Source: Phycisphaerales bacterium
Lineage (GTDB): Bacteria; Planctomycetota; Phycisphaerae; Phycisphaerales; SM1A02
Direction: 5' to 3'
Assembly: GCA_029268515.1 (NCBI GenBank)
Contig: JAQWNP010000020.1
Coordinates: 1 to 64,000 of the forward strand
DNA length: 64,000 nucleotides
The notes beneath the pieces were generated by a model. The model saw only the letters and a list, made by a program, of their open reading frames with translations, was not told the origin of the DNA and searched no databases. A program made the position numbers and the translations under genes. Shown piece after piece: positions 1-64,000 of the stretch (positions within the stretch are counted from its first letter, which is position 1; each line of letters begins with the position of its first letter).

Positions 1-724
1 GTGCGCCACGCCGTAGCGAATCGTGGGCGCCCATCAGTGCCGCACGCGCCGGTGTATCGCATGTGGTGCCAAAGCCTATTAAGAACAAGCTGAAGTCGTC
101 TAAATCAGTAACACCATCAACGTTGATATCTGTAGGGCATATTCCGAGTAGTTCACGCAGGGCATCCAGATCGACGTTATCAATAACACCATCTGCGTTA
201 ACATCGCCTACGAGTTGGGTAGGCATCCACACGCTCTTGATCTTTTCAAGAATGTTCATGTCCCCTGAAAAAGGAACTGGAGTCAGCGGATCGATAGTTA
301 CTCCGCCTGCAATTGCATCCCAACTGTCCCAACCGCCACAGAGGTTGACAGCTCCATTTACGGTGTAGGAAACATTGCCAATCTGAAATGTGTTCAGACC
401 AAAGTAGTTTTCTGAACCTACTTTCCAGCGGTCATCTACCCACTGGAACCAAGCAATCCCTTTGAAATCAGGACGGTTGTCCAGTAATTCCTCAGAAGCT
501 ACAGCTGCACCACCAAGCACTGACTGAATACATGTTTGAACATCACGGTTGGAATTCAGCTGATTTCGTAGGCTTCCGATGTGAAATGCAATTGCCAGTT
601 TGGCGATCGGGACTGTGCCACGTGATGTTGCTGCGTTGAGACTCTCTCAGGGCTCATCCCTATAGAGGATGAAACTGACCATCGGCCTAAATTTCAAGAA
701 ACCATCCAGTGATTTGGACACCAT
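1..724 (-). pseudogene. C-terminal part of a secreted dockerin-type protein, interrupted by an in-frame TGA, running off the left edge
   Basis: Read on the minus strand, the frame carries a dockerin-like EF-hand pair close to the left edge (GDVNADGVIDNVDLDALREL, then DINVDGVTDLDDFSLFLIGF) followed by a Cys and the RAA tail seen on other proteins in this window. Before it lies a domain rich in W, G and N that I do not recognise (for example FKGIAWFQWVDDRWKVGSENY). The frame is closed by TGA at 647-649. Beyond that stop the same frame stays open back to an ATG at 722-724, with plausible protein-like sequence on both sides, so a CGA-to-TGA change is a simple explanation. No signal peptide is visible, so the 5' end is probably lost too. 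The 3' end lies outside the window. The dockerin part is certain; calling it a pseudogene is inference. Confidence 0.55.
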
Positions 725-836
725 CAGTCTTTTATCAGTAGAAACCCCGTGTCAAACCCAATACAAAATAAAACAGAAAGCAAAGTTCTCTTTCACGACA
801 AACCGATGAAGATGGCAACTGAGGCAGCCACTAACA

Positions 837-2444
837 ATGCATATGAATGCAATCAACTCCAACCTGAATGGTTTGACCAACACCTGGGCTTCATCGCTGC
901 CCTTTTGGATCATCTTCGCAAGTCTCATCCTATTAAATGTTTGGGCTGTGAATTCGGTCTCGATCAAACCTTTTCCAGACACAGCGAACCACTTAGCAGC
1001 GGCCTCAATCATTAGTCAATACACGGAAGCAGGAACACCGTATCAAGAACTATTTGATCTTGATGTAGGCATACGGCCTAACACCCTGCACTTACATATT
1101 GTTTCCTCAGGATTTTTGGGCCACCCAATGACTGCCGCCCACATTATTTTCACGCTCTTTGTGATCGTGACGCCCTTGTTGATTTGGAGCATCATTCGAG
1201 TCACCGGAGGCAACCAATGGGCTGTTCTTCTTAGCTTTCCGTTTCTCTACAGCTTCACGGTGGCTTATGGCTTCACAGAGTTCATGATGTCTATTCCTTT
1301 TTTATTAGCGACCATTCTTGCCCTTTTCATTTGGATCCAGCGACCATCTTGGCTGTCTTGGATCGCTCTGGCACTTTTGTTTTTCTTAGCCTCCTGGGCA
1401 CACGTCTTCGTTTTTGTTTTTTCCGCAATGATGATCGTTCTTACGATCTTAATACGTTACAGAAAGCAACCCACTCTCTGTTTTCTTGGCTTCGCTTCGA
1501 TCATTCCAGGGACCATCATGATCGCCATCTGGTATACCAGTCGAGAGTCATCTCCGACCACCTTGATTTCACTGCTTTCGTATTACAAACGGATTTATTG
1601 GTCAACACTGGGCACGAGATTTTCTGACTGGCTCTTCCTTGACAATCGAGTGCTCATTAATCCCTCAATCGGACCATACATTGGCCTTTTCTTTAAGGTA
1701 GTGGTATTGAGCGTGGCGGCATGGCGAATGATCGTATGGCTTCGCGCTCGCACGAAAGACGCTGGCGATCATTGGCTGAAACGCCTGGCTCAAGCACCAG
1801 CTTTGGTCCCGGTATGCGTCACCGCCACTGCCTGCTTCGTAGTGTGTTTTGGACCGTTTAATTTGCCGCCTTCGGCCATGTGGGTTTATCAGAGATTTCC
1901 TTTCATGGTGTTCATTGGATTGGTATTACTTTTGGCAATGGGACCTTGGTCACGACGAGATCAGCGCATACTCATCGTCATTGGATGCTTTGTTGCCTAC
2001 CTCTACACTGGATTATGGATCGAACATTTTGCCGGCTTCCAAAGCGAGCAAGAAGACTTCCTTGCTGTTCTACCAGAAGATCATAATAATCAGGTTGTGG
2101 GCTTCTACATCGAAGACCCCACCTACCGCGGAGACCCAGAAGCTCTTATTCACTTCGGTAACTACCTCACAACACTGCATCAAGGTATTAGCGTGAATGC
2201 AATGTATGACTATCCTCTGTGGCCAATTCAACGAACAGTTGAGTCAGATGTGCTGCCGATCTTTTGTGAGACAAACGAGCTTGATGCCTATCTTGCGTAT
2301 CCTCATATTAAACAGATTATTTATCGCGGCAAGAGTCAACCAAGCATCCAATTTCTTTCACAATATGAGCTCGCCAGGCAGTATGGGCAGTGGGAACTCT
2401 ATCAAGCGATCCAAAACAACACGCCTGAAACAACACACCCTTAG
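837..2444 (+). CDS. Multi-pass membrane protein, possibly GT-C glycosyltransferase-like
   Basis: The 535-residue protein is dominated by hydrophobic segments: one at about residues 22-42, then a dense series from about 95 to 400, and a soluble C-terminal part of about 120 residues. After the first membrane segment there is a short acidic loop (IKPFPDTANHLAAA) in the place where GT-C enzymes carry a catalytic Asp in their first periplasmic loop. That resemblance is the only functional hint, and I cannot name a family. The start is ATG at 837 with a weak GAGG upstream; ATG at 843 is an alternative. It stands alone on the + strand and faces the minus-strand gene ending at 2768. Confidence 0.7.
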   Translation: MHMNAINSNLNGLTNTWASSLPFWIIFASLILLNVWAVNSVSIKPFPDTANHLAAASIISQYTEAGTPYQELFDLDVGIRPNTLHLHIVSSGFLGHPMTAAHIIFTLFVIVTPLLIWSIIRVTGGNQWAVLLSFPFLYSFTVAYGFTEFMMSIPFLLATILALFIWIQRPSWLSWIALALLFFLASWAHVFVFVFSAMMIVLTILIRYRKQPTLCFLGFASIIPGTIMIAIWYTSRESSPTTLISLLSYYKRIYWSTLGTRFSDWLFLDNRVLINPSIGPYIGLFFKVVVLSVAAWRMIVWLRARTKDAGDHWLKRLAQAPALVPVCVTATACFVVCFGPFNLPPSAMWVYQRFPFMVFIGLVLLLAMGPWSRRDQRILIVIGCFVAYLYTGLWIEHFAGFQSEQEDFLAVLPEDHNNQVVGFYIEDPTYRGDPEALIHFGNYLTTLHQGISVNAMYDYPLWPIQRTVESDVLPIFCETNELDAYLAYPHIKQIIYRGKSQPSIQFLSQYELARQYGQWELYQAIQNNTPETTHP

Positions 2445-2676
2445 TAGAATCTCTAGGCGCGTAATGATTTGAAGCACTGATCACCATTTCAGCACAGTGG
2501 CGAACATGCTTGCGAACAGGCACCAATACCAGATCACAAAGAACAGCTTCCCTATAGACTTCGATGAAGGCTATCAGTTCAGTAGCATTACCATAACCAG
2601 ACAAGGACTGAGCTTTGTCTTAAACGGCTTACACGACATGTCGTCTAGAACAACAATTCAAAATTACGATGCACAC

Positions 2677-2700
2677 AGCCCCAGCGTTGAAGCCGGGGCT
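2677..2700 (+). terminator. Hairpin after the membrane-protein gene
   Basis: AGCCCC at 2677-2682 pairs with GGGGCT at 2695-2700, with a further GC/GC pair inside. A short T-rich run (TATTTTG) follows on the + strand. It lies about 230 bases after the stop at 2444, between convergent genes, so it could serve either side. The rest of the 2445-2767 gap shows nothing else I can support. Confidence 0.4.
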
Positions 2701-2767
2701 GCGTATTTTGTGCATTCTTTGACCAGTTTAAGATGGCCATCTTAATACAATGAATCAGCTATTTTTA

Positions 2768-5098
2768 TCAGGGACATTCTCCATCAACGCCTTTCATCGC
2801 TCCTCCGACCGGACCGGCCGTGACCGGGTTTACTCCAGTCAAACTAATGACTTGGCAAGGCGAAGTTGGAATCCATGAATAGACTGGACTGACTTGGCCG
2901 GTCATAAATACACGGTGGGCAGGAAATCCATCATGCGTACCAGTGATACGGTAGGTTGCTGTCAGCATCCCGGCCTGTGGATCACACTGCTGCATGACCT
3001 CAATATTGATCTGTCCATCAATATGTGGAATCACTTTAATGTCGATATAAGGCCCCCAGATAAGCACTCCAGGGAGCCAAACGAGAGCTGTAGGTATTCT
3101 GATTCGCCTAATATTAAATGGTGCGGAATGTATTTCAAACAGGAATTTAGATGATCGAAACAAGATCCCTTGGTTTAAATGACCTGTGAGTCTACCACTG
3201 ACGAATGTGACATTGGTATCAGCTGTGTTCGGTCTGACCGGACATCCTGTAAAGATTGGGTAACGAAGCCATTTGGTGATTGGTGTGCAGTACTGCATTC
3301 CAGCCGGCATTGGTTTGGCATACCCCAAACCTAATGTCGATGGTGTCACGGAAGCATGCCATTGGCTCATAATGTTAAAGTTGAACCAGGCATTGGCCGC
3401 AATTTCTGCACCCACCAACACGCGATCTGTTTGCAACCCAGGCCCATCGCCACCACCACCGATGACGAGGGTCCCGAATGTACTATTGTCAACAAGTGGC
3501 TTTGGCATGATAGGCAATCCCAACCATGGAATACCAGCACGGTATCTAAATTCACCACGGCAATACTTCTGCACAGTTACGTCCCATGAGTAGACACAAC
3601 CGTTGGCATCGGTGGCCTGTACGGTCACCACACCTTCTACATCTTCGAGTGCTTCGATGTAGTAAGCACACTTGCCACTATATGGATTGACGGTGTCAAG
3701 ATCATTAAACAAAAGATTCTGACCCGAGGTAACTGCCCACTGAATGCTGCTACAGCTCTGACCGCAGGTGAAGTCAATATAAATATCATCTTTATCACCC
3801 ATGTAGCGTGGCCCATCAAGACAAGGCGCCGGACATTCACAATCGTCGGGTACCCCATTGCCATCTAGATCTTGCTCGCATTCATCGAGAATACCATCTC
3901 CATCACAATCATTTTCAGGACCGGTGACTTCACATACATCGAGCACACCGTTGTTATTACAGTCATTGCCTGGAAGTTCACAACTGTCTTTGACACCATT
4001 GCCATCGCAATCATCATCTGAACCACCAGTACCACCCTCTTCACATTCGTCAAGTACACCATTGTCATCACAGTCGAGCTCTGGCTGAGATTCATCAGGA
4101 ATGCCATCTTGATTGCAATCAGGGGCACCATTAAAGATCTCACACGCATCGATGATGCCATCGCCATCGGTATCTTCGATGGGCGTTCCTTCGGGAAGAA
4201 AAATATCATTAATACCATCGACACCACAATCAAATGCAAGACCACCAGGTCCACCGCTTCCACCACTGCCGTTACCATTACCACTACCTCCTCCCGCACC
4301 ACCACCCGGTGGATCGGTCTCATCAGGCTCACCTGAACGAGGCAAGCAGTTGTTGCATGGATCACCTGGATCAAGAAGCAACTGCGAGGGCCAATCCACT
4401 AATGCATACATCTGACTTGCAATCTGGTAAACCAAGTCTGCTTGATGAAGATGAGGCCGCTCACCTATTGCATCCATTAATCTATTTATTGATGTGAGAC
4501 CCAGCAATAGATCATCAGGATCAATGAGGCCATTTTCATTGAGATCGAGCTGCTGTCGATGTTCGATGCCTGACAACACCTCATTATTCATCCAACCAAG
4601 TAGCTGCCCATCAACCATATCCCACACAGCAACCACAGGTGCATAGGTCTCAGGTGTTTCTTGATACCAACCACCTACAAGAAGATCATGATGGCCATCT
4701 TGGTTGTAGTCTCTTACCACCGACATATGAACACCCAGATTAAACACGAGCGGATGTTCAATGTTGATATGAAACGAAGGCGTTCTGCCAACAATAGATG
4801 CTTTGTTTCTTACATCTAAATAGACCATTACATTTCCTGACGTGCCGAGCTGGCCAGGATCTGCCACAAGAAGATCTTGAATACCATCTCGATTGACGTC
4901 GGTGATCAGATGGTTTATCGATTGCTGTTGACTTGCATCACGAAGAGATGAAGTTGTCGTTTGCGGCTGGACCACCTGACTAACCACGAACTGAGATAGT
5001 GATAATGCAAGCATGCCGGCCATGAGGCCAATTTTGTGCCTTGTCATACAACCATTTTGATGGGATCTGCTAGAGATGCTTTCTTGATAATGATCCAT
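2768..5098 (-). CDS. Secreted FG-GAP / EF-hand / TSP3-repeat / Ig-like protein (paralogue of 9792-11915)
   Basis: A 776-residue exported protein. After a hydrophobic segment at residues 24-41 come FG-GAP/VCBS-like calcium loops at about 65-140 (DVNRDGIQDLLVADPGQLG, then DYNQDGHHDLLVGGW) and an EF-hand-like loop at about 184-198 (LDLNENGLIDPDDLLLG). A Gly/Ser/Asn linker covers 264-286, a run of thrombospondin-type-3 repeats 307-421 (DCDGDGILDECEQD type), and a Cys-containing Ig-like domain about 424-513. The C-terminal domain of about 260 residues has no family I recognise and ends near DGFPAHRVFMTG. The start has GGAG 8 bases upstream of ATG. Multiple Ca2+ loops suggest an extracellular structural or adhesive role; no catalytic motif is visible. 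It shares domain order and clear sequence similarity with the gene at 9792-11915. Confidence 0.85.
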   Translation of the reverse strand: MDHYQESISSRSHQNGCMTRHKIGLMAGMLALSLSQFVVSQVVQPQTTTSSLRDASQQQSINHLITDVNRDGIQDLLVADPGQLGTSGNVMVYLDVRNKASIVGRTPSFHINIEHPLVFNLGVHMSVVRDYNQDGHHDLLVGGWYQETPETYAPVVAVWDMVDGQLLGWMNNEVLSGIEHRQQLDLNENGLIDPDDLLLGLTSINRLMDAIGERPHLHQADLVYQIASQMYALVDWPSQLLLDPGDPCNNCLPRSGEPDETDPPGGGAGGGSGNGNGSGGSGGPGGLAFDCGVDGINDIFLPEGTPIEDTDGDGIIDACEIFNGAPDCNQDGIPDESQPELDCDDNGVLDECEEGGTGGSDDDCDGNGVKDSCELPGNDCNNNGVLDVCEVTGPENDCDGDGILDECEQDLDGNGVPDDCECPAPCLDGPRYMGDKDDIYIDFTCGQSCSSIQWAVTSGQNLLFNDLDTVNPYSGKCAYYIEALEDVEGVVTVQATDANGCVYSWDVTVQKYCRGEFRYRAGIPWLGLPIMPKPLVDNSTFGTLVIGGGGDGPGLQTDRVLVGAEIAANAWFNFNIMSQWHASVTPSTLGLGYAKPMPAGMQYCTPITKWLRYPIFTGCPVRPNTADTNVTFVSGRLTGHLNQGILFRSSKFLFEIHSAPFNIRRIRIPTALVWLPGVLIWGPYIDIKVIPHIDGQINIEVMQQCDPQAGMLTATYRITGTHDGFPAHRVFMTGQVSPVYSWIPTSPCQVISLTGVNPVTAGPVGGAMKGVDGECP

Positions 5099-5481
5099 GC
5101 CTTTATCTCCATATGCTGACGGCTTTGTTCGTGAGTCGATTGCCGTCTTTCACCATAAAGAGCGAAAACACCTACCTTCGAACGATTGTCTTTTTTTGTA
5201 ACGATTGTGAAAACACACTGGCCTAGCGCTTTATGGGCCTCAAAAAAAATTTTAGCGCTGCTTTAGGCAATGACGCGAGCGATCAGAGATAAACTTGGCC
5301 CATGGCCTCAAAAAAGGCTTCGGCAAATGATCTGATTCTATGACATCAACACTGTGGCTCTTTCAAGTACTGGATGCGCAGAAAACATCTTCACTCCGGA
5401 AGGAGTAATAGGTCTTAAGACACAAGCAGTTTTATATTGAAGGTCAACGAACGATGACAGGCCTAGACAGCACTGCCATGC
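5099..5481. other. Intergenic region upstream of the 2768-5098 gene
   Basis: This 383-base gap holds the upstream region of the minus-strand FG-GAP gene and the downstream side of the YdhR-like gene. I see A/T-rich runs, two copies of CCTCAAAAAA (near 5237 and 5304), and a small dyad ACTCC-GGAA-GGAGT at 5393-5406. I see no gene, tRNA or convincing promoter. Confidence 0.5.
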
Positions 5482-5790
5482 TCATGCCCCAACGCCGTGA
5501 GTGATTTTTGTAGGCGATGCCAACACCTCAAAGTCGGTCACTGTCACGTTGGCGAAAGCTGGGTGATTCTCAATTCCATCAAAGAGTTCTGACTTCTTGT
5601 AATCCAACATTGACTGCTCGTCTTTCCAGACGTACACGCCGCCATAGGTATTGGTCTCTTCGTTGGCAAGCCAGTATTTAGAGATGAGACCTGAACATTC
5701 AGCAAAATCGCCCGCGACTTCGTCACAAACTGCTTCGTACTCGGGGCGACTCACACCATTCAAATTGAAGTTGATGACTAATATATGCAT
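5482..5790 (-). CDS. YdhR-like putative monooxygenase (ferredoxin-like fold)
   Basis: The 102-residue soluble protein begins MHILVINFNLNG and has the length and pattern of the YdhR family of small dimeric alpha/beta-barrel proteins related to antibiotic-biosynthesis monooxygenases. Family-type features are the N-terminal strand, a central LISKYWLANEETNTYGGVYV segment resembling the W-x-N-E-x-T-x-x-x-G-G-x-Y motif, and a D-Y-K-K-S-E-L-F helix. The substrate is unknown for the family in general. There is no clear ribosome-binding site before the ATG. Its neighbours give no functional clue. Confidence 0.75.
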   Translation of the reverse strand: MHILVINFNLNGVSRPEYEAVCDEVAGDFAECSGLISKYWLANEETNTYGGVYVWKDEQSMLDYKKSELFDGIENHPAFANVTVTDFEVLASPTKITHGVGA

Positions 5791-5888
5791 GGGTCAATGT
5801 TACGACGACACAGATGACACTGCAACATGCTGCAGCCCTGCGATTGTCGCCCCCCGCTGGCGAATCAAACCACCCATTCCTTCAAAAT

Positions 5889-6443
5889 TTATTGAGGCAA
5901 GGTCAGGACAGTCTTACCATTCTTATCTGCCAAGATGAGGCCGCCATCACCACCAGCTGTTGCAGCAATACCACCAATAGCTTTGCCATTTTTATTGAGT
6001 ATTGACACTGATCCGTCTCCATTGGTATTACATGTCAACGCTGCCACCGTCTGACCTTCATTGTTACGAACCATCACGCCCCCATTGCCTTTGGGCCCAG
6101 CGCCTAAACCAACGACGGTTTCCCCATCATCACCGCGAATTTCCAGCCGACCCGTACCTTCGCCTTCTTCTGCCACCTTCAGAGATGCGACGGGCATGCC
6201 ATGCTTGTTGAAAATGCTAATCATCCCAGTGCCTGAAGCATGCACCCCAATACCCACAGCAATCATGCCTTCCTTATTTCGAATCAGCAGCTCCCGAGCG
6301 GTCAAGCGGTCAGAGGAAGAAGTCATGGAGGTGCCCGCCAGTAATAAGGCCAGCAAACCAATACCACAGGCGGCATAGAGGACTCTTTTGAGAATACGAA
6401 GCTGAGATTCAAGGGCGATGATTCGGTCTGCAGCGGTGTTCAT
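5889..6443 (-). CDS. Membrane-anchored protein with Gly/Asn-rich strand repeats
   Basis: 184 residues: a short coiled-coil-like N-terminus (about 1-20, ADRIIALESQLRILKRVLY), one membrane span at about 22-40, then an exported part of repeated units of roughly 22-26 residues with the core G-x-(I/V)-x-(I/V/L)-x-N-x-x-G-x-x-(V/I)-x-x-(L/I). Examples are GGVMVRNNEGQTVAAL and GSVSILNKNGKAIGGI. This pattern suggests a beta-solenoid or stacked beta-hairpins on the outer face of the inner membrane. No enzymatic motif. AAAGGAG lies 9 bases before the ATG, which supports the start. Function not recognised. Confidence 0.7.
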   Translation of the reverse strand: MNTAADRIIALESQLRILKRVLYAACGIGLLALLLAGTSMTSSSDRLTARELLIRNKEGMIAVGIGVHASGTGMISIFNKHGMPVASLKVAEEGEGTGRLEIRGDDGETVVGLGAGPKGNGGVMVRNNEGQTVAALTCNTNGDGSVSILNKNGKAIGGIAATAGGDGGLILADKNGKTVLTLPQ

Positions 6444-6697
6444 TTTCGAGGGCTCCTTTAGAGTTGATATGTGGTAACGATACCTCAGACATCCGCATGT
6501 GTTGTAACGGCTAGGTAACAGGCTCCCCGAATGGGGGCGATGGCATTATGGATAAAAAACCGCTGGCATGCGTTTTAACATGCGGCGCATGGTTCCACCA
6601 TTGGACAAAATTAGCCGTTGTTTTCCAATGATCTTCTCGCCGCAGGGTATGAATATACGTGCCAAAACCATCTCAGCAGCATAGGAGACAATTGAAC

Positions 6698-8191
6698 ATG
6701 AAACGATCTCGGAACATCTTGTTCGCTAGTGGAATAATAGGCATCACAACCTTCACTGCACTGGCTGACTCCAATAATATTGTGGCCTCATTTGATTCAT
6801 TGGTACTCGATAAATCTTCTCTTCTCGCAAAGGATCTCGACGGCGATTGTAAGATCTCACCTAATGACCTCGCCATCGCACTCGCGATGCGCATTGACCT
6901 TAATGCAGAGAGATCCACTGACCTTGATGGGGATGATTTCTATTCAGGTGCAGATGTCTTACTTTTGATTCAGAAGTCAATGCTTACGAGCATCAATGAT
7001 GTTGATGGAAATGGAACTGTCAATGGACGCGACTTAGTGAGGCTGACTTCAGAATTCTCGAGCACCAATGGTCAGGCTGATGTTAATGGTGACCAAAAAG
7101 TTGACGCAAGAGATCTACGACCCATCCTTGAAAACATTGGGCATACCGTAGTATCAGATGTGGAGTTACTGTCCTATGCGGTCTTTGACCGCTTCATGCA
7201 CTACCAAGAGCAAAAAGCTTCCGGCCAACTGAGGATTGCATCTTGCAAGGACCCCGTACCTACACCCTGGGAGAGCTATGCCAACAGAAGCGCTGCATCT
7301 TCTCCTGGTGGTTCTGGCGCATCAGGCAACTCCGCAGGTATCTCTTCTGAAGATAGCGATACTTGGCCAGACAACGATCACTCGATTGGAGTGAGTCGAA
7401 CTTATCCGCCAAATACACACCATTGGTGGACCAGTTTGTGGACAACAACACACATGTGGTACTCAAGCGGAAACTGGCCAGGAAATCACCTATACACCTT
7501 GACGATTAACTGGCAACCGACGCAGGTGGGAAGCCATGGAACGTTGAATTCTGAAAACGAAGCATGGCCATCGAATCACACGTTCTTAGTTTCCAAAGAC
7601 TGGACACCACAAGTTCCTGTCGGCCATGGACTGACCCATAGTGGTGTACCAATTCACCAAACAGAGGTCAGTGAACGCTGGCCACCTAATCATGACCGCA
7701 TTGCAAGCAATACTTGGCCACCTCCTGAGCATGCCTCTGGTCCATCGGGTCAGACTGTTCATGACAACGCGGTCTCAGGCCTTTGGCCACCAAGCCACCA
7801 TTACGAGGAATCTAGACTTGGCATCGGACCTGTGATAGGTGATCACACCCAACTTGTTTCTAATAGCTATGCCCCGCATTTGAAATCTATCAGCCGAAAA
7901 TACCCGCCGAATCATGGCCAGTTAGTATCGAGCACGTGGAATCCTGGCGCCCACAATGGAAATATTAGTGATAACTGGCCCGCAAATCACTCATCACAAG
8001 CGTCAAACTACTGGCCAGATATTTATCCAGGCATTTGGCCACCCAACCATAACGTTGAACAATCAAATAGTTGGGGTGAACCACAGCCTCCTGGGCCAGG
8101 CCCCTTCCCGCCGGATCACGCATGGATACCAAGTGCCAATCAGGTTATGGATCTTCTTCCTGACATTCCTGTGATTCCCGATGGCCCCTGA
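6698..8191 (+). CDS. Secreted dockerin-like protein with tandem W-P-x-N-H repeats (first of a pair)
   Basis: ATG at 6698 is chosen over the upstream GTG at 6659 because AGGAG at 6683-6687 sits 10 bases before it and a signal peptide follows directly (MKRSRNILFASGIIGITT). The mature part starts with four EF-hand-like loops arranged as two dockerin-like pairs (DLDGDCKISPNDLAIAL, DLDGDDFYSGADVLLLI, DVDGNGTVNGRDLVRL, DVNGDQKVDARDLRPIL) at about residues 45-150. A Ser/Gly-rich linker follows. From about residue 223 to 459 there is a degenerate tandem repeat built on S-x-x-W-P-P-N-H-x(3-5)-S-x-x-W, with at least ten W/Y-P-x-N-H-type cores; the C-terminus is Pro-rich. I know of no named family for the repeat. 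The next gene (58-base gap, same strand) carries two of the same motifs, so the two products probably act together. Confidence 0.8.
   Translation: MKRSRNILFASGIIGITTFTALADSNNIVASFDSLVLDKSSLLAKDLDGDCKISPNDLAIALAMRIDLNAERSTDLDGDDFYSGADVLLLIQKSMLTSINDVDGNGTVNGRDLVRLTSEFSSTNGQADVNGDQKVDARDLRPILENIGHTVVSDVELLSYAVFDRFMHYQEQKASGQLRIASCKDPVPTPWESYANRSAASSPGGSGASGNSAGISSEDSDTWPDNDHSIGVSRTYPPNTHHWWTSLWTTTHMWYSSGNWPGNHLYTLTINWQPTQVGSHGTLNSENEAWPSNHTFLVSKDWTPQVPVGHGLTHSGVPIHQTEVSERWPPNHDRIASNTWPPPEHASGPSGQTVHDNAVSGLWPPSHHYEESRLGIGPVIGDHTQLVSNSYAPHLKSISRKYPPNHGQLVSSTWNPGAHNGNISDNWPANHSSQASNYWPDIYPGIWPPNHNVEQSNSWGEPQPPGPGPFPPDHAWIPSANQVMDLLPDIPVIPDGP
7361..8076 (+). repeat. Coding tandem repeat, W-P-x-N-H unit
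   Basis: Within the preceding gene, codons for W/Y-P-(P/A/S/G)-N-H recur at spacings of roughly 14-20 residues, linked by short Ser/Gly/Thr-rich spacers that usually contain a second His or Ser and an aromatic residue. The units are degenerate at both protein and DNA level, so the array is old or under selection and is not a recent slippage expansion. Confidence 0.75.
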
Positions 8192-8249
8192 TTGAGACTT
8201 AATCTGTGGCATGTCCTTCATTTCATGATCTTCATCGAGGTATCAGTCC

Positions 8250-9596
8250 ATGCATTTACTCTCTCTAGTCATCTCGACCTTAGTTATCACCGCGATCGCT
8301 GTTGCTCAACCACCCAGTACGGTACTACTGAATCAGGATTTGCTCGAACATTGGTGGGAAGGCACAGAGCGCCAAGATATGACGTTGGATAGCTCTCTTT
8401 CCTCTGAAGGCCAAGCCTTACGTGCTGCCTCTACAACTCTGACCCGAACCGTTGATTTCAACGAACCTCGATCTGTCTTACGACTGATCCTGGAAACCAC
8501 TGGTGCTCAAGCAACGGTTTATCCCACAGAGCGATACTTCTATTACAAGTTCGATCTTGGGCATCGTCGTGTTAGTGGCAACCTTCGCTTTACAGAAATT
8601 GAAGATGGCTTTCTGCATATAGGCTACTTCGATGACTTCATGCCGCGAGGTGCCATTCAAATCGGCACCTTCATCGATGGCCAAGACATTTCGATTGAAG
8701 ATGGACCGCTTCCCAATCAATACATCGTGAGCTTTGAAGACTTGCGTACGGTCTTTACTCTCAACACCCTACCATTTGATAGAGCTGATGAACTTTCCAT
8801 ACTTGAAGGCGAAAACTACATTTCAGGCATTCTCGATGAGTCTGGGCATACATTACACCTTCTCTATAACACCATCGATCACATGTTCTTTTATGTTCGA
8901 TCAGTCTCTGCTGCTCAACCAGAGAGCTTTACCAACTACAAGACTCCCGGCGGAATGGATCTAAAGATTGGGACGCGATCTCGCTTTGTCTTTTATCTCG
9001 ATCCAGAGACCCAACGTGAAATCTTGGTTGGTGTCCTCAATGCCAATGTCCAAAGCAATGGCTATTTCGATGGCCCTTTTGATCAAGTACCACCTCGCCT
9101 GGATATCAAACCACTTCTAGAGGCAGCGTATCCCTATATAAAACTCGGAAGCGGCATTGATGCCCACGGGAACTTTTTGAATGGTCTCTCGCAGCGAGTA
9201 GCCATCTCTCCCTACCAAGCATATGACTCTATTGAAAAGCTCGCGACCACCCTCGATCAACTCTACCGGCCAGCGAGCGATGGTCCATTGCGATGGACAT
9301 TTCTGTGTTATGAGTGGAAACGAGACTATCACAAGCAGTTGGCAGCTATGGAAGCACAAAACAGAACTGCCGCTGAGAATCGTCAGGCAGGCGACCATAT
9401 TCACAACCGAGCGACCAGCCAATCCTGGCCGGCAAATCATTGGGGCGATGCGAGCCGGCAATGGGTCGGGCACACGCTCGATTCCAGTCGCTCTTGGACG
9501 CCTAATCACAAGGTGGATACGAGCAAGACATCAACTACACCCGATGTTTCCGAAGATCCGGAACAAAAAACTCTTGCTACGGCAGTGGTCCCCTGA
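8250..9596 (+). CDS. Secreted protein of unknown function ending in two W-P-x-N-H motifs (second of the pair)
   Basis: 448 residues. A signal peptide (MHLLSLVISTLVITAIAVAQ) is followed by a globular region of about 350 residues rich in beta strands and acidic and aromatic residues, in which I recognise no catalytic motif. A charged helix follows at about 355-380 (KRDYHKQLAAMEAQNRTAAE). The C-terminal tail contains W-P-A-N-H at 393-397 and W-T-P-N-H at 416-420, both in the S-x-x-W context used by the upstream gene. GAGG lies about 10 bases before the ATG. It follows the repeat gene by 58 bases on the same strand, so an operon is likely. Confidence 0.75.
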   Translation: MHLLSLVISTLVITAIAVAQPPSTVLLNQDLLEHWWEGTERQDMTLDSSLSSEGQALRAASTTLTRTVDFNEPRSVLRLILETTGAQATVYPTERYFYYKFDLGHRRVSGNLRFTEIEDGFLHIGYFDDFMPRGAIQIGTFIDGQDISIEDGPLPNQYIVSFEDLRTVFTLNTLPFDRADELSILEGENYISGILDESGHTLHLLYNTIDHMFFYVRSVSAAQPESFTNYKTPGGMDLKIGTRSRFVFYLDPETQREILVGVLNANVQSNGYFDGPFDQVPPRLDIKPLLEAAYPYIKLGSGIDAHGNFLNGLSQRVAISPYQAYDSIEKLATTLDQLYRPASDGPLRWTFLCYEWKRDYHKQLAAMEAQNRTAAENRQAGDHIHNRATSQSWPANHWGDASRQWVGHTLDSSRSWTPNHKVDTSKTSTTPDVSEDPEQKTLATAVVP

Positions 9597-9663
9597 CCCC
9601 AAGGCCATCTGCCATGACCATCGACTTCTTCTCTGAGAGATCATTTGCGAGAATAACGCAGCC

Positions 9664-9717
9664 AGCCGTCTTTAAATGATCTTCTCACATTGATTGATCA
9701 CCAAAAAGAAAGCCGCG
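9664..9717. repeat. Direct repeat, copy 1 (flanks the 9792-11915 gene)
   Basis: This segment starts AGCCGTCTTTAAATGATC and matches 12069-12125 almost base for base: one substitution near the start, then a few changed or inserted bases before the shared GAAAGCCGCG end. The two copies are in the same orientation about 2.4 kb apart, one on each side of the FG-GAP paralogue. Confidence 0.8.
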
Positions 9718-9744
9718 GCGAACATTGAACCTGTTCGCCGCGGC
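9712..9744 (-). terminator. Rho-independent terminator of the 9792-11915 gene
   Basis: GCCGCGGCGAAC at 9712-9723 and GTTCGCCGCGGC at 9733-9744 form a perfect 12-bp stem with a 9-base loop. Read on the minus strand, the stem is followed by TTTCTTTTTGG, a good U-tract. It lies 47 bases past the stop of the minus-strand gene at 9792. Confidence 0.9.
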
Positions 9745-9791
9745 CTGAAGTAAAGCTCCACGTATCAATCATTCGATGGGTGCTGCTTAGA

Positions 9792-11915
9792 TCATGGGCA
9801 TGTGCCTGCAACGCCGATCATTCGCCCCGTTCTTGCCGGCGCAATCGGAATATCCAATGTGCCTGCTAAATTGACGATTTCATTAGGCATTGCTGGTATC
9901 CATGAGTAGACCGGATTCGCTTGACCTGTCATGAATACGCGATGTGCAGGAAAACCATCATGATTGCCAGTGATGGTATACGTTGCAGGTAGCATCCCGG
10001 TGTTTGGATCACAACGCTGGGCGACCCTAATCTTAATTTGCCCATCGATTGCGGGAACAGGCCCCACATCTAATGCCGGAAGAGTGACAGGTATCCCCCA
10101 AACCCATATTCTAATCGGAGGCGTCACAAGGTTAGGTATGTTGAATGGTGATCCATGGATCATAAACTCGAAATGTGATGATCTGGCCAAGACACCATTG
10201 TTGAGATGGCCTGTGACAAATGGACCAGCCACAAGTGTGACATTCGTATTGACTATCGCCGGTGGGATAACTGGTGCAACATAGACTGGAAACGCAAGCG
10301 TGTTGGCAGGCCAAGGACACGCAGCTGAATTCGCTGGCGTAAATGGAACGGCATAAGGCGGCGGACCACCACCCGCAATGTGGCCGAATCCAACCGCAGA
10401 GCGACGATAAAAGTGCTGCCCATTTTGCCCCGCGGGGCTGAGTATTGAAAAGTTGAACCAGCCATTGGCGGCAATATCCGAGCCCACCATTAGTCGATCT
10501 GTTGTGAGGGCCAGCCCATCACCAGAGACACCGAAGGCATAAGAACCAGATATGGGAATCGTGCCAGGTATGGGATGATCCGCCAGAGCGATCCCCGCAA
10601 TACCACTCCAGGGAATGCCTGCACGATATTTGAACTGACCTTGACAATACCGCTGTACTGTAATTGTCCAGGTATACACACATCCAATTGAATCCGTTGC
10701 TTGAACCGTCACTGAACCTGCAACATCTTCGAGCGCTCGAATGTAATAAGCGCAGTTACCCGAATATGGATTTTGCACTGGTTGATGGGCATCAAGAAGT
10801 TCAGCACCACTGATTATTTTCCACTGGATTTTGTCACATGCTTCCCAGCAGGTGAAATCGATATACACATTATCTTTGTCACCCATATACAACGGCCCCT
10901 CGAGACAATCTGCAGCACAAGCACAATCGTCAGGGATGCCATCGCGGTCTAAATCCTCTTCACATGAATCCGGCACACCATCGCCATCACAATCTTCGAT
11001 GGCAATACCAACTGGCCATGAGGTGTCAGGAATTCCATCCCCATCACAGTCAACGAGAATTTCTTCAGGATCCACACCATCGCCATCACCATGCTCATGG
11101 TCATCTGGCTCCCCACCATAATCAACATCCTCACCACCAGACTGATCGTTTTCATCGCCAACTTCCCAAGGTTCTGGACAGTCGAAACAATCAGCTAAGG
11201 GACTGACCTCAGGCGCTTCGACCACGCTTGAGTACATGTGCATCATGATTTCATTGGCAAACTCGCCATACTCAAGATCCAGCGACGCGCCGATTGCTGT
11301 GTTTTCTTGAGTTGCAAGCGTCACAGATCGAACCAAGTCATCTGAATCAATAAATCCATTCTCGTTGAGATCAAGCTGCTGTCGTTTCTGCATACCCGCC
11401 AGGCTCTCAGCATCAAACCAACCCAGGAGCTGTCTCTGATGTAGATCCCAGACTGCAGCGACCGGCGCGTATACGTCTACAGCCGTCTGATGCCAGCCGG
11501 ATACCAGCAGATCGTTGTAACCGTCGTTGTTGTAATCCCTCTCAAAAGAGAGATGAGCCCCGAGGTTCACCACCACTGCATTCTGATTATTTTGGATGAC
11601 CAGATCAGGCTTGCCTTTCGCGACCGCGTCTCGACCATTGGCCCCGAAATAAACTGACACTTGGCCGATTTCGCCGAACGTGCCGGGATCAGCCAATACC
11701 AGGTCCTGTTGACCATCTTCGTTGACATCTACGTGCAACACGGTGCTCGACGATGGCTGCGCAGAGAGACGCTGATTGACTGTCGCATCCCTCTGGCCAA
11801 AGGAGGAATGGGACAATGCCAAAACCAGCGAACAACCGATTATTCCGCTGATGACGCTTGAATTTTTCAATTGGATATGTTGGCCATGTGGAATGGCTTC
11901 TGAACACTTCAACAT
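9792..11915 (-). CDS. Secreted FG-GAP / EF-hand / TSP3-repeat / Ig-like protein (paralogue of 2768-5098)
   Basis: 707 residues with the same domain order as its paralogue: signal segment (about 18-40), FG-GAP-like loops (DVNEDGQQDLVLADPGTFGE, DYNNDGYNDLLVSGW), an EF-hand loop (LDLNENGFIDSDDLV), a shorter acidic/TSP3 block (DCDGDGVPDSCEEDLDRDG), a Cys-containing Ig-like domain with MGDKDNVYIDFTC, and the same unrecognised C-terminal domain ending near DGFPAHRVFMTG. The linker is acidic here where the paralogue has a Gly-rich one. GAGG lies 9 bases upstream of the ATG. The gene is bracketed by a near-identical direct repeat (9664-9717 and 12069-12125), which suggests it moved or duplicated as a unit. 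Confidence 0.85.
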   Translation of the reverse strand: MLKCSEAIPHGQHIQLKNSSVISGIIGCSLVLALSHSSFGQRDATVNQRLSAQPSSSTVLHVDVNEDGQQDLVLADPGTFGEIGQVSVYFGANGRDAVAKGKPDLVIQNNQNAVVVNLGAHLSFERDYNNDGYNDLLVSGWHQTAVDVYAPVAAVWDLHQRQLLGWFDAESLAGMQKRQQLDLNENGFIDSDDLVRSVTLATQENTAIGASLDLEYGEFANEIMMHMYSSVVEAPEVSPLADCFDCPEPWEVGDENDQSGGEDVDYGGEPDDHEHGDGDGVDPEEILVDCDGDGIPDTSWPVGIAIEDCDGDGVPDSCEEDLDRDGIPDDCACAADCLEGPLYMGDKDNVYIDFTCWEACDKIQWKIISGAELLDAHQPVQNPYSGNCAYYIRALEDVAGSVTVQATDSIGCVYTWTITVQRYCQGQFKYRAGIPWSGIAGIALADHPIPGTIPISGSYAFGVSGDGLALTTDRLMVGSDIAANGWFNFSILSPAGQNGQHFYRRSAVGFGHIAGGGPPPYAVPFTPANSAACPWPANTLAFPVYVAPVIPPAIVNTNVTLVAGPFVTGHLNNGVLARSSHFEFMIHGSPFNIPNLVTPPIRIWVWGIPVTLPALDVGPVPAIDGQIKIRVAQRCDPNTGMLPATYTITGNHDGFPAHRVFMTGQANPVYSWIPAMPNEIVNLAGTLDIPIAPARTGRMIGVAGTCP

Positions 11916-12068
11916 TTTCTTTACCTCATTTCTTCAGACTTTTAGCTAGGTATCTTTTGGAACCACTTCAAAAGTTCCTGCGATCTACCTCACAGTCAGA
12001 GGACAGAGAAAATGTTTTTTTATTTCTGCTACAAAACAAACCGTTCTTTTTTCTGTGATGAGGCAATG

Positions 12069-12125
12069 AGCCGTCTTTAAATGATTTTCTCACATTGATT
12101 GATCACAAAATACCTGAAAGCCGCG
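12069..12125. repeat. Direct repeat, copy 2 (flanks the 9792-11915 gene)
   Basis: Second copy of the segment at 9664-9717, same orientation, upstream of the minus-strand gene. It shares AGCCGTCTTTAAATGAT, TTCTCACATTGATTGATCAC and the GAAAGCCGCG end, but after that end it lacks the terminator stem found next to copy 1. Confidence 0.8.
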
Positions 12126-12209
12126 ACTTCTTGCGCAAGGCGAGGGCCCCAGGGTCATATCTATAGCTATGATCCAATTCTCTGAATCACGACAGAGGAG
12201 CCATTTACG

Positions 12210-12269
12210 ATGCGACGAATTCGAACATTCTTCCGAACCCTGCTACGTGAGTTTTTAAAGCTCTTCTAG
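12210..12269 (+). CDS. Possible 19-residue cationic amphipathic peptide
   Basis: ATG at 12210 follows AGAGGAG by 9 bases, a strong ribosome-binding site in a region with no other gene. The peptide MRRIRTFFRTLLREFLKLF alternates basic and bulky hydrophobic residues as an amphipathic helix would, and ends at TAG 12267-12269. Short peptides like this occur as type I toxin-like membrane peptides or leader peptides, but at this length chance is a real alternative. A second short frame from ATG 12314 to 12415 has no ribosome-binding site and I do not support it. The rest of 11916-12450 shows only the direct repeat. Confidence 0.3.
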   Translation: MRRIRTFFRTLLREFLKLF

Positions 12270-12450
12270 CTCACCTGCCGCCATTACACGTCTGCCGTCA
12301 TGGAACAACCACCATGCGACGCCGGCATTTGCCAGGGCTCTTTGGGCCGCTCAAAAGCGCTCTTTGTTGGTGGCCGGAAAACTCCACCAGCTTTAAACCG
12401 CTGGAATCACAATAATGACCGTATTTGGCGCAAGCTCTGACGCCGAATCG

Positions 12451-14004
12451 CTAAGGGCGACTTGGTGCCATGTTCACAGGAACCAACTGGCGGCGCTGAA
12501 GTGCACGCTCAGCGCCAGTCACAGCCGCTCGCACTGGAGCATCGCAACTGTTGCCAAAGTTGATTAAGAACAGCGTGAAGTCATTAAGGTCAACCAAGAG
12601 ATCGCCATCGAGATCGGCGAGGCACTCCGCTGGACAATTGAGCTCCGCGCAGGTGGTGTCATCACCAGCATAATAGCCTGGCGCTGCGAAGCACTCGGCT
12701 AAGGTCACCACGACACATCCACTTCCAATACAACACGCGCCGGTCGCAGGTGGAATGGAACAATCAATCGCCTCACATGGTGAGTCGGCCCCCTGCCACT
12801 GACCGAGCAGTGCCAGGCAAGTTTCTTCAGTGAGGCTGGCGCAGTTGCCGCCATAACAACACGCCCCTGTAGGTGGCGGTGGTGTGCAAGAGGTGGTGCC
12901 GCAGGTCACAAAGGCGCCTTGGAACGCACCGCCGAGTGCGGTGCAGACTGTTTCCAGAGTAAAGGCGCAGTTGCCATCAAGACAGCAGGCGCCCATTGCA
13001 TTTTCATCATCACAGTCGATTTCGTCGCACATGGTGTAGGGGCCGGCGAAGACACCACCGAGCAAGGCGCAGTGGTATTGGTTGTCGACATCGACACATC
13101 CGGTATCGAGACAGCAGGCACCGCGCGGCCCACTTTCACTGTCGCACTCATCTGAAATCAGGTTGTTCGAGCCGGCGAAGGTGCCAACTATCTGACTTGT
13201 TTCATTCCCACAGATCACAGAATTTTCGAGCGTAAAAGGCCAATCTGATCCCAGACCGCCTAAGGTGTTGCAGCCGGCCGTGGAAGTACCTACCACACTG
13301 TTGTTGCGTATAAGTAAATTTTCAATTGAACAATATTGACCTTGTATATAAATTCCTAAACCACCACCGCTGCAATCATTGCTGCATGTTTGATTTCCAT
13401 CGACCGAACATCTAATCAGCTTACAGTGGTCGGCGGAGATAAAAACACCACCGCCTTCGCTAAGCGAACAGTTGTCACATCGATTTCCCTGAATAAGTAC
13501 ATTTTCTAAGAGACTGCTTTCACCACCGACATAAAGACCCCCTCCGTATAGAAAGTTATTCCCACTTTTGTTGCTAACAATACACTTTAAAACTGCAGCA
13601 TCGTAAAGATGTATGGTGTTCTCTGCATAAACACCTCCACCCAACCAATCAAAATCGATACCTATAGTTCCGAGATACCCCTTCTGAAAAGTGATCCCAC
13701 TTATGGTGGTCACACCAGTGACATTCTCAATAATTAAACAGCGCCCATCAAACTGGGCATCAACAATGGTGGCGTCTCTTCCAGCAAGACCGACCAGTGT
13801 CAGTGTCTTGCCATCAATCGCTAAGTTCTCGAAATAGGTACCCGGCCCAATCTCGATGGTGTCGTTTTCAACTGCTGCATCAATGGCCCCTTGAATGGTG
13901 TCATACGTACAGCCACTAGGACAGACATCAAGCGTGTCCGCTTGGGCCATCACCGTCAAAGCCATCACACAGACACCGACTGCTTGCCAAATAACTTTCG
14001 ACAT
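12451..14004 (-). CDS. Secreted beta-helix protein with four Cys-rich GACC repeats and a dockerin-like C-terminus
   Basis: 517 residues. A signal peptide (to about 22) is followed by a right-handed parallel beta-helix (about 24-290) that opens with TIQGAIDAAVENDTIEIGPG, the usual first rung of these proteins. Four Cys-rich units follow, starting with GACC at residues 295, 338, 380 and 422. Each is about 42 residues long with the pattern GACC-x(4-5)-C-x(7-9)-C-x(2)-L/A-G-x(5-9)-C-x(4)-C. A single dockerin-like loop (DLDGDLLVDLNDFTLFL) at about 464-480 leads to NSCDAPVRAA and a basic tail. The AGAGGG-type ribosome-binding site is well placed. Beta-helix proteins of this type often bind or cleave polysaccharides; no catalytic residues can be assigned. 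Confidence 0.8.
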   Translation of the reverse strand: MSKVIWQAVGVCVMALTVMAQADTLDVCPSGCTYDTIQGAIDAAVENDTIEIGPGTYFENLAIDGKTLTLVGLAGRDATIVDAQFDGRCLIIENVTGVTTISGITFQKGYLGTIGIDFDWLGGGVYAENTIHLYDAAVLKCIVSNKSGNNFLYGGGLYVGGESSLLENVLIQGNRCDNCSLSEGGGVFISADHCKLIRCSVDGNQTCSNDCSGGGLGIYIQGQYCSIENLLIRNNSVVGTSTAGCNTLGGLGSDWPFTLENSVICGNETSQIVGTFAGSNNLISDECDSESGPRGACCLDTGCVDVDNQYHCALLGGVFAGPYTMCDEIDCDDENAMGACCLDGNCAFTLETVCTALGGAFQGAFVTCGTTSCTPPPPTGACCYGGNCASLTEETCLALLGQWQGADSPCEAIDCSIPPATGACCIGSGCVVVTLAECFAAPGYYAGDDTTCAELNCPAECLADLDGDLLVDLNDFTLFLINFGNSCDAPVRAAVTGAERALQRRQLVPVNMAPSRP

Positions 14005-14161
14005 CGCTCACCCTCTTTTTTAATTGTGTCCCGAGTCTCTCTTCTCGAACGTCTCCGCGAGCGGCCATCAGCAAAGCAGCCAAGGCCACGGCCAATTGTA
14101 CCATGGCTTTTTGCACGCCTAGCGGGCCTCAGAGGTGCCATGATCCAACTGGCGGCGCTGA

Positions 14162-14662
14162 TTAGTCCATCAACCAATCGCCAATCTCAGATGGAAACAC
14201 AAAGCGAATCACCACGTAGGCGAAAGCAATATTGGCGACCGCGATGGCCAACACAGTCAGAAAACAACGACCTCGACGTGGCACCTTCGCGATGCCCTTA
14301 GAAAGGACAATTAGCATCACGACGGTGGCAAGCACTGCAAACGGTGCGATGATTATCAAGATCATGGTCACCCAATAGCAAAAGGTGACCAAGCCATTAT
14401 TGATGTACTTGGGATCATCTTGATATGGAACGGGCCAATGCCCCAGCACCAACGCCGCGACACACCACGTCACCAGAATACTGATCATCAACATCGATGG
14501 TATCGAAGAAGCAATAATGGTGAGCCATGACAGAGGCCCCAGCAAGCGATCGGTTGATAGGGCATATGTTTTCGCATCATCGCGATTGAAGGCGCGGCCA
14601 CATTCAGGACATGGCCCTGTGCTCGTCGACCGGAGGTTGTAATGGCACGCCTTACAATACAT
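14162..14662 (-). CDS. Zinc-ribbon membrane protein of unknown function
   Basis: An N-terminal zinc ribbon (C-K-A-C at residues 3-6, C-P-E-C-G about 14 residues later) is followed by three or four membrane spans, including two long ones near residues 40-75 and 90-120. ATG at 14662 is preferred over the in-frame TTG at 14680 because AGGA lies 8 bases before it and the protein then begins directly with the zinc ribbon (MYCKACHYNLR). Small proteins with this layout are common in planctomycete genomes, but I know of no assigned function. It lies between two beta-helix genes on the same strand. Confidence 0.7.
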   Translation of the reverse strand: MYCKACHYNLRSTSTGPCPECGRAFNRDDAKTYALSTDRLLGPLSWLTIIASSIPSMLMISILVTWCVAALVLGHWPVPYQDDPKYINNGLVTFCYWVTMILIIIAPFAVLATVVMLIVLSKGIAKVPRRGRCFLTVLAIAVANIAFAYVVIRFVFPSEIGDWLMD

Positions 14663-14728
14663 GAAGCTTTTCCTGGCCAAGACCTGGGAAGAGTTTCATC
14701 GGCTTATCATCTATGCACTATTGAACCT

Positions 14729-16828
14729 TTAGCCTGCCAACACACGTCCCACCTGTCCACGACGTTTCTGCTTCGCTGGGGCCGGCGCCGCCCGCGCTGG
14801 AGCATCGCAACTGTTGCCATAGTTGATCAGTAGCTGCGAGAAATCTTGAACGTCAACCGTCAAATCACCGTTGATATCAGCAGACAAGCCACTGCCACTT
14901 TGACCGAACTGAATCAACAGCTCACTAAAGTCTGCAAGGTCGACCACCAAGTCGCCGTTGATGTCAGCTGGGCAGATTACTGGACAGTCTTCCAGAAATT
15001 CGTTGGCGACATCACTACTAAATAGGCCTTCAATGTCGTTGGGCTGATTCTCACAGAATGTTGAACCATTAATGGTTGGATCACCCAAGAACGTGAAGAT
15101 GCCACCACCACTTTTGAACCCAGTGCTATTGCGTTTGAACGAGCAGTCTTGGATCAGTGGGCTGCCATCTAAAATGTACATAGCGCCGCCCTGACTTACT
15201 GAATGATTCTCAACAAAGTTGCAGTGACGCACCGTTGGGCTACTGCTTTCAGCATACACCCCGGCACCATGAAAGCTTGAACCATTGGTAATGGTAAAAC
15301 CTTCAATGATGGTCGCTGCGGTTTCGCCTCCGACGCAATTTACGACGCCAAACGTAGCCTCACCATCAAGAATGGTTTGGGCAGCACCATGTGAAGAGCG
15401 AATGGTGATTGGCTTGCTACCAGTGGCAATGACTGCGGTGTCGTCGCCAGAGACCGTCCATGTACCTGGTCCAACCAGCACTGTATCTCCATACCCTGCA
15501 TCAACGATGGCCTCTTGAATGGTGTTGTATTCGCCAGGCACATGAAGAACACCATCACCGGTTGGCGACTGACAGTGATCTGGCACCCCATCACCATCAA
15601 CATCATTACAGCCAAAGTCAACACACGCCCCGCCACCGTCGATCCAATAGCCTCGAATTTGTGGGCCGACATTTCCACATAAGACCGTATTGATCAGACG
15701 GGTCGATCGATTTGTGAACAGTCCACCACTCAGGTTGTTGACGACGCGGCAATCTTCATAGGTGGCCTGGGCAGGACCAATGTCCCAGATACCCCCACCA
15801 CTATTTTTTTCGATATCACAACGCTCAAACAGAGGCACTTCACTACCGGCGGTAAAAATCGCAAAGCCACCGACCTGATTGGCCACCTGACAGTCTGCAA
15901 TGCTGCCGGTACAGCTACGGACGTACATCGCCGCGCCATAACTCAAGGCTGTATTCAAAACGAAGTTGGTATTGTCCATCGCAAGGCTGCCACCATCAAA
16001 GTAAAGACCGCCACCCTGACCTCCCTGCGATCGATTGTTTTCAAACTGGCATCCAGAGATCGTCACAGCGCTCGATTCACTGCGCAATCCGCCACCATAG
16101 AGATTCCCATAGTTGTTTGAAAATACACATTGATTGAGCACCACTTGGCTCACGGTCACATACATGCCACCACCATGATCGGTGGCCGAGTTGTCATTAA
16201 AGATGCACCCGTTAAAAGTCGGGCTACTGTCATCGCTGTACACCGCTCCACCAGAATCAGTACTCGATTGATTACCCTCAAAGACACAGTCAGTGAGCGT
16301 TGGCGAGCTGCTTTGCCCAATGTATAAAGCCCCGCCAGAAAAGCCGCCCCAGTTTTGTTCAAACTTGCACTGCTCAAGTTGAGCTGAAGAGTTCAACATC
16401 TCGACCGCGCCGCCGACAGCGCTGGTGTTTTCAATAAAGCTAACATTTCGAAGTATTGGACTCGAGTTATGGATCAGCATTCCCGCACCTGCAGGCGATA
16501 CCAAACCATTGGCAATATTGATATGTTCAAGGATGGTTGATGCCGATTCGCCGCTGGTGCATAAGACAACCGTACCATTGTCCTGGCCATCAATTGTAAC
16601 CAACGAGGCGCCCAGCACATCAACTGCGCCGCGAATGGTGACGGCCCGGCCACTAAGATCAACATTAAACTCGTTATACGTGCCTTCAGCAATGAGAATG
16701 AGATCTCCATCAACCGAAGCATCAATGGCGCCCTGAATCGACGTGTGATCAAGGGGCACATGAATAGTGTCTCCAGCAGCAGAGACAGATAAAATGACCG
16801 TAAAGATTGAAGCTACAAGATATCGCAC
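14729..16828 (-). CDS. Secreted double beta-helix protein with dockerin-like C-terminus
   Basis: 699 residues starting at GTG 16828, supported by GAAGGAG 9 bases upstream and a signal peptide (MRYLVASIFTVILSVSAAG). Two beta-helix domains are present. The first opens with TSIQGAIDASVDGDLILIAEG (about 29-49) and runs to about 400. A DVDGDGVPDHCQ loop separates it from a second helix that opens with NTIQEAIVDAGYGDTVLVGP. Rungs contain the typical GGA/GGG-(M/L)-Y elements of polymorphic-membrane-protein-like repeats. A full dockerin-like pair occupies about 619-674, followed by CDAPARAA and a Lys/Arg-rich tail. Probably a cell-surface or extracellular protein; carbohydrate binding is plausible but not shown. 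Confidence 0.8.
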   Translation of the reverse strand: MRYLVASIFTVILSVSAAGDTIHVPLDHTSIQGAIDASVDGDLILIAEGTYNEFNVDLSGRAVTIRGAVDVLGASLVTIDGQDNGTVVLCTSGESASTILEHINIANGLVSPAGAGMLIHNSSPILRNVSFIENTSAVGGAVEMLNSSAQLEQCKFEQNWGGFSGGALYIGQSSSPTLTDCVFEGNQSSTDSGGAVYSDDSSPTFNGCIFNDNSATDHGGGMYVTVSQVVLNQCVFSNNYGNLYGGGLRSESSAVTISGCQFENNRSQGGQGGGLYFDGGSLAMDNTNFVLNTALSYGAAMYVRSCTGSIADCQVANQVGGFAIFTAGSEVPLFERCDIEKNSGGGIWDIGPAQATYEDCRVVNNLSGGLFTNRSTRLINTVLCGNVGPQIRGYWIDGGGACVDFGCNDVDGDGVPDHCQSPTGDGVLHVPGEYNTIQEAIVDAGYGDTVLVGPGTWTVSGDDTAVIATGSKPITIRSSHGAAQTILDGEATFGVVNCVGGETAATIIEGFTITNGSSFHGAGVYAESSSPTVRHCNFVENHSVSQGGAMYILDGSPLIQDCSFKRNSTGFKSGGGIFTFLGDPTINGSTFCENQPNDIEGLFSSDVANEFLEDCPVICPADINGDLVVDLADFSELLIQFGQSGSGLSADINGDLTVDVQDFSQLLINYGNSCDAPARAAPAPAKQKRRGQVGRVLAG

Positions 16829-17223
16829 GCGGACATACTCCTTCGGTACCTAAGCGTCCAGGCAAACCTCGCCTGCCGCTTTCCCACTGAACAACTCGCT
16901 TCATCACCCCACCAAGCCTGAATGACATTGATTCCATCTATAGATGTTCTGTAGGAACAGGTATATTGCAGCAATATTTGAGACAAAGGCAAGCCTAAGC
17001 CACTGAGAATCAGGCTTTTCCTTTAGATTCCCAAGAATAAAGATGATCACTAAGCCTTGCTAATCAATAGTATTGCCGCCGTATTTTGTGTTGCCACACT
17101 ATCTACCCATCACTATCAGAAAATTGTCGAACCATTGATCACAACAACGCAATTCTAAGTCGATCGATCAACCAGAAACTTGTAGCGCGATGAGCTCCAA
17201 AAGATTGTTGATTTTCTCATCGA
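16829..17223. other. Intergenic region between two minus-strand secreted-protein genes
   Basis: This 395-base stretch holds no coding frame I can support. It contains an imperfect dyad AAGCCT...AGGCTT followed by a pyrimidine run near 16991-17021, and otherwise A/T-rich sequence. It must contain the promoter for the gene starting at 16828. Confidence 0.4.
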
Positions 17224-19164
17224 TTAGTGTGGCGAGGGATGGTCACAACTTTCCCCAAAGTAGATCAAGAGCCCCGTAAAATCAAAGAGATCAACTATGC
17301 CATCTTGATTGAGGTCAGCATTCAAGCTCTTACCCTCTGCCCCATACTCCAGCAGCAGAATCGAAAAATCATCTACATCAACAACGCTGTCATCATTAAA
17401 ATCACCATGACAAATTGGCCCTGGCTCTTCCGGAACACCTAAGTCTATTTTAGCCAGTTCAGTAGCCATGTATCGCCACACTGAATCAGATGTGTACTGA
17501 CTATCCCACGCGTCCCGTTGCTGCTTACGCGCTCCTGCCATAAACGAATTGAGTGTAGGCGACTGACCAATCGACGCCTGATACGCCTCGATCGTTAGGC
17601 TGTCCCATCGACCGGCAAGGTGAGCTTCATTAACGCTACCAACATCATTCGCAGAGGCCTGCCACTGGCCATAATCTAGCCACTGGTTCCCAATCCAAGC
17701 GAAGACCGGAACGGAATCGACATAGTAGGTGTTGTCCTGGAATTCAATCTCGCTTGCAAGCTCAGTCTCATTTAATCGCAGCACAAAGCTCTCGCCAAGG
17801 CCCGCCTGGTAATACCCGTCAAAATGATTACGTTTGATTTTTAAATCATAATCACTCTCGCCAATCAAGCTAACTTTCATCGTGGCACCCAGCCAATTAA
17901 AGGCATAGTTATCAATAATATTTAAATTGTCACAGGCACTTTCATTACTGATCTCAACACTGATAGCAACGCCATATGGCTGTGTTGTATTATGTGCAAT
18001 TACATTATCTTGAACGATCGTGTCTTTACAATTTGCAAGTTGAATACCATAGCCACGAGGCGTCGATGAATTGATTGGCTGACTACCAAGAACGATATTG
18101 TTTTGAATGGTTGACGTCGCACCAACACCAGAAGATGCACCCGTATAACCACAGAGAAGGGCCAGTGGATTTTCCAAGAAGAGGCAATCCTCTACAGTAC
18201 CACCACCAAGCAACTTCAGGGAATGACTACCTGCATTTGCGAAGATTGAATCACGAACGACAATATTCTTCGTGTGCAGCTGACAGTACACATTGTGACT
18301 ATGTATGCCTGAGATATCTAGATTGGGATCCTGCGAACGACCATTGTGATCAAAGACACAGCGCTCAATCAATGCACCATCAATATGATTTAGAAACAGG
18401 CCCTGCGTCGTGGTGCCTGTGTCTTGGGTACCATCCTGTAACAATCGCACCGCATCGACACTCACCACGCCTCGTATTCTGAGATTCCTAAACACAAGGC
18501 TGTCGTTTACTGCAGACAAGCCAATGTTTGGATCAAATCCCGAGATATAAAGATCTTCGAGCAATAAATCTTCACCATCGCTACCACTTAAGTGCATATA
18601 TACACCACTGCCATACTGCGAGTATTCCGTTCTCGTAATGCGCAAACTCGTGATCCACAAGTGCCTTGGACTTCCCAGCAAATAGAACCCTTTATTTGGC
18701 GGCCGAAGATGGGGCCGCTCGGTTCCAGACCCGTAAGCGCCAACGATCATTGGCTCACTCTCAGACCGACCAGACAATGTCCAAGTACCAAAACCTTCGT
18801 CCCAAACATCACCTCGCTTAAGCAACAGCCAATCAGGAAAACCATCACGCATTCGCGACTCCGCTTCCTCAAGCGTACGCACAGGATCGTTTTCACTAAA
18901 ACCACTGTTTGAGTCACTGCCCTCTGATGAGCTGACATAGATCACTCTGGTGTCTGCACTTAGATCATCCTCAGACCAAACTGGCTCTTGATTGATGACC
19001 TGAGCTAAATGACGCGATGGTGACTCTTCATCAATAAGAGACGAACAAGCATCTCGGCTCGCCCCATCGAATGTTACCTGTGCCTCTACGGTTGAACAAA
19101 GTGCACCCCCAAGCATTATTTGTATCAAGACTATAGAAACCGACAGAATCGGTGAACTGCTCAT
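17224..19164 (-). CDS. Secreted right-handed beta-helix protein, pectate-lyase-like fold, with C-terminal dockerin pair
   Basis: 646 residues. A signal peptide (about 1-28) is followed by YVSSSEGSDSNSGFSENDPV, the opening typical of polysaccharide-lyase-like beta-helix proteins (Y-V-x-x-x-G-x-D-x-N-x-G), then TLEEAESRMRDG. A long helix contains asparagine-ladder-type rungs (NIVVRDSIFANAGSHSLKLL, DTIVQDNVIAHN). A complete dockerin-like pair lies at about 585-636 (DFNDDSVVDVDDFSILLLEY, DLNQDGIVDLFDFTGLLIYF). AAGG is placed 6 bases before the ATG. Degradation or binding of plant- or algal-type polysaccharide fits the fold and the nearby cellulase, but I could not assign catalytic residues. Confidence 0.8.
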   Translation of the reverse strand: MSSSPILSVSIVLIQIMLGGALCSTVEAQVTFDGASRDACSSLIDEESPSRHLAQVINQEPVWSEDDLSADTRVIYVSSSEGSDSNSGFSENDPVRTLEEAESRMRDGFPDWLLLKRGDVWDEGFGTWTLSGRSESEPMIVGAYGSGTERPHLRPPNKGFYLLGSPRHLWITSLRITRTEYSQYGSGVYMHLSGSDGEDLLLEDLYISGFDPNIGLSAVNDSLVFRNLRIRGVVSVDAVRLLQDGTQDTGTTTQGLFLNHIDGALIERCVFDHNGRSQDPNLDISGIHSHNVYCQLHTKNIVVRDSIFANAGSHSLKLLGGGTVEDCLFLENPLALLCGYTGASSGVGATSTIQNNIVLGSQPINSSTPRGYGIQLANCKDTIVQDNVIAHNTTQPYGVAISVEISNESACDNLNIIDNYAFNWLGATMKVSLIGESDYDLKIKRNHFDGYYQAGLGESFVLRLNETELASEIEFQDNTYYVDSVPVFAWIGNQWLDYGQWQASANDVGSVNEAHLAGRWDSLTIEAYQASIGQSPTLNSFMAGARKQQRDAWDSQYTSDSVWRYMATELAKIDLGVPEEPGPICHGDFNDDSVVDVDDFSILLLEYGAEGKSLNADLNQDGIVDLFDFTGLLIYFGESCDHPSPH

Positions 19165-19595
19165 TGTTAACCTTATCTAGTTAGATGGATGTCATTGGAG
19201 GGGGTAGACGGATTGCGGACTCTCTTTGTGGCTCTCTGTTCTTCTTCTCTGCTGCTTGTGCACCTGTTCGCCCGGTACGCTGACCTAGCGCCACTGCGCT
19301 TTAAGCACAACCCCGACCCTCGGCCTCATCGTAGTGTACTAAGCACCTTGAAGCCGATCATCAAGCGAAAACACATCCGTATCCCAAAGGACATTACTGA
19401 GTGGTATTTCACCGCATTTCATGTGCACAAGGTGTACGAGCTGTAGCCGACCTATTGGCATTGACCAGCATTCTTTAGGAAACCCCATTGAAATGCTAAA
19501 AACTGTCATAAATCACTTCACCTATTAACAAGGCTTCAGCAAAACAGATTTCCGCTGCATCAAGACTCTTCCAGATTTCGGCCTTACTTTTTCAA
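19165..19595. other. Intergenic region, no supported gene
   Basis: 431 bases between the beta-helix gene and the cellulase gene. It contains an open + strand frame at 19189-19446 whose product has no recognisable features and no ribosome-binding site, so I do not call it. No terminator-like hairpin with a U-tract was seen after the cellulase stop. Confidence 0.4.
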
Positions 19596-22403
19596 TCAGT
19601 TTTCATTTGTGACTTCAATACCGTTAATGAACACTTCTGTTGGTTCACTGGCCTGACCAGCACCTTCAAAACCAATTTGTGCACTTTCACCACTTTGCAA
19701 TGTGTCATCCCATGTCGGATGAATAACCGTGACCACACCATTGACTTGAGATTGGAACTGAGAGGCCCAAGCATTAACCACGGTGTAGTTGGCATTCCAA
19801 CTGGCAGTCCAATCTTCAAGTGGCTGATCGGAATTATTGGTGATAAACAAGTCGGCTGTAAATCCGCCCTGCCATACATCATTTTGCACAAAGCGATAAG
19901 TGATACCACTGATCTGACATGCATCAGGAACGCCATCACTGTCACTGTCATCTAATCCATTGGTAATGTCACAGCTATCAGGAACACCATTTCCATTACA
20001 GTCTGCCACAAGTCCCTGAGCAATCGCGCAGGCATCAGCAGTGCCATCGTTATCACAATCATCGAATGATTGGCAGCCATCTGGAATCGAGTCGCCGTCA
20101 CAATCGGCGTCTCCGTTCGCTATTTCATAGCTGTCAGGAAGACCATCCCCATCACAGTCTGCTTGACACTCATCAAGCTGGCCGTTGCCATCAATGTCCG
20201 CGGCGCCACTGGCAATCTCATCAACATCAGCAATGCCATTGTCATTACAGTCAAGTAGTCCCTGCTCACCATAAATGAGAATACCAGCATCGTAGACAGG
20301 TATCATTTCAGTTTTTGCAATGGCTGACTGACCAAAAGGCAAATCAGCCAGTGATGGGTCATTGCTCGAATCCCAAACATCTGCGGCGGCATTACTCAGG
20401 CCAATAGTAAATTCAGCATCTCGACGATAGCGATTGCCGAATCCCGGCGTGATGTCTTGCCCAGCGTAGGAGACCTCAACGAAGTAAAGATTGCTTGAGG
20501 CATTCGCGATCACCAAGGAACCGAGGCTTCCACCATCAAGGAAGCCACTGTCAATGACGACATCTTCTACGTCATATCCTGCACTAAATACTTCTGAAAG
20601 ATCAACATAGATGCGATAGGCCAGCGATTCACTGGGTCGCGCCGGAAAATTACTGCGGTTATTAATGCGGCATCGAATGGTTGTTGATGAGTTGCCATCG
20701 GAAATGATTGAGGCTTCAACAAACATCTCCTTGCCATAGGGATCTTCCTTGGGAGGAAAGTTCGGTAGCGTTGTGCCATTATATTCTCGCGCCATGCGAC
20801 CAAGCGCTGCGACGAAGCCGGCGTTGTAATCACACGTTACTTCATTCCGCACATAGTCACTTCGCACATCAGCAAAGTCATAATCGTCTGCAGAGGCAGG
20901 GCCACCGACCAAAGCACCCCATAATTCATTGCGGTTGGGATCTGGATCCTCGATCCAATTGTTCCACGATCCATGAGCACTACGGTGGTGAGGCTTCAGG
21001 GGCGGATTATTACCAAAACCACACACGTAACTTGAGTTGCGAGGATTGTCACCCAACATGTAGTTGATTTGCTGTTCACCAAACTGCTGGTAACGCCCAT
21101 CAGGATCTTCAACCGTGTCGGCATAGACAAAGGCAATGAACGCTGTATTGGCAGCATACCTGAGTGATCCCCATTCACTAAGCCAAGCAAGCCCACCAGG
21201 TGTGTAAGCCACACTGCCACCTGGCAACCAGTTGCCAAGGTGATCTTCCATATAGTCTTTGTACTCTTGCTTGCCGGTCAGTCCAGCGAGCAGACAAGCA
21301 GCGCCGTTGGTCTTGCCATCCCATGAATGTGACCAGTTCGGATCTTCATTGGCTGAGTCAAAATGAGCCTCTGCTTGATCAAGATAGGTTTGCTCGCCGG
21401 TTGCTCGGTAGATCCATGCCGCCGACCAAGCAAGTTCATCAAAGTATCCAGTCCAAGAGTCATAGTAGTTGTCAATTTCTGGAATCGAGTCGGTGTAAGT
21501 TCCACGATAGGTATCCGCAAACGCGTACAGTTCACGTGCGTGCTGCAAAAGCGTGGCGGCATAGTCAGGATCAGTCTCTTCAAAGAGAATTGATGCCGCC
21601 GCAAGAAATGCAGCTGACTCACCGGCTGGTTCAGAGCCTGGATTTTCTGCGTTGAGCCACCAGACCCATTCCAGCGGGTAATAGTAGCCATCCTCTGGCT
21701 GAGGCACATCGGGTTCAACTGGTCCCCAGGCAATGTGCGACGGCGCTCCATCACCAATCTGACCACAAAAGACATTGGGCTCTGGATGGGCTGCAATACA
21801 CCAGTCGGCATGCCATCGCAGCGTTTCGAGAAGTCGATCCATTTGATCAGAGGCGTTGAAGCCATCTCCGAATTCAATACCACCCCACGCCATAATGGTC
21901 ATCGCTGAACTAATTGGTAAAACAAACGTCGAGGTGTCACCAGCATCCATATAACGATTGATAATCGCTGGATCAAAATCATATTGTCCATTGCGCTGCT
22001 GAATAAGTTCAATTTCGTCGTAACAGTCACCGCGCCAGTTCAGTGAATAATCGTCAGGTAGATCACCGGAGCGCTGGGCATCATAAAAGGTAACTGCTTT
22101 CTGCAGAGCCTCGTGATAATTAAACGGCCCCTCAACAATCTCTGGGCATTGACCGAATGCGACTAAAAACAGAGAAAAATCGCCGAGATCAACCTGCCCA
22201 CTATTATCGAGGTCGTAAGTTGAATTTGTCGATCCCCAGGCAACCAAGAACTGACTGAAATCGTTGATATCTACAGCACCACTCTGGTCAAAATCAGCGG
22301 GACATGCTGATTGACGACCATCGGCCCTTAAGCCATGTGTCGAAAATGCGATAGCAAAAGCAGCCATGCCACTGGTGCAATACAAGCGATTGAATTTTTT
22401 CAT
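19596..22403 (-). CDS. Modular GH9 endoglucanase: N-terminal dockerin-like, GH9, CBM3, TSP3 repeats, CBM2
   Basis: ATG at 22403 is chosen because AGGAG lies 5 bases upstream and MKKFNRLYC opens a signal peptide; the frame itself extends to 22457. Order, numbered from 22403: dockerin-like pair about 34-86; GH9 catalytic domain about 94-550; CBM3-like domain about 559-717; TSP3 calcium repeats about 718-830; CBM2-like domain about 833-935. GH9 hallmarks are LPDDYSLNWRGD, the D-A-G-D motif at 153-156 (catalytic base/nucleophile-positioning Asp residues), a P-H-H-R segment at 471-474, and R-N-E-V-T-C-D-Y-N-A-G with the acid Glu at about 521. The enzyme should hydrolyse internal beta-1,4 bonds of cellulose outside the cell. 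Two different cellulose-binding modules and an N-terminal dockerin on one chain is an unusual layout. Confidence 0.92.
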   Translation of the reverse strand: MKKFNRLYCTSGMAAFAIAFSTHGLRADGRQSACPADFDQSGAVDINDFSQFLVAWGSTNSTYDLDNSGQVDLGDFSLFLVAFGQCPEIVEGPFNYHEALQKAVTFYDAQRSGDLPDDYSLNWRGDCYDEIELIQQRNGQYDFDPAIINRYMDAGDTSTFVLPISSAMTIMAWGGIEFGDGFNASDQMDRLLETLRWHADWCIAAHPEPNVFCGQIGDGAPSHIAWGPVEPDVPQPEDGYYYPLEWVWWLNAENPGSEPAGESAAFLAAASILFEETDPDYAATLLQHARELYAFADTYRGTYTDSIPEIDNYYDSWTGYFDELAWSAAWIYRATGEQTYLDQAEAHFDSANEDPNWSHSWDGKTNGAACLLAGLTGKQEYKDYMEDHLGNWLPGGSVAYTPGGLAWLSEWGSLRYAANTAFIAFVYADTVEDPDGRYQQFGEQQINYMLGDNPRNSSYVCGFGNNPPLKPHHRSAHGSWNNWIEDPDPNRNELWGALVGGPASADDYDFADVRSDYVRNEVTCDYNAGFVAALGRMAREYNGTTLPNFPPKEDPYGKEMFVEASIISDGNSSTTIRCRINNRSNFPARPSESLAYRIYVDLSEVFSAGYDVEDVVIDSGFLDGGSLGSLVIANASSNLYFVEVSYAGQDITPGFGNRYRRDAEFTIGLSNAAADVWDSSNDPSLADLPFGQSAIAKTEMIPVYDAGILIYGEQGLLDCNDNGIADVDEIASGAADIDGNGQLDECQADCDGDGLPDSYEIANGDADCDGDSIPDGCQSFDDCDNDGTADACAIAQGLVADCNGNGVPDSCDITNGLDDSDSDGVPDACQISGITYRFVQNDVWQGGFTADLFITNNSDQPLEDWTASWNANYTVVNAWASQFQSQVNGVVTVIHPTWDDTLQSGESAQIGFEGAGQASEPTEVFINGIEVTNEN

Positions 22404-22786
22404 CATTGCTCCTGTACCCCACCAACGTCCTTCTGTCTCTCTTCGAGGCTTCCTCATCCTCAGGGATCACTCCATGTCCTTTACGATTCTGGCCTCGGTG
22501 TGTTCCTAGAGATTGCCAAAACACCCCTCACACGCTGAAATTGAATATTGAGCCAGCGAGTTGGATCTAGAGAGAATCTACTGAGGGTCGATTTAAAAGC
22601 AGCCCAGGCAAGTGGAAAAGCTTTTTATGTTGGTTAGAACGCAACGGTGGTCGATTTCATCGCTGCATAGCATGTAAACAGTCGTTTACTGAAGCGGCAA
22701 GATTTGTTGCCAAAACCAACCTCATTGTTGATTTTGGAAACTCAGCTACAGCAGTCATAAAATGCCAACAGCGCTATTGTGACACG
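22404..22786. other. Upstream region of the cellulase gene
   Basis: 383 bases between yaaA and the cellulase. A short perfect dyad GTAAAC-AGTC-GTTTAC lies at 22674-22689 and could be an operator, but nothing else supports it. No gene seen. Confidence 0.35.
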
Positions 22787-23581
22787 CTAGCTCGCTTGTT
22801 TCGCTGCTGGTTTTGGGCGTTTGAAAATGAGTTCAAACTCGGAGCCTGCTTTCGCATCCAATCGATACCCCTCAAGATCGAAGCCTGCCAAGTCTTTGAC
22901 CTTCTTCACACGAGCGATCGACATCCATCTGGCCATGAGACCTCTTGCTCTTTTGGCGAAGAAAGAGATGAACTTGTCTTGCCTTCCATCACGCTGCAAG
23001 AATTTGACGTTGACAATGGGCACGCCGAGTTTTTCTTCATCAACTGCTTTGAAATATTCGTCGCTGGCAAGATTAACAAGCGTTGTCGCTTTGACTGCCT
23101 TTAGGTCTCGCAACAAGATCTTGGTGATTGCATCACCCCAGAACTCGTAGAGCGATTTTCCAGCGTCTGTCTTAAGGCGCGTCCCCATTTCTAACCGATA
23201 GGGTTGAATGACATCCATTGGCCTAAGCATTCCATAAAGCCCACTGAGAATACGGATGTGATCCTGGGCCCAACCAAGGCTACGCTTGTCTAACGACCAT
23301 GCCTCAAAACCCTGGTATACATCACCGCGAAAACACAACGCTGCTGCCCCACGCTGATTCGCTTTGGCACCAAACTGATCCCATCTTTTAGCATTAAGTT
23401 GCGCCAACTTGTCGGAGATCGACATCAGTGAACTGAGACGCTTCGGTGTGTAGCTTTCTAGAACGGCCGCTAACTGCTTGGTCTGACTGCCCAATCGAGG
23501 CCGCGATGTTGCTGATACCAATTGTGTTTCACCCATGTCCATTGTCTTGGCGGGCGAGAGAATAGCCATTAGGTTGCTCAT
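22787..23581 (-). CDS. yaaA: YaaA family peroxide-stress protein (DUF328/UPF0246)
   Basis: 264 residues with the family's opening M-A-I-L-S-P-A-K-T-M-D, the K-L-A-x-L-N-x-x-R segment, FRGDVYQGFEAWSL (matching the F-x-G-D-V-Y-x-G motif), ILSGLYGMLRPMDVIQPYRL and the LVNLASDEYFKAV segment. All are in family order and at the usual length of about 255-260. In Escherichia coli YaaA lowers free intracellular iron and limits oxidative damage; its biochemical activity is DNA-binding related. The start could also be the internal Met four residues later, which fits the family better. It is the first gene after the secreted-protein block, on the same strand as the desaturase 51 bases upstream of it. Confidence 0.92.
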   Translation of the reverse strand: MSNLMAILSPAKTMDMGETQLVSATSRPRLGSQTKQLAAVLESYTPKRLSSLMSISDKLAQLNAKRWDQFGAKANQRGAAALCFRGDVYQGFEAWSLDKRSLGWAQDHIRILSGLYGMLRPMDVIQPYRLEMGTRLKTDAGKSLYEFWGDAITKILLRDLKAVKATTLVNLASDEYFKAVDEEKLGVPIVNVKFLQRDGRQDKFISFFAKRARGLMARWMSIARVKKVKDLAGFDLEGYRLDAKAGSEFELIFKRPKPAAKQAS

Positions 23582-23632
23582 GCCGTACAGATTACTGCAT
23601 TCGCTGCCAGATAAGCGGAAGCAACCAACTCT

Positions 23633-24685
23633 TTATGATGATGCCTGGTCACGCTCAGCTTGCCGAGCTCTCGCTTGAGCTCTGCGCTTCGATTGAGGCG
23701 GAACCACCTTACTCGCCAGGCCAAAAAGCTCTAGAAGTTTGATCTCGTAATAGGTGATATCGAACTCCCACCATCGATGCTGATTGCATGCGCTTGCTGG
23801 ATCGTGGTGATGATTGTTATGCCAACCTTCACCAACGGTCAACAGAGCGACTAACCAGTTGTTGGTGCTGTGATCATCTGTGTCATGACTCTGGTATCCA
23901 AACAGATGCGAAAGAGAGTTCACCGACCACGTAATATGCCAAACAACCACAGTACGGACGAGAACCCCCCATACAAAGAGGCTGACACCAAACTGCAGAG
24001 CAGCCATACCGGTGCCATCAATAGCCCAACCGAGACCGTAGCCAACTGCAAAGAACAGAAAGGATTGAACAAGAATAATCCAGGTCCACTTCTTGCTCTT
24101 TTCGAGTCTCATATAGAAAGGATCTTTAAGGATATCACTCGCATACTTTTGATAGGTGTGAATATTGTTGGTACGTTTGTTGGTCACGAGCAGCCAGCCA
24201 ACATGTCCCCAGATAAAATTAACCAGTGGACTGTGAGGATCTTCGTGTTCATCTGAATGCAAGTGATGATAGCGATGAACCGCCACCCATTTTGCTGGCG
24301 TGTCCTGAAGACAACACAATGCCATGAGTGCAAATAAGTGCTCAAGCCATTTCGGTAGTACACAACTCCGATGCGTCAGGACTCGGTGGTAGAGCAAATT
24401 GATTGCCTGACCAAAGACATGCACACCAACCACCATCACAATTAATCCAGTCCAGCTGAATGTCCATGGCCAAATAGCTGCCAGTGCCAGAATGTGAATG
24501 CCAACAATTGAGATTAGATATGGCCAGTTAAGCTCACCCTTAACGACGGTGTCGGGCAGCGGCAGAATTGGCCTACCGCCAGGTTCTTCAATTGGTACGG
24601 GTATGGGCACGGCCTCAGAGACTGGAGACGATCTCGCAGGCGGGACATCAATAACAGCCGGTTTATTTGGCAAGAGACTACTCAT
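23633..24685 (-). CDS. Membrane fatty-acid (acyl-CoA/acyl-lipid) desaturase
   Basis: 350 residues with the three His boxes of membrane di-iron desaturases: H-R-V-L-T-H at 100-105, H-R-Y-H-H at 137-141 and H-N-N-H-H at 289-293. Membrane spans lie before the first box (about 55-95) and between the second and third (about 200-250). This pattern fits delta-9-type desaturases that put the first double bond into a saturated acyl chain using O2. A Pro-rich soluble stretch of about 45 residues precedes the first span. GGGAG lies just upstream of the ATG. It likely adjusts membrane fluidity. Confidence 0.9.
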   Translation of the reverse strand: MSSLLPNKPAVIDVPPARSSPVSEAVPIPVPIEEPGGRPILPLPDTVVKGELNWPYLISIVGIHILALAAIWPWTFSWTGLIVMVVGVHVFGQAINLLYHRVLTHRSCVLPKWLEHLFALMALCCLQDTPAKWVAVHRYHHLHSDEHEDPHSPLVNFIWGHVGWLLVTNKRTNNIHTYQKYASDILKDPFYMRLEKSKKWTWIILVQSFLFFAVGYGLGWAIDGTGMAALQFGVSLFVWGVLVRTVVVWHITWSVNSLSHLFGYQSHDTDDHSTNNWLVALLTVGEGWHNNHHHDPASACNQHRWWEFDITYYEIKLLELFGLASKVVPPQSKRRAQARARQAERDQASS

Positions 24686-24795
24686 CTAGCTCCCATCCGT
24701 GGAAGTTCGGACGAGTCACACGGTTTCAGAAATTCTTATGCCGGTGCAACTGGTTTATGCCCTATGGCCGTTTCAAACAAATTCGATACGAGCGG

Positions 24796-25998
24796 TCATT
24801 GTAGCGGCTTAAAAGTGCCTAGGCTTATTGATCCCGAACCTCGAGATACCGATTTGACCGATTGCTGATGAGCTGCATTGAGAGCACTCCCGACTGCAGC
24901 ACGCAGTGGCGCCTCACAGCTTGTCCCAAAACTCACCAGAAAAACAGAGAAATCGCCCAAGTCAACGATTCCGTCTCGGTTGATGTCCCCATCACATATC
25001 CCCAGAGTGGCACTCAGAAGAACATGATCCGCGGTATCCACCGTGCCATCCCCGTTCATATCCCCAGTTATACAATTTGTGCTAATTTCAATCATAGCCA
25101 TCGAGAAGTTCGCCCCGGCACTAATCTGACCGATGCTAGGGAGTCCAGTAGGCACGATCTGCTGGCCATCAGCATTCGCTCCCCAGGCCACTACTGTGCC
25201 ATCCATTTTCAAAGCAAGAGAATGATTCAGGCCAGCAGCGATCTGTTTCACCGAGCCAATATCAGCTGGAACGTCAGTCTGCCCCGAAGTATTCAGCCCC
25301 CAGCTCACAATGGTGCCATCCGACTTTAAAGCCAGTGCGTGTGAGCCACCTGCCGCGACCTGCACCACATCCGTCAAGCCTATCGGCACTAATGACTCAC
25401 TGTTTAGATTGGAGCCCCAAGCGACCACCGTCCCGTCCCGTTTGAGTGCAATAGTGAAGTTCCCCAAGGCCGAAACACTAGCCACACCATTGAGGCCAAC
25501 TGGCACATCTCTTTGGTTCGACCCATTCTCACCCCAGGCAACCACAGTTCCATCACTCTTGACTGCAACAGCATGCTGATCACCTGCAGCAATTGCAATC
25601 GTGTTACCAAGACCAGCCATTGCTGTCGCCTGGTCAATGTACTCAAGCCCCCAAGCAATGAGATCACCTTCTTTTGTGATTGCAAAAGAACTCAGCGATC
25701 CACTTTCAATCGCAACGACGTCAGTCAAATCTGTTGGCACAGCGGTCTGAGCGAAAACCGCCCATCCCCAAGCATCAACCGTGCCATCTGCACGAAGCGC
25801 CAGCGTATGCCAGCCTCCAGCAGACATGGCTACATGCCCACTGAGAATGGACTGCTCATTGCTTTGACCATATTCATTATCACCCCAACCAACCACAACA
25901 CTGAGATCAGCTGCCCAGCTTCCTACAGAAAAACATAACAAGGACAGTGTTGCAATTAAGTAATTTGGCATCAAGCGTGTCAGTGGTGACCTCCCCAT
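24796..25998 (-). CDS. Secreted RCC1/BLIP-II-like beta-propeller protein with dockerin-like C-terminus
   Basis: Met at 25998 is chosen over 26004 because GGAGG then sits 6 bases upstream. A signal peptide (about 1-30) is followed by about seven RCC1-type repeats of 37-40 residues with the core H-(A/T/S)-(L/V)-A-(L/V)-(K/R)-x-D-G-T-V-x-(A/S)-W-G. Examples are HTLALRADGTVDAWGW, HAVAVKSDGTVVAWGENG and HALALKSDGTIVSWGLN. Together they would close a beta-propeller. A dockerin-like pair near the end (DMNGDGTVDTADHVLL, DINRDGIVDLGDFSVFL; region 309-365) leads to CEAPLRAA and a Ser/Gly-rich tail. Propellers of this kind mediate protein or ligand binding; no catalytic role is evident. Confidence 0.85.
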   Translation of the reverse strand: MGRSPLTRLMPNYLIATLSLLCFSVGSWAADLSVVVGWGDNEYGQSNEQSILSGHVAMSAGGWHTLALRADGTVDAWGWAVFAQTAVPTDLTDVVAIESGSLSSFAITKEGDLIAWGLEYIDQATAMAGLGNTIAIAAGDQHAVAVKSDGTVVAWGENGSNQRDVPVGLNGVASVSALGNFTIALKRDGTVVAWGSNLNSESLVPIGLTDVVQVAAGGSHALALKSDGTIVSWGLNTSGQTDVPADIGSVKQIAAGLNHSLALKMDGTVVAWGANADGQQIVPTGLPSIGQISAGANFSMAMIEISTNCITGDMNGDGTVDTADHVLLSATLGICDGDINRDGIVDLGDFSVFLVSFGTSCEAPLRAAVGSALNAAHQQSVKSVSRGSGSISLGTFKPLQ

Positions 25999-26197
25999 CA
26001 GCATCCTCCCTCTCTAAAGGCCGCCCCACAGACCATCAAACTTGCGTCTATTGAATCAAACCAAGTGGATTGACACAAGCCCCTACCCTCTAAATAAAAG
26101 TGCTCATGAGATCTTCCATAGGAATAAGCCCCCTCAAGGGGCTAGATAGTTCTTTTACCATTCAAGACGTTCAGATAAAAAAGCTCAGAACAAGGTT

Positions 26198-27187
26198 TTA
26201 TCTGAGATCGCGCGCCCCATCACAAACTTCTCCATACCTGATGAGAAACAAAGAGAAGTCCTGAAGGTCAACATCAAGGTCTTGATCAAGGTCCGCTTCT
26301 AAATCAGCACCAGTCTGGCCGAACTGAATCAGGAAAGTTGAAAAGTCTGCAAGGTCGACCTGTAAATCACCGTTGAGATCACCGGGGCAGTCAACTGGGC
26401 ATTCGTCCTGCACCGTGTTGCCGCCCCCGTCATCCCAGGTGCCTTCGATCGCTGCGGCATCGTTCTCGCAGAAAAGCGTGTCCGACACCATCACCATGCC
26501 TCCAGATCCCCAGGCGGAAATCGCGGCCGTTGCCGTGTTGTTGCGGAACGTGCAGTCCTGGATACCGGCGGTGGTGAATTGGATCTGCGCGATTGCCTGC
26601 CCCTGATTGTCCTCGAAGGAGCACTTAAGGACGAGCAGGCCTGGGTTGTCACCGGAGATGGACTTGTTGAAGAGGATGTTGCCGGAATCGCCCGCGTCGT
26701 TGCCCACGAAACGGCAGTCCTCGATGAGCGCCTCGCTGTCGCTGCTCCAGATCGCTGCGCCCTCCCACTCGCTGGTGATGCCGGTGAAGGTGCAGTTGCG
26801 GATGGTAGGAGCGTAGTGGTAGATCCACAACGCATTGCCTATTGATCCCGTAAAAACGATGTTCTCTACGGTCGTGCCTGACGCATCAACCGCACCGATA
26901 GCCAGCAGGATATCGGCGGTACCTTGACCATCGAGTATGACAGCGGGAGAACCGTCTGCATTGGTCGCTCCGCGGAAAGTAAGGTTTGGGGTCGTCGGAA
27001 AGAGACTGGATTCATAATAAGTACCCGCCCCAATTTCAATGATGTCACCACTTTGCGCCGCAACCATCGCCGTTTCAATGCTGCTATAGGTACAGCCACT
27101 GGAACAGACCTCAAGCGTATCCGCCTGGGCCACGCCGGCTAAAGATATGACACCAATAGCCAGCCATCTACATTGCCAAAAATTCAT
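26198..27187 (-). CDS. Secreted beta-helix protein with dockerin-like C-terminus, mosaic base composition
   Basis: 329 residues: signal peptide (to about 22), helix opening YSSIETAMVAAQSGDIIEIG, short beta-helix to about 260, then a full dockerin-like pair at about 267-318 (DLNGDLQVDLADFSTFLIQF, DLDQDLDVDLQDFSLFLIRY) ending in CDGARDLR. The N-terminal and dockerin codons have the usual composition of the window, but the middle of the gene (about 26400-26830) is much richer in G+C; 40 of 60 bases are G or C at 26701-26760. That points to a recombined central segment. The last rungs (S-D-T-L-F-C-E-N-D) match the conserved T/V-L/I-F/C-C-x-N end seen in the other beta-helix genes here. Confidence 0.8.
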   Translation of the reverse strand: MNFWQCRWLAIGVISLAGVAQADTLEVCSSGCTYSSIETAMVAAQSGDIIEIGAGTYYESSLFPTTPNLTFRGATNADGSPAVILDGQGTADILLAIGAVDASGTTVENIVFTGSIGNALWIYHYAPTIRNCTFTGITSEWEGAAIWSSDSEALIEDCRFVGNDAGDSGNILFNKSISGDNPGLLVLKCSFEDNQGQAIAQIQFTTAGIQDCTFRNNTATAAISAWGSGGMVMVSDTLFCENDAAAIEGTWDDGGGNTVQDECPVDCPGDLNGDLQVDLADFSTFLIQFGQTGADLEADLDQDLDVDLQDFSLFLIRYGEVCDGARDLR

Positions 27188-27421
27188 CCAAAAAGACCTC
27201 TTACTTTGACCTGATAACTTATTTACGAGCCCCTACGAAGGCCTTCTGATAACAGTATATGTCCTCGCCATTGTGAAATATTGCACTATCTTTTTTTAAA
27301 ATAAACGCTGCCTACTGATGCAACTGCGGGGCCTTCCATCAACAAAAGAGGACCACATTATTGCCCTGAAAAATTGTGCCCACAGCGAATAACGATCACC
27401 AAAAAAGACTTACTAGTGGAT

Positions 27422-28411
27422 CTAGCTCTCGCGAACGAGCGGATGATGCCAACAGCGGAAACCACCGCCTTGCCAGTGGATCCCGTCAATCGGCATGGTG
27501 ATGACTTCCGTGCCTTGCTGCCGCAACGCATCGATCAGTTCAGGCATGTCCTCCCCCACGAGCATCGTCTTGTCATCCAAGACGAGACCATTGCAGCCAA
27601 GCTTCCCTTCAGCGTCTTGGGCAGAGACATCGATCAATGTCCAGCCTTGGAGGAAGTCCGGAAGACCCTCCCCGAACCCCTCACGACAGATGATCGCTAG
27701 TCCCGGACGTGGCGTGGCAAGCACGCAGTCGAGGTGTAGGAAGTGGTTACTAAGCGGAACCGTGTGGACGCGATAATCAGGGCCAAGGAAGCGCTGCAAC
27801 CACTGAATACCTGCCATGTTTGATGCGTTACCAGTAACACCGACGTAGATGTCCGCCCCCAACACGAAGACGTCGCCTCCCTCAAGGAACGGCCCTGGGC
27901 CATAACCTCCATTCTTATCCGCTGGGAACGGCTCAGGCTGCGGCATGGAAACCATCACAGCGTCGCTGTTGGCCACTCGCTCGCCGATCGCACGCCGCAC
28001 CGCGAAGCGCTCTCTCCGGCGATTGGGTTCATACATGGCGGTCTCGATGACGTTGTTCCCGATGACCAGCATCGGATCACGGGGAAACGTCTGAAACACC
28101 GCATCGTTCATTCCTGCAAGAAACGCCTCTTCCGACGGCAGGTGCTTCTTCACCTGGTGGACAACGATGCCACGTTCTTCAAGGAACTTGATGATCGCAT
28201 CGATCTGGGCGATGAGCTTCTTGTTCAGTTCCGGATTGTAATCCTCAAGTGTTCTGCCGGCGTTGCGCTCGATGATCTCGATCGTTTCCTGCGACAAAAA
28301 CCTCTTGGGTGCCTCCGCCAGTTTGCTGGGCAGGCGCACGTTGGGAAATCCAACCACGACTTCCTTCAGCGCCCCCCATTCATGACGCACTATGATCGGC
28401 TTGTCAGACAC
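27422..28411 (-). CDS. Amidinotransferase-family enzyme (glycine/inosamine amidinotransferase or deiminase-like)
   Basis: 329 residues with the signatures of the guanidino-group-modifying superfamily: F-P-R-D-P with D112, F-L-E-G-G-D at 175-180, H226 in NHFLHLDCV, and a C-terminal G-G-G-F-R-C-W with C320 as the likely nucleophile. The G-G-G-F-x-C-W form is closest to L-arginine:glycine amidinotransferase and StrB-type enzymes rather than arginine deiminase. The product would transfer, or hydrolyse, an amidino group from arginine; the acceptor is unknown. GTG start with AAGGA 7 bases upstream. The gene stands alone and its codons are somewhat G+C-richer than its neighbours, consistent with acquisition. 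Confidence 0.85.
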   Translation of the reverse strand: MSDKPIIVRHEWGALKEVVVGFPNVRLPSKLAEAPKRFLSQETIEIIERNAGRTLEDYNPELNKKLIAQIDAIIKFLEERGIVVHQVKKHLPSEEAFLAGMNDAVFQTFPRDPMLVIGNNVIETAMYEPNRRRERFAVRRAIGERVANSDAVMVSMPQPEPFPADKNGGYGPGPFLEGGDVFVLGADIYVGVTGNASNMAGIQWLQRFLGPDYRVHTVPLSNHFLHLDCVLATPRPGLAIICREGFGEGLPDFLQGWTLIDVSAQDAEGKLGCNGLVLDDKTMLVGEDMPELIDALRQQGTEVITMPIDGIHWQGGGFRCWHHPLVRES

Positions 28412-29016
28412 GTTCTAATCCTTAGGATCACCTGATGGAGACCGACTTTGTGGTGGAGGCAGGTTGCCAGCAACTACAGCAGCAACCACGGCGGTGGCTG
28501 AAGTCTACAAGAATGTGTGGCGCGTTGTTCGCGTATACGTGCCTTTAAAAAACATCTTAGGGCTATATGCAGATGCATCTGAATGTGACTCGAGGACCTC
28601 AGATAATCAACATCGGCAAAGGAGACGGAGCTTCAAGATAAGGTTTCCGACCGTTCGCTTTTTTAAGGACGGATCTCCGGGAGCGTTACCAGCTGCTTCA
28701 CTTCTTTCTCTGTGATCATGACATCCTGCCCTTTCTCGCTATTGATGCTTTGCGACTTCGCTGACGCTGCACAGTGGCTGATCAATCTGAATATGCCCAC
28801 CGTAGCCCGTCAATCCCCTTTCAGAGAATTTTTGCGAAAAAAACCACCAGATTGAGGGGAAGGTCCGGACCGCTCGTGCACGTTGATATGTGCTCGTCAA
28901 ACCCTTGTTCGATATGCGGTATGTCGAATCAATGAAAGGGGCGGCCTCAAGGACGTAGTTGGCTGGGCATCTTGATCATTGACTTCTAGTTCTATTCTGA
29001 AGAAAGGGGCATCACA
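28412..29016. other. 605-base intergenic region carrying a duplicated gene-junction fragment
   Basis: Apart from the 111-bp repeat at 28691-28801, I see no coding frame with support. The last 30 bases before 29017 contain AAAGGGG as a ribosome-binding site for the next gene. The sequence before the repeat (28412-28690) shows no homology to anything else in the window that I can detect. Confidence 0.6.
28691..28801. repeat. 111-bp perfect direct repeat, copy 1
   Basis: Identical base for base to 32340-32450 and in the same orientation. On the minus strand it holds the end of the epimerase gene, the short spacer and the first ten codons (MITEKEVKQL) of the NTF2-like gene, cut off from both. 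After the break the NTF2-like frame runs only eight more codons to a stop. This is therefore a fragment copied from the 32.4-kb locus, or the scar of an insertion. Confidence 0.95.
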
Positions 29017-30255
29017 ATGAACATGTTGAAGTATCGACGTTTCTCGATTGCGTCTATTGGAGCTGTCTTTTGTGCAACATCGTTGATGGCTGGAGAGCTC
29101 AGCGTCAGCGCAGATATAGGAGATGGACAATACACCACTATCCAATCCGCAATCAACGCTGCCAACAATGGCGATCGAATTAAAGTCTATCCAGGCACAT
29201 ATCTAGAAAACATCGATTTTCTTGGGAAGCGTATTCTTATCTTCAGTGCCAAAGGTGCGAAGAAGACCAACATCGATGGTCAGTTTCTTGGGCCAACTGT
29301 TACATTTTCTTCTGGGGAAAATCGTAACTCCGAACTCAGAGGCTTCACGATCCGCCATGGCTCAGGCCGATGGGCCGCTGCTGATGGCGATTCAGGCTAT
29401 GCAGGAGGCGGACTCTTCATTTCCGGTGCTCACCCGCAGATCATTGATTGTGATATTCGAGATAACTACGCCGAGTTTGGAGGCGGTGCCGGTGTGGGCT
29501 TCGACGCAAAACCACTTTTTGAGGGTTGCACGTTCCGAGACAACTACACCTACAGCAATGGACTTGGCGGTGGCGTATACGCTATTTACAGCAAGCCAGT
29601 ATTTGTTGACACCGTCTTTAAGGGAAACCACTCCGCCCTCGATGGAGGCGCCATGTATACCAACCAATGCGATGTAGAGGTAGACGGCTGCAAGTTCTTG
29701 AAAAATACTGCAGAGCAGGATGGCGGTGCAATAGACAATTACCTGTCCACCCTCTTCGCGGTAAATACTCTGTTCAAGAAAAATCAAGCCGCATCTGCAG
29801 GTGGAGGCATCGCTTTAGACGAGTCTGATGGCGTACTAAAGAAGTGCACTCTTCTCAAAAACACTGCAGGCGCCGCTGGCGGCGTGGGCGTCCTCGAAGG
29901 CTCCCTAAAGGTCGTTGATTCTAGAGTTAGCAAGAATAAAGCAAATGGTTACTACGTTTATATCCCAGAGTTTTCAAACTTTGCTGGTGGCATCGGAATC
30001 TATATGTCCAGGTTTGATCTAGAAGACGTCACCATCGATCGCAATCGTGCCGATCAGGCTGGCGGAGTCGGCATCTACGATAGTGTGGGCGTCATTGATA
30101 ATTGCGAAGTCAAAGACAACAATAAGACTGGCATCCATGTTCTTGACAACAATGGTAAAGTTGACATAAGAAACACCAAAGCCTGCCAAAACAATGGAAA
30201 AGATGTCAAGGGTCCCTTTGCTAACCTCGGCGGCAACAACATCTGTGATCGCTAA
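29017..30255 (+). CDS. Secreted right-handed beta-helix protein without dockerin (first of a tandem pair)
   Basis: 412 residues: signal peptide (about 1-25), then TTIQSAINAANNGDRIKVYP, the standard first rung, and about a dozen rungs with G-G-G/A-(I/V/M) turns. It ends with NTKACQNNGKDVKGPF-type sequence, the usual last rung (here without the dockerin that follows it in other genes). Lys is unusually frequent in the later rungs. AAAGGGG is placed about 9 bases before the ATG. The next gene (30649-31884) is a close paralogue in the same direction, and both lie on the + strand between the two 111-bp repeats. Function unknown; surface or extracellular binding is likely. Confidence 0.8.
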   Translation: MNMLKYRRFSIASIGAVFCATSLMAGELSVSADIGDGQYTTIQSAINAANNGDRIKVYPGTYLENIDFLGKRILIFSAKGAKKTNIDGQFLGPTVTFSSGENRNSELRGFTIRHGSGRWAAADGDSGYAGGGLFISGAHPQIIDCDIRDNYAEFGGGAGVGFDAKPLFEGCTFRDNYTYSNGLGGGVYAIYSKPVFVDTVFKGNHSALDGGAMYTNQCDVEVDGCKFLKNTAEQDGGAIDNYLSTLFAVNTLFKKNQAASAGGGIALDESDGVLKKCTLLKNTAGAAGGVGVLEGSLKVVDSRVSKNKANGYYVYIPEFSNFAGGIGIYMSRFDLEDVTIDRNRADQAGGVGIYDSVGVIDNCEVKDNNKTGIHVLDNNGKVDIRNTKACQNNGKDVKGPFANLGGNNICDR

Positions 30256-30308
30256 ACCACACCCTGTCAAGAAGTGATACTTGGCAGTCAAGACAAGTCA
30301 ACATACAG

Positions 30309-30345
30309 AGAGACCCCGGCCGTTACTGTCCGGGGTCTCTTGTTG
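30309..30345 (+). terminator. Rho-independent terminator after the first tandem beta-helix gene
   Basis: AGAGACCCCGG at 30309-30319 and CCGGGGTCTCT at 30330-30340 form a perfect 11-bp stem with a 10-base loop, followed by TGTTGT. It lies 54 bases after the stop at 30255, so the two tandem genes are probably separate transcripts. The remaining sequence up to 30648 shows no supported gene. Confidence 0.85.
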
Positions 30346-30648
30346 TATGCGAGCAGTTGATCTGCGTTCAATAGCAATGCCATTTCACCAAGATCATTCA
30401 TAGGGTTTATCACTGTGGCCACCAACATCCATCTCAGCCCAGGAGCATGACGACTCTCTATTTATCCACAAAAACACCCTACGCCTTGCCCTCTCACACC
30501 GTCACGCTGGCTCAATGGGGCTTTGATCCTTGTCGTGGCTCTGTGCAATTCACGCTCATCAGGCCGCTCTTGATAAACTTATTAGGCCATGGCTTGTTTG
30601 TGGCGTATGAGTTCGGGGTTACAAGCTTCACTTATTAAGGGTGCTGAA

Positions 30649-31884
30649 ATGAGAGATACACTAAATCGAAGACTGTTGTTCGCAGCGATCACACTCGCAA
30701 TAGCGACGCCAGTGGCACTTGCTAAAACCTACACTGTTAACTTTGACGGTAGCCAGGACTACACAACAATCCAAGCTGCTATCAATGCTGCTGGCAATGG
30801 TGATAAGGTCAAGGTCTATCCTGGCACGTATCAGGAAACCATCGATTTCAAGGGAAAGCGCATCACTGTCTTTGGTAAGGACGGCGCCAGTGACACAAAG
30901 ATAGACGCACAGTTTCAAGGCTCAGCTGTGACCTTTGATTCAAGCGAAGGAAGAAACTCTGAACTGCGCGGGTTTACCATCATTCACGGTAGCGGTACTT
31001 GGGGCAGCTACAACGGCGACTCTGGCTACGCAGGCGGAGGGGTTTACATCTCAAGTACTGATCCAACTATTCGTGATTGCGTGTTTCAATACAACCAGGC
31101 CAAGTTCGGAGGCGGCGCTGGCATCGGCTTTCAATCGGAGCCACTCTTCAAGAACTGTACGTTTCGGGACAACCAAGCATACGGCGGTGGTCTTGGTGGC
31201 GCGGTCTACGCACTTCTAAGCAAACCGACTTTCAAAGACACGTCTTTTAAATTTAACTCCTCAACACTCGATGGAGGCGCCATCTTCACCAACAACTGTG
31301 ACATCAAGATCGACAAATGCACGTTTTTGAAGAACACGGCCGATCAGGATGGTGGAGGCATGCAAAACTACTATTCCGACGTCGAGATCGATGACAGTAA
31401 TTTCAAGAAGAACCAGGCAGCTTCTGGTGGTGGTGGCGTGGCCTTAGATGAGTCGGTTGCCGAGATCAGAAAAAGTAAATTCCAGAAGAATATTGCTGGC
31501 GCAGCAGGGGGCGTTGGTGTGATTGAAGGCTATCTTGAGATGGTCGACTGTGATGTTAAGAAGAACGAAGCTGATGGCTACTACGTCTACGTACCAGAGC
31601 TTTCAAAGTACGCGGGCGGGGTGGGGATTTTTGACTCGGGCTTCAAGCTTCAAGATACGAAGATCACCAAAAATTCAGCAGATCAATGTGGTGGCGTTGG
31701 CATCTATGACAGCATCGGAAAAATAAACGACTGCACTGTCGAAGATAACGGCAAACACGGCATCTACATTCTGGACAACGGCGGCAATGTCGACTTAAGA
31801 GACAGCAAGGTTTGTGATAACAGTGGCCAAGATGTCAAAGGCCCCTTTGATGACCTTGGCGGCAACAGCATCTGCGACGAGTAA
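30649..31884 (+). CDS. Secreted right-handed beta-helix protein without dockerin (second of the tandem pair)
   Basis: 411 residues from ATG 30649, chosen over the in-frame start at 30589 because AAGGGTG lies 8 bases upstream and a signal peptide begins there (MRDTLNRRLLFAAITLAIAT). It aligns rung for rung with the preceding gene: TTIQAAINAAGNGDKVKVYP, ELRGFTIIHGSGTWGS, KNTADQDGGGMQNYYS, and an end KVCDNSGQDVKGPF against KACQNNGKDVKGPF. The two proteins differ mainly in side chains between the strands, as expected of an old tandem duplication. No dockerin and no catalytic motif seen. Confidence 0.8.
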   Translation: MRDTLNRRLLFAAITLAIATPVALAKTYTVNFDGSQDYTTIQAAINAAGNGDKVKVYPGTYQETIDFKGKRITVFGKDGASDTKIDAQFQGSAVTFDSSEGRNSELRGFTIIHGSGTWGSYNGDSGYAGGGVYISSTDPTIRDCVFQYNQAKFGGGAGIGFQSEPLFKNCTFRDNQAYGGGLGGAVYALLSKPTFKDTSFKFNSSTLDGGAIFTNNCDIKIDKCTFLKNTADQDGGGMQNYYSDVEIDDSNFKKNQAASGGGGVALDESVAEIRKSKFQKNIAGAAGGVGVIEGYLEMVDCDVKKNEADGYYVYVPELSKYAGGVGIFDSGFKLQDTKITKNSADQCGGVGIYDSIGKINDCTVEDNGKHGIYILDNGGNVDLRDSKVCDNSGQDVKGPFDDLGGNSICDE

Positions 31885-31918
31885 GACAACGACACTGACA
31901 ATATTGAAACACGCAAGA

Positions 31919-31944
31919 GCCCTGTAGAGTCACCCCTACTGGGC
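31919..31944. terminator. Hairpin between convergent genes
   Basis: GCCC-T-GTAG at 31919-31927 pairs with CTAC-T-GGGC at 31936-31944 across an 8-base loop with one T-T mismatch. It fills the 67-base gap between the convergent beta-helix and NTF2-like genes. There is no U-tract, so termination is plausible but not certain. Confidence 0.4.
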
Positions 31945-31951
31945 GGGGGCG

Positions 31952-32368
31952 TTAGATGTTGAGTTCCGCTGAATCGTCCGCAAAGTCAACGACCGGACTG
32001 CGATAGAGCACAAATCGGACCTGGCCATCTTCACAACGTTCGATCAGCCACTCTTCTTGAACTTGGGTTTTGATCCGACCCGGTCGCCCGTCAACAAAAG
32101 AAGCATCCCAACTCACAAGGGCCGCCACATGCACACGCTCTGGATCTTTCCAGACCGGTTTAATTTCAATTGTTTTCCAAGCATGCACTTCATCACACAG
32201 TTGACGATGCATCTCTTGATGTGGTTCAAGATCCATACGCACGCCACCAGGCACCATCACATGCCCCTGGCCGATAAAGAAATGCTCCATCTCAGCGCCA
32301 GGCCGGCCACTGCGAACATCATGCCAGAATGACTCGACTAGCTGCTTCACTTCTTTCTCTGTGATCAT
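31952..32368 (-). CDS. NTF2-like / SnoaL-like small protein
   Basis: 138 residues beginning MITEKEVKQLVESFWHDVRS, a typical first helix of the NTF2-like cone fold, followed by F-F-I-G-Q-G-H-V-M-V-P-G-G and a last strand WLIERCEDGQVRFVLYRSPV. ATG at 32368 is chosen because AGGA lies a few bases upstream and the longer frame upstream reads into the epimerase gene. No catalytic residue set for a named subfamily is evident. It follows the epimerase by 19 bases on the same strand, and its first ten codons are duplicated at 28691-28801. Confidence 0.75.
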   Translation of the reverse strand: MITEKEVKQLVESFWHDVRSGRPGAEMEHFFIGQGHVMVPGGVRMDLEPHQEMHRQLCDEVHAWKTIEIKPVWKDPERVHVAALVSWDASFVDGRPGRIKTQVQEEWLIERCEDGQVRFVLYRSPVVDFADDSAELNI

Positions 32369-32450
32369 GACATCCTGCCCTTTCTCGCTATTGATGCTTT
32401 GCGACTTCGCTGACGCTGCACAGTGGCTGATCAATCTGAATATGCCCACC
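32340..32450. repeat. 111-bp perfect direct repeat, copy 2 (in functional context)
   Basis: This copy spans the last 21 codons of the epimerase gene, the spacer and the first codons of the NTF2-like gene. Both genes are intact here, so this is the parental copy and 28691-28801 the derived one. The distance between the copies is about 3.65 kb. Confidence 0.95.
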
Positions 32451-33440
32451 CTGTTGGTACCAAGCAATCGCCTCCACAATGGAGTCCCGACAGCTCCGCA
32501 TTGGCATCAACTGCAACTTCTCAAACGACTGGCGTCCATCAAAGTGAAAACGACGCTGCGTCAGTCGCACACCCGTCACGGTCGCCATTGGAATACCATT
32601 GCGACGCACCCGCATCAGTAACTCTTCAAAATGGGCATAAGCCAAAGCAACTGCATAAGGAACCCGCAACTTTGGCGGCTTTCGATCAAGCAACGCAGCC
32701 AGATAATTGATTAACTGCTGAACCGTCCAGTTTTCATTGACAAGCAGATAAGGCTGACCAGGTGTTCCGTGCACAGCGGCCGCCCAAATACCTGCCGCCA
32801 CATCACCCACATCGATGAGGTTCAGTTCACCAGCCATATATCCTTTAATGCGCCCATTGATATAGTCACACATCATCCGAGAGAGCGGCACCATACCGCG
32901 ATCGCCAGCGCCAACCGGAATACTTGGCCGAACGACGATGACTGGCTGCCCCGCTTGAGCCGCTTCAAAGGCAGCCTGTTCAGCCTGCCATTTACTGCGG
33001 CAGTAGGGACCAATCATTTCATTGAGCGTCGTCACCGTGTCTTCGGTGATGACCCCCTTCAAACCCGGAGGCGCCAAGATTGACTCTGTTGAAACATAAA
33101 CCGTTCGCCGCGCTCCTTGTTGATGAGCTGCTGCTAAGACATGACGCGTACCTTGATGATTAACCTCTTCAAATGTGCGTGGATTTCGATCCCAAAGATT
33201 AGGATTGGCCGCCAAATGCAAGACCACATCACACCCCTTCGTCGCCTGCATCACCCCTTGGGGATCACAAATATCAACGTGGGCAATCTCAACTCGATCA
33301 GTTGGCAAGTGACTCACATCGACACCTGGCTTATCCAGTACACGAACCTGTCGCCCCGCTTGAACAAGCTGCTCAACAAGTTGGGTGCCAATAAAGCCAG
33401 CGCCACCGGTCACTAAAATAAGACCCGGCTCTTTGGTCAT
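32388..33440 (-). CDS. NAD(P)-dependent sugar epimerase/dehydratase-like protein (extended SDR)
   Basis: 350 residues with the extended-SDR layout: V-T-G-G-A-G-F-I-G-T at about 10-19 for NAD(P) binding, D at the end of strand 2 (VRVLDKPG), HVDICDP, LHLAANPNLW (the N-A-A-like motif) and a Y-C-R-S-K catalytic pair (Y-x-x-x-K). The C-terminal half is of the substrate-binding type. It resembles dihydroflavonol-reductase-like or HpnA-like members more than UDP-glucose epimerases; the substrate is unknown. Its ATG overlaps the stop of the upstream reductase by 4 bases (ATGA), indicating translational coupling. Confidence 0.85.
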   Translation of the reverse strand: MTKEPGLILVTGGAGFIGTQLVEQLVQAGRQVRVLDKPGVDVSHLPTDRVEIAHVDICDPQGVMQATKGCDVVLHLAANPNLWDRNPRTFEEVNHQGTRHVLAAAHQQGARRTVYVSTESILAPPGLKGVITEDTVTTLNEMIGPYCRSKWQAEQAAFEAAQAGQPVIVVRPSIPVGAGDRGMVPLSRMMCDYINGRIKGYMAGELNLIDVGDVAAGIWAAAVHGTPGQPYLLVNENWTVQQLINYLAALLDRKPPKLRVPYAVALAYAHFEELLMRVRRNGIPMATVTGVRLTQRRFHFDGRQSFEKLQLMPMRSCRDSIVEAIAWYQQGGHIQIDQPLCSVSEVAKHQ

Positions 33441-34480
33441 TGAACCCCACCTTCTGATTCAGGTTGTGAGACTGAAGCGACACTTGCCATCTCATCGAGA
33501 AAATGAAGTGCCGGAGTTGCTCGCACCGCCGCCATGCGCTCCACAAGATCACAGGCGCGGCGATTAAGCTCACAAGGCTCGTGTCCAGCCACATCAATGA
33601 GATGACCATTGAAGTTACGGATTTCTGTTTGTCCACGCTCAATATCGCCAGACATCGAACAATAGGTATTGCGCAGTGAAGCAGAAAATGGCACCGCCAT
33701 GGCCCTCGCTAAGAATGGCACACTCAAAATACGATTGACGGTCTGCGGATAAAACGGACCAACTTTGCCCAACTCAATACCCGCCGCTTTGAGAATACGG
33801 TAGTTCTCACGCAAAAACGCAAAGAACAGACGTCGCGCGGGACCCAGCGTCAAGAGTTTGCTGTTATCGAGACCAGTCACCGCCGCCAATGGACTAATGG
33901 CGGCGTTATACATCACTTTGGCATACTTAAAAGGCCGCACGTCATTAACCTCGAGCACGTCAAAAGAACCGTGCTCTGAAAGCACCTGCGCCAGTGCCTC
34001 TCGCATTGGATGCATGATTTGCGACTGACAATCACCACTGCGCCCAAGATGAAGTTCACCTTTTCGTGTGATCCGCGTCTGAGTTTGGCCTGCGTGACAC
34101 TCAGATACAAACGAAGCGATTCCTTCATGATTCACACGATCCATAAGTTGTCGATCAAACCCATTTTGAATCGGAACCACATCAGTCTCTTGGCAAAGAC
34201 GGCTCAAGACCAACTGATTGTCATAGCATTTCGTGCAAAGCACGACCAAACTATCCTCAGATGACGTTGGCGGTGACCATTGCTCAAATGAAACGATATT
34301 GATGGGGAAACATGACTGACCATCGATGCCGACGCCATTGGCCTTGCCCCAACGTACTTTCTCTGCGTCGCTTTCGACCAGCGTGATATCAACATCACCA
34401 GCTCTCAGCGCATGAGCAATCGCGCAGCCAATGCCACCTGCTCCAATAACGCTGACATTCTTCAACACTGCGTGCGACAT
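33437..34480 (-). CDS. Ketopantoate-reductase-like (ApbA/PanE family) oxidoreductase
   Basis: About 347 residues from ATG 34480; an in-frame GTG at 34519 is possible but the Rossmann fold begins directly after the ATG (KNVSVIGAGGIGCAIAHAL). The G-x-G-x-x-G motif, the acidic end of strand 2 (TLVESD), VVLCTKCYDN (resembling the family's V-K-x-x-D/N segment), PIQNGFD and the C-terminal helical domain fit the PanE/ApbA family, which reduces 2-dehydropantoate or related 2-keto acids with NADPH. At about 347 residues it is longer than PanE (about 300), so another substrate is possible. First gene of the unit with the epimerase and NTF2-like protein. Confidence 0.8.
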   Translation of the reverse strand: MSHAVLKNVSVIGAGGIGCAIAHALRAGDVDITLVESDAEKVRWGKANGVGIDGQSCFPINIVSFEQWSPPTSSEDSLVVLCTKCYDNQLVLSRLCQETDVVPIQNGFDRQLMDRVNHEGIASFVSECHAGQTQTRITRKGELHLGRSGDCQSQIMHPMREALAQVLSEHGSFDVLEVNDVRPFKYAKVMYNAAISPLAAVTGLDNSKLLTLGPARRLFFAFLRENYRILKAAGIELGKVGPFYPQTVNRILSVPFLARAMAVPFSASLRNTYCSMSGDIERGQTEIRNFNGHLIDVAGHEPCELNRRACDLVERMAAVRATPALHFLDEMASVASVSQPESEGGVQ

Positions 34481-34705
34481 GATTGCTTGCTTTCGTGCTT
34501 CACCGAGCCAAGACTTCACTGGATCTCATCCGCCCTTCGATACCTGGCGGCAAGAGAACCTATTTGGCCTCTGGCAATCCAACGAATCCCAGCACGAATT
34601 GTACTGAGATGTCGATAAGAGCGGTTACTATCCAGATCCAGCGACTATCATATAGAAGCGTGACGAATGCTTCTTATCGCATGATTTGGAGTCCTTCTCT
34701 TAACC

Positions 34706-36421
34706 ATGAAACATACGCAACTCTCTCTTCTGCTGCCCTTTTGGCTGGTGCTGCTGATCACATGCACGGCTCATGGACACCATGCAGCGTTCTATAAGAA
34801 AACATTCGAAGCAGTGCGTAGCGCTGACTTTACTGGTGTTGAGAAGCTCTTTGCACCGGAGGTATGGTCCGGCCAGGCTGGCGAGATGACCCCGCAGCAG
34901 TTGCAGCAGCGAATAAGATCGGGGACGGTCAGCAAACTCTACGAGACCATGAGCAGGAGCGAACGTGAGCACCGCGTCTTGGTCACTTTTCTCATCACAT
35001 ATCCCGATCAGCGCCCCGATGAGCAGATCCTGCTGCTGGCAAAACGGGTTGGCCAATCGGGCAACACAGATCCCTACGCATGGCAAATCGTTGAAGTATC
35101 AACCGATGTCGCCCACGCTGAAACATTTCTGACCCGTGCACTTCCCCGCTTTGCTGAAAAACCAGATCAGGCCCCTCCAACATCATCAGCCCCCAACATC
35201 ATCATCATTGTCTCAGATGATGCGGGCTTCGCTGACTTCTCTCTGCATGGCAGCAAAGACTTCCCCACACCCAACATCGACCGCATTGCTGAAACGGGCG
35301 TCCGTTTTAGTCAGGGTTATGTCTCCGCATCGGTGTGCAGCCCCAGCCGCGCCGGCCTTTTGACTGGTCGCTACCAACAGCGATTTGGACATCACCACAA
35401 CATTCCACCCAAATATTCTGAAGTCAATGGCCTGCCGGTCGAAGAAGTCACCATCGCCGATGCATTAAAAGCCCAAGGCTATCGCACCATTGCACTGGGT
35501 AAGTGGCACCTTGGTTATGCGCCGCATTTCCATCCCTTATCCCGTGGCTTTGATGATTTCTATGGTTTCTTACAAGGCGCGCGCAGCTTCTATCCAACGA
35601 CTGGAAAGAAGCACACCAAGCTCAACCGACTGCTTCGCGATCGTGAGCCAATTGATGAAGACTTCACTTACATGACTGATGCCCTTGGCCAAGAAGCCGC
35701 GGCTTATATTGATCGACATGCTCAAAAACCTTTCTTTATGTACTTGTCCTTTAATGCGGTACACACACCACTACACGCGACCAAAGAGAAGCTTGATAAA
35801 ACCAATCCCGAGCTCAGCGCCAAGCGGCGCAAGCTAGCGGCCATGACGATGTCGATGGATGATGCGGTTGGCAAAGTACTCCAGGCGCTTGATCGCAACC
35901 ACATTGCAGACAATACCATCGTTGTCTTCCTCAATGACAATGGTGGACAGACCTTAGCGGGCGCCGACAACACGCCTTTGCGCGGAAAGAAGGGACAAAC
36001 TTATGAAGGAGGTATTCGGGTTCCATTCGCAGCGCGGTGGCCAGCGACCTGGCCTGCTGGCGTTGTGTACAAGCATCCGGTCAGTGCCTTAGATCTTTTT
36101 CCAACCGCGCTGAACGCTGCCTCCGTTGGCTATGCAACCCAAACACCTCGGCTCGATGGTATTGATCTGTCTCCCATGCTCACTGGTGATCGCGAGCTGG
36201 CTCCCAATCGCGCCCTCTTCTGGAAACAAAAGAAGAATGCTGCGGTCCGCCAAGGTCACTGGAAGCTGGTCCAATTCAATGGCGGTGATTTCGAGCTCTA
36301 CAACCTCACTGATGACATCAGCGAAGAACATGATCTTGCCGCAAGTCAGCCCGAAGTTGTCGAATCACTTAAGAAACTCAAAGATGATTGGGCTGAGGAT
36401 CATGAAGACCCCCGCTGGTAA
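34706..36421 (+). CDS. Secreted Cys-type sulfatase with an N-terminal NTF2-like extension
   Basis: 571 residues. A signal peptide (about 1-24) is followed by about 115 residues (AFYKKTFEAVRSADFTGVEK to WQIVEV) with the look of an NTF2/DUF4440-like domain. The sulfatase begins with PNIIIIVSDDAGFADFSLHG: two metal-binding Asp at 171-172 and the C-S-P-S-R motif at 211-215, whose Cys is converted to formylglycine. GKWHLG, FLNDNGG (metal Asp-Asn) and the C-terminal W-K-L-V-Q segment complete a family S1 enzyme. It should remove sulfate esters from polysaccharides or glycans outside the cytoplasm, matching the planctomycete habit of degrading sulfated marine polymers. It needs a formylglycine-generating or anaerobic maturase enzyme, not present in this window. 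Confidence 0.92.
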   Translation: MKHTQLSLLLPFWLVLLITCTAHGHHAAFYKKTFEAVRSADFTGVEKLFAPEVWSGQAGEMTPQQLQQRIRSGTVSKLYETMSRSEREHRVLVTFLITYPDQRPDEQILLLAKRVGQSGNTDPYAWQIVEVSTDVAHAETFLTRALPRFAEKPDQAPPTSSAPNIIIIVSDDAGFADFSLHGSKDFPTPNIDRIAETGVRFSQGYVSASVCSPSRAGLLTGRYQQRFGHHHNIPPKYSEVNGLPVEEVTIADALKAQGYRTIALGKWHLGYAPHFHPLSRGFDDFYGFLQGARSFYPTTGKKHTKLNRLLRDREPIDEDFTYMTDALGQEAAAYIDRHAQKPFFMYLSFNAVHTPLHATKEKLDKTNPELSAKRRKLAAMTMSMDDAVGKVLQALDRNHIADNTIVVFLNDNGGQTLAGADNTPLRGKKGQTYEGGIRVPFAARWPATWPAGVVYKHPVSALDLFPTALNAASVGYATQTPRLDGIDLSPMLTGDRELAPNRALFWKQKKNAAVRQGHWKLVQFNGGDFELYNLTDDISEEHDLAASQPEVVESLKKLKDDWAEDHEDPRW

Positions 36422-36474
36422 GTACCAACGGGAGCCATTGAAGTCGTTTCGTTCACTTGAAGACAACTCGTTGA

Positions 36475-37875
36475 TCAGTTGCAGGGATTACCCCAGTTAA
36501 TCAGGAGATAAGTGAAGTCCTGTACGTCAACCATCAAGTCTCCATTGATATCTGCGGGAGACACACCCTCATGTCCAAAATGAACAAGCAAGACGCTGAA
36601 ATCATGAACATCGACATAACCATCACGGGTGATATCAGCAGGGCAATCAGTGGCACAGAAGTCTTCAAATGAGTTGCCACCTAAGTCCAACCAGGGGCCT
36701 TGCCGTTGTGGCGTTGCATTACCACAAAAGAGCGTGTCCTCTACCGAAGGCAGCGATGTACTGTGGCTGTCAAGTCCTCCACCTGCCATCGCTGTGTTCT
36801 TCTTAATTGTGCATTGTTTAATCGTCGGTGACGCATAGTTATCACAATGGATGCCACCACCTGTGGTCCCAGCTTCATTTTCAACGAAGCGTGAAAGCTC
36901 GATATCAATAACGTGAGCGAATATATGGCCTAGATCTTCTTCATAGTGTGAGATATACATGCCTCCACCTTCGAGCATTGCACGATTCAAATTAACATCA
37001 CTGTCATGCACGTATAGAAAGATGCCGTTTATACCAGACTTGGCAAATATCCCACCTCCCTGACTGGCGGTGTTGCGCTCAAACACACAGTGCATGACCA
37101 GTACCGGCTGCCAAACAGTTCCATAATACCAGAGGCCTCCACCAGATTCGCCCGCCTCATTGTCGGAAAACAAGCAAGACTTGAAGGTCCCCTCGCTCCG
37201 CCCAATCCAAACACCACCACCTTGATGTTCAGCAGTGTTGCCTGTGAATTGACACTCGTAAAAGGTCGGCCCGTTGCCATCTTCACCTGACAGTAGAACC
37301 GCTCCACCAGCTCCACCATATCCATCGAGACTCATGGCACGGTTGTCTACGAAAGTACAATTCTCAAACACTGGGGTGCTATACATTCCCCAGTCTGAGA
37401 AATAGACGCCGCCGCCGCTCGCCCCTTGGTTGTTTATAAAGTGACAGTTGCGCAGTGTCGGTCCTGCCATGCAATACATGCCACCGCCACGATGTGCATC
37501 CCCATCACGAATAATCAGATTCTCTAACACGGTATCTGCACCTACAATCCCACTGCAATGAATAACACCGCCTTCGGAGAAAAACTCCTCTGCAGGGGCC
37601 ACATCCCAACCACTGATTACCGTCAGTGGCTGACCACTAGCATCTGTTTCACCACGAATCGTAATTGTTTTATTAAAGATTGTAATCACTGCCAATGGAA
37701 AATAATTGCCTGCCGCAATTTCGATCACATCACCATCACTGCTTGCATCAATTGCTGATTGAATGGTCCAGTAGCGAGGCGATGGACAAGTTCCACTCGC
37801 GCAGACATACCGTGTCTCCGCATGAGCTACACTTACACAAAGACTAATACAGAGTGTGGGGAGAAGGCGTTTCAT
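36475..37875 (-). CDS. Secreted beta-helix protein with C-terminal dockerin-like pair
   Basis: 466 residues: signal peptide (MKRLLPTLCISLCVSVAHAE), first rung W-T-I-Q-S-A-I-D-A-S-S-D-G-D-V-I-E-I, about eleven rungs with GGGM/GGGV/GGGI turns up to about 400, then S-V-E-D-T-L-F-C-G-N and a dockerin-like pair at 411-466 (DITRDGYVDVHDFSVLLVHF, DINGDLMVDVQDFTYLLINW) ending at C-N with no R-A-A tail. CAGGAG is placed 8 bases before the ATG. It ends 53 bases from the convergent sulfatase gene. Function is inferred from fold only. Confidence 0.8.
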   Translation of the reverse strand: MKRLLPTLCISLCVSVAHAETRYVCASGTCPSPRYWTIQSAIDASSDGDVIEIAAGNYFPLAVITIFNKTITIRGETDASGQPLTVISGWDVAPAEEFFSEGGVIHCSGIVGADTVLENLIIRDGDAHRGGGMYCMAGPTLRNCHFINNQGASGGGVYFSDWGMYSTPVFENCTFVDNRAMSLDGYGGAGGAVLLSGEDGNGPTFYECQFTGNTAEHQGGGVWIGRSEGTFKSCLFSDNEAGESGGGLWYYGTVWQPVLVMHCVFERNTASQGGGIFAKSGINGIFLYVHDSDVNLNRAMLEGGGMYISHYEEDLGHIFAHVIDIELSRFVENEAGTTGGGIHCDNYASPTIKQCTIKKNTAMAGGGLDSHSTSLPSVEDTLFCGNATPQRQGPWLDLGGNSFEDFCATDCPADITRDGYVDVHDFSVLLVHFGHEGVSPADINGDLMVDVQDFTYLLINWGNPCN

Positions 37876-38055
37876 TGGCTTGCTCCTGAAAAATTGGATC
37901 TGCGAGATCCGCTCTACCAGGAAACGCGAAAGTACCGCCTCTCAGAGGCAAAGTTCTACCCCAGTTTTATCAAAACCCTCCCTGGCAACCAAAGCATCAA
38001 GAATTTCAATCGTGGGATCTCCTGAATTTTCGATAATTGACCAATAAGAGGTTCC

Positions 38056-39198
38056 TCAGCTCACCTCTGCCATGATGCGCTTCGGAAAGAGGCGGGCCAA
38101 TCCCTCACTGACGCGCTCTAGACCTGCCGCAAAATGGTCTGACTCCATACCGATAGCGAAGCGCAGATATTTGTCGAAGCCAAAGCAGTCACCGGCCACC
38201 ACAAAGACACTCTCGTTGATACGCAGCTCATCCGAAAGCTCTGAAGAACCCATCGGCAAGTCATACTTCACAAAACCCATCCCTCCGGCCTTCGGTGGCA
38301 GCCATGAGAAGACACCTGGATAGCGGTCCATCCAGTCCTGGAAGATTTTGATGTTTCTGCCCAACACCGTACGACTGCGATCACAAATGCGCTTGCGCGT
38401 CGTTGGCTCAAGTACATACGTCGCAATCGCCTGGCACAACGTCGAGCTGGTAATTGAAGTGTAGTCTTTGTGATGCCAGCATTGATGAATAATGTCTGGC
38501 TCTGCAATAACCCAACCAATACGCAGTCCGGGTAGTCCCATGGTTTTCGAGAGTCCACCAGTAGCCAATGTATGCGCACCGAGCTCGCGCACTGATGGTG
38601 TGTCTGTGCCACTAAGTTCTGAACCACGGTAAATCTCATCGGCGTGCAAGTAAGCGCCGTGCTTCTGAGCCAAGGCACCCAAAGCTTGCATGATCTCCGG
38701 CGGCATAATTTGACCGGTTGGATTATTCGGGTTGCAGATACTAATCATGGCGGTGCGATCAGTGATCAGTTTTTTCGCTTCATCCATATCCGGCAGCCAG
38801 TCCAACTCTGGGCGCAACGACAATGTCTTTACATTAATATCTAAACCGCGCGTCAAGCCATCGATTTGCATGTAGTTTGGACCCATTAAGACCAACTCGT
38901 CTCCTGGGTCGAGCATGCTGAGCATGATGACCATATTCGCTTCGGCAGAACCGTTACTCACCATCACGTGATCGGCCGTCACATCACTGGGATACCAGTC
39001 GGCGATGCGCTGACGCAGATCATGCTTACCGTGGCTGTACCCATAACCCAACTCGAGATCGATCAGGCTCTCAATCACCTCTTCCGGTACCACTTGGCGA
39101 ATAGAAAGTGGATGCCATCCACTCTCAGTGAGGTTAAAGTCAACGTCATTTTCGTAAAGCGATTGCATTCGCTCCATTACAAACTGTTTGAATCGCAT
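38056..39198 (-). CDS. PLP-dependent aminotransferase, class I/II
   Basis: 380 residues with the fold-type I layout: S-N-G-S-A-E-A-N for phosphate binding (about 82-89), N-P-N-N-P-T-G at about 157-163, H-A-D-E-I-Y-R-G for the PLP-ring Asp and Tyr, S-K-T-M-G-L-P-G-L-R with the Schiff-base Lys, and the C-terminal Arg in LRFAIG. The specific amino acid is not clear. It lies 6 bases downstream of an ornithine-cyclodeaminase/ketimine-reductase gene on the same strand. The pair suggests an amino-acid catabolic or interconversion step in which a keto or cyclic imino acid is shared. Confidence 0.88.
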   Translation of the reverse strand: MRFKQFVMERMQSLYENDVDFNLTESGWHPLSIRQVVPEEVIESLIDLELGYGYSHGKHDLRQRIADWYPSDVTADHVMVSNGSAEANMVIMLSMLDPGDELVLMGPNYMQIDGLTRGLDINVKTLSLRPELDWLPDMDEAKKLITDRTAMISICNPNNPTGQIMPPEIMQALGALAQKHGAYLHADEIYRGSELSGTDTPSVRELGAHTLATGGLSKTMGLPGLRIGWVIAEPDIIHQCWHHKDYTSITSSTLCQAIATYVLEPTTRKRICDRSRTVLGRNIKIFQDWMDRYPGVFSWLPPKAGGMGFVKYDLPMGSSELSDELRINESVFVVAGDCFGFDKYLRFAIGMESDHFAAGLERVSEGLARLFPKRIMAEVS

Positions 39199-39204
39199 GT
39201 CTTG

Positions 39205-40152
39205 TTATCCCAATGCTTCTACGACTGCTTTGGCAATCTGAATATCCTGATGAGCGACCCCCGTCAGGTCGGCCACTGTTATTTGGTTTTCGGAAGTTCG
39301 TCCCAGTTGTGGATCTTGCACAACTTGCCCAAGTTCAACGGCTTTGTCTAGTTCAAAGATGCCAGCCTGCACCGCTTTGGCAATTTCGCCTCGCTCAACG
39401 CATTGGGAGCGACTATCGGCGACCACCACATTGGCCCGAGCAATAACATCGGCAGCAAGCTCCTGCTTCCCTGGCGTGTCAGAGCCCATCGCAGTGATAT
39501 GCGTACCAACTTGTACATCATTGGCGTGCAAGAGCGGTTTTTCAGATGGCGTCGTTGTGACAATAAGTCTGGCTTGCGCTGCGACATCGGCGGGCGTATC
39601 GCAGAGCGTCACGTCGTAGCCCTCTCCTTGCATGGCTTCCAGATAGCGCATGGCCCCAGCTGGCGATCGTCCCCAGACTGCGATTCGTTTGCAAGGCCTG
39701 ACGTCTGTCAGTGCGAGGACTTGCATTCGTGCTTGGACACCCGTACCAAGCACACCTATCACGTCAACTTCTTTTGGCGCCAGGTATTTTGCTGCAATGG
39801 CACCCGCCAGTGCGGTACGTACATCAGTGAGATAACCTTCATCAAGCAAGATTGAGCACAGCTGGCCCGTCTCCTGACTCAACACCAGCATGCATCCTGA
39901 TCCAGACTCAAGTCCGCGGGTTGGATTTTCATAAAATCCTGAAGCAATCTTGATCACAAAGACATCATCATCTTTGATATATCCATATTTGATATGGGTA
40001 TCACCAGGTGGATCCTGAAAGGTCAACTCACCAACTGGTGGCACGACCACCCGCCCCTGCGCATGTGCAACAAAACCATCTTCAATGGCACCAAGCAAAG
40101 GCAGATTGGCGACCACCTTTTCGATCACATCACGTTGGTAAATCGTTGCCAT
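39205..40152 (-). CDS. Ornithine cyclodeaminase / mu-crystallin family protein
   Basis: 315 residues from ATG 40152, supported by AAGGA about 7 bases upstream and by the family start (MATIYQRDVIEKVVANLPLL); the open frame extends to 40332 without support. Family features: H-I-K-Y-G-Y with the substrate-binding Lys, KIASGFYENPTRGLESGSG, R-T-A-L-A-G-A-I-A-A-K-Y-L, and the Rossmann motif G-V-L-G-T-G-V-Q-A. The family includes ornithine cyclodeaminase, alanine dehydrogenase of the mu-crystallin type and ketimine reductases; the exact reaction is not set by sequence alone. It forms an operon with the aminotransferase and is divergent from the SDR gene 102 bases away. Confidence 0.85.
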   Translation of the reverse strand: MATIYQRDVIEKVVANLPLLGAIEDGFVAHAQGRVVVPPVGELTFQDPPGDTHIKYGYIKDDDVFVIKIASGFYENPTRGLESGSGCMLVLSQETGQLCSILLDEGYLTDVRTALAGAIAAKYLAPKEVDVIGVLGTGVQARMQVLALTDVRPCKRIAVWGRSPAGAMRYLEAMQGEGYDVTLCDTPADVAAQARLIVTTTPSEKPLLHANDVQVGTHITAMGSDTPGKQELAADVIARANVVVADSRSQCVERGEIAKAVQAGIFELDKAVELGQVVQDPQLGRTSENQITVADLTGVAHQDIQIAKAVVEALG

Positions 40153-40254
40153 AATTGATTCCTTAGGTGTCCATGGTAACGCGGCGCCAGCCATCTGGTA
40201 CGCATGTGCGATATACTCAACACCCCAGTGGGCACCCCGAGGGGCATAGACACC
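40153..40254. promoter_or_regulatory. Divergent promoter region
   Basis: The 102 bases between the starts of the minus-strand cyclodeaminase and the plus-strand SDR must hold promoters for both operons. I cannot fix -10/-35 boxes by eye, and no clear operator dyad is visible. Confidence 0.4.
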
Positions 40255-41103
40255 ATGAGCCATACATTTCACCAAAAAACAGCTTTGATCACTGGCGCCT
40301 CTGCTGGCATCGGCGCTGAGTTTGCACGCCAACTCTCAGCCCAAGGAGCCAATCTTATTTTGGTGGCGAGGCGTGCTGATCGGCTCGAAGATCTGGGCAA
40401 AGAGCTCACGGAAACACATGGCATCAAGTGCACTGTCTTGGCGATGGATTTGGCTGATACCACATCCTCTGATGCACTCTTTGAAGCCACCCAGAACATC
40501 GATGTCGACATTCTTGTCAATAATGCAGGCTATGCGTTGAAATCAACCTTTTCGAGGGTGACCGCCAAGGACGTTGCGGATCAACTCCAAGTCATGCTCG
40601 TATCACTGACCGAACTCTGTCACCTTTACTTACCAAGTATGAGACAACGCGAATATGGCCGCATTATCAACGTCGCCTCTCTGGCTGCCTTTACACCTGA
40701 TTTTTCCGGCAGCCTCTATCCACCGATCAAGGCGTACGCACTGCGACTTTCTCGCTCTCTCTCACTTGAACTACGCGGAACCAATGTGCATGTCACAGCG
40801 CTCTGTCCTGGCTATACCTATTCTGAATTCCATGATGTGCAGGGCACGCGCGACAAAATGAATCGAATGCCTCGATTCATGTGGATGGATAGCGACAAAG
40901 TTGTTCGCCAAGGTTTGCGAGCTGTTGAACAAGGTAAACCCGTACACATCAACGGCCTGGTCAACCGTTTGATCGCTGGCATGTGCACGGTAATTCCACA
41001 TGGCATGATGCATGGCATGATGCCAGGCGGATCAACCTCGCGAAAACGGGCCAAGCTCATTAAGCAAAGAAAAAACCAGAAGTCTTCAGGAGAGAACACT
41101 TGA
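40255..41103 (+). CDS. Short-chain dehydrogenase/reductase
   Basis: 282 residues from ATG 40255, chosen because GAGGGGC lies about 9 bases upstream and T-G-A-S-A-G-I-G-A-E follows at once; the open frame begins further upstream at 40204. Classic SDR elements: T-G-x-x-x-G-I-G, D at strand 3 (MDLADT), N-N-A-G at about 85-88, and S...Y-P-P-I-K with 13 residues between Ser and Tyr, as in active enzymes. The C-terminus carries a basic tail (SRKRAKLIKQRK). Substrate unknown. It overlaps the start of the aldose-epimerase gene by 3 bases. Confidence 0.85.
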   Translation: MSHTFHQKTALITGASAGIGAEFARQLSAQGANLILVARRADRLEDLGKELTETHGIKCTVLAMDLADTTSSDALFEATQNIDVDILVNNAGYALKSTFSRVTAKDVADQLQVMLVSLTELCHLYLPSMRQREYGRIINVASLAAFTPDFSGSLYPPIKAYALRLSRSLSLELRGTNVHVTALCPGYTYSEFHDVQGTRDKMNRMPRFMWMDSDKVVRQGLRAVEQGKPVHINGLVNRLIAGMCTVIPHGMMHGMMPGGSTSRKRAKLIKQRKNQKSSGENT

Positions 41104-42083
41104 GCTCAACTCCACCACCTTATGACGCGATCAAAACAACACGCGACGGCGTTGAGTTATTGGAGCTTGTCTGCAATCACACCAATACATGCGTCTCGAT
41201 TTGCCCCGCTGCTGGCATGTGTGTTGTTGGCATGACCGTTGCAGAGAAAGAATACGTCCATCTACCTCTACCACTCGGTGAATTTGTGGCCAGCCAGCAC
41301 ACAGGGGGCATCCCCCTGCTCTATCCATGGGCAAACCGCTTGCGCAGTGACCACTACGAAGTAAATGGCCAAGCCGTCAATCTGGCTGACCATGCCTTGG
41401 TCCACCGTGACGGCAATGGATTGCCCATGCATGGCCTCCTCGTACGTTTTGATCAATGGAAGATCGACTCACTCACTGCAACTGACAAGTCCGCCGACCT
41501 ACATTGCCACATCGACTGGGCTGAACATGAAGCGCTCATGGCCGCGTTTCCTTTTGAACATCGTCTTTCATTAGCAATGTCTCTAAAAAAACAAACACTA
41601 GCTATTGAGGTCACCGTCACACCAACAAGCAAAAACAGTGTGCCGATTTCATTTGGCTGGCATCCGTACCTCAAGCTCGCTGGTTCAAAACGCGATGATT
41701 GGAAGATGACCACCCCTTCACTAAAACAAGTGACCTTGGATGCCCAGAATCTACCTGTTCATCCACTAAGCGAAAAACCGGCTCCAGACTTCTCTGGTGA
41801 GTTTGCTCTAAGAGGACATCAGTTCGATGACTTGTTTGCGGGCATGGGTGATGATTCAACGGCCCATATGAGTGGCCCAGACAGTTCAATAATGGTCGCC
41901 TTTAAACACCATTACCAGTGGATGCAGATCTTCTCACCAACTGATGCAAGTTACTGCTGCGTTGAACCAATGACTTCACTCACCGCACAACTCAGCGACA
42001 ATCCCACTGGACTACCCCAAGCTCAACCAGCGGCTCCCTGGTCTGCTCGGTTTGAAATTTCAGTTAATAAAACCGACGTCTGA
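41100..42083 (+). CDS. Aldose 1-epimerase family protein
   Basis: 327 residues, starting at TTG 41100, which overlaps the stop TGA of the SDR gene (TTGA); CAGGAG lies 7 bases before it. Family features: G-I-P-L-L-Y-P-W-A-N-R-L at about 60-70, H-G-L-L at about 108-111 (catalytic His region), F-G-W-H-P-Y-L at about 182-188 (second His) and V-E-P-M-T near residue 286 (catalytic Glu). GalM-type enzymes equilibrate alpha and beta anomers of hexoses. Cytoplasmic; no signal peptide. The coupled SDR could act on the same sugar, which is inference. Confidence 0.85.
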   Translation: MSSTPPPYDAIKTTRDGVELLELVCNHTNTCVSICPAAGMCVVGMTVAEKEYVHLPLPLGEFVASQHTGGIPLLYPWANRLRSDHYEVNGQAVNLADHALVHRDGNGLPMHGLLVRFDQWKIDSLTATDKSADLHCHIDWAEHEALMAAFPFEHRLSLAMSLKKQTLAIEVTVTPTSKNSVPISFGWHPYLKLAGSKRDDWKMTTPSLKQVTLDAQNLPVHPLSEKPAPDFSGEFALRGHQFDDLFAGMGDDSTAHMSGPDSSIMVAFKHHYQWMQIFSPTDASYCCVEPMTSLTAQLSDNPTGLPQAQPAAPWSARFEISVNKTDV

Positions 42084-42108
42084 ACACAGTCCGTATTCAG
42101 ACGCCGGT
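42073..42108 (+). terminator. Hairpin overlapping the stop of the aldose-epimerase gene
   Basis: ACCGACGTCTGAA and TTCAGACGCCGGT form a stem of 12 pairs with one A-C mismatch and an 11-base loop. The stop codon TGA (42081-42083) sits inside the stem. There is no U-tract after it, so it may stabilise the mRNA end or terminate weakly. Confidence 0.5.
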
Positions 42109-42163
42109 CATCGCCTTGAGATCTAGAGTGCTGCGTCCCCACCCCATAGAGGAGCCCATTTTT

Positions 42164-44476
42164 CTACGCGGAACACTCACCACCCCAAGTAATCAAAAGC
42201 ATCGTAAAGTCAGAGAAGTCGACTATCAAATCACCGTTCAGATCAGCATCACTTACACCGACCTTACCCCAATCTATTAAGAGAATGGTGAAATCTAAGA
42301 TATTGACAATACCATCACCAGTCATATCAGCATCACATGCATCTGCGGGACATTCATCGCCAACAAGATTACCGCCCAGATCCAGCCAAGCACCACTTAT
42401 CTGATTTGGCATATTGCCACAAATCACACTGTTCAATACTTTTGGGGTTGCAAATGGACTACTCCACATACCACCGCCAGTACCAACAGCGTCTCCATCA
42501 ACATCAGCAGTGTTGAACTTGATCGCACAGTCGTCGATGAGCGGATTGCTTGCTTCATTGGCAATACCACCGCCGTTACCTTCTGCAATATTTCGACGAA
42601 CTCCTGTCTTATAAAACTCGGGATCGGAAAGGTAGTTGTAGATGCCACCGCCTGCATCAGACGCGGAATTAACCCGAAATGCACACTGGAGCAGAATGGC
42701 ATTACTTTGCACGTAGTTCGCCATGCCACCACCACGAATGGCTTTATTTTCATCAAAGACGCATGATTCTAAATAGGGCGTATCGTTGCGTAAGTTTGCC
42801 ATGCCGCCACCTTCGGCTGCGGTGTTAGAGAAAAAATTACATTTCATAAAGTGGCCATGACTGGCGCCTTCGTTACCAACACCGCCACCAGCGCTAATCG
42901 CCTCATTCAAATCGAACTGACACCCCTCAACCCAAGCCGCATTCGCGATGTTGTGCATACCGCCACCGTTGACGCCAGCTTTATTTTCAAGAAAATCACA
43001 GTCATGCACAGATGGCTTGCTGCCCTGATTACTAAAGATGCCTCCACCACTACCATCAGCGAGATTCACTTTAAAGACAGTATTGCTAATCACTGGTGAC
43101 GCATCAGAATCATTGAACATTGCACCGCCATTAATCTGCGCGAGGTTTTCAGTAAAAAGCGACTCTGTAATCATGGCCGTTGTTGGCATCATGGCATCGC
43201 CGCTATTGAACATGCCTCCACCATTTCTCGCTGAGTTGACTGTGAAGTGCACCCGCGCGACAGTAGGACTTCCCTTCTCACTAAACATTCCACCGCCGCT
43301 ATTGGAAGCCATATTCCAAGCAAAAAGTGAGTCTTTGACGACCGGCGAAGACGTGTCTGCGCTATATACACCAGCACCCGAATTGGATGCCATATTCTGT
43401 AAAAATTCAGTGTCGTAAACACTTGATGCACTTGCCAACCACTCGTACATACCCGCGCCATCAGCTGCGGAGTTTCGAATAAAACGACTGCTAATCACGA
43501 TTGAAGCAGACATGTCACCGGTGAAGAGGCCCCCACCAAGCGTCGCATTATTTTCAGTGAACTCACAGTCATCAATCAATGGATTGGCTGCAAACAAACT
43601 CTGCATTCCACCGCCTTCAATCGCCGTGTTCTGCACAAAAAAACATTCTTCAAATTCGCCCATACTGCCTTCGTTATAGACACCGCCACCACCAAAGGCC
43701 GCGATATTGCCATGGAATTCACTTCGGTAGACTTGCGGATTAGATGATGTCATAAACGGTACTGCCCACGTATTGGACATGCCGCCGCCAAGTGGCGCCT
43801 CATTGGACCAAAAGAAACAACGATCGAGATATGGATCACTCTGCACATTGAGCATGCCGCCGCCCATTTCATAGGCGTAGTTGTAATCGAACTGACAATT
43901 GATGAGCCGAGCATTACTTTTTATTTCATTGGCCATACCGCCACCGGTTGGTGCCTGATTATTCATGAACCAACAATCTACAAGTATTGGATTACTTGAT
44001 TCACTATTGAGCATGCCGCCACCGCGTACTAATGCGATGCAGTTTGTAAACCAACAATTGCGCATCAAAGGGCTTGAATTCCCGTTGTACATCCCCCCAC
44101 CATTAGCAGACTGGCCCCGATCTATAATTAAGTTAATAAACAGAGTTGTTGACGTCTCAAATGAAACACAACGCAAAACCTGAACATCAGCTGTACCGTT
44201 GTTATCTGTATCACCGCTCAAGACAGTCACTGGATGCCCCATTGCATCAACTTCACCAACGATTGCGATCGCTTTTCCAAGCGTGTTGATCGGTGCCGCA
44301 AGGTGATAATGCCCTGCCTTAATCTTGACGGTATCTCCTGGAACAGCCGCATCAACGGCGAGCTGAATGTTTGTGAATGCACAGCCAATCGGACAAACTT
44401 CGTGCGTTGCGGCAGACGCAGAGACCGCCCCCATTCCAAGCGCACTAAGAACAAACAAAGATTGGGTGATATTCAT
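42164..44476 (-). CDS. Large secreted beta-helix protein with many GGGM rungs and a dockerin-like C-terminus
   Basis: 770 residues from ATG 44476 (AAAGGA 6 bases upstream; an upstream in-frame ATG lies directly against that site). Signal peptide MNITQSLFVLSALGMGAVSA. The first rung is TNIQLAVDAAVPGDTVKIKA. From about residue 115 to 690 there are more than 20 rungs of about 24 residues with the turn G-G-G-M-x-N, resembling polymorphic membrane protein repeats, e.g. GGGMANEIKSNARLI and GGGMFNSGDAMMPTT. The last rung (VLNSVICGN) leads to a dockerin-like pair at about 714-770 (DMTGDGIVNILDFTILLIDW, DLNGDLIVDFSDFTMLLITW). The chain ends at GGECSA with no R-A-A tail. The longest helix in the window; likely an extended surface fibre. 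Confidence 0.82.
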   Translation of the reverse strand: MNITQSLFVLSALGMGAVSASAATHEVCPIGCAFTNIQLAVDAAVPGDTVKIKAGHYHLAAPINTLGKAIAIVGEVDAMGHPVTVLSGDTDNNGTADVQVLRCVSFETSTTLFINLIIDRGQSANGGGMYNGNSSPLMRNCWFTNCIALVRGGGMLNSESSNPILVDCWFMNNQAPTGGGMANEIKSNARLINCQFDYNYAYEMGGGMLNVQSDPYLDRCFFWSNEAPLGGGMSNTWAVPFMTSSNPQVYRSEFHGNIAAFGGGGVYNEGSMGEFEECFFVQNTAIEGGGMQSLFAANPLIDDCEFTENNATLGGGLFTGDMSASIVISSRFIRNSAADGAGMYEWLASASSVYDTEFLQNMASNSGAGVYSADTSSPVVKDSLFAWNMASNSGGGMFSEKGSPTVARVHFTVNSARNGGGMFNSGDAMMPTTAMITESLFTENLAQINGGAMFNDSDASPVISNTVFKVNLADGSGGGIFSNQGSKPSVHDCDFLENKAGVNGGGMHNIANAAWVEGCQFDLNEAISAGGGVGNEGASHGHFMKCNFFSNTAAEGGGMANLRNDTPYLESCVFDENKAIRGGGMANYVQSNAILLQCAFRVNSASDAGGGIYNYLSDPEFYKTGVRRNIAEGNGGGIANEASNPLIDDCAIKFNTADVDGDAVGTGGGMWSSPFATPKVLNSVICGNMPNQISGAWLDLGGNLVGDECPADACDADMTGDGIVNILDFTILLIDWGKVGVSDADLNGDLIVDFSDFTMLLITWGGECSA

Positions 44477-44749
44477 AAGCATTCCTTTCACTATCAAACG
44501 ACCCAATCTAGACCGCGGTAATTCCGGGCCAGAGAGGCAAAAAAGTGGCTGATATCTGCTGCTTTGCCAAAAAGCCCATTTTTTGGCCCCTAAACGATCA
44601 TTTTGGATATAAAAGTGCCTTTTTTGCCTTGCTGAGTCGCATGAAAGCAGGGTCTTTTCATAACGAACATTGAGAGCGCCCCTCAGGGCGGATATCCTCA
44701 ACGATCAAGATCCTAGATCTGGCCGCGGATGATCCTGAGGACATCACTT

Positions 44750-46828
44750 ATGGGCTTTAAATGGCCAAAAATAAATTCGATATTGAGCATTCTTGCCCTT
44801 GGTAACTGCCTGGCACTGACTGCCTGTGATGGCATTGAGCGGACCGATCCAGGCAAGGCAACCACGCGAGCCAATGCTGTCAACGCGTCAGATCTACCAC
44901 CTATCATGCGCGGCACTGTTGGTGAGCAAACTCGGATCGTTGGCTATTCCCCCGAAGACGCACCAGGCTATCAACCTCTTGTGGTTCGGGGCTATGGGCT
45001 TGTGGTTGGCCTCAACGATACCGGCTCGCAAGATTCTCCTGCTCAAGTCCGAGCCCACATGATTGCTGAGATGTCACGATTGGGTGTCGGCCAAACATCA
45101 ATGGGGCTGGGACATATCTCTCCAGAGAAAATGCTCGATTCCAAGGACACAGCAGTCGTCCTGGTTGAGGGTGTCATCCCTCAGGCTTCAACTGGCCGCC
45201 ATGATCCAACCACCCCGCTTGATGAGCCACAATACGGAACGCGTTTTGATGTCCGTGTTTCTATCTTGCCTGGAAGCTCGACGACCAGCCTGTCTGGCGG
45301 GCGTCTGTATACCACTGAACTTCGCCCAGGTCCGCTTCGCACTGGCAGCCGACAAGCGAGAGCACTGGCACAGGCACATGGCGACCTCTTCGTCAATCCA
45401 TTTATCGATCCCGATGAATCACGACGTGGCGGAGGCCTCACCGTGGGTACGATTCTCAACGGTGGCGAAGTGCTGACTGACATGCCATTGAAGCTCATAC
45501 TCAATAACCCCAGTCATGCCAGAGCGACCATGATCCGCGATGCGATCAACCGTCGTTTCCCAATGGAACCTGGCCAATCAGAACCGACATCAAGGGGGAT
45601 CAGCCAAACTGCACTCCAGTTGACCGTACCACCGTCTCAAAGTGATGACTCGGTACATTTTATTGAACTCGTTCGCCATACCACATTAAGGCATAACCAA
45701 ACCGACCGCGTCGCCGACTCAACCAAGCGATACCTTGTCGCCAATCCATCGTATACCGATATTGCCGCATGGCGATGGGAAGCACTTGGCGAGCGATCAG
45801 TGCCTGCCGTGCGTGAGCTCTATGACCATCCGCAAGAGCCAATTCGGATGACAGCCCTGACCACTGGCGCCAAGCTCCAAGACGCTACCGTCATCGACCA
45901 TCTCATCGAAGTCACACAGAGTGGCGCTGCTCAAAACCGTCTCGATGCCATATTACTTTTCAAATACCTCCCATTTGATCCCTCGGTCAATCAAGCTCTG
46001 TATAAATTATTAGATGATGATGATGTCGATATTCGGCTCGCTGCCTACGAAATTCTTGCTGAACGCAATGACCCCCGTCTTCACCGACGCATCATTGCAG
46101 AGAAGTTCATCCTTGATGTCGTCCCCTCAAAGAAGCCCATGATCTACATTGCTCAGACAGGCTTCCCGAGAATCGCGATATTCTCCGATGACCTACAGCT
46201 TGTATCGCCCGTGCTTTTCAATACCTGGGCCAATCGACTGATGATCAAGTCACTCTCCCAGAATGCTCAGTCGCCAAGTGAGACCAGTCGGGCCAGTACA
46301 TTAGTGGGCACCGAGGAGATGAAGGAAGACTCTGATCGCGGCCAGGTCGAGGTCTTTTTTCGTGCATCAGCTGCTCATCTGCCACGCACACAGGCACTCT
46401 CAAATAGCGTGGCAGACCTAACCATATTCTTAGGGAGTGGGATGGATGTCACTCAAACCCATCCTGGCCTCGATCTCACCTATGGCCAAACAATCAATGC
46501 ACTTCATAGCTTATGGCGAGAGCAGGCAGTTCTGTGTGATTTCAAGGCTGAACAGGATCGAATTCTTGCTGAAATACGACGTAATCAACGTGATCCGCTG
46601 GTGACCGCGCGGCCTGACTTCAACCAGGCAACCACAAGCCCAGGTGGCCGATGGGTCTCTGATGTCTACCAGCCAACGCCCCTCAATGGCCCGACCAGTG
46701 ACCAACTGAGCACCACACCGGGGCTTGAAGATCTACAGGCTGAAATCTTGCCACCAACCAATCAGCCAGTAGCTGCACCTATTCGCCCAATCGTAGATGA
46801 TTCCCTCAGAGGGAATGTGCCACGATAA
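44750..46828 (+). CDS. FlgI-like lipoprotein with an inserted repeat-helix domain
   Basis: 692 residues from ATG 44750, preferred over 44729 because GAGGA lies about 9 bases upstream. It begins with a lipoprotein signal (L-A-L-T-A-C, lipid-attached Cys). The N-terminal half matches the flagellar P-ring protein FlgI: Y-Q-P-L-V-V-R-G-Y-G-L-V-V-G-L-N-D-T-G-S, then D-V-R-V-S-I-L-P-G-S-S-T-T-S-L-x-G-G, L-x-T-T-E-L, A-x-A-x-G. The later part has short helices of HEAT-repeat type (about 325-440, e.g. PIRMTALTTGAKLQD) and a Pro-rich tail. No other flagellar gene is near. Either it is a lipoprotein relative of FlgI with another ring-forming job, or a flagellar gene separated from its cluster. Confidence 0.78.
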   Translation: MGFKWPKINSILSILALGNCLALTACDGIERTDPGKATTRANAVNASDLPPIMRGTVGEQTRIVGYSPEDAPGYQPLVVRGYGLVVGLNDTGSQDSPAQVRAHMIAEMSRLGVGQTSMGLGHISPEKMLDSKDTAVVLVEGVIPQASTGRHDPTTPLDEPQYGTRFDVRVSILPGSSTTSLSGGRLYTTELRPGPLRTGSRQARALAQAHGDLFVNPFIDPDESRRGGGLTVGTILNGGEVLTDMPLKLILNNPSHARATMIRDAINRRFPMEPGQSEPTSRGISQTALQLTVPPSQSDDSVHFIELVRHTTLRHNQTDRVADSTKRYLVANPSYTDIAAWRWEALGERSVPAVRELYDHPQEPIRMTALTTGAKLQDATVIDHLIEVTQSGAAQNRLDAILLFKYLPFDPSVNQALYKLLDDDDVDIRLAAYEILAERNDPRLHRRIIAEKFILDVVPSKKPMIYIAQTGFPRIAIFSDDLQLVSPVLFNTWANRLMIKSLSQNAQSPSETSRASTLVGTEEMKEDSDRGQVEVFFRASAAHLPRTQALSNSVADLTIFLGSGMDVTQTHPGLDLTYGQTINALHSLWREQAVLCDFKAEQDRILAEIRRNQRDPLVTARPDFNQATTSPGGRWVSDVYQPTPLNGPTSDQLSTTPGLEDLQAEILPPTNQPVAAPIRPIVDDSLRGNVPR

Positions 46829-47090
46829 GTAGGCAAGCAGCTTTGACCAATACCAGTAACGACATCCAGACTATGTCTCAGTTTTCGCAACACACTTGCT
46901 CGATTTCACCGATATCATATGTAGTAACCAAACGGAGGGGTTGTGCACCGTGGGTGTTCTTGGGGAGGATAATTTTAGACCGTTACGACCGACCGCTCGT
47001 GGGAATAAAAGTCGTGACGAAACAGTTCAGCCGCATCAGCGGGTGGGGGTACCAGGATGGACCCCGAACACGACAGGAGGTCAATGCCGC

Positions 47091-50000
47091 ATGCGCTTGA
47101 GCCAGATCTCGATCGCCGGTTTCAAATCGTTCGCCGATCGTACCGATTTTTCTTTTACTGAACCAATCACAGGGATTGTTGGACCAAATGGTTGCGGCAA
47201 GTCCAACGTGGTCGATGCTATTAAGTGGGTACTTGGCGAGCGTAGTGCAAAAAGCCTGCGCGGCGAAGCAATGATGGATGTCATTTTTGGTGGCTCCGCA
47301 GCTCGCAAGCCACTTGGTGCTGCCTCTGTGACACTGACTTTCGATAACCCAGTTATCAAGACTGATGCCGCAAATCCTTCTGAAAAGAGAGCACTTGGCA
47401 TTGATGCCGAAACGGTCGCCGTCAGTCGTCGACTCTTTAGAGATGGACGCAGCGAATATATCATCAACGGACAAAAGTGCCGTTTGCGCGATATCAAAGA
47501 GCTCTTCATGGACACCGGCATCGGTACACAAGCCTACTCCATCATTGAGCAGGGCCGTGTTGATTCCATGCTTCGAGCCAATCCCCAGGAACGACGCGCC
47601 TTGTTTGAAGAGGCCGCTGGCGTCGCCCGCTTCAAGGCACGCCGCGTAGAATCAACACGCAAGCTCGAACGAACTGAGAATAACCTGATACGTGTTCGCG
47701 AGCAGTTAGCAAGTACTGAGCGACGACTTCGTATTGTTAAGAATCAAGCCGTCAAAGCCAAACGTTTTATTGAGTTAGACACATCAGCCAGCGAATTGCG
47801 AACAGAGCTCACGCTGGACCAGTACCACGAGATGTGCCAGCGACTGGTAGGCCTCACGAGCCAAATTTCCTCACTTGAGGAAGAACGCAATCAATCTCTT
47901 AGTAGCGTACAGGAAGCGGAACAACGCAAACAAGATGCAGAGCTCGAACGCCACGAAGGACACCAACGACAGCGAGATTTAGACCGGCGTCACCAAGAAC
48001 TGCTGGCCAATAGCCAAAACGCCACGCAACGTCGCGAGCTCACGAGTAAGGCACTCGCCCAAATCCAACACCAACTCGATGAAGAACGACAGAGGCAGTC
48101 CCAGTTCAAACAACGCGTTGATGAGCTTGAAACTCAAGCAACAAAAGCTCAACAAGAACTGACAACAAGCGAACATCGCCTTGAACAAGCCCAAAAGGAA
48201 GTCAACGAACTCACTGAATCTGGAATAGTCCGCAGACAAGAATTGCTCGCCAAAGAAGGCGAGGTCAAGAACGCTCGCGAACATCTAGACCGCGTCGTTC
48301 ATGACCGAGGGCACTGGCGAGCGCAGGCTGATTCAGCACAAAGTCATATCGACGCCATTGCCGACCAGATTCAGCGACTTGAGGCACGACATAGTGAGAT
48401 CGAAAGACAACTAAAAGCAACGGCTGCCCAAGAAGAGTCACTGGCAAACCAGCAAGATAGTGCTCGCTCAACAGTCACTCGACTTGAATCAGATCTTGAG
48501 AACCACGATCAAGCGGCTGCCAAGCTAAGCGATCGGCATGCAGCTGTTGCATCGCAACTCGCAGACGCAAGACATCAGCGAGCTTCCATCGGATCACGGC
48601 TCCATCTCCTACAGGAAATGCATACTGCTCGAGAAGGTCTTGGCGAAGGCGTCAAACATGTTCTTGAAGCGAACCTTGATGGTGTTGAAGGCCTGCTCGC
48701 AGATGCCATTGAAATCGACACCCAACATGCCAATATGGTTGAAGCAGCCCTTGGCAGCAACCTTCAACTGCTCGTTGTAAAAGACACCAATACAATTGAA
48801 TCTGTAAAGAACGCGATTCAAGCGACCGGTCCGGTTGAGATTATTTCACCGATACAAGTCAGATCAGAGGAACTCCCAGAGCCACCTGAGGGCACACGGG
48901 CGCTGATGTCATTGATTCACGCTAATTCTATTGCAACTGAACCACTCAGACGCTTGCTTGGTACCACCGCAATTGCGGACTCAATCTCGCACGCACTACG
49001 TCTGAGTCACAGCCACCGTCATTGGCGATTCGTCACCCACGATGGTGACTTAGTTGAAGCTGATGGGCGCATTCGCCTGGCCTCACAACAAGGTGGGGAG
49101 CAACGAGACGGCTGGCTCGCCCGTAGAATTGAAATGGGTGAGCTCAATCGCAAGTTAACTTCAATCGATGATCACATCGATGAACTTGATCGACGCCTCA
49201 GCAACCTTTCCGAGGAATCTACGCAAGCCCAGGATGCGCATCGCCAGGTGATGGCCCAACTTAACCAAGCTCGTGAGGACGTCGTTGACACGCAATATAA
49301 ACAGCAGCGTCTCACTGATGAACTTGATCGGATACGGCGAGAGTTTTCTTCAACAGCAGGTGAACTCAATGAGCATGCCGTCCGCTGCAATCTGCTCAAG
49401 CAGGAACATAGTCAAGCCACAGTGAAATTGGTCGAACTCGACCAAAATCACAAACAGGCCGGACTTGATTTGGAAAAAGCCGAAGAGACGCTTCAAAAAG
49501 CTGTTGCCGAAACCCGATCAGCCGAAGACGACCTCACACAATCGCGGATTGATCTTGGCCAGGCTCGCGAAAAACATGAATCGAACCGACGTGAACGCCG
49601 CCATTTGCAAAGTGCCAAAGATGAGACCAATCGCCAGCTTGAGCTATGTACTCAGCAAGCCCACACGCGATTAAGCCAGATCGAACAGCACGAAGGCGCC
49701 ATTCAAGAGGCTGTCGAAGAAGAGGCTGATGTCAAAAGCCAAATTGAGGATCTCGCAGGCAGTTCTGCCCTGCTTCAAACAGAACTCGCGAACTTCAATA
49801 CGAAAATGGAACAACTCGCTGAGCATCTTGCGTCGATCCGGACAAAGGCCAGTCAGATTGACCGAAACTATCACGCAATTGAGATGAGCCGCCGTGAAGC
49901 TGAAATTAAGCGAGAAGGAATTGAGGAGCGTGCCCTAGAAGAGATGGAGATGAACCTTCCAAATGAGTACGCCTCTTATGAAGTCAAGCGAACATCAGAA

Positions 50001-50828
50001 GATTTCGAACCCCTTGATCGCGAAGCAGCTCAAGTCACACTTGATGAGCTACGCCTGGAACTACGCAAACTCGGAAATGTGAATATTGATGCAATCCAAG
50101 AAGAAGATGAACTAGATCGCCGCAATGAAGATCTCATCGGCCAAGTCACTGATCTCGATGATGCTCGAACCCGACTCGAGGAACTGATTGAACACTTTGA
50201 AACAGCCAGTCGCGAGCGGTTTGAAGAAAGTTTCAAGGCGATTCGGGAACACTTTGCGAGCAAGGATGGAATGTTCCGCCGACTCTTCGGAGGCGGCAGC
50301 GCCGATCTTGTACTCGTCCCAGATGAAGACGGCAAGATTGATATCCTCGAATCTGGTATTGATGTCAAAGCGAAACCACCCGGCAAGGAACCTCGGGTCA
50401 TCAGCCAATTATCTGGTGGTGAAAAAGCAATGACCGCCGTCGCACTTCTCATGGCAATATTTAAATCAAAGCCATCGCCCTTCTGTATTCTTGACGAAGT
50501 TGACGCAGCCCTTGATGACAAGAATGTCGAGAGATTCTGCCGCAACCTCTCGCCCTTCTTAGATAAAAGCCACTTCATCATCATTACGCACCACAAACAC
50601 ACCATGCGATCCTGCGACTCACTTTATGGCGTCACCATGCAAGAACGAGGTATCTCTCGCCGTGTGGCAGTACGAATTGAGGATGTTGGAGCTAATGGGG
50701 TGATCGCATCCACCGCTCTTGAGGCCAATGTAAAAGAGGTTGAGGAACGACCTGAGCCGCCGCTGGTTGAGGTGTCCCGAGATATCACAAGCACGACAGA
50801 TCAGCGACCAACCTTAGCATCATCCTAG
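47091..50828 (+). CDS. smc: Chromosome segregation protein SMC
   Basis: 1245 residues from ATG 47091, fixed by AGGAGG 10 bases upstream; the frame is open further up to 46896, but that part is unlike SMC. Walker A G-P-N-G-C-G-K-S at 31-38; long coiled coils at about 170-500 and 680-1000; a hinge at about 515-665 ([20 protein letters not shown]); the C-signature L-S-G-G-E-K-A-M starting at 1107; Walker [13 protein letters not shown] with D at 1135. It forms the ATP-driven DNA-loop-extruding SMC dimer together with ScpA and ScpB, whose genes are not in this window. It follows the FlgI-like gene by about 260 bases, a stretch without a supported gene. Confidence 0.97.
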
Positions 50829-50845
50829 ACAACAGAAGTCAGTAT

Positions 50846-53260
50846 TTAGAACTGGTATGGCAGTTGATAGCGTTGCGCATCAATGATGGTCAGATCGAGA
50901 ACATGCTGGCCACTTCGATTAAGAGGCAGCGTCCGCGCCGAACCAAGTGACTCGAAGTAAGGCCCCAGGCGCGTATCCGCATCGTGCATATTGTCCTGCA
51001 GCCCAATCAGAACAGCATCTTTCCCTAAAAAATCTTTCTGGTCGTACCGATATAGAAAGTGCTTTGGATGAGGGTGGAACACAAGCACTGGCACGCGACC
51101 ACGAAGCGCATAGTCAATCTTGCCTGCATCGATCCAGTAAGGCGCCACGATAAATAGGTCGTCGCGATCCAGATACCCCTGTTCATCAAGCACATTGGCC
51201 AGCTGCGTCCAATCCAATACATCAACAGTGGGATCTTTCTCAGCAAATATAAATGGAGCAATTTTCACAAACAGTCCTGTTTTCGCATGAACCGCCAAAC
51301 CGATCATGACAAGCAAAATAGCCGCCACTGAAAAACGGAGCCAGTAGATAACGCCGCGATCAAAGCCGGCGATCTTAAGTGTGGCCCAAGCACCCAGTAT
51401 TGGCAGGAGAAATAAATAGCCGGGCGCTTGCCAGTGTGGCAATGCTCTGGAACCCCACACAGACACGCTCGTGAATAAGAGGATTGGAATAATTGCGAGG
51501 CAGACACAAAACCACTTCTGCGGATGCCGCACTCCCGCTCGCAAACCCAGCCACAACATTCCAATCAGTGGTACCCAAATCCAAGGCAAGATAAATGCCA
51601 TCTGGCCCAAAATATTGGTCATCAGACGATCTGGACGGATTCCCTGATTTGCAGCACGCCCACCTTGATAGGCAAAGGAAGCACCTTCATTCTGAATATT
51701 CCATAGCACCACTGGCATAAACATGAGTAGCGCAATGGCAACACCAACATAGGGCGCGGGGTGACGCAGCCATCGTCGATGAGCTGGCGAAGAAACAACA
51801 AATAACAACGCACCAGCGCCAAAAAGAACCGCGTGATACTTAGAGAGCATTGCGAAACCAAGAAAAATCCCTGCCGCAATCCACCATCCCCATATTGCGA
51901 TCTGTGACAATTGCTGCTTCGGAAGGATGACCACAGCCATACAAAGGGCTGACATCAACAAGAAAAAAATCAATGGGCCATCTGGAAGTACCCAGCCACC
52001 ACTACTCATTGAAAACACGGCACTACAGTTGAGCAAAAGGGCTGCCCAAGCGCCCGCCCAAGCACCGAAGAGATGACGTGTCAGAAGAAAGATGGCCACT
52101 GTACTCATCGCAAAGAGCACAATAAAAGGCAGTCGCACGACAGCGGCTGCCTCTGATCCAAAGAGATACATACTTGCACCCGACAACCAGAAAGAAATTG
52201 GCGGATGATCAAAGTAACTAAGACTGAAATGACGAGATGTGCTCACCGCATAAGATTCATCAATGCCAAGGCCAACCATAGCGCCAGTCAAAATGCGTAC
52301 CGCAAATCCAACCACCACGATCACCCACAGCAACATCCACGGTGATTGAAACCACATCTGCCTTCGTCCAACAGAGCCACCAGAAGGAGGACGTCTTTTT
52401 GGGAGCTGAGCATCAAGAAACTGTCCTGCCATCGACAAAAAAGCTGAGAGCTGGGGACTCGGGGCTTCCTCGATCGATGCCGGATTCGGGGTATTGAGGA
52501 CATGATTTCCATCCCGCAGCAGTACCAATGTTGCGGATTGTCCACCCGATTCAATGGCAAGAGAGAGAACTTCAGCTGCCTCCACCGGCACGGCCTTATC
52601 ATCCTGGCCATGCACAATCAGTGCAGAACAGGGCAACTGTTGAATCAGTTGCTCAAGGTCGTGACTTTCAGGATCATCAAGCTGCTCCTGAATAAAGGAT
52701 GCCCCAACTCGAAGTTCCTGTTTGGTACGAGCGGATGGGGATGCCATCCAACCCACCTTAAGTAACTCGTCACAGAATTCTGGCGAATAACTATTACAGA
52801 CACATGGCGATGCAATCGTGATGACTGCTGAAGGTTGCAATTGCCCTAGATCACGAGTCCCCCGAGCCGCTGCCAAAAGTACTGCAACCCCACCACGAGA
52901 ATGACCAATCAAAATCAGCGGTAAATCGGCACCTTCTAACTGACTTGTGTCAATCGCATCCATGACGGTCCGCAAATCAAAGACCTGCTTATTCCAAGTA
53001 TCGGATTCAAATAGATCAGGCCGCTCAAAGGATTCCGTGCCTTCGCGCATACCGCTATGGCTGAGATTAAGACGGTGAACAATAAAACCCGCGTTGCACA
53101 AGTGATGCGCAATAACCGGAAACATGCCATAGTCTTTGTAGCCTTTGAAACCGTGCACAAGAACGATAACACCGCGAGGGTCCCCAACAGGGACATGACA
53201 ATCGCCATGTATAAGCTCGCTATCGGCGCCAGGAAGAGTCCATTGCGTTGGTTCTAACAC
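50846..53260 (-). CDS. Fusion of an alpha/beta hydrolase with a GT-C-type membrane glycosyltransferase (ArnT/PMT-like)
   Basis: 804 residues in one frame. Residues 1-275 form an alpha/beta hydrolase: oxyanion region V-L-V-H-G-F-K-G (33-40), nucleophile elbow G-H-S-R-G-G with S121, acid Asp in H-G-Q-D-D-K at about 220, and H253 in D-G-N-H. After a Pro/Gly/Arg linker (about 285-302), residues 305-800 form a multi-span protein that starts with a membrane segment and the loop G-I-D-E-S-Y-A-V at 332-339, the D-E of PMT/ArnT-type GT-C glycosyltransferases. An H-P-P-I-S-F-W segment follows. The GT-C part would transfer a sugar from a lipid-phosphate donor at the membrane; the hydrolase would sit on the cytoplasmic side. 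I know of no described enzyme with this pairing. It lies 17 bases from the convergent smc gene. Confidence 0.85.
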   Translation of the reverse strand: MLEPTQWTLPGADSELIHGDCHVPVGDPRGVIVLVHGFKGYKDYGMFPVIAHHLCNAGFIVHRLNLSHSGMREGTESFERPDLFESDTWNKQVFDLRTVMDAIDTSQLEGADLPLILIGHSRGGVAVLLAAARGTRDLGQLQPSAVITIASPCVCNSYSPEFCDELLKVGWMASPSARTKQELRVGASFIQEQLDDPESHDLEQLIQQLPCSALIVHGQDDKAVPVEAAEVLSLAIESGGQSATLVLLRDGNHVLNTPNPASIEEAPSPQLSAFLSMAGQFLDAQLPKRRPPSGGSVGRRQMWFQSPWMLLWVIVVVGFAVRILTGAMVGLGIDESYAVSTSRHFSLSYFDHPPISFWLSGASMYLFGSEAAAVVRLPFIVLFAMSTVAIFLLTRHLFGAWAGAWAALLLNCSAVFSMSSGGWVLPDGPLIFFLLMSALCMAVVILPKQQLSQIAIWGWWIAAGIFLGFAMLSKYHAVLFGAGALLFVVSSPAHRRWLRHPAPYVGVAIALLMFMPVVLWNIQNEGASFAYQGGRAANQGIRPDRLMTNILGQMAFILPWIWVPLIGMLWLGLRAGVRHPQKWFCVCLAIIPILLFTSVSVWGSRALPHWQAPGYLFLLPILGAWATLKIAGFDRGVIYWLRFSVAAILLVMIGLAVHAKTGLFVKIAPFIFAEKDPTVDVLDWTQLANVLDEQGYLDRDDLFIVAPYWIDAGKIDYALRGRVPVLVFHPHPKHFLYRYDQKDFLGKDAVLIGLQDNMHDADTRLGPYFESLGSARTLPLNRSGQHVLDLTIIDAQRYQLPYQF

Positions 53261-53271
53261 AGAATTTTCGC

Positions 53272-54294
53272 CTAAATCCTATCGATTACAGCTTCAGTAA
53301 ATTGACTGGTTGTGAGTTTTCCACCAAGATCTGCCGTCTTCTGACCCGCCGCAAGACATGCGCTATACGAGTCTCGAACACGGTTTGCCGCATCCTCGCA
53401 TTGAGCATCACCCGTTTTTTCGTTTAGATATCGAAGCATCATGACACCGGTCATGATTAACGCCAGAGGGTTTGCCTTGTTTTGACCCATAATGTCAGGA
53501 GCAGAACCATGAACTGCTTCGAATACTGCACAATTTTTGCCAAAGTTTGCGCCCGGTGTCACCCCGATACCGCCAACAAATCCCGCTGCTAAATCTGAAA
53601 GCAAATCTCCATAAAAGTTCTCACAGAGGATCACATCAAAGAGGCTGGGATCTTGCACAATCCTCATACAGGCAGCATCAATAATCATCTCTTCATATTC
53701 AACTTGGTCACTAAAATTCTCATGCTCCTCACGCGAACATTTGATGAATAGGCCATCACTGGCCTTCATAATATTGGCCTTATGAAAGACTGTGACCTTT
53801 GATCGCTTACGCTTGATCGCATACTCGAAAGCAAAGCGTGCAATCCTACGAGAAGCCTCTTCTGTCACGAGCTTGATGCTGGTCACAATGCCTGCCTTAA
53901 TAACATTCTCGATACCGGCGTAGAGTCCCTCTGTGTTCTCTCGAACAACAACAATGTCAACATCGGAATAACGTGTTTCCAAGCCTTTCAGATTCCGAAT
54001 TGGCCGTACAGCTCCATAGAGATCCAGCCCCTTCCGTAACGCCACGTTGACTGAGGAAAAACCATCTCCAATTGGCGTTGTACAAGGACCCTTCAAAGCC
54101 ACGCCGTGATTTCTTATCGCCTGCATCGTCTCTTGCGGTAATACGGTATCACTGCCTGCATCGATTGCCCCTAGGCCAGCTTGATGCTCAAACCACTCGA
54201 TATTCACTCCAGTGGCATCAAGGACAGCCTGAGCCGCCTGAGCAACCTCTGGGCCAATACCATCACCTGGAATAAGAACCACTTTGTGACGCAT
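53272..54294 (-). CDS. NAD-dependent isocitrate dehydrogenase
   Basis: 340 residues with the beta-decarboxylating dehydrogenase pattern: G-D-G-I-G-P-E-V at about 9-16, R-E-N-T-E-G-L-Y-A-G-I-E at about 118-129 (isocitrate-type, in contrast to the R-E-L-T-G-G of isopropylmalate dehydrogenase), H-K-A-N-I-M-K, the catalytic Asp pair in DVILCENFYGDLLSDLAAG, and the NAD-binding F-E-A-V-H-G-S-A-P-D-I. It should oxidise and decarboxylate isocitrate to 2-oxoglutarate in the TCA cycle. The single-chain form is close to the eukaryotic IDH3/bacterial NAD-IDH group. It lies 11 bases from the upstream end of the fusion gene on the same strand. Confidence 0.9.
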   Translation of the reverse strand: MRHKVVLIPGDGIGPEVAQAAQAVLDATGVNIEWFEHQAGLGAIDAGSDTVLPQETMQAIRNHGVALKGPCTTPIGDGFSSVNVALRKGLDLYGAVRPIRNLKGLETRYSDVDIVVVRENTEGLYAGIENVIKAGIVTSIKLVTEEASRRIARFAFEYAIKRKRSKVTVFHKANIMKASDGLFIKCSREEHENFSDQVEYEEMIIDAACMRIVQDPSLFDVILCENFYGDLLSDLAAGFVGGIGVTPGANFGKNCAVFEAVHGSAPDIMGQNKANPLALIMTGVMMLRYLNEKTGDAQCEDAANRVRDSYSACLAAGQKTADLGGKLTTSQFTEAVIDRI

Positions 54295-54557
54295 GCAAAA
54301 TTCCTTTCCCTATCAATGAGCAGGGCCAAGATACCCAAACCAATAGGCCAGTGTCGGCTCACACCCAGAGTTCTTGATTAAAGGCCACAGCGGTTCAAGT
54401 TCTGTGAGAGCTTCCATGACCAAATCAACCTATCTTCAGCAATCAAGGGCAAAAAGTCCGACAATGACCAGCCTGATCGACTCGCTTAACGCTAATAAGC
54501 AAAAATGGCTTGATATCGTCTTGACGATGATCACAGCGATACCGACGATGCACTCTT

Positions 54558-55781
54558 ATGCCTCCTAAATCTACCACATCAAACATCGACACGGTCATCT
54601 TCGGAGGCGGGGTTTCTGGCTTGTGGCTGCTGGCGCATCTTACAAAGCTGGGGCATGCAGCTGTGCTTCTTGAATCTCATGAGCTCGGTCGTGGGCAAAC
54701 AGTCGCCTCGCAAGGGATTGTTCACGGTGGTTTTAAATACTCCCTCAGTGGTCTGGTGACCCGCTCTGCTCGGCAAGTCTCTAATTTACCTCAAGTCTGG
54801 CGGCGGTGTCTGGCAGGAGAACAGCACCCAAAGATCAGCAATACACGCATGCGCGCAGAATTCTGCTATCTCTGGCAAACACAATCACTCAAGAGCCGTC
54901 TCAGTATGCTCTCTGCCCGAGCAATGCTAAAAGTATCACCCACGCGTTTGACCCATGAAGCAACGCCTGAAATTCTCAACAATTGCCCTGGTCAGGTTTA
55001 TCGACTCGACGAGCAGGTACTTGAACCTGCCAGTCTTATCGCTGATCTGGCAGATCAGATGAATGATCGCATACTGCGTATCAATACTAACTCTGGACTT
55101 GAAATTGTCTGCTCGGAACCAGGACAGGTTCGTCTGATTCGCCTCATGAATCCAGATACTGGTGAACCATTAGACTTGGAACCGCGAAATGTGATCTTTA
55201 CAGCTGGCATAGGGAATGCTGCTTTAAGGCGCGTTGTTGGCCTCGATGCAGCAACCTTGCAACGACGACCTCTTCACATGGTGGTGGCAAAGGGGAACCT
55301 CCCCCGTCTCAACGGCCACTGTATTGACGGAGGTCGCACCAGAGTCACGATCACTACCACACAGGACTTTCGCCAACAAAATATTTGGCAATTGGGTGGT
55401 CAGATCGCAGAACAAGGCGTGAATATGGAAACAGCATCACTTGTTGAACACGCTATACAAGAATTGTCCAAGATACTTCCAGCATTTGATCCCACTGGCA
55501 CTCAGTGGTCCACCTACCGCGTCGACCGTGCTGAGGAACGCTTTCGTGGCCACAGACCAAGTGACGCATGCGTACACCGACGTGGTAATGTCATCACCGC
55601 GTGGCCAACAAAAATGGTTCTAGCGCCACGTTTGGCAGAAAAAGTAGTTACTTCACTGACCAATACCAGTTTATTAACGCCTGCCAACAGTATTAATATT
55701 CCTGCCCGTGATAAATGGCCTCGACCTGATATTGCAATGCCACCCTGGGAGACACCACTGCAGTGGATCACCAACGACTAG
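54558..55781 (+). CDS. FAD-dependent oxidoreductase (DAO/glycerol-3-phosphate-dehydrogenase-like)
   Basis: 407 residues. The dinucleotide-binding motif V-I-F-G-G-G-V-S-G-L-W-L-L lies at about 12-24 with an acidic end of strand 2 (LLESHELGRGQTVASQG). The S-Q-G-I-V-H-G-G-F segment resembles the FAD-binding S-x-x-H-G-G of DAO-family enzymes. A substrate-binding middle region follows and a late R-G-x-R-P-S-D-A-like segment (FRGHRPSDACV). The substrate cannot be read from sequence. It overlaps the following aldo/keto reductase by 19 bases, so the two are co-translated and may share a metabolite. Upstream, 54295-54557 contains no supported gene. Confidence 0.85.
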   Translation: MPPKSTTSNIDTVIFGGGVSGLWLLAHLTKLGHAAVLLESHELGRGQTVASQGIVHGGFKYSLSGLVTRSARQVSNLPQVWRRCLAGEQHPKISNTRMRAEFCYLWQTQSLKSRLSMLSARAMLKVSPTRLTHEATPEILNNCPGQVYRLDEQVLEPASLIADLADQMNDRILRINTNSGLEIVCSEPGQVRLIRLMNPDTGEPLDLEPRNVIFTAGIGNAALRRVVGLDAATLQRRPLHMVVAKGNLPRLNGHCIDGGRTRVTITTTQDFRQQNIWQLGGQIAEQGVNMETASLVEHAIQELSKILPAFDPTGTQWSTYRVDRAEERFRGHRPSDACVHRRGNVITAWPTKMVLAPRLAEKVVTSLTNTSLLTPANSINIPARDKWPRPDIAMPPWETPLQWITND

Positions 55782-56524
55782 GATCAACCGGACTTCAGGT
55801 AAGCCCTATTGCTTTTGGTGCGTTCAAGATAGGACGCAACCAGGGCATCAAGTATCCAAGTGCCTACCAATTGCCAAATCAAGAGACTGCGAACAAGCTG
55901 CTTAATAACGTGCTTGACCTAGGCATCAATCTTATTGACACAGCACCTGCCTATGGCGTTTCTGAACAGCGCATCGGCGATGCTATTGCTCATCGACGTG
56001 ACCAGTACATTCTTGCGACTAAAATTGGCGAGCAGTTCGCAAACGGTAAATCATCATATGACTTTTCTATGGCAACCCTTGTTTCCAGCATTGAGACAAG
56101 TCTTCGACTTTTAAAAACCGAGACTGTCGATCTGCTCCACATTCATTCTGATGGTAATGACATGGCCATACTCAATGAAACCGATGCTGTTGAAGCCATC
56201 AACACCTTCAAGACGCAGGGTAAGGCTCGCTTTATTGGCTTCTCCGGAAAAACCATTGAGGGCGCTCTCGCTTCATTGGAATGGGCGGACACGCTGATGG
56301 TCGAATACAACCAAGAACAAACTGAGGCCCGCCAATTAATTGACCAGGCGGCCAGTCAAGGGGTCGGCGTTTTGGTTAAGAAGCCCCTTGGAAGCGGGCA
56401 CTTAGAGCCACAGACTGCGATCGAAGAAGGTCTCTCTGTACCTGGCGTCTCCACTCTGGTTGTGGGAAGCCTCAATGCGGCACACCTAGAGCAAAATCTG
56501 CAATGGGCTCGGGCTGCCCATTAA
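55763..56524 (+). CDS. Aldo/keto reductase family protein
   Basis: 253 residues from GTG 55763, inside the end of the FAD enzyme gene. AKR elements: L-G-S-T-G-L-Q-V-S-P-I-A-F-G (about 6-19), D-T-A-P-A-Y-G-V-S-E with the catalytic Asp and Tyr at about 58-64, A-T-K with the Lys near 84, and L-L-H-I-H with the His near 119. All four residues of the tetrad (D, Y, K, H) are present. The length is short for the family (about 300), mainly through loss of C-terminal loops. NAD(P)H-dependent carbonyl reduction or the reverse is expected; the partner FAD enzyme suggests a shared hydroxy/keto substrate. Confidence 0.85.
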   Translation: MDHQRLGSTGLQVSPIAFGAFKIGRNQGIKYPSAYQLPNQETANKLLNNVLDLGINLIDTAPAYGVSEQRIGDAIAHRRDQYILATKIGEQFANGKSSYDFSMATLVSSIETSLRLLKTETVDLLHIHSDGNDMAILNETDAVEAINTFKTQGKARFIGFSGKTIEGALASLEWADTLMVEYNQEQTEARQLIDQAASQGVGVLVKKPLGSGHLEPQTAIEEGLSVPGVSTLVVGSLNAAHLEQNLQWARAAH

Positions 56525-56537
56525 CGTACACGCTTCC

Positions 56538-57368
56538 CTAACGTCGAAGCTTCAGGTGCATACCGACCTTCAAATTGTCAGGATCGCTGCCAATGACATC
56601 TCGGTTCATCTCCCAGAGCAGGCGCCATTGCCGCATTGAACCCAACTTATCCTGGGCAATTGTTGTCAGAGAGTCTCCAGATCGAACAGTGTAGATGCCA
56701 GGCAAATCCCCCTTGGGTGGGGCGGATGCAACGCGCCGGCCAGGAGAAGCTGGCTGGAGTTTTGCAGGAAGCGTAATCCGATGCCCAACCCGCATCCGCT
56801 TCGGATTGAGTCCAGGGTTTGCATCTAAGATGTCCTGCCAGCGCAGTGACGTACCGAACCACGCGAGAGAGATATCCGAGAGCGTGTCCCCTGGATTAAT
56901 GGTGTAAAGACGCCCCGTGACTGCCGTGTTTGAAATCTCGATCGACGCACCTGGATTAGACACGACCGCTGACACGCGTCCGCCAGTTGTCTCAGAAACG
57001 CGACTGGTGGCATAATATTCCAATTCCGAAGCTGGCTCTTCGTCATTTTCAGCTGATGACACGATTTGCCATGTGACATTTGAGGAAGGTCCCCCCACGG
57101 TGGCCAACGCCACAGTCGGAGGCATGAGCGTTGCCAAAATCGGCGTTGCTGGCGGTATCACCGCCGCTGCTGGTACTGCCCTAGAATTTTCCAGCAATGT
57201 CGCATCGGTGCCGAGAATGGCAGCATCTTGCACTTGCCCTTCCGACATCTGAGGGTCCACTGCTCTGATAGGCAAATCCCCTTGAGGAACAAAGACCAGG
57301 AAATAAACCACAGCAAGCAACACAAGTGCTACTGCCAGGATCACGGTGAGCTTGGCGCCAGTCGTCAT
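56538..57368 (-). CDS. Membrane-anchored protein with two LysM domains
   Basis: 276 residues: one N-terminal membrane span (about 8-28), a Pro/Ala/Val-rich linker to about 150, then two LysM domains. The first (about 155-200) reads TINPGDTLSDISLAWFG to NPKRMRVGHRITLP and the second (about 222-275) YTVRSGDSLTTIAQDKLG to DNLKVGMHLKL. LysM domains bind N-acetylglucosamine-containing glycans, so attachment to peptidoglycan outside the membrane is likely. GGAG lies 7 bases before the ATG. Confidence 0.88.
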   Translation of the reverse strand: MTTGAKLTVILAVALVLLAVVYFLVFVPQGDLPIRAVDPQMSEGQVQDAAILGTDATLLENSRAVPAAAVIPPATPILATLMPPTVALATVGGPSSNVTWQIVSSAENDEEPASELEYYATSRVSETTGGRVSAVVSNPGASIEISNTAVTGRLYTINPGDTLSDISLAWFGTSLRWQDILDANPGLNPKRMRVGHRITLPAKLQPASPGRRVASAPPKGDLPGIYTVRSGDSLTTIAQDKLGSMRQWRLLWEMNRDVIGSDPDNLKVGMHLKLRR

Positions 57369-57437
57369 ACATAAACTCCATTGTTGAACTACCCCACCGA
57401 AGTACTACATCGACAAGACAACCAAATCAGTCCAAAA

Positions 57438-57472
57438 TAAAATGCTCGCGAGAAAACTCGCGAGCATTTTTG
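57438..57472 (-). terminator. Strong terminator after secDF
   Basis: AATGCTCGCGAG at 57441-57452 and CTCGCGAGCATT at 57457-57468 form a perfect 12-bp stem with an AAAA loop. On the minus strand it is followed by TTATTTTGG and on the plus strand by TTTTG, so it can work both ways. It lies 30 bases past the secDF stop and closes the rhomboid-tgt-yajC-secDF run. Confidence 0.93.
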
Positions 57473-57498
57473 ACGTTTCATAAAATGTATCAGACCAA

Positions 57499-60400
57499 CT
57501 ACCCGCTCGTAGCACTCAGCGCAGGTGGTGCCTCATAACCATCACCATCCACATCACCGTCAGCCTCTGGTGATGATGGGTTGCGGCGTGAAAAGACGAT
57601 CGGTGATGCAATTGCAATTGAACTATACGTCCCTACCAAGATACCCACGAGCAGACAGAATGCGAATGGTCGAATTCCAGTGCCGCCGGCAACAAAGATA
57701 ATCATGACTGCAAGCAGCGTTGTAAATGATGTCAACACCGTACGACTGACTGTCTGATTGATTGAGTTATTAACAACTGCAAGTGTTGGCAATGGCAACT
57801 TACCACGATTCTCTCGAATACGATCAAGAATCACGATTGTATCATTCAACGAGTAACCAATAACCGTAAGCAATGCAGCAACAACACCAAGATCAATCTG
57901 AACTGCCTCGAGCTGCAGGCCGCCGGAAGCGACCGTCTTTGCACCAATATAACCCGTCAAAGCAACTGCTCCGACCGTAATCAGCACGTCATGAACCAAA
58001 GCCACAATTGCAGCCAGAGAGTAGCGAAGTGAGCCAAAGCGAATCCAGATATAGAAAAGAATACCCAGGAAGCTAAGCACTACAGCAACAATTGCATTTG
58101 CCTTGAGTGTTCGGGCAATCGCTGAGGAGAAACTACTTACTTGCTCGAAGCTCGTCTCACTCTTCAACGCCTCGCGAATAATCTGCCACTCCATCAACGC
58201 CAGCTTTTTATCAACGATTTCAGTGCTGGTGTTCTCATAACTCATCTGCGGGTCATAAATCGTCACTGCAACTGATTGATAGCCCTTACCATCTTTTGCC
58301 TGATCTAAACCAAACACTTCCACCAACCGGCCTGAAGCAACTTGTGAAAACTCCGGCTGGCGTCGCATTCGATCGAGTCGTTCTTCAAGATCATCGAGCT
58401 GGACTGGTGGCGCAATGTCTTCGACAAGAACTGCCACGCCACCAAGCTCACCGCGAACTCGATCAGTTATATCGGGCCGGTTGATATTCTTCCCAAGCAT
58501 GCGATTCGAAATACGGAATGTATATTCACGCACCGCTTGCTCTGCATCGATATTCTGATCACGAAAACTTAATGACGGTGAAATATCGAGCTCAGATGCA
58601 AACTCTTTAACTAAAGCGTTCTTGATCGCATTCGTAATATCTTTTTCGTTACTAATCTGAGGCGGATTCGCAACTTTCACTTGAAAGCTATCTGCCTCGA
58701 CACCTTGCGGCCCTGATGTTGTCTGACCGACAGTCAGCACCTTTGCATTACGCATCTGTAGCAGAATACGCTGGCGCGTTTGCTCTGCCTCAGCTGTATC
58801 CAGCTTGGCTTGAGCTTCGCTCACCATCTGATCAGCCTCTGCCTTAGCCTGCTCCTCAGTTGCCTGAGAGGCCTTCTCTTGAGCCTGCGCAAGGGCTGCC
58901 TTGGCTTCCGAAACTGCTTGGTCTTGACTTGCTGGATCAGTGTCGCCTAAGGATTTGACACGCTGATTCACCGAATCAGGTCCGACATGCAGCATCAGGA
59001 GTCGATCTGAGGAGGCATCACCGTCTAATGTCGCCAGACGTGTGCGCATCGTAAGTGTGACACCGCCGCGGAATTCGGTGTCAAAAAGCTCGGCCCCACG
59101 GCTCACAATCAACACCACCGAGACAACGCCTGCACAAATACTCGCCGTCCAGAAAACGCCTCGAAGACGAACCCAGTTCACATTGGGGTGGAGTGCCCGC
59201 GAAAGCGCTGGCACCACCATTGGTAACATTCGAAGAGTCCGTATCCCCAGAGCAAAGGCATACAAAGTAAAGATGACTCGGGTCACGAAGAGCGCGGTAA
59301 AGAGCGTTGCACAGATACCAATTGAAAGTGTTGTGGCAAATCCTTGAACTTCAGCAGTCGCTGTTTTCCAAAGTACCAAACACACAATGAGATTCGTAAT
59401 ATTGCCATCGATGATGGTGCTAAAAGCTTTACGGTAACCCTCTCGAATTGCAGCGCGAAGATCATTATCGTTCTCTCTAAGTTCCTCACGAATACGCTCG
59501 TAGATCAGCACATTTGCATCCACTGCCATACCGATGGTCAACACAATGCCAGCAAGACCTGGCAATGTGAAGGTTGCATCAATCATCGACATCACGCCAA
59601 AGATGATCAGGCCATTACAAATCAGCGCCGCATCAGCAACCAACCCGCAGAAGAAGTAATAGAGAATCATGAAGATGCCGACAGCAATCAACGCAGCAAT
59701 AAATGCCCAGGCACCGCGGGTCAAGTTATCAGCGCCTAATGAAGGCCCCAGAATATTGATAGAGATAGGCCGATCACTCAGCGCCGCTTCGAGTGAACCT
59801 GCGGCAAGAACTCGGGTCAGGTAATTAATCTCTGATTGCGAGAAGCTGCCTTGGATAATACCGCTGCTTGTAATCTGGCTATTGATGTTAGGTGCTGAAT
59901 AAACGGCACCATCGAGCACGATTGCCATCGGCTCTTTGGTATGAGCACCAGTCAGTCGCCCCATTAACCCGGCACCACTTTGATCAAGGCGGAAAGACAC
60001 AGCAGGACGACCGAGTTGGTCGCTGGCAGGCCCAGCGCTCAGGATTGACCACTGCTTATCGCCTTGATGGGTGATACTCTCTTGATCAGTGGTATAGAGC
60101 AGAAGATAGAACTGCCCATTACGCTCAGCGGCAACGAGTTGCCGCGTGGTTGAAAAATATGTTTCTGGATTCGCGAGCAAGCTCTGAAGCTCAGATGGCT
60201 TGTCATACCACTGCTTTAGATCTTCGATGGGGAACCAAGCGGCCACACGCGACTCGGTATTATCCGGCCCGCGTTCTTTGAGCTGTTCCCGCATCTGCTG
60301 AATGTTGACGCCCTCAGGCCGGCTCGACATGACAGCAATATAAAACTCCAACACACCTGCACCCTGAAGAAGACGCATCAGATCTTCTGGGTCATCAAAT

Positions 60401-61272
60401 CCAAGTCGCTTCGATTGATAGGTATCAAACGATGAAACAAGATCGTCTAGTGATTGACCACCTTGAGCAGGTTGCTTGTCAGCGTCATCCGCTTTTGGTT
60501 TGGCATTGAGATGCGGGTAATCCTCAGAAATCGCCTTAAGTTCTCGTTCTCGTGGCGACGGCGTCATGATGGGCTGGCCAGCATCATCAGTCTGCCCACT
60601 ATTACCCTTCTTCGTCGAAAGCTGAAGTGCTTTGGTAACCCGACCTCGATCGAGGTGCTGTGACAGCAACTGATCATAGAGATCCTCGAAGGTCACTTCT
60701 GCTGCGGCTGCCTGAGCTTGAGTTCGGCGCATTGTTGCAGCGTCAGTGCTGCTATCAGCCTGCATCGCTTGCAAGGATTCGAATGCCTCAGCTCGATCGT
60801 TATAGGATTGCTGCAGATTACGAATCAGATTACTTCGCTTAGATCCTGCACTTCCACCAAATTTCTCAACCAGGTTCCCTTGGCGCAATGCTTCATCAAT
60901 CTCAACGGGATCAACTTCAGCCCGAGACATGAATGCCTCAAGAGCCTCTCGGTACGTATCCCCAAGCGCCTTGACCTCATCAGTCGGCAAGGGCATCACA
61001 ATTTCAATACGACTACTACCCTGAGGCTGCATCGAGATATCGAACACACCATTGGGATTAATTCTCTTTTTGAGAACGTTAATGGTCTGATCAAGCATCT
61101 GTTGTGACTGTTGCTGCGTGACGTCTTCCGGCATCGCAACCGAATACACCAAGCTCACACCACCGCGAAGATCCTTACCTAATCGAATCTTCTCAGATGG
61201 TGGCATCAAGGCCCAAAAGCTACCGCCCACTATGACGATAATCAGGATGATCTTCCAACCCATATTCTGCAT
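57499..61272 (-). CDS. secDF: Fused protein-export membrane protein SecDF
   Basis: 1257 residues containing both SecD and SecF. SecD: first span about 5-22, L-G-K-D-L-R-G-G at about 32-39, an enlarged first periplasmic region (to about 490) with charged low-complexity stretches, then five spans with D-A-N-V-L-I-Y-E-R-I-R-E-E. SecF: F-D-T-E-F-R-G-G at about 728-735, a periplasmic part holding an unusual Ala/Gln/Glu-rich coiled coil (about 775-845), then spans including G-Y-S-L-N-D-T-I-V-I-L-D-R-I-R-E. SecDF uses the proton gradient to pull proteins out after the SecYEG/SecA step. The conserved Asp/Arg residues of the transport spans are present. Third gene of the tgt-yajC-secDF order. Confidence 0.97.
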   Translation of the reverse strand: MQNMGWKIILIIVIVGGSFWALMPPSEKIRLGKDLRGGVSLVYSVAMPEDVTQQQSQQMLDQTINVLKKRINPNGVFDISMQPQGSSRIEIVMPLPTDEVKALGDTYREALEAFMSRAEVDPVEIDEALRQGNLVEKFGGSAGSKRSNLIRNLQQSYNDRAEAFESLQAMQADSSTDAATMRRTQAQAAAAEVTFEDLYDQLLSQHLDRGRVTKALQLSTKKGNSGQTDDAGQPIMTPSPRERELKAISEDYPHLNAKPKADDADKQPAQGGQSLDDLVSSFDTYQSKRLGFDDPEDLMRLLQGAGVLEFYIAVMSSRPEGVNIQQMREQLKERGPDNTESRVAAWFPIEDLKQWYDKPSELQSLLANPETYFSTTRQLVAAERNGQFYLLLYTTDQESITHQGDKQWSILSAGPASDQLGRPAVSFRLDQSGAGLMGRLTGAHTKEPMAIVLDGAVYSAPNINSQITSSGIIQGSFSQSEINYLTRVLAAGSLEAALSDRPISINILGPSLGADNLTRGAWAFIAALIAVGIFMILYYFFCGLVADAALICNGLIIFGVMSMIDATFTLPGLAGIVLTIGMAVDANVLIYERIREELRENDNDLRAAIREGYRKAFSTIIDGNITNLIVCLVLWKTATAEVQGFATTLSIGICATLFTALFVTRVIFTLYAFALGIRTLRMLPMVVPALSRALHPNVNWVRLRGVFWTASICAGVVSVVLIVSRGAELFDTEFRGGVTLTMRTRLATLDGDASSDRLLMLHVGPDSVNQRVKSLGDTDPASQDQAVSEAKAALAQAQEKASQATEEQAKAEADQMVSEAQAKLDTAEAEQTRQRILLQMRNAKVLTVGQTTSGPQGVEADSFQVKVANPPQISNEKDITNAIKNALVKEFASELDISPSLSFRDQNIDAEQAVREYTFRISNRMLGKNINRPDITDRVRGELGGVAVLVEDIAPPVQLDDLEERLDRMRRQPEFSQVASGRLVEVFGLDQAKDGKGYQSVAVTIYDPQMSYENTSTEIVDKKLALMEWQIIREALKSETSFEQVSSFSSAIARTLKANAIVAVVLSFLGILFYIWIRFGSLRYSLAAIVALVHDVLITVGAVALTGYIGAKTVASGGLQLEAVQIDLGVVAALLTVIGYSLNDTIVILDRIRENRGKLPLPTLAVVNNSINQTVSRTVLTSFTTLLAVMIIFVAGGTGIRPFAFCLLVGILVGTYSSIAIASPIVFSRRNPSSPEADGDVDGDGYEAPPALSATSG

Positions 61273-61327
61273 GATTTATCAACCGCTCACTTGGACGAAT
61301 TGCCGGACGGTACCGAACCATAAACGC

Positions 61328-61798
61328 TCAAGAAACCGTCTCCTCCTCCAGGTCTTCGATGCTCTGCTCTTCTGCAATATCACTTGCGTCTAGTACTTGC
61401 TGCACAGACGCTCTTGCAAATGAGATTCTTGTATTAGATGACTCATCCACTTTCAATATGACGACTTCAGGTTTAATTTCCATGACAGAACCAATCACAC
61501 CGCCAATGGTCTGGACGCGATCATGTTTTTGAATACCACGGAGCATGTCATCACGCTGTCGCTTCTGTTTTCGTTGATTCATGATTGAAAAGAAGAACAG
61601 CACGCCCAGTCCCAGCAACATAAAGATAAAAATGCCGCCACCGCCAAAGGCGCTTTGCGGCGCCGCGACTGGGGCTCCCGCTACACCTGGAGCTACTGCT
61701 GTACCACTCGCCCCACCTGCCGAAGGCGCAGCGCCCGGCGTCGGTACAGCAGCCGACATCACAAGAACGGATGGCATTTGATTTAGCAAACTAATCAT
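61328..61798 (-). CDS. yajC: Preprotein translocase subunit YajC
   Basis: 156 residues. A Pro/Ala/Gly-rich exported-side N-terminus of about 50 residues is followed by a single span (about 54-73, I-F-I-F-M-L-L-G-L-G-V-L-F-F-F), then N-Q-R-K-Q-K-R-Q-R-D-D-M-L-R-G-I-Q-K and V-Q-T-I-G-G-V-I-G-S-V, the YajC core. The N-terminal stretch and the acidic C-terminus (EEQSIEDLEEETVS) make it longer than the usual 100-110 residues. YajC associates with SecDF, whose gene follows after 55 bases. Confidence 0.95.
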   Translation of the reverse strand: MISLLNQMPSVLVMSAAVPTPGAAPSAGGASGTAVAPGVAGAPVAAPQSAFGGGGIFIFMLLGLGVLFFFSIMNQRKQKRQRDDMLRGIQKHDRVQTIGGVIGSVMEIKPEVVILKVDESSNTRISFARASVQQVLDASDIAEEQSIEDLEEETVS

Positions 61799-61882
61799 AG
61801 AGAGGCTCGTTTCTTATCCTTTAGAAGGACAAAGCTATTTCGGGTTAAAACGATGCGCCGCAGGACGCATCCTCAATGCCAG

Positions 61883-63115
61883 TTAGGCTGGCTCATTCTG
61901 ACATCCACGCTTCCGATCCAGGACCGGCCATCGCTCATAGAGTAAAGACCAGGAATCTTCCTTGATCGCCTCCCGGATGTCCAGCATGAGGCTCTGAAAG
62001 TGATGGATGTTATGCAAGCTGACTAAGATCGGGCCAAGCATCTCCTGGGCCATAAAAAGATGCCTCAAATAAGACCGGCTGAATCCACCCTCCTGATGGC
62101 CCGTAGATGGCCGACATGCCACACATTGGCAGCCTGGCTCAATGACCGACTGATCATGCCTACAAGCTGCATTACGGAGCCTAAGTGGGCCTTTACGGGT
62201 GAATGCATTGGCATTGCGGCCATTACGAGTCGGCAACACGCAATCAAACATATCAATCCCAGCCCTCACTGCGGCCAACAAATCAGCCTCATAGCCCACG
62301 CCCATCAGATAACGGGGCTTATCCGATGGCAATAGAGGTGCCGTGTGCTCAACGACTCTTCTTATCTCAGTTGGCCCCTCACCAACTGCCACGCCACCGA
62401 TGGCATACCCGGGCAAATCGATATTGCAGATCGCCTCAACGCTCGCTGAGCGAAGATCCAGATCGGTGCCGCCCTGGATGATTCCAAAAAGAGACTGTTC
62501 TTCAGCGCGCCGATGAGCCAACACACAGCGCTCAAGCCATGCCACAGTCCGCTGATGGGCAATCTGGAGTCGCTGGGCGTGATTCACCTGATCTCCCCGG
62601 CCAACTGAGCCACCCATACGGCGTATGACACCCGCAGATTCCTGAGGGTCGACACTTGGCGGACAGTCGTCGAAGGCCATGATGATGTCTGCTCCCAGAT
62701 TATTCTGGACGGCCATTGAAGATTCAGGGCCGAGATGAACTGATGCCCCATCAATGATTGACTTGAATGTGACCCCTTCGTCATCGACTGAATTGATATC
62801 CGCCATCGAGAAGGCCTGATACCCACCTGAATCCGTCAATATGGGCCCATTCCAGTTCATGAAGCGCTGCACACCGCCGCAGTCTCGAACCAGCTCATCA
62901 CCAGGCCGCAGCATCATGTGATACGCATTATTTAGGACAATTTCACAACCCGCCTGGCGGAGCTGCTCTGGAAGCAGACCTTTCACCGTCCCACGCGTCC
63001 CAACAGCCATAAAAGCCGGCGTCGTAAAGGCCCCATGAAGTGTCTGAACCTGCCCCACGCGAGCATCGCAAGAATGACTTTGATGTTCAACTGAAAATGA
63101 AAGTGCCTGGGCCAT
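61883..63115 (-). CDS. tgt: Queuine tRNA-ribosyltransferase (Tgt)
   Basis: 410 residues from ATG 63115 (the frame reaches 63163, but that part would overlap the rhomboid gene). Features: L-T-D-S-G-G-Y-Q-A-F-S with the substrate-binding Asp, A-F-D-D-C-P-P, G-G-x-A-V-G-E for base recognition, M-F-D-C-V-L-P-T-R with the nucleophile Asp, and the zinc site C-x-C-x-x-C...H near the C-terminus (C-Q-C-V-A-C, later H). It swaps guanine 34 of certain tRNAs for preQ1 (or queuine). Position before yajC-secDF is the classic bacterial order. It starts 13 bases after the rhomboid gene's stop. Confidence 0.97.
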   Translation of the reverse strand: MAQALSFSVEHQSHSCDARVGQVQTLHGAFTTPAFMAVGTRGTVKGLLPEQLRQAGCEIVLNNAYHMMLRPGDELVRDCGGVQRFMNWNGPILTDSGGYQAFSMADINSVDDEGVTFKSIIDGASVHLGPESSMAVQNNLGADIIMAFDDCPPSVDPQESAGVIRRMGGSVGRGDQVNHAQRLQIAHQRTVAWLERCVLAHRRAEEQSLFGIIQGGTDLDLRSASVEAICNIDLPGYAIGGVAVGEGPTEIRRVVEHTAPLLPSDKPRYLMGVGYEADLLAAVRAGIDMFDCVLPTRNGRNANAFTRKGPLRLRNAACRHDQSVIEPGCQCVACRPSTGHQEGGFSRSYLRHLFMAQEMLGPILVSLHNIHHFQSLMLDIREAIKEDSWSLLYERWPVLDRKRGCQNEPA

Positions 63116-63128
63116 GGCTCTACCACTC

Positions 63129-64000
63129 TTACGTGTTATCGCGACGACGATCAGAGGCTTCATGCAGCAAACGCTTCTCTTTGGACGTCAATGCATGAAC
63201 TCCTTCACGTGAGATTTTGTCGAGGACCCGATCAATCTTGGCTCGATCAACAGTGCGATCTAAGCGACTACGTGACGTTGGATCAACACGCCCCAAGATG
63301 TCAAAGAAACCATGCAAGAGATGTGGCCGGCGTATGAAGTAAAAACCTGCAGCTGCGCCTCCAAGGTGAGCCGCTTCACCGCCTGCATTACCTTTGCCCA
63401 GCAGGACCCACACAATTGAGAGTATCACAAGGCCCCAGGCCAACTGGGCGAGTTTCATTGGAATGATAAAGAACAGAAGCACCGTCACCTTTGGTGCCAA
63501 GAACGCCCCAGCCAGCAAGACTCCAAAGACACCAGCAGACGCACCGATAAGCGGCGTATCTGTTGAATAAAACAAGAGCCCTGGCACATTGAAACCTGGC
63601 CACAGCAAGTCAACGATATAACCACCGAGATTAAGAAACAGGTACAAGATGGCGCCGAACATGCCACACAAAATATAGAACGCCAGGTAACGCTTACCTC
63701 CGAGGTAGGCTTCCACGATTGAACCGAAAAAGAAAAGTCCAATCATATTGAACAAGAGATGATTGAAGTCAAAATGTAGAAATTGAAATCCAATGAAGCG
63801 CCAAAACTCGAAGCCTAAAAAGCCACGACTCGTAGAAAAGTGCCCCCACTCCATCAACGGATTAACGGGCCTATTGCCGAGTACCAATTGGTACCCGAGT
63901 ACCTGACGGGTCTGCCTTTCAATGATCGGATGTCCGTACCCAAGATTTCCCGGCGCTAACTCGACGGTACTGCTGATCTCATAATCAACATCATTAAGGC
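63129..64000 (-). CDS. Rhomboid-family intramembrane serine protease (partial at right edge)
   Basis: The frame is open to the window edge; a TTG start at 63887 is possible but unlikely, because in-frame sequence continues upstream and a first membrane span is missing from the visible part. Features: W-R-F-I-G-F-Q-F-L-H-F-D-F-N-H-L-L-F-N, the family's L-x-H-x-x-x-x-H-L-x-x-N motif, G-A-S-A-G-V-F-G with the catalytic Ser, and A-A-H-L-G-G with the catalytic His. A basic C-terminal helix of about 60 residues follows. It cleaves membrane proteins within the bilayer. First visible gene of the tgt-yajC-secDF run. Confidence 0.9.
   Translation of the reverse strand, partial: LNDVDYEISSTVELAPGNLGYGHPIIERQTRQVLGYQLVLGNRPVNPLMEWGHFSTSRGFLGFEFWRFIGFQFLHFDFNHLLFNMIGLFFFGSIVEAYLGGKRYLAFYILCGMFGAILYLFLNLGGYIVDLLWPGFNVPGLLFYSTDTPLIGASAGVFGVLLAGAFLAPKVTVLLFFIIPMKLAQLAWGLVILSIVWVLLGKGNAGGEAAHLGGAAAGFYFIRRPHLLHGFFDILGRVDPTSRSRLDRTVDRAKIDRVLDKISREGVHALTSKEKRLLHEASDRRRDNT

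Follow-up and report, generated by a model that had tools for sequence, protein, structure and literature searches.

A histidine-periodic repeat protein and its conserved neighbour: a candidate exported module of planctomycete bacteria

What do the two genes encode?

Why should two adjacent genes of a planctomycete bacterium, one encoding a repeat-rich protein and the other a globular one, carry copies of the same short and imperfect repeat? This is the question raised by a 64,000-nucleotide stretch of Phycisphaerales DNA (contig JAQWNP010000020.1, positions 1 to 64,000; hereafter the window), and the answer that we favour, if tentatively, is that the pair forms one exported module, in which the core of the second protein would dock on, or act on, the H...S/T motifs of the first. 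The features on which the argument turns are these:

6698 to 8191, + strand: gene 1, exported-looking repeat protein; open frame from ATG, 497 codons before the stop (497 amino acids)
6833 to 7114, + strand: dockerin-like region of gene 1 with four EF-type calcium loops (PF00404, and loops read directly in the sequence)
7358 to 8125, + strand: repeat array of gene 1, about 19 units of H-x4-[S/T], the turns mostly WPPNH-like
8250 to 9596, + strand: gene 2, exported-looking globular protein of 448 amino acids, without known family
8433 to 9374, + strand: conserved core of gene 2 (VYPTE ... DESG ... DGPFDQVPP ... GxDxHGNF ... SPYxxY), from alignments and a beta-rich model
9402 to 9530, + strand: C-terminal gene 2 tail in which the gene 1 repeat recurs (WPANH, WTPNH), from a repeat profile and alignment with relatives

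Gene 1 is read here from its ATG, and an in-frame GTG lies 5' of it at 6659. By eye, the protein begins with a signal-like stretch, continues with EF-type loops (residues ~46-57, 74-85, 101-112 and 128-139, two of the four being recovered by a strict loop pattern) and then has the repeat array, so that the first-pass annotation was right to place the repeat copies behind four EF-hand loops. The loop region matches Pfam Dockerin_1 (PF00404) at 31.1 bits against a cut-off of 22.9. Among five further repeat proteins scanned with this model, that of locus L085 passes, those of L079, L105 and L107 fall below the cut-off and that of L090 has no match; a loop pattern search found no EF loop in the L086b and L090 repeat proteins. 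Dockerin similarity as an explanation of the pair was set aside: 65 of 101 relatives have some match to gene 1, and the matches listed lie mainly over the EF part, its own genome and the sister genome excepted. One match, in G043, reaches residue 260 at 26% identity and has two stops inside.

Gene 2 follows on the same strand after 58 bases, as first described, and its N-terminus too looks signal-like. From such N-termini, read by eye, we infer that both proteins are exported. A loose lipobox pattern is found in 8 of 19 gene 2 N-termini, not always at a likely place, and inspection by eye points to a likely Cys for a lipid anchor in about nine, the others being plain signal-like or membrane-spanning. 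Both genes are under purifying selection relative to a sister genome, in which gene 1 is 90% identical (dN/dS 0.18) and gene 2 is 96% identical over the 282 residues before the sister contig ends (dN/dS 0.115). Together with the shuffles and relatives described below, this rules out chance or artefact.

What is fixed in the repeat?

The strict motif [WYF]P..H occurs eight times in gene 1, where 1000 shuffles gave 0.18 on average and never more than 2, and the looser block H-x4-[ST] is present 19 times in its repeat region, with an aromatic residue at +8 in 13 copies. For comparison across loci we used 19 repeat proteins from 16 loci, leaving out the sister copy in L078 and taking some sequences from stop to stop, without a chosen start codon. 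In these, H-x4-[ST]-x2-[WYF] occurs 225 times as against 6.8 by shuffling, and 322 of the 377 His of the repeat regions have Ser/Thr at +5. Among their 159 strict motifs, Ser/Thr stands at His+5 in 96% and Trp at His+8 in 70%, and Asn precedes the His in 48%. Judging from these counts, H-x4-[S/T]-x2-[W/Y/F] is the constant block of each unit and the Asn is not fixed; the first-pass annotation, which had named Trp, Asn and His, was thus correct on His and Trp (to which Ser/Thr, and Pro in the turn, can be added) and mistaken on Asn. Across the repeat proteins the next His follows Trp at a variable distance, 4 being by far the commonest, and successive strict motifs are mostly 12 or 19-27 residues apart. 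Since this distance varies and the block from His to Trp does not, the rigid piece would be His to Trp, with WPPNH as a turn that tolerates insertions.

These anchors are conserved. Over the 277 residues of the repeat region, the window and sister proteins differ by 25 changes, none of which falls on the 69 anchor positions, where about six would be expected by proportion. Eleven unit columns are common to all 14 aligned repeat proteins, although the orthology of unit positions leans on an alignment that itself favours orthology and is taken as support only. The repeat also looks old, since no repetition is left in the DNA: Tandem Repeats Finder at score 30 returned no rows on the window, which rules out a young tandem duplication.

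Is this a described repeat family? The earlier suggestion that it is not has held up so far. No Pfam or NCBIfam model above its cut-off matches the repeat of window gene 1, no Pfam model above cut-off matches that of L090, and no PDB sequence matches the repeat above cut-off, so that on sequence criteria we appear to be dealing with a family that matches no known one. In the literature, the words WPPNH, WPANH and WPSNH gave, among the matches listed, only titles that look unrelated, and words from the core and the repeat gave no paper. Structure prediction for the repeat yielded no confident fold (pLDDT 34.5), which is not proof of disorder.

What kind of protein is the neighbour?

The core of gene 2 is conserved, with 34 invariant columns in an alignment of 14 rows and 37 in one of 15 rows (start Met included), the latter reaching down to 25% identity with the window protein. 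Many of the invariant residues are polar (D, E, H, N, R, Q), as one would look for in a site of binding or catalysis. The predicted model is beta-rich with a confident core (pLDDT 73.3, pTM 0.66). No Pfam match above cut-off and no NCBIfam match was obtained, PDB sequences gave nothing below E 0.18, and comparison of the model with PDB and viral models gave nothing at E<=0.001 (Foldseek) or Z>=5 (VIA), the best structural matches of the core being at E 3e-3 with TM 0.10-0.14 in Foldseek and Z 3.4 over 50 residues (rmsd 2.3) in VIA, values that speak neither for nor against a beta-propeller with its closed ring of four-stranded blades. Matches below threshold to PcRGLX_1st over the tail (17.1 bits, cut-off 22.1) and to DDRGK, and a RecU match in one family member (E 0.0011), were not used as evidence.

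Could the protein be an exported enzyme that modifies the Ser/Thr or His of the repeat, for instance by glycosylation or cross-linking, its own tail being a recruiting copy? The many invariant polar residues would suit this idea, and so would the way in which one constant domain meets changing His/Ser repeat partners, to one of which, in G577, it is fused in cis. However, the window protein has no enzyme family above cut-off, its relatives have only scattered weak matches, and neither the PDB sequences nor the structure comparison offered a significant lead, so that we regard this as the least probable of the explanations discussed here, and a quite improbable one.

The tail is what the two genes share. 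WPANH lies at residues 393-397 and WTPNH at 416-420, where the first-pass annotation had put them, in a part of the model of low confidence (block means of 31-53 over the last 70 residues). Taken by itself the evidence from the window protein is weak: there is one strict motif against a shuffle mean of 0.07, and with the pattern narrowed the observed count is attained in 70 of 5000 shuffles. The repeat profile finds the tail at 9402-9473 and 9471-9530, these two units having been included when the profile was built. The relatives are more persuasive, since 14 of 16 gene 2 proteins, the window counted, have at least one strict motif, and the first tail unit, WPANHWG, seems by eye more alike between members than the units of gene 1 do. 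The exceptions among the 16 are L089 and L090, and the three remote members (L108-L110) likewise have no WPxNH-type tail, so that, of the 19 loci with a readable gene 2 end, 5 lack the motifs. As L089 and L090 nevertheless have a repeat neighbour, the tail is not needed for the partnership.

This has a bearing on a second alternative, modelled on curli, in which gene 1 would encode the subunit of an extracellular polymer and gene 2 an anchored nucleator, whose repeat tail starts and holds the fibre. Several things favour it: two adjacent exported-looking proteins have one imperfect repeat with fixed residues in common, fixed blocks of nine residues separated by variable turns fit beta-strand and turn, and in curli itself the surface-attached nucleator CsgB, which starts the fibre, is homologous to CsgA (PMC9268375). 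Against it, relatives agree in the placing of their units and, by eye, in a C-terminal cap, a constancy suggestive of a fixed folded domain; the repeat of window gene 1, like that of L090, has no match to the curlin model at E<=1; and co-assembly would explain a common tail but not loci that lack one. We therefore consider it unlikely, if somewhat less so than the enzyme.

Where is the pair found?

Searches for gene 2 found it in two genomes among 101 relatives, four among 392 of the phylum, one among 87 of an archaeal phylum and, in a class sample, nine among 397, reduced to eight when one weak short match was dropped. That match, in G659, is confined to model positions 286-307 (E 2.4e-4) in a 121-residue frame and was put down to chance. 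A scan of genome contigs gave 13 loci and, resting on two peptide patterns, may have missed distant members. With copies merged, the set comprises 20 loci (the window, L078-L090 and L105-L110, of which L078 is contig C432 of G001 and L088 contig C150 of G199). Of these, 19 belong to planctomycete-type genomes and the remaining one to an archaeal contig. The distribution of gene 2 is rare and patchy, at 8 of 397 in the class sample. When the search was extended around the three remote genomes, 1 of 1, 2 of 40 and 1 of 1 genomes matched, and no new locus came to light. Two scans of viral contigs and one of plasmids held no relative of gene 2, and a mobile or viral origin was rejected on that count; a defence system was rejected too, PADLOC giving no match at E 0.01 for the two window proteins and the gene 2 protein of L090.

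At 17 of the 20 loci gene 2 adjoins a WPxNH repeat gene, which lies directly upstream on the same strand in 16 and tail-to-tail in L090, with intergenic gaps of -7 to 173 bases in the 14 loci measured (start codons being our choice) and two repeat genes in a row in L083, L086 and L106. If the three remote loci are included, a His-periodic partner is present at all 20, with periods of 7, 12 and 20. It had been proposed that these proteins are an exported-looking system of one repeat-rich and one globular member, and they do indeed stay together across families and on one archaeal contig. The contrary prospect, a gene 2 found widely with neither gene 1 nor the C-terminal motifs, is realised only in its second half, at the tail-less loci listed above. 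Co-occurrence also holds when looked for from the other side: repeat profiles, which are short and insensitive, found the repeat in 2 of 392 genomes (G000, G199) and 2 of 298 (G000, G635), each of which has gene 2. A single WPxNH pattern at the DNA level proved too loose (62 matches in 99 relatives, G000 and G001 excluded, against 43 in a reversed control) and was not used.

The archaeal case is L090. Its contig looks archaeal because genes for a proteasome subunit, a beta-CASP protein of FttA type with its KH domain and an FKBP26-type isomerase are present there as well. All 17 units of its repeat protein are exactly 12 residues apart. In the gene 2 tree, L090 and the three remote bacterial sequences stand apart from the 15 others (95/97), in a tree with several long branches and few firm forks. 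Transfer of gene 2 between domains, in one direction or the other, is likely.

In the remote loci the period changes and the motif is kept. At L108 (G577), the gene 2 domain opens a protein of 1378 residues, the middle of which is a different repeat: its 20 units lie exactly 20 residues apart, each unit has two His, and all 40 of these His are followed by Ser/Thr at +5. At L109 (G144), a small exported-looking heptad-His protein starts on the gene 2 stop codon and another lies two genes upstream; at L110 (G165), one such protein is directly upstream of gene 2. In these three heptad proteins, 13 of 20 His-His steps equal 7, Ser/Thr follows at +4 for 21 of the 23 His, and the period was reached in 0 of 5000 shuffles for two of them and was weak for the third (P 0.022). 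It speaks for them that all three are on the gene 2 strand, that two have, by eye, a common N-terminal sequence, and that the Ser/Thr at +4 accompanies the His. They were noticed after the fact, on short contigs (10 and 3 kb), and in the scan that tested them, which covered 10 loci and the window, at least four His pairs at period 7 are also reached by further open frames, several in number and many of them antisense as judged from position; such frames occur in L107, L073 and L085 and in the window at 4213-4494 and 10856-11203, both antisense to Asp-rich flanking genes. L109 and L110 are thus the weakest of the 20 partner cases.

How might the module work?

The strongest rival, and one compatible with recognition by the core, is that the periodic His bind extracellular metal (Zn, Cu, Ni or Fe), singly or as bridges between arrays, with the gene 2 core as a membrane-side receptor or transfer protein and Ser/Thr orienting the His ring. 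His is the sole residue common to all three periods, the 19 repeat regions contain four Cys between them and from 3 to 24 Lys+Arg apiece, and there is a precedent in the staphylococcal Aap repeats, which pair in a Zn-dependent manner (PMC9802226). The difficulty is that Ser/Thr at a fixed distance and, less so, Trp are conserved along with His, when metal binding alone needs neither. Moreover, no metal-binding or transport family above cut-off was found in the nine neighbouring window proteins scanned, a beta-helix protein at 14729-16828 reaching 20.6 bits for the copper protein NosD against a cut-off of 23.6. As an explanation of the pair, metal binding seems to us doubtful, though ahead of the fibre and the enzyme.

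What recommends docking or action of the core on the H...S/T motifs is the pattern of what stays and what changes. Across loci the core and the local H...S/T spacing are constant; the period, turn, anchor and calcium loops are not. A core that is shared while the period is 7, 12 or 20 favours recognition of a local motif over the matching of whole folds. Gene 2 would then be the constant part, a beta-rich core seemingly held at the membrane in several relatives via a lipid anchor or an N-terminal helix, and gene 1 the variable part, a long polypeptide displaying evenly spaced His, most with Ser/Thr at +5 (+4 in the heptad versions). If the core recognises the local motif directly, many copies of it would find in the repeat protein a multivalent ligand or substrate, and the short repeat tail on gene 2 might allow core proteins to hold each other or to be held on the scaffold. 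Put more generally, and with slightly greater reserve, a conserved exported domain may work on partners that are alike only in strictly spaced His then Ser/Thr, whatever their period, encoded by a neighbouring gene or in the same chain, in planctomycete bacteria and at least one archaeon.

Why does this matter? A repeat family and a protein domain, both apparently new, are tied by neighbourhood, a common tail and a fusion, which makes for a very testable pair of one domain and many evenly spaced short motifs. Should the core bind or charge the H...S/T motif, planctomycetes would have a novel means of building a regular array outside the cell, possibly one of metal ions.

How does it compare with known systems?

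In WD40 propellers, a network of His, Ser/Thr and Trp is a structural signature, with a unit of about 40 residues; the unit here has 12, and neither gene 1 nor gene 2 has a WD40 match in Pfam at E<=1. Type I dockerins of cellulosome-like systems resemble the window gene 1 domain that exceeds the Pfam cut-off. The pairing, however, persists in L086b and L090, where no EF loop was found, and gene 2, in the window and in relatives, has no cohesin match in Pfam. For metal-dependent pairing of repeats, the closest systems are the Aap/SasG B-repeats, in which such pairing is known for Aap and would be putative here; their repeats are large G5-E domains, in contrast to our 12-residue units. Literature searches on planctomycete dockerins, curli in planctomycetes and surface repeats turned up, among the matches listed, nothing on this pair.

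In layout, the closest systems are curli (CsgA/CsgB) and Fap (FapC/FapB), which also consist of neighbouring exported proteins, a long imperfect repeat protein and a partner that shares the repeat and has a surface role, export in our case being read by eye from the N-termini. The differences are nonetheless considerable, in that gene 2 has a large unrelated core, the anchors of the curlin repeat are other than the H, S and W seen here, and no Csg or Fap family is present among the nine window neighbours scanned. Given that Pfam indicates no relation to curlin, the curli and Fap systems being the nearest in layout, we call the module new as a repeat, as a domain and as a pairing, as far as these searches reach and leaving its mechanism out of that claim.

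Variants of the module

In one form of the gene pair, the gene-2 domain and a period-20 His repeat lie fused in one chain (locus L108).

L108, 3233-7366, (-) strand: repeat-bearing protein

Here the repeat comprises 20 units of the KHNSGSTWHVNGQSFIPPGS type, spaced exactly 20 residues apart, and the array is bordered on one side by a segment with a MAM match (18.4 bits, below the cut-off of 26.9) and on the other by the Cys/Asp-rich end of the protein. In genome G635 the module occurs twice, as divergent copies (L105 and L106), one of which has a tandem pair of repeat genes.

The gene-2 protein of locus L086 clusters in the tree with planctomycete gene-2 proteins, in a group of five with support of 99/100. 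Despite this grouping, L086 carries a cyanobacterial label, Leptolyngbya sp. PLA1, which may be wrong.

Surroundings of the pair in the window

Window 2768-5098, (-) strand: exported-looking protein, weak FG-GAP match below cut-off
Window 9792-11915, (-) strand: exported-looking protein, weak FG-GAP match below cut-off
Window 9710-9746, (-) strand: terminator-like hairpin, 15 pairs, 10 of them G-C
Window 19596-22457, (-) strand: large protein of glycosyl hydrolase family 9 that includes a cellulose-binding domain

The two exported-looking proteins are paralogues (48% identity over 458 columns) whose genes flank the gene 1/gene 2 pair on both sides; two smaller genes separate gene 1 from the one at 2768-5098. 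The hairpin sits in the gap that separates the end of gene 2 from the convergent gene, and the whole scan returned three terminator-like sites against 3.1 in shuffles, that is, no excess. The glycosyl hydrolase gene lies some 10 kb from the dockerin-bearing pair.
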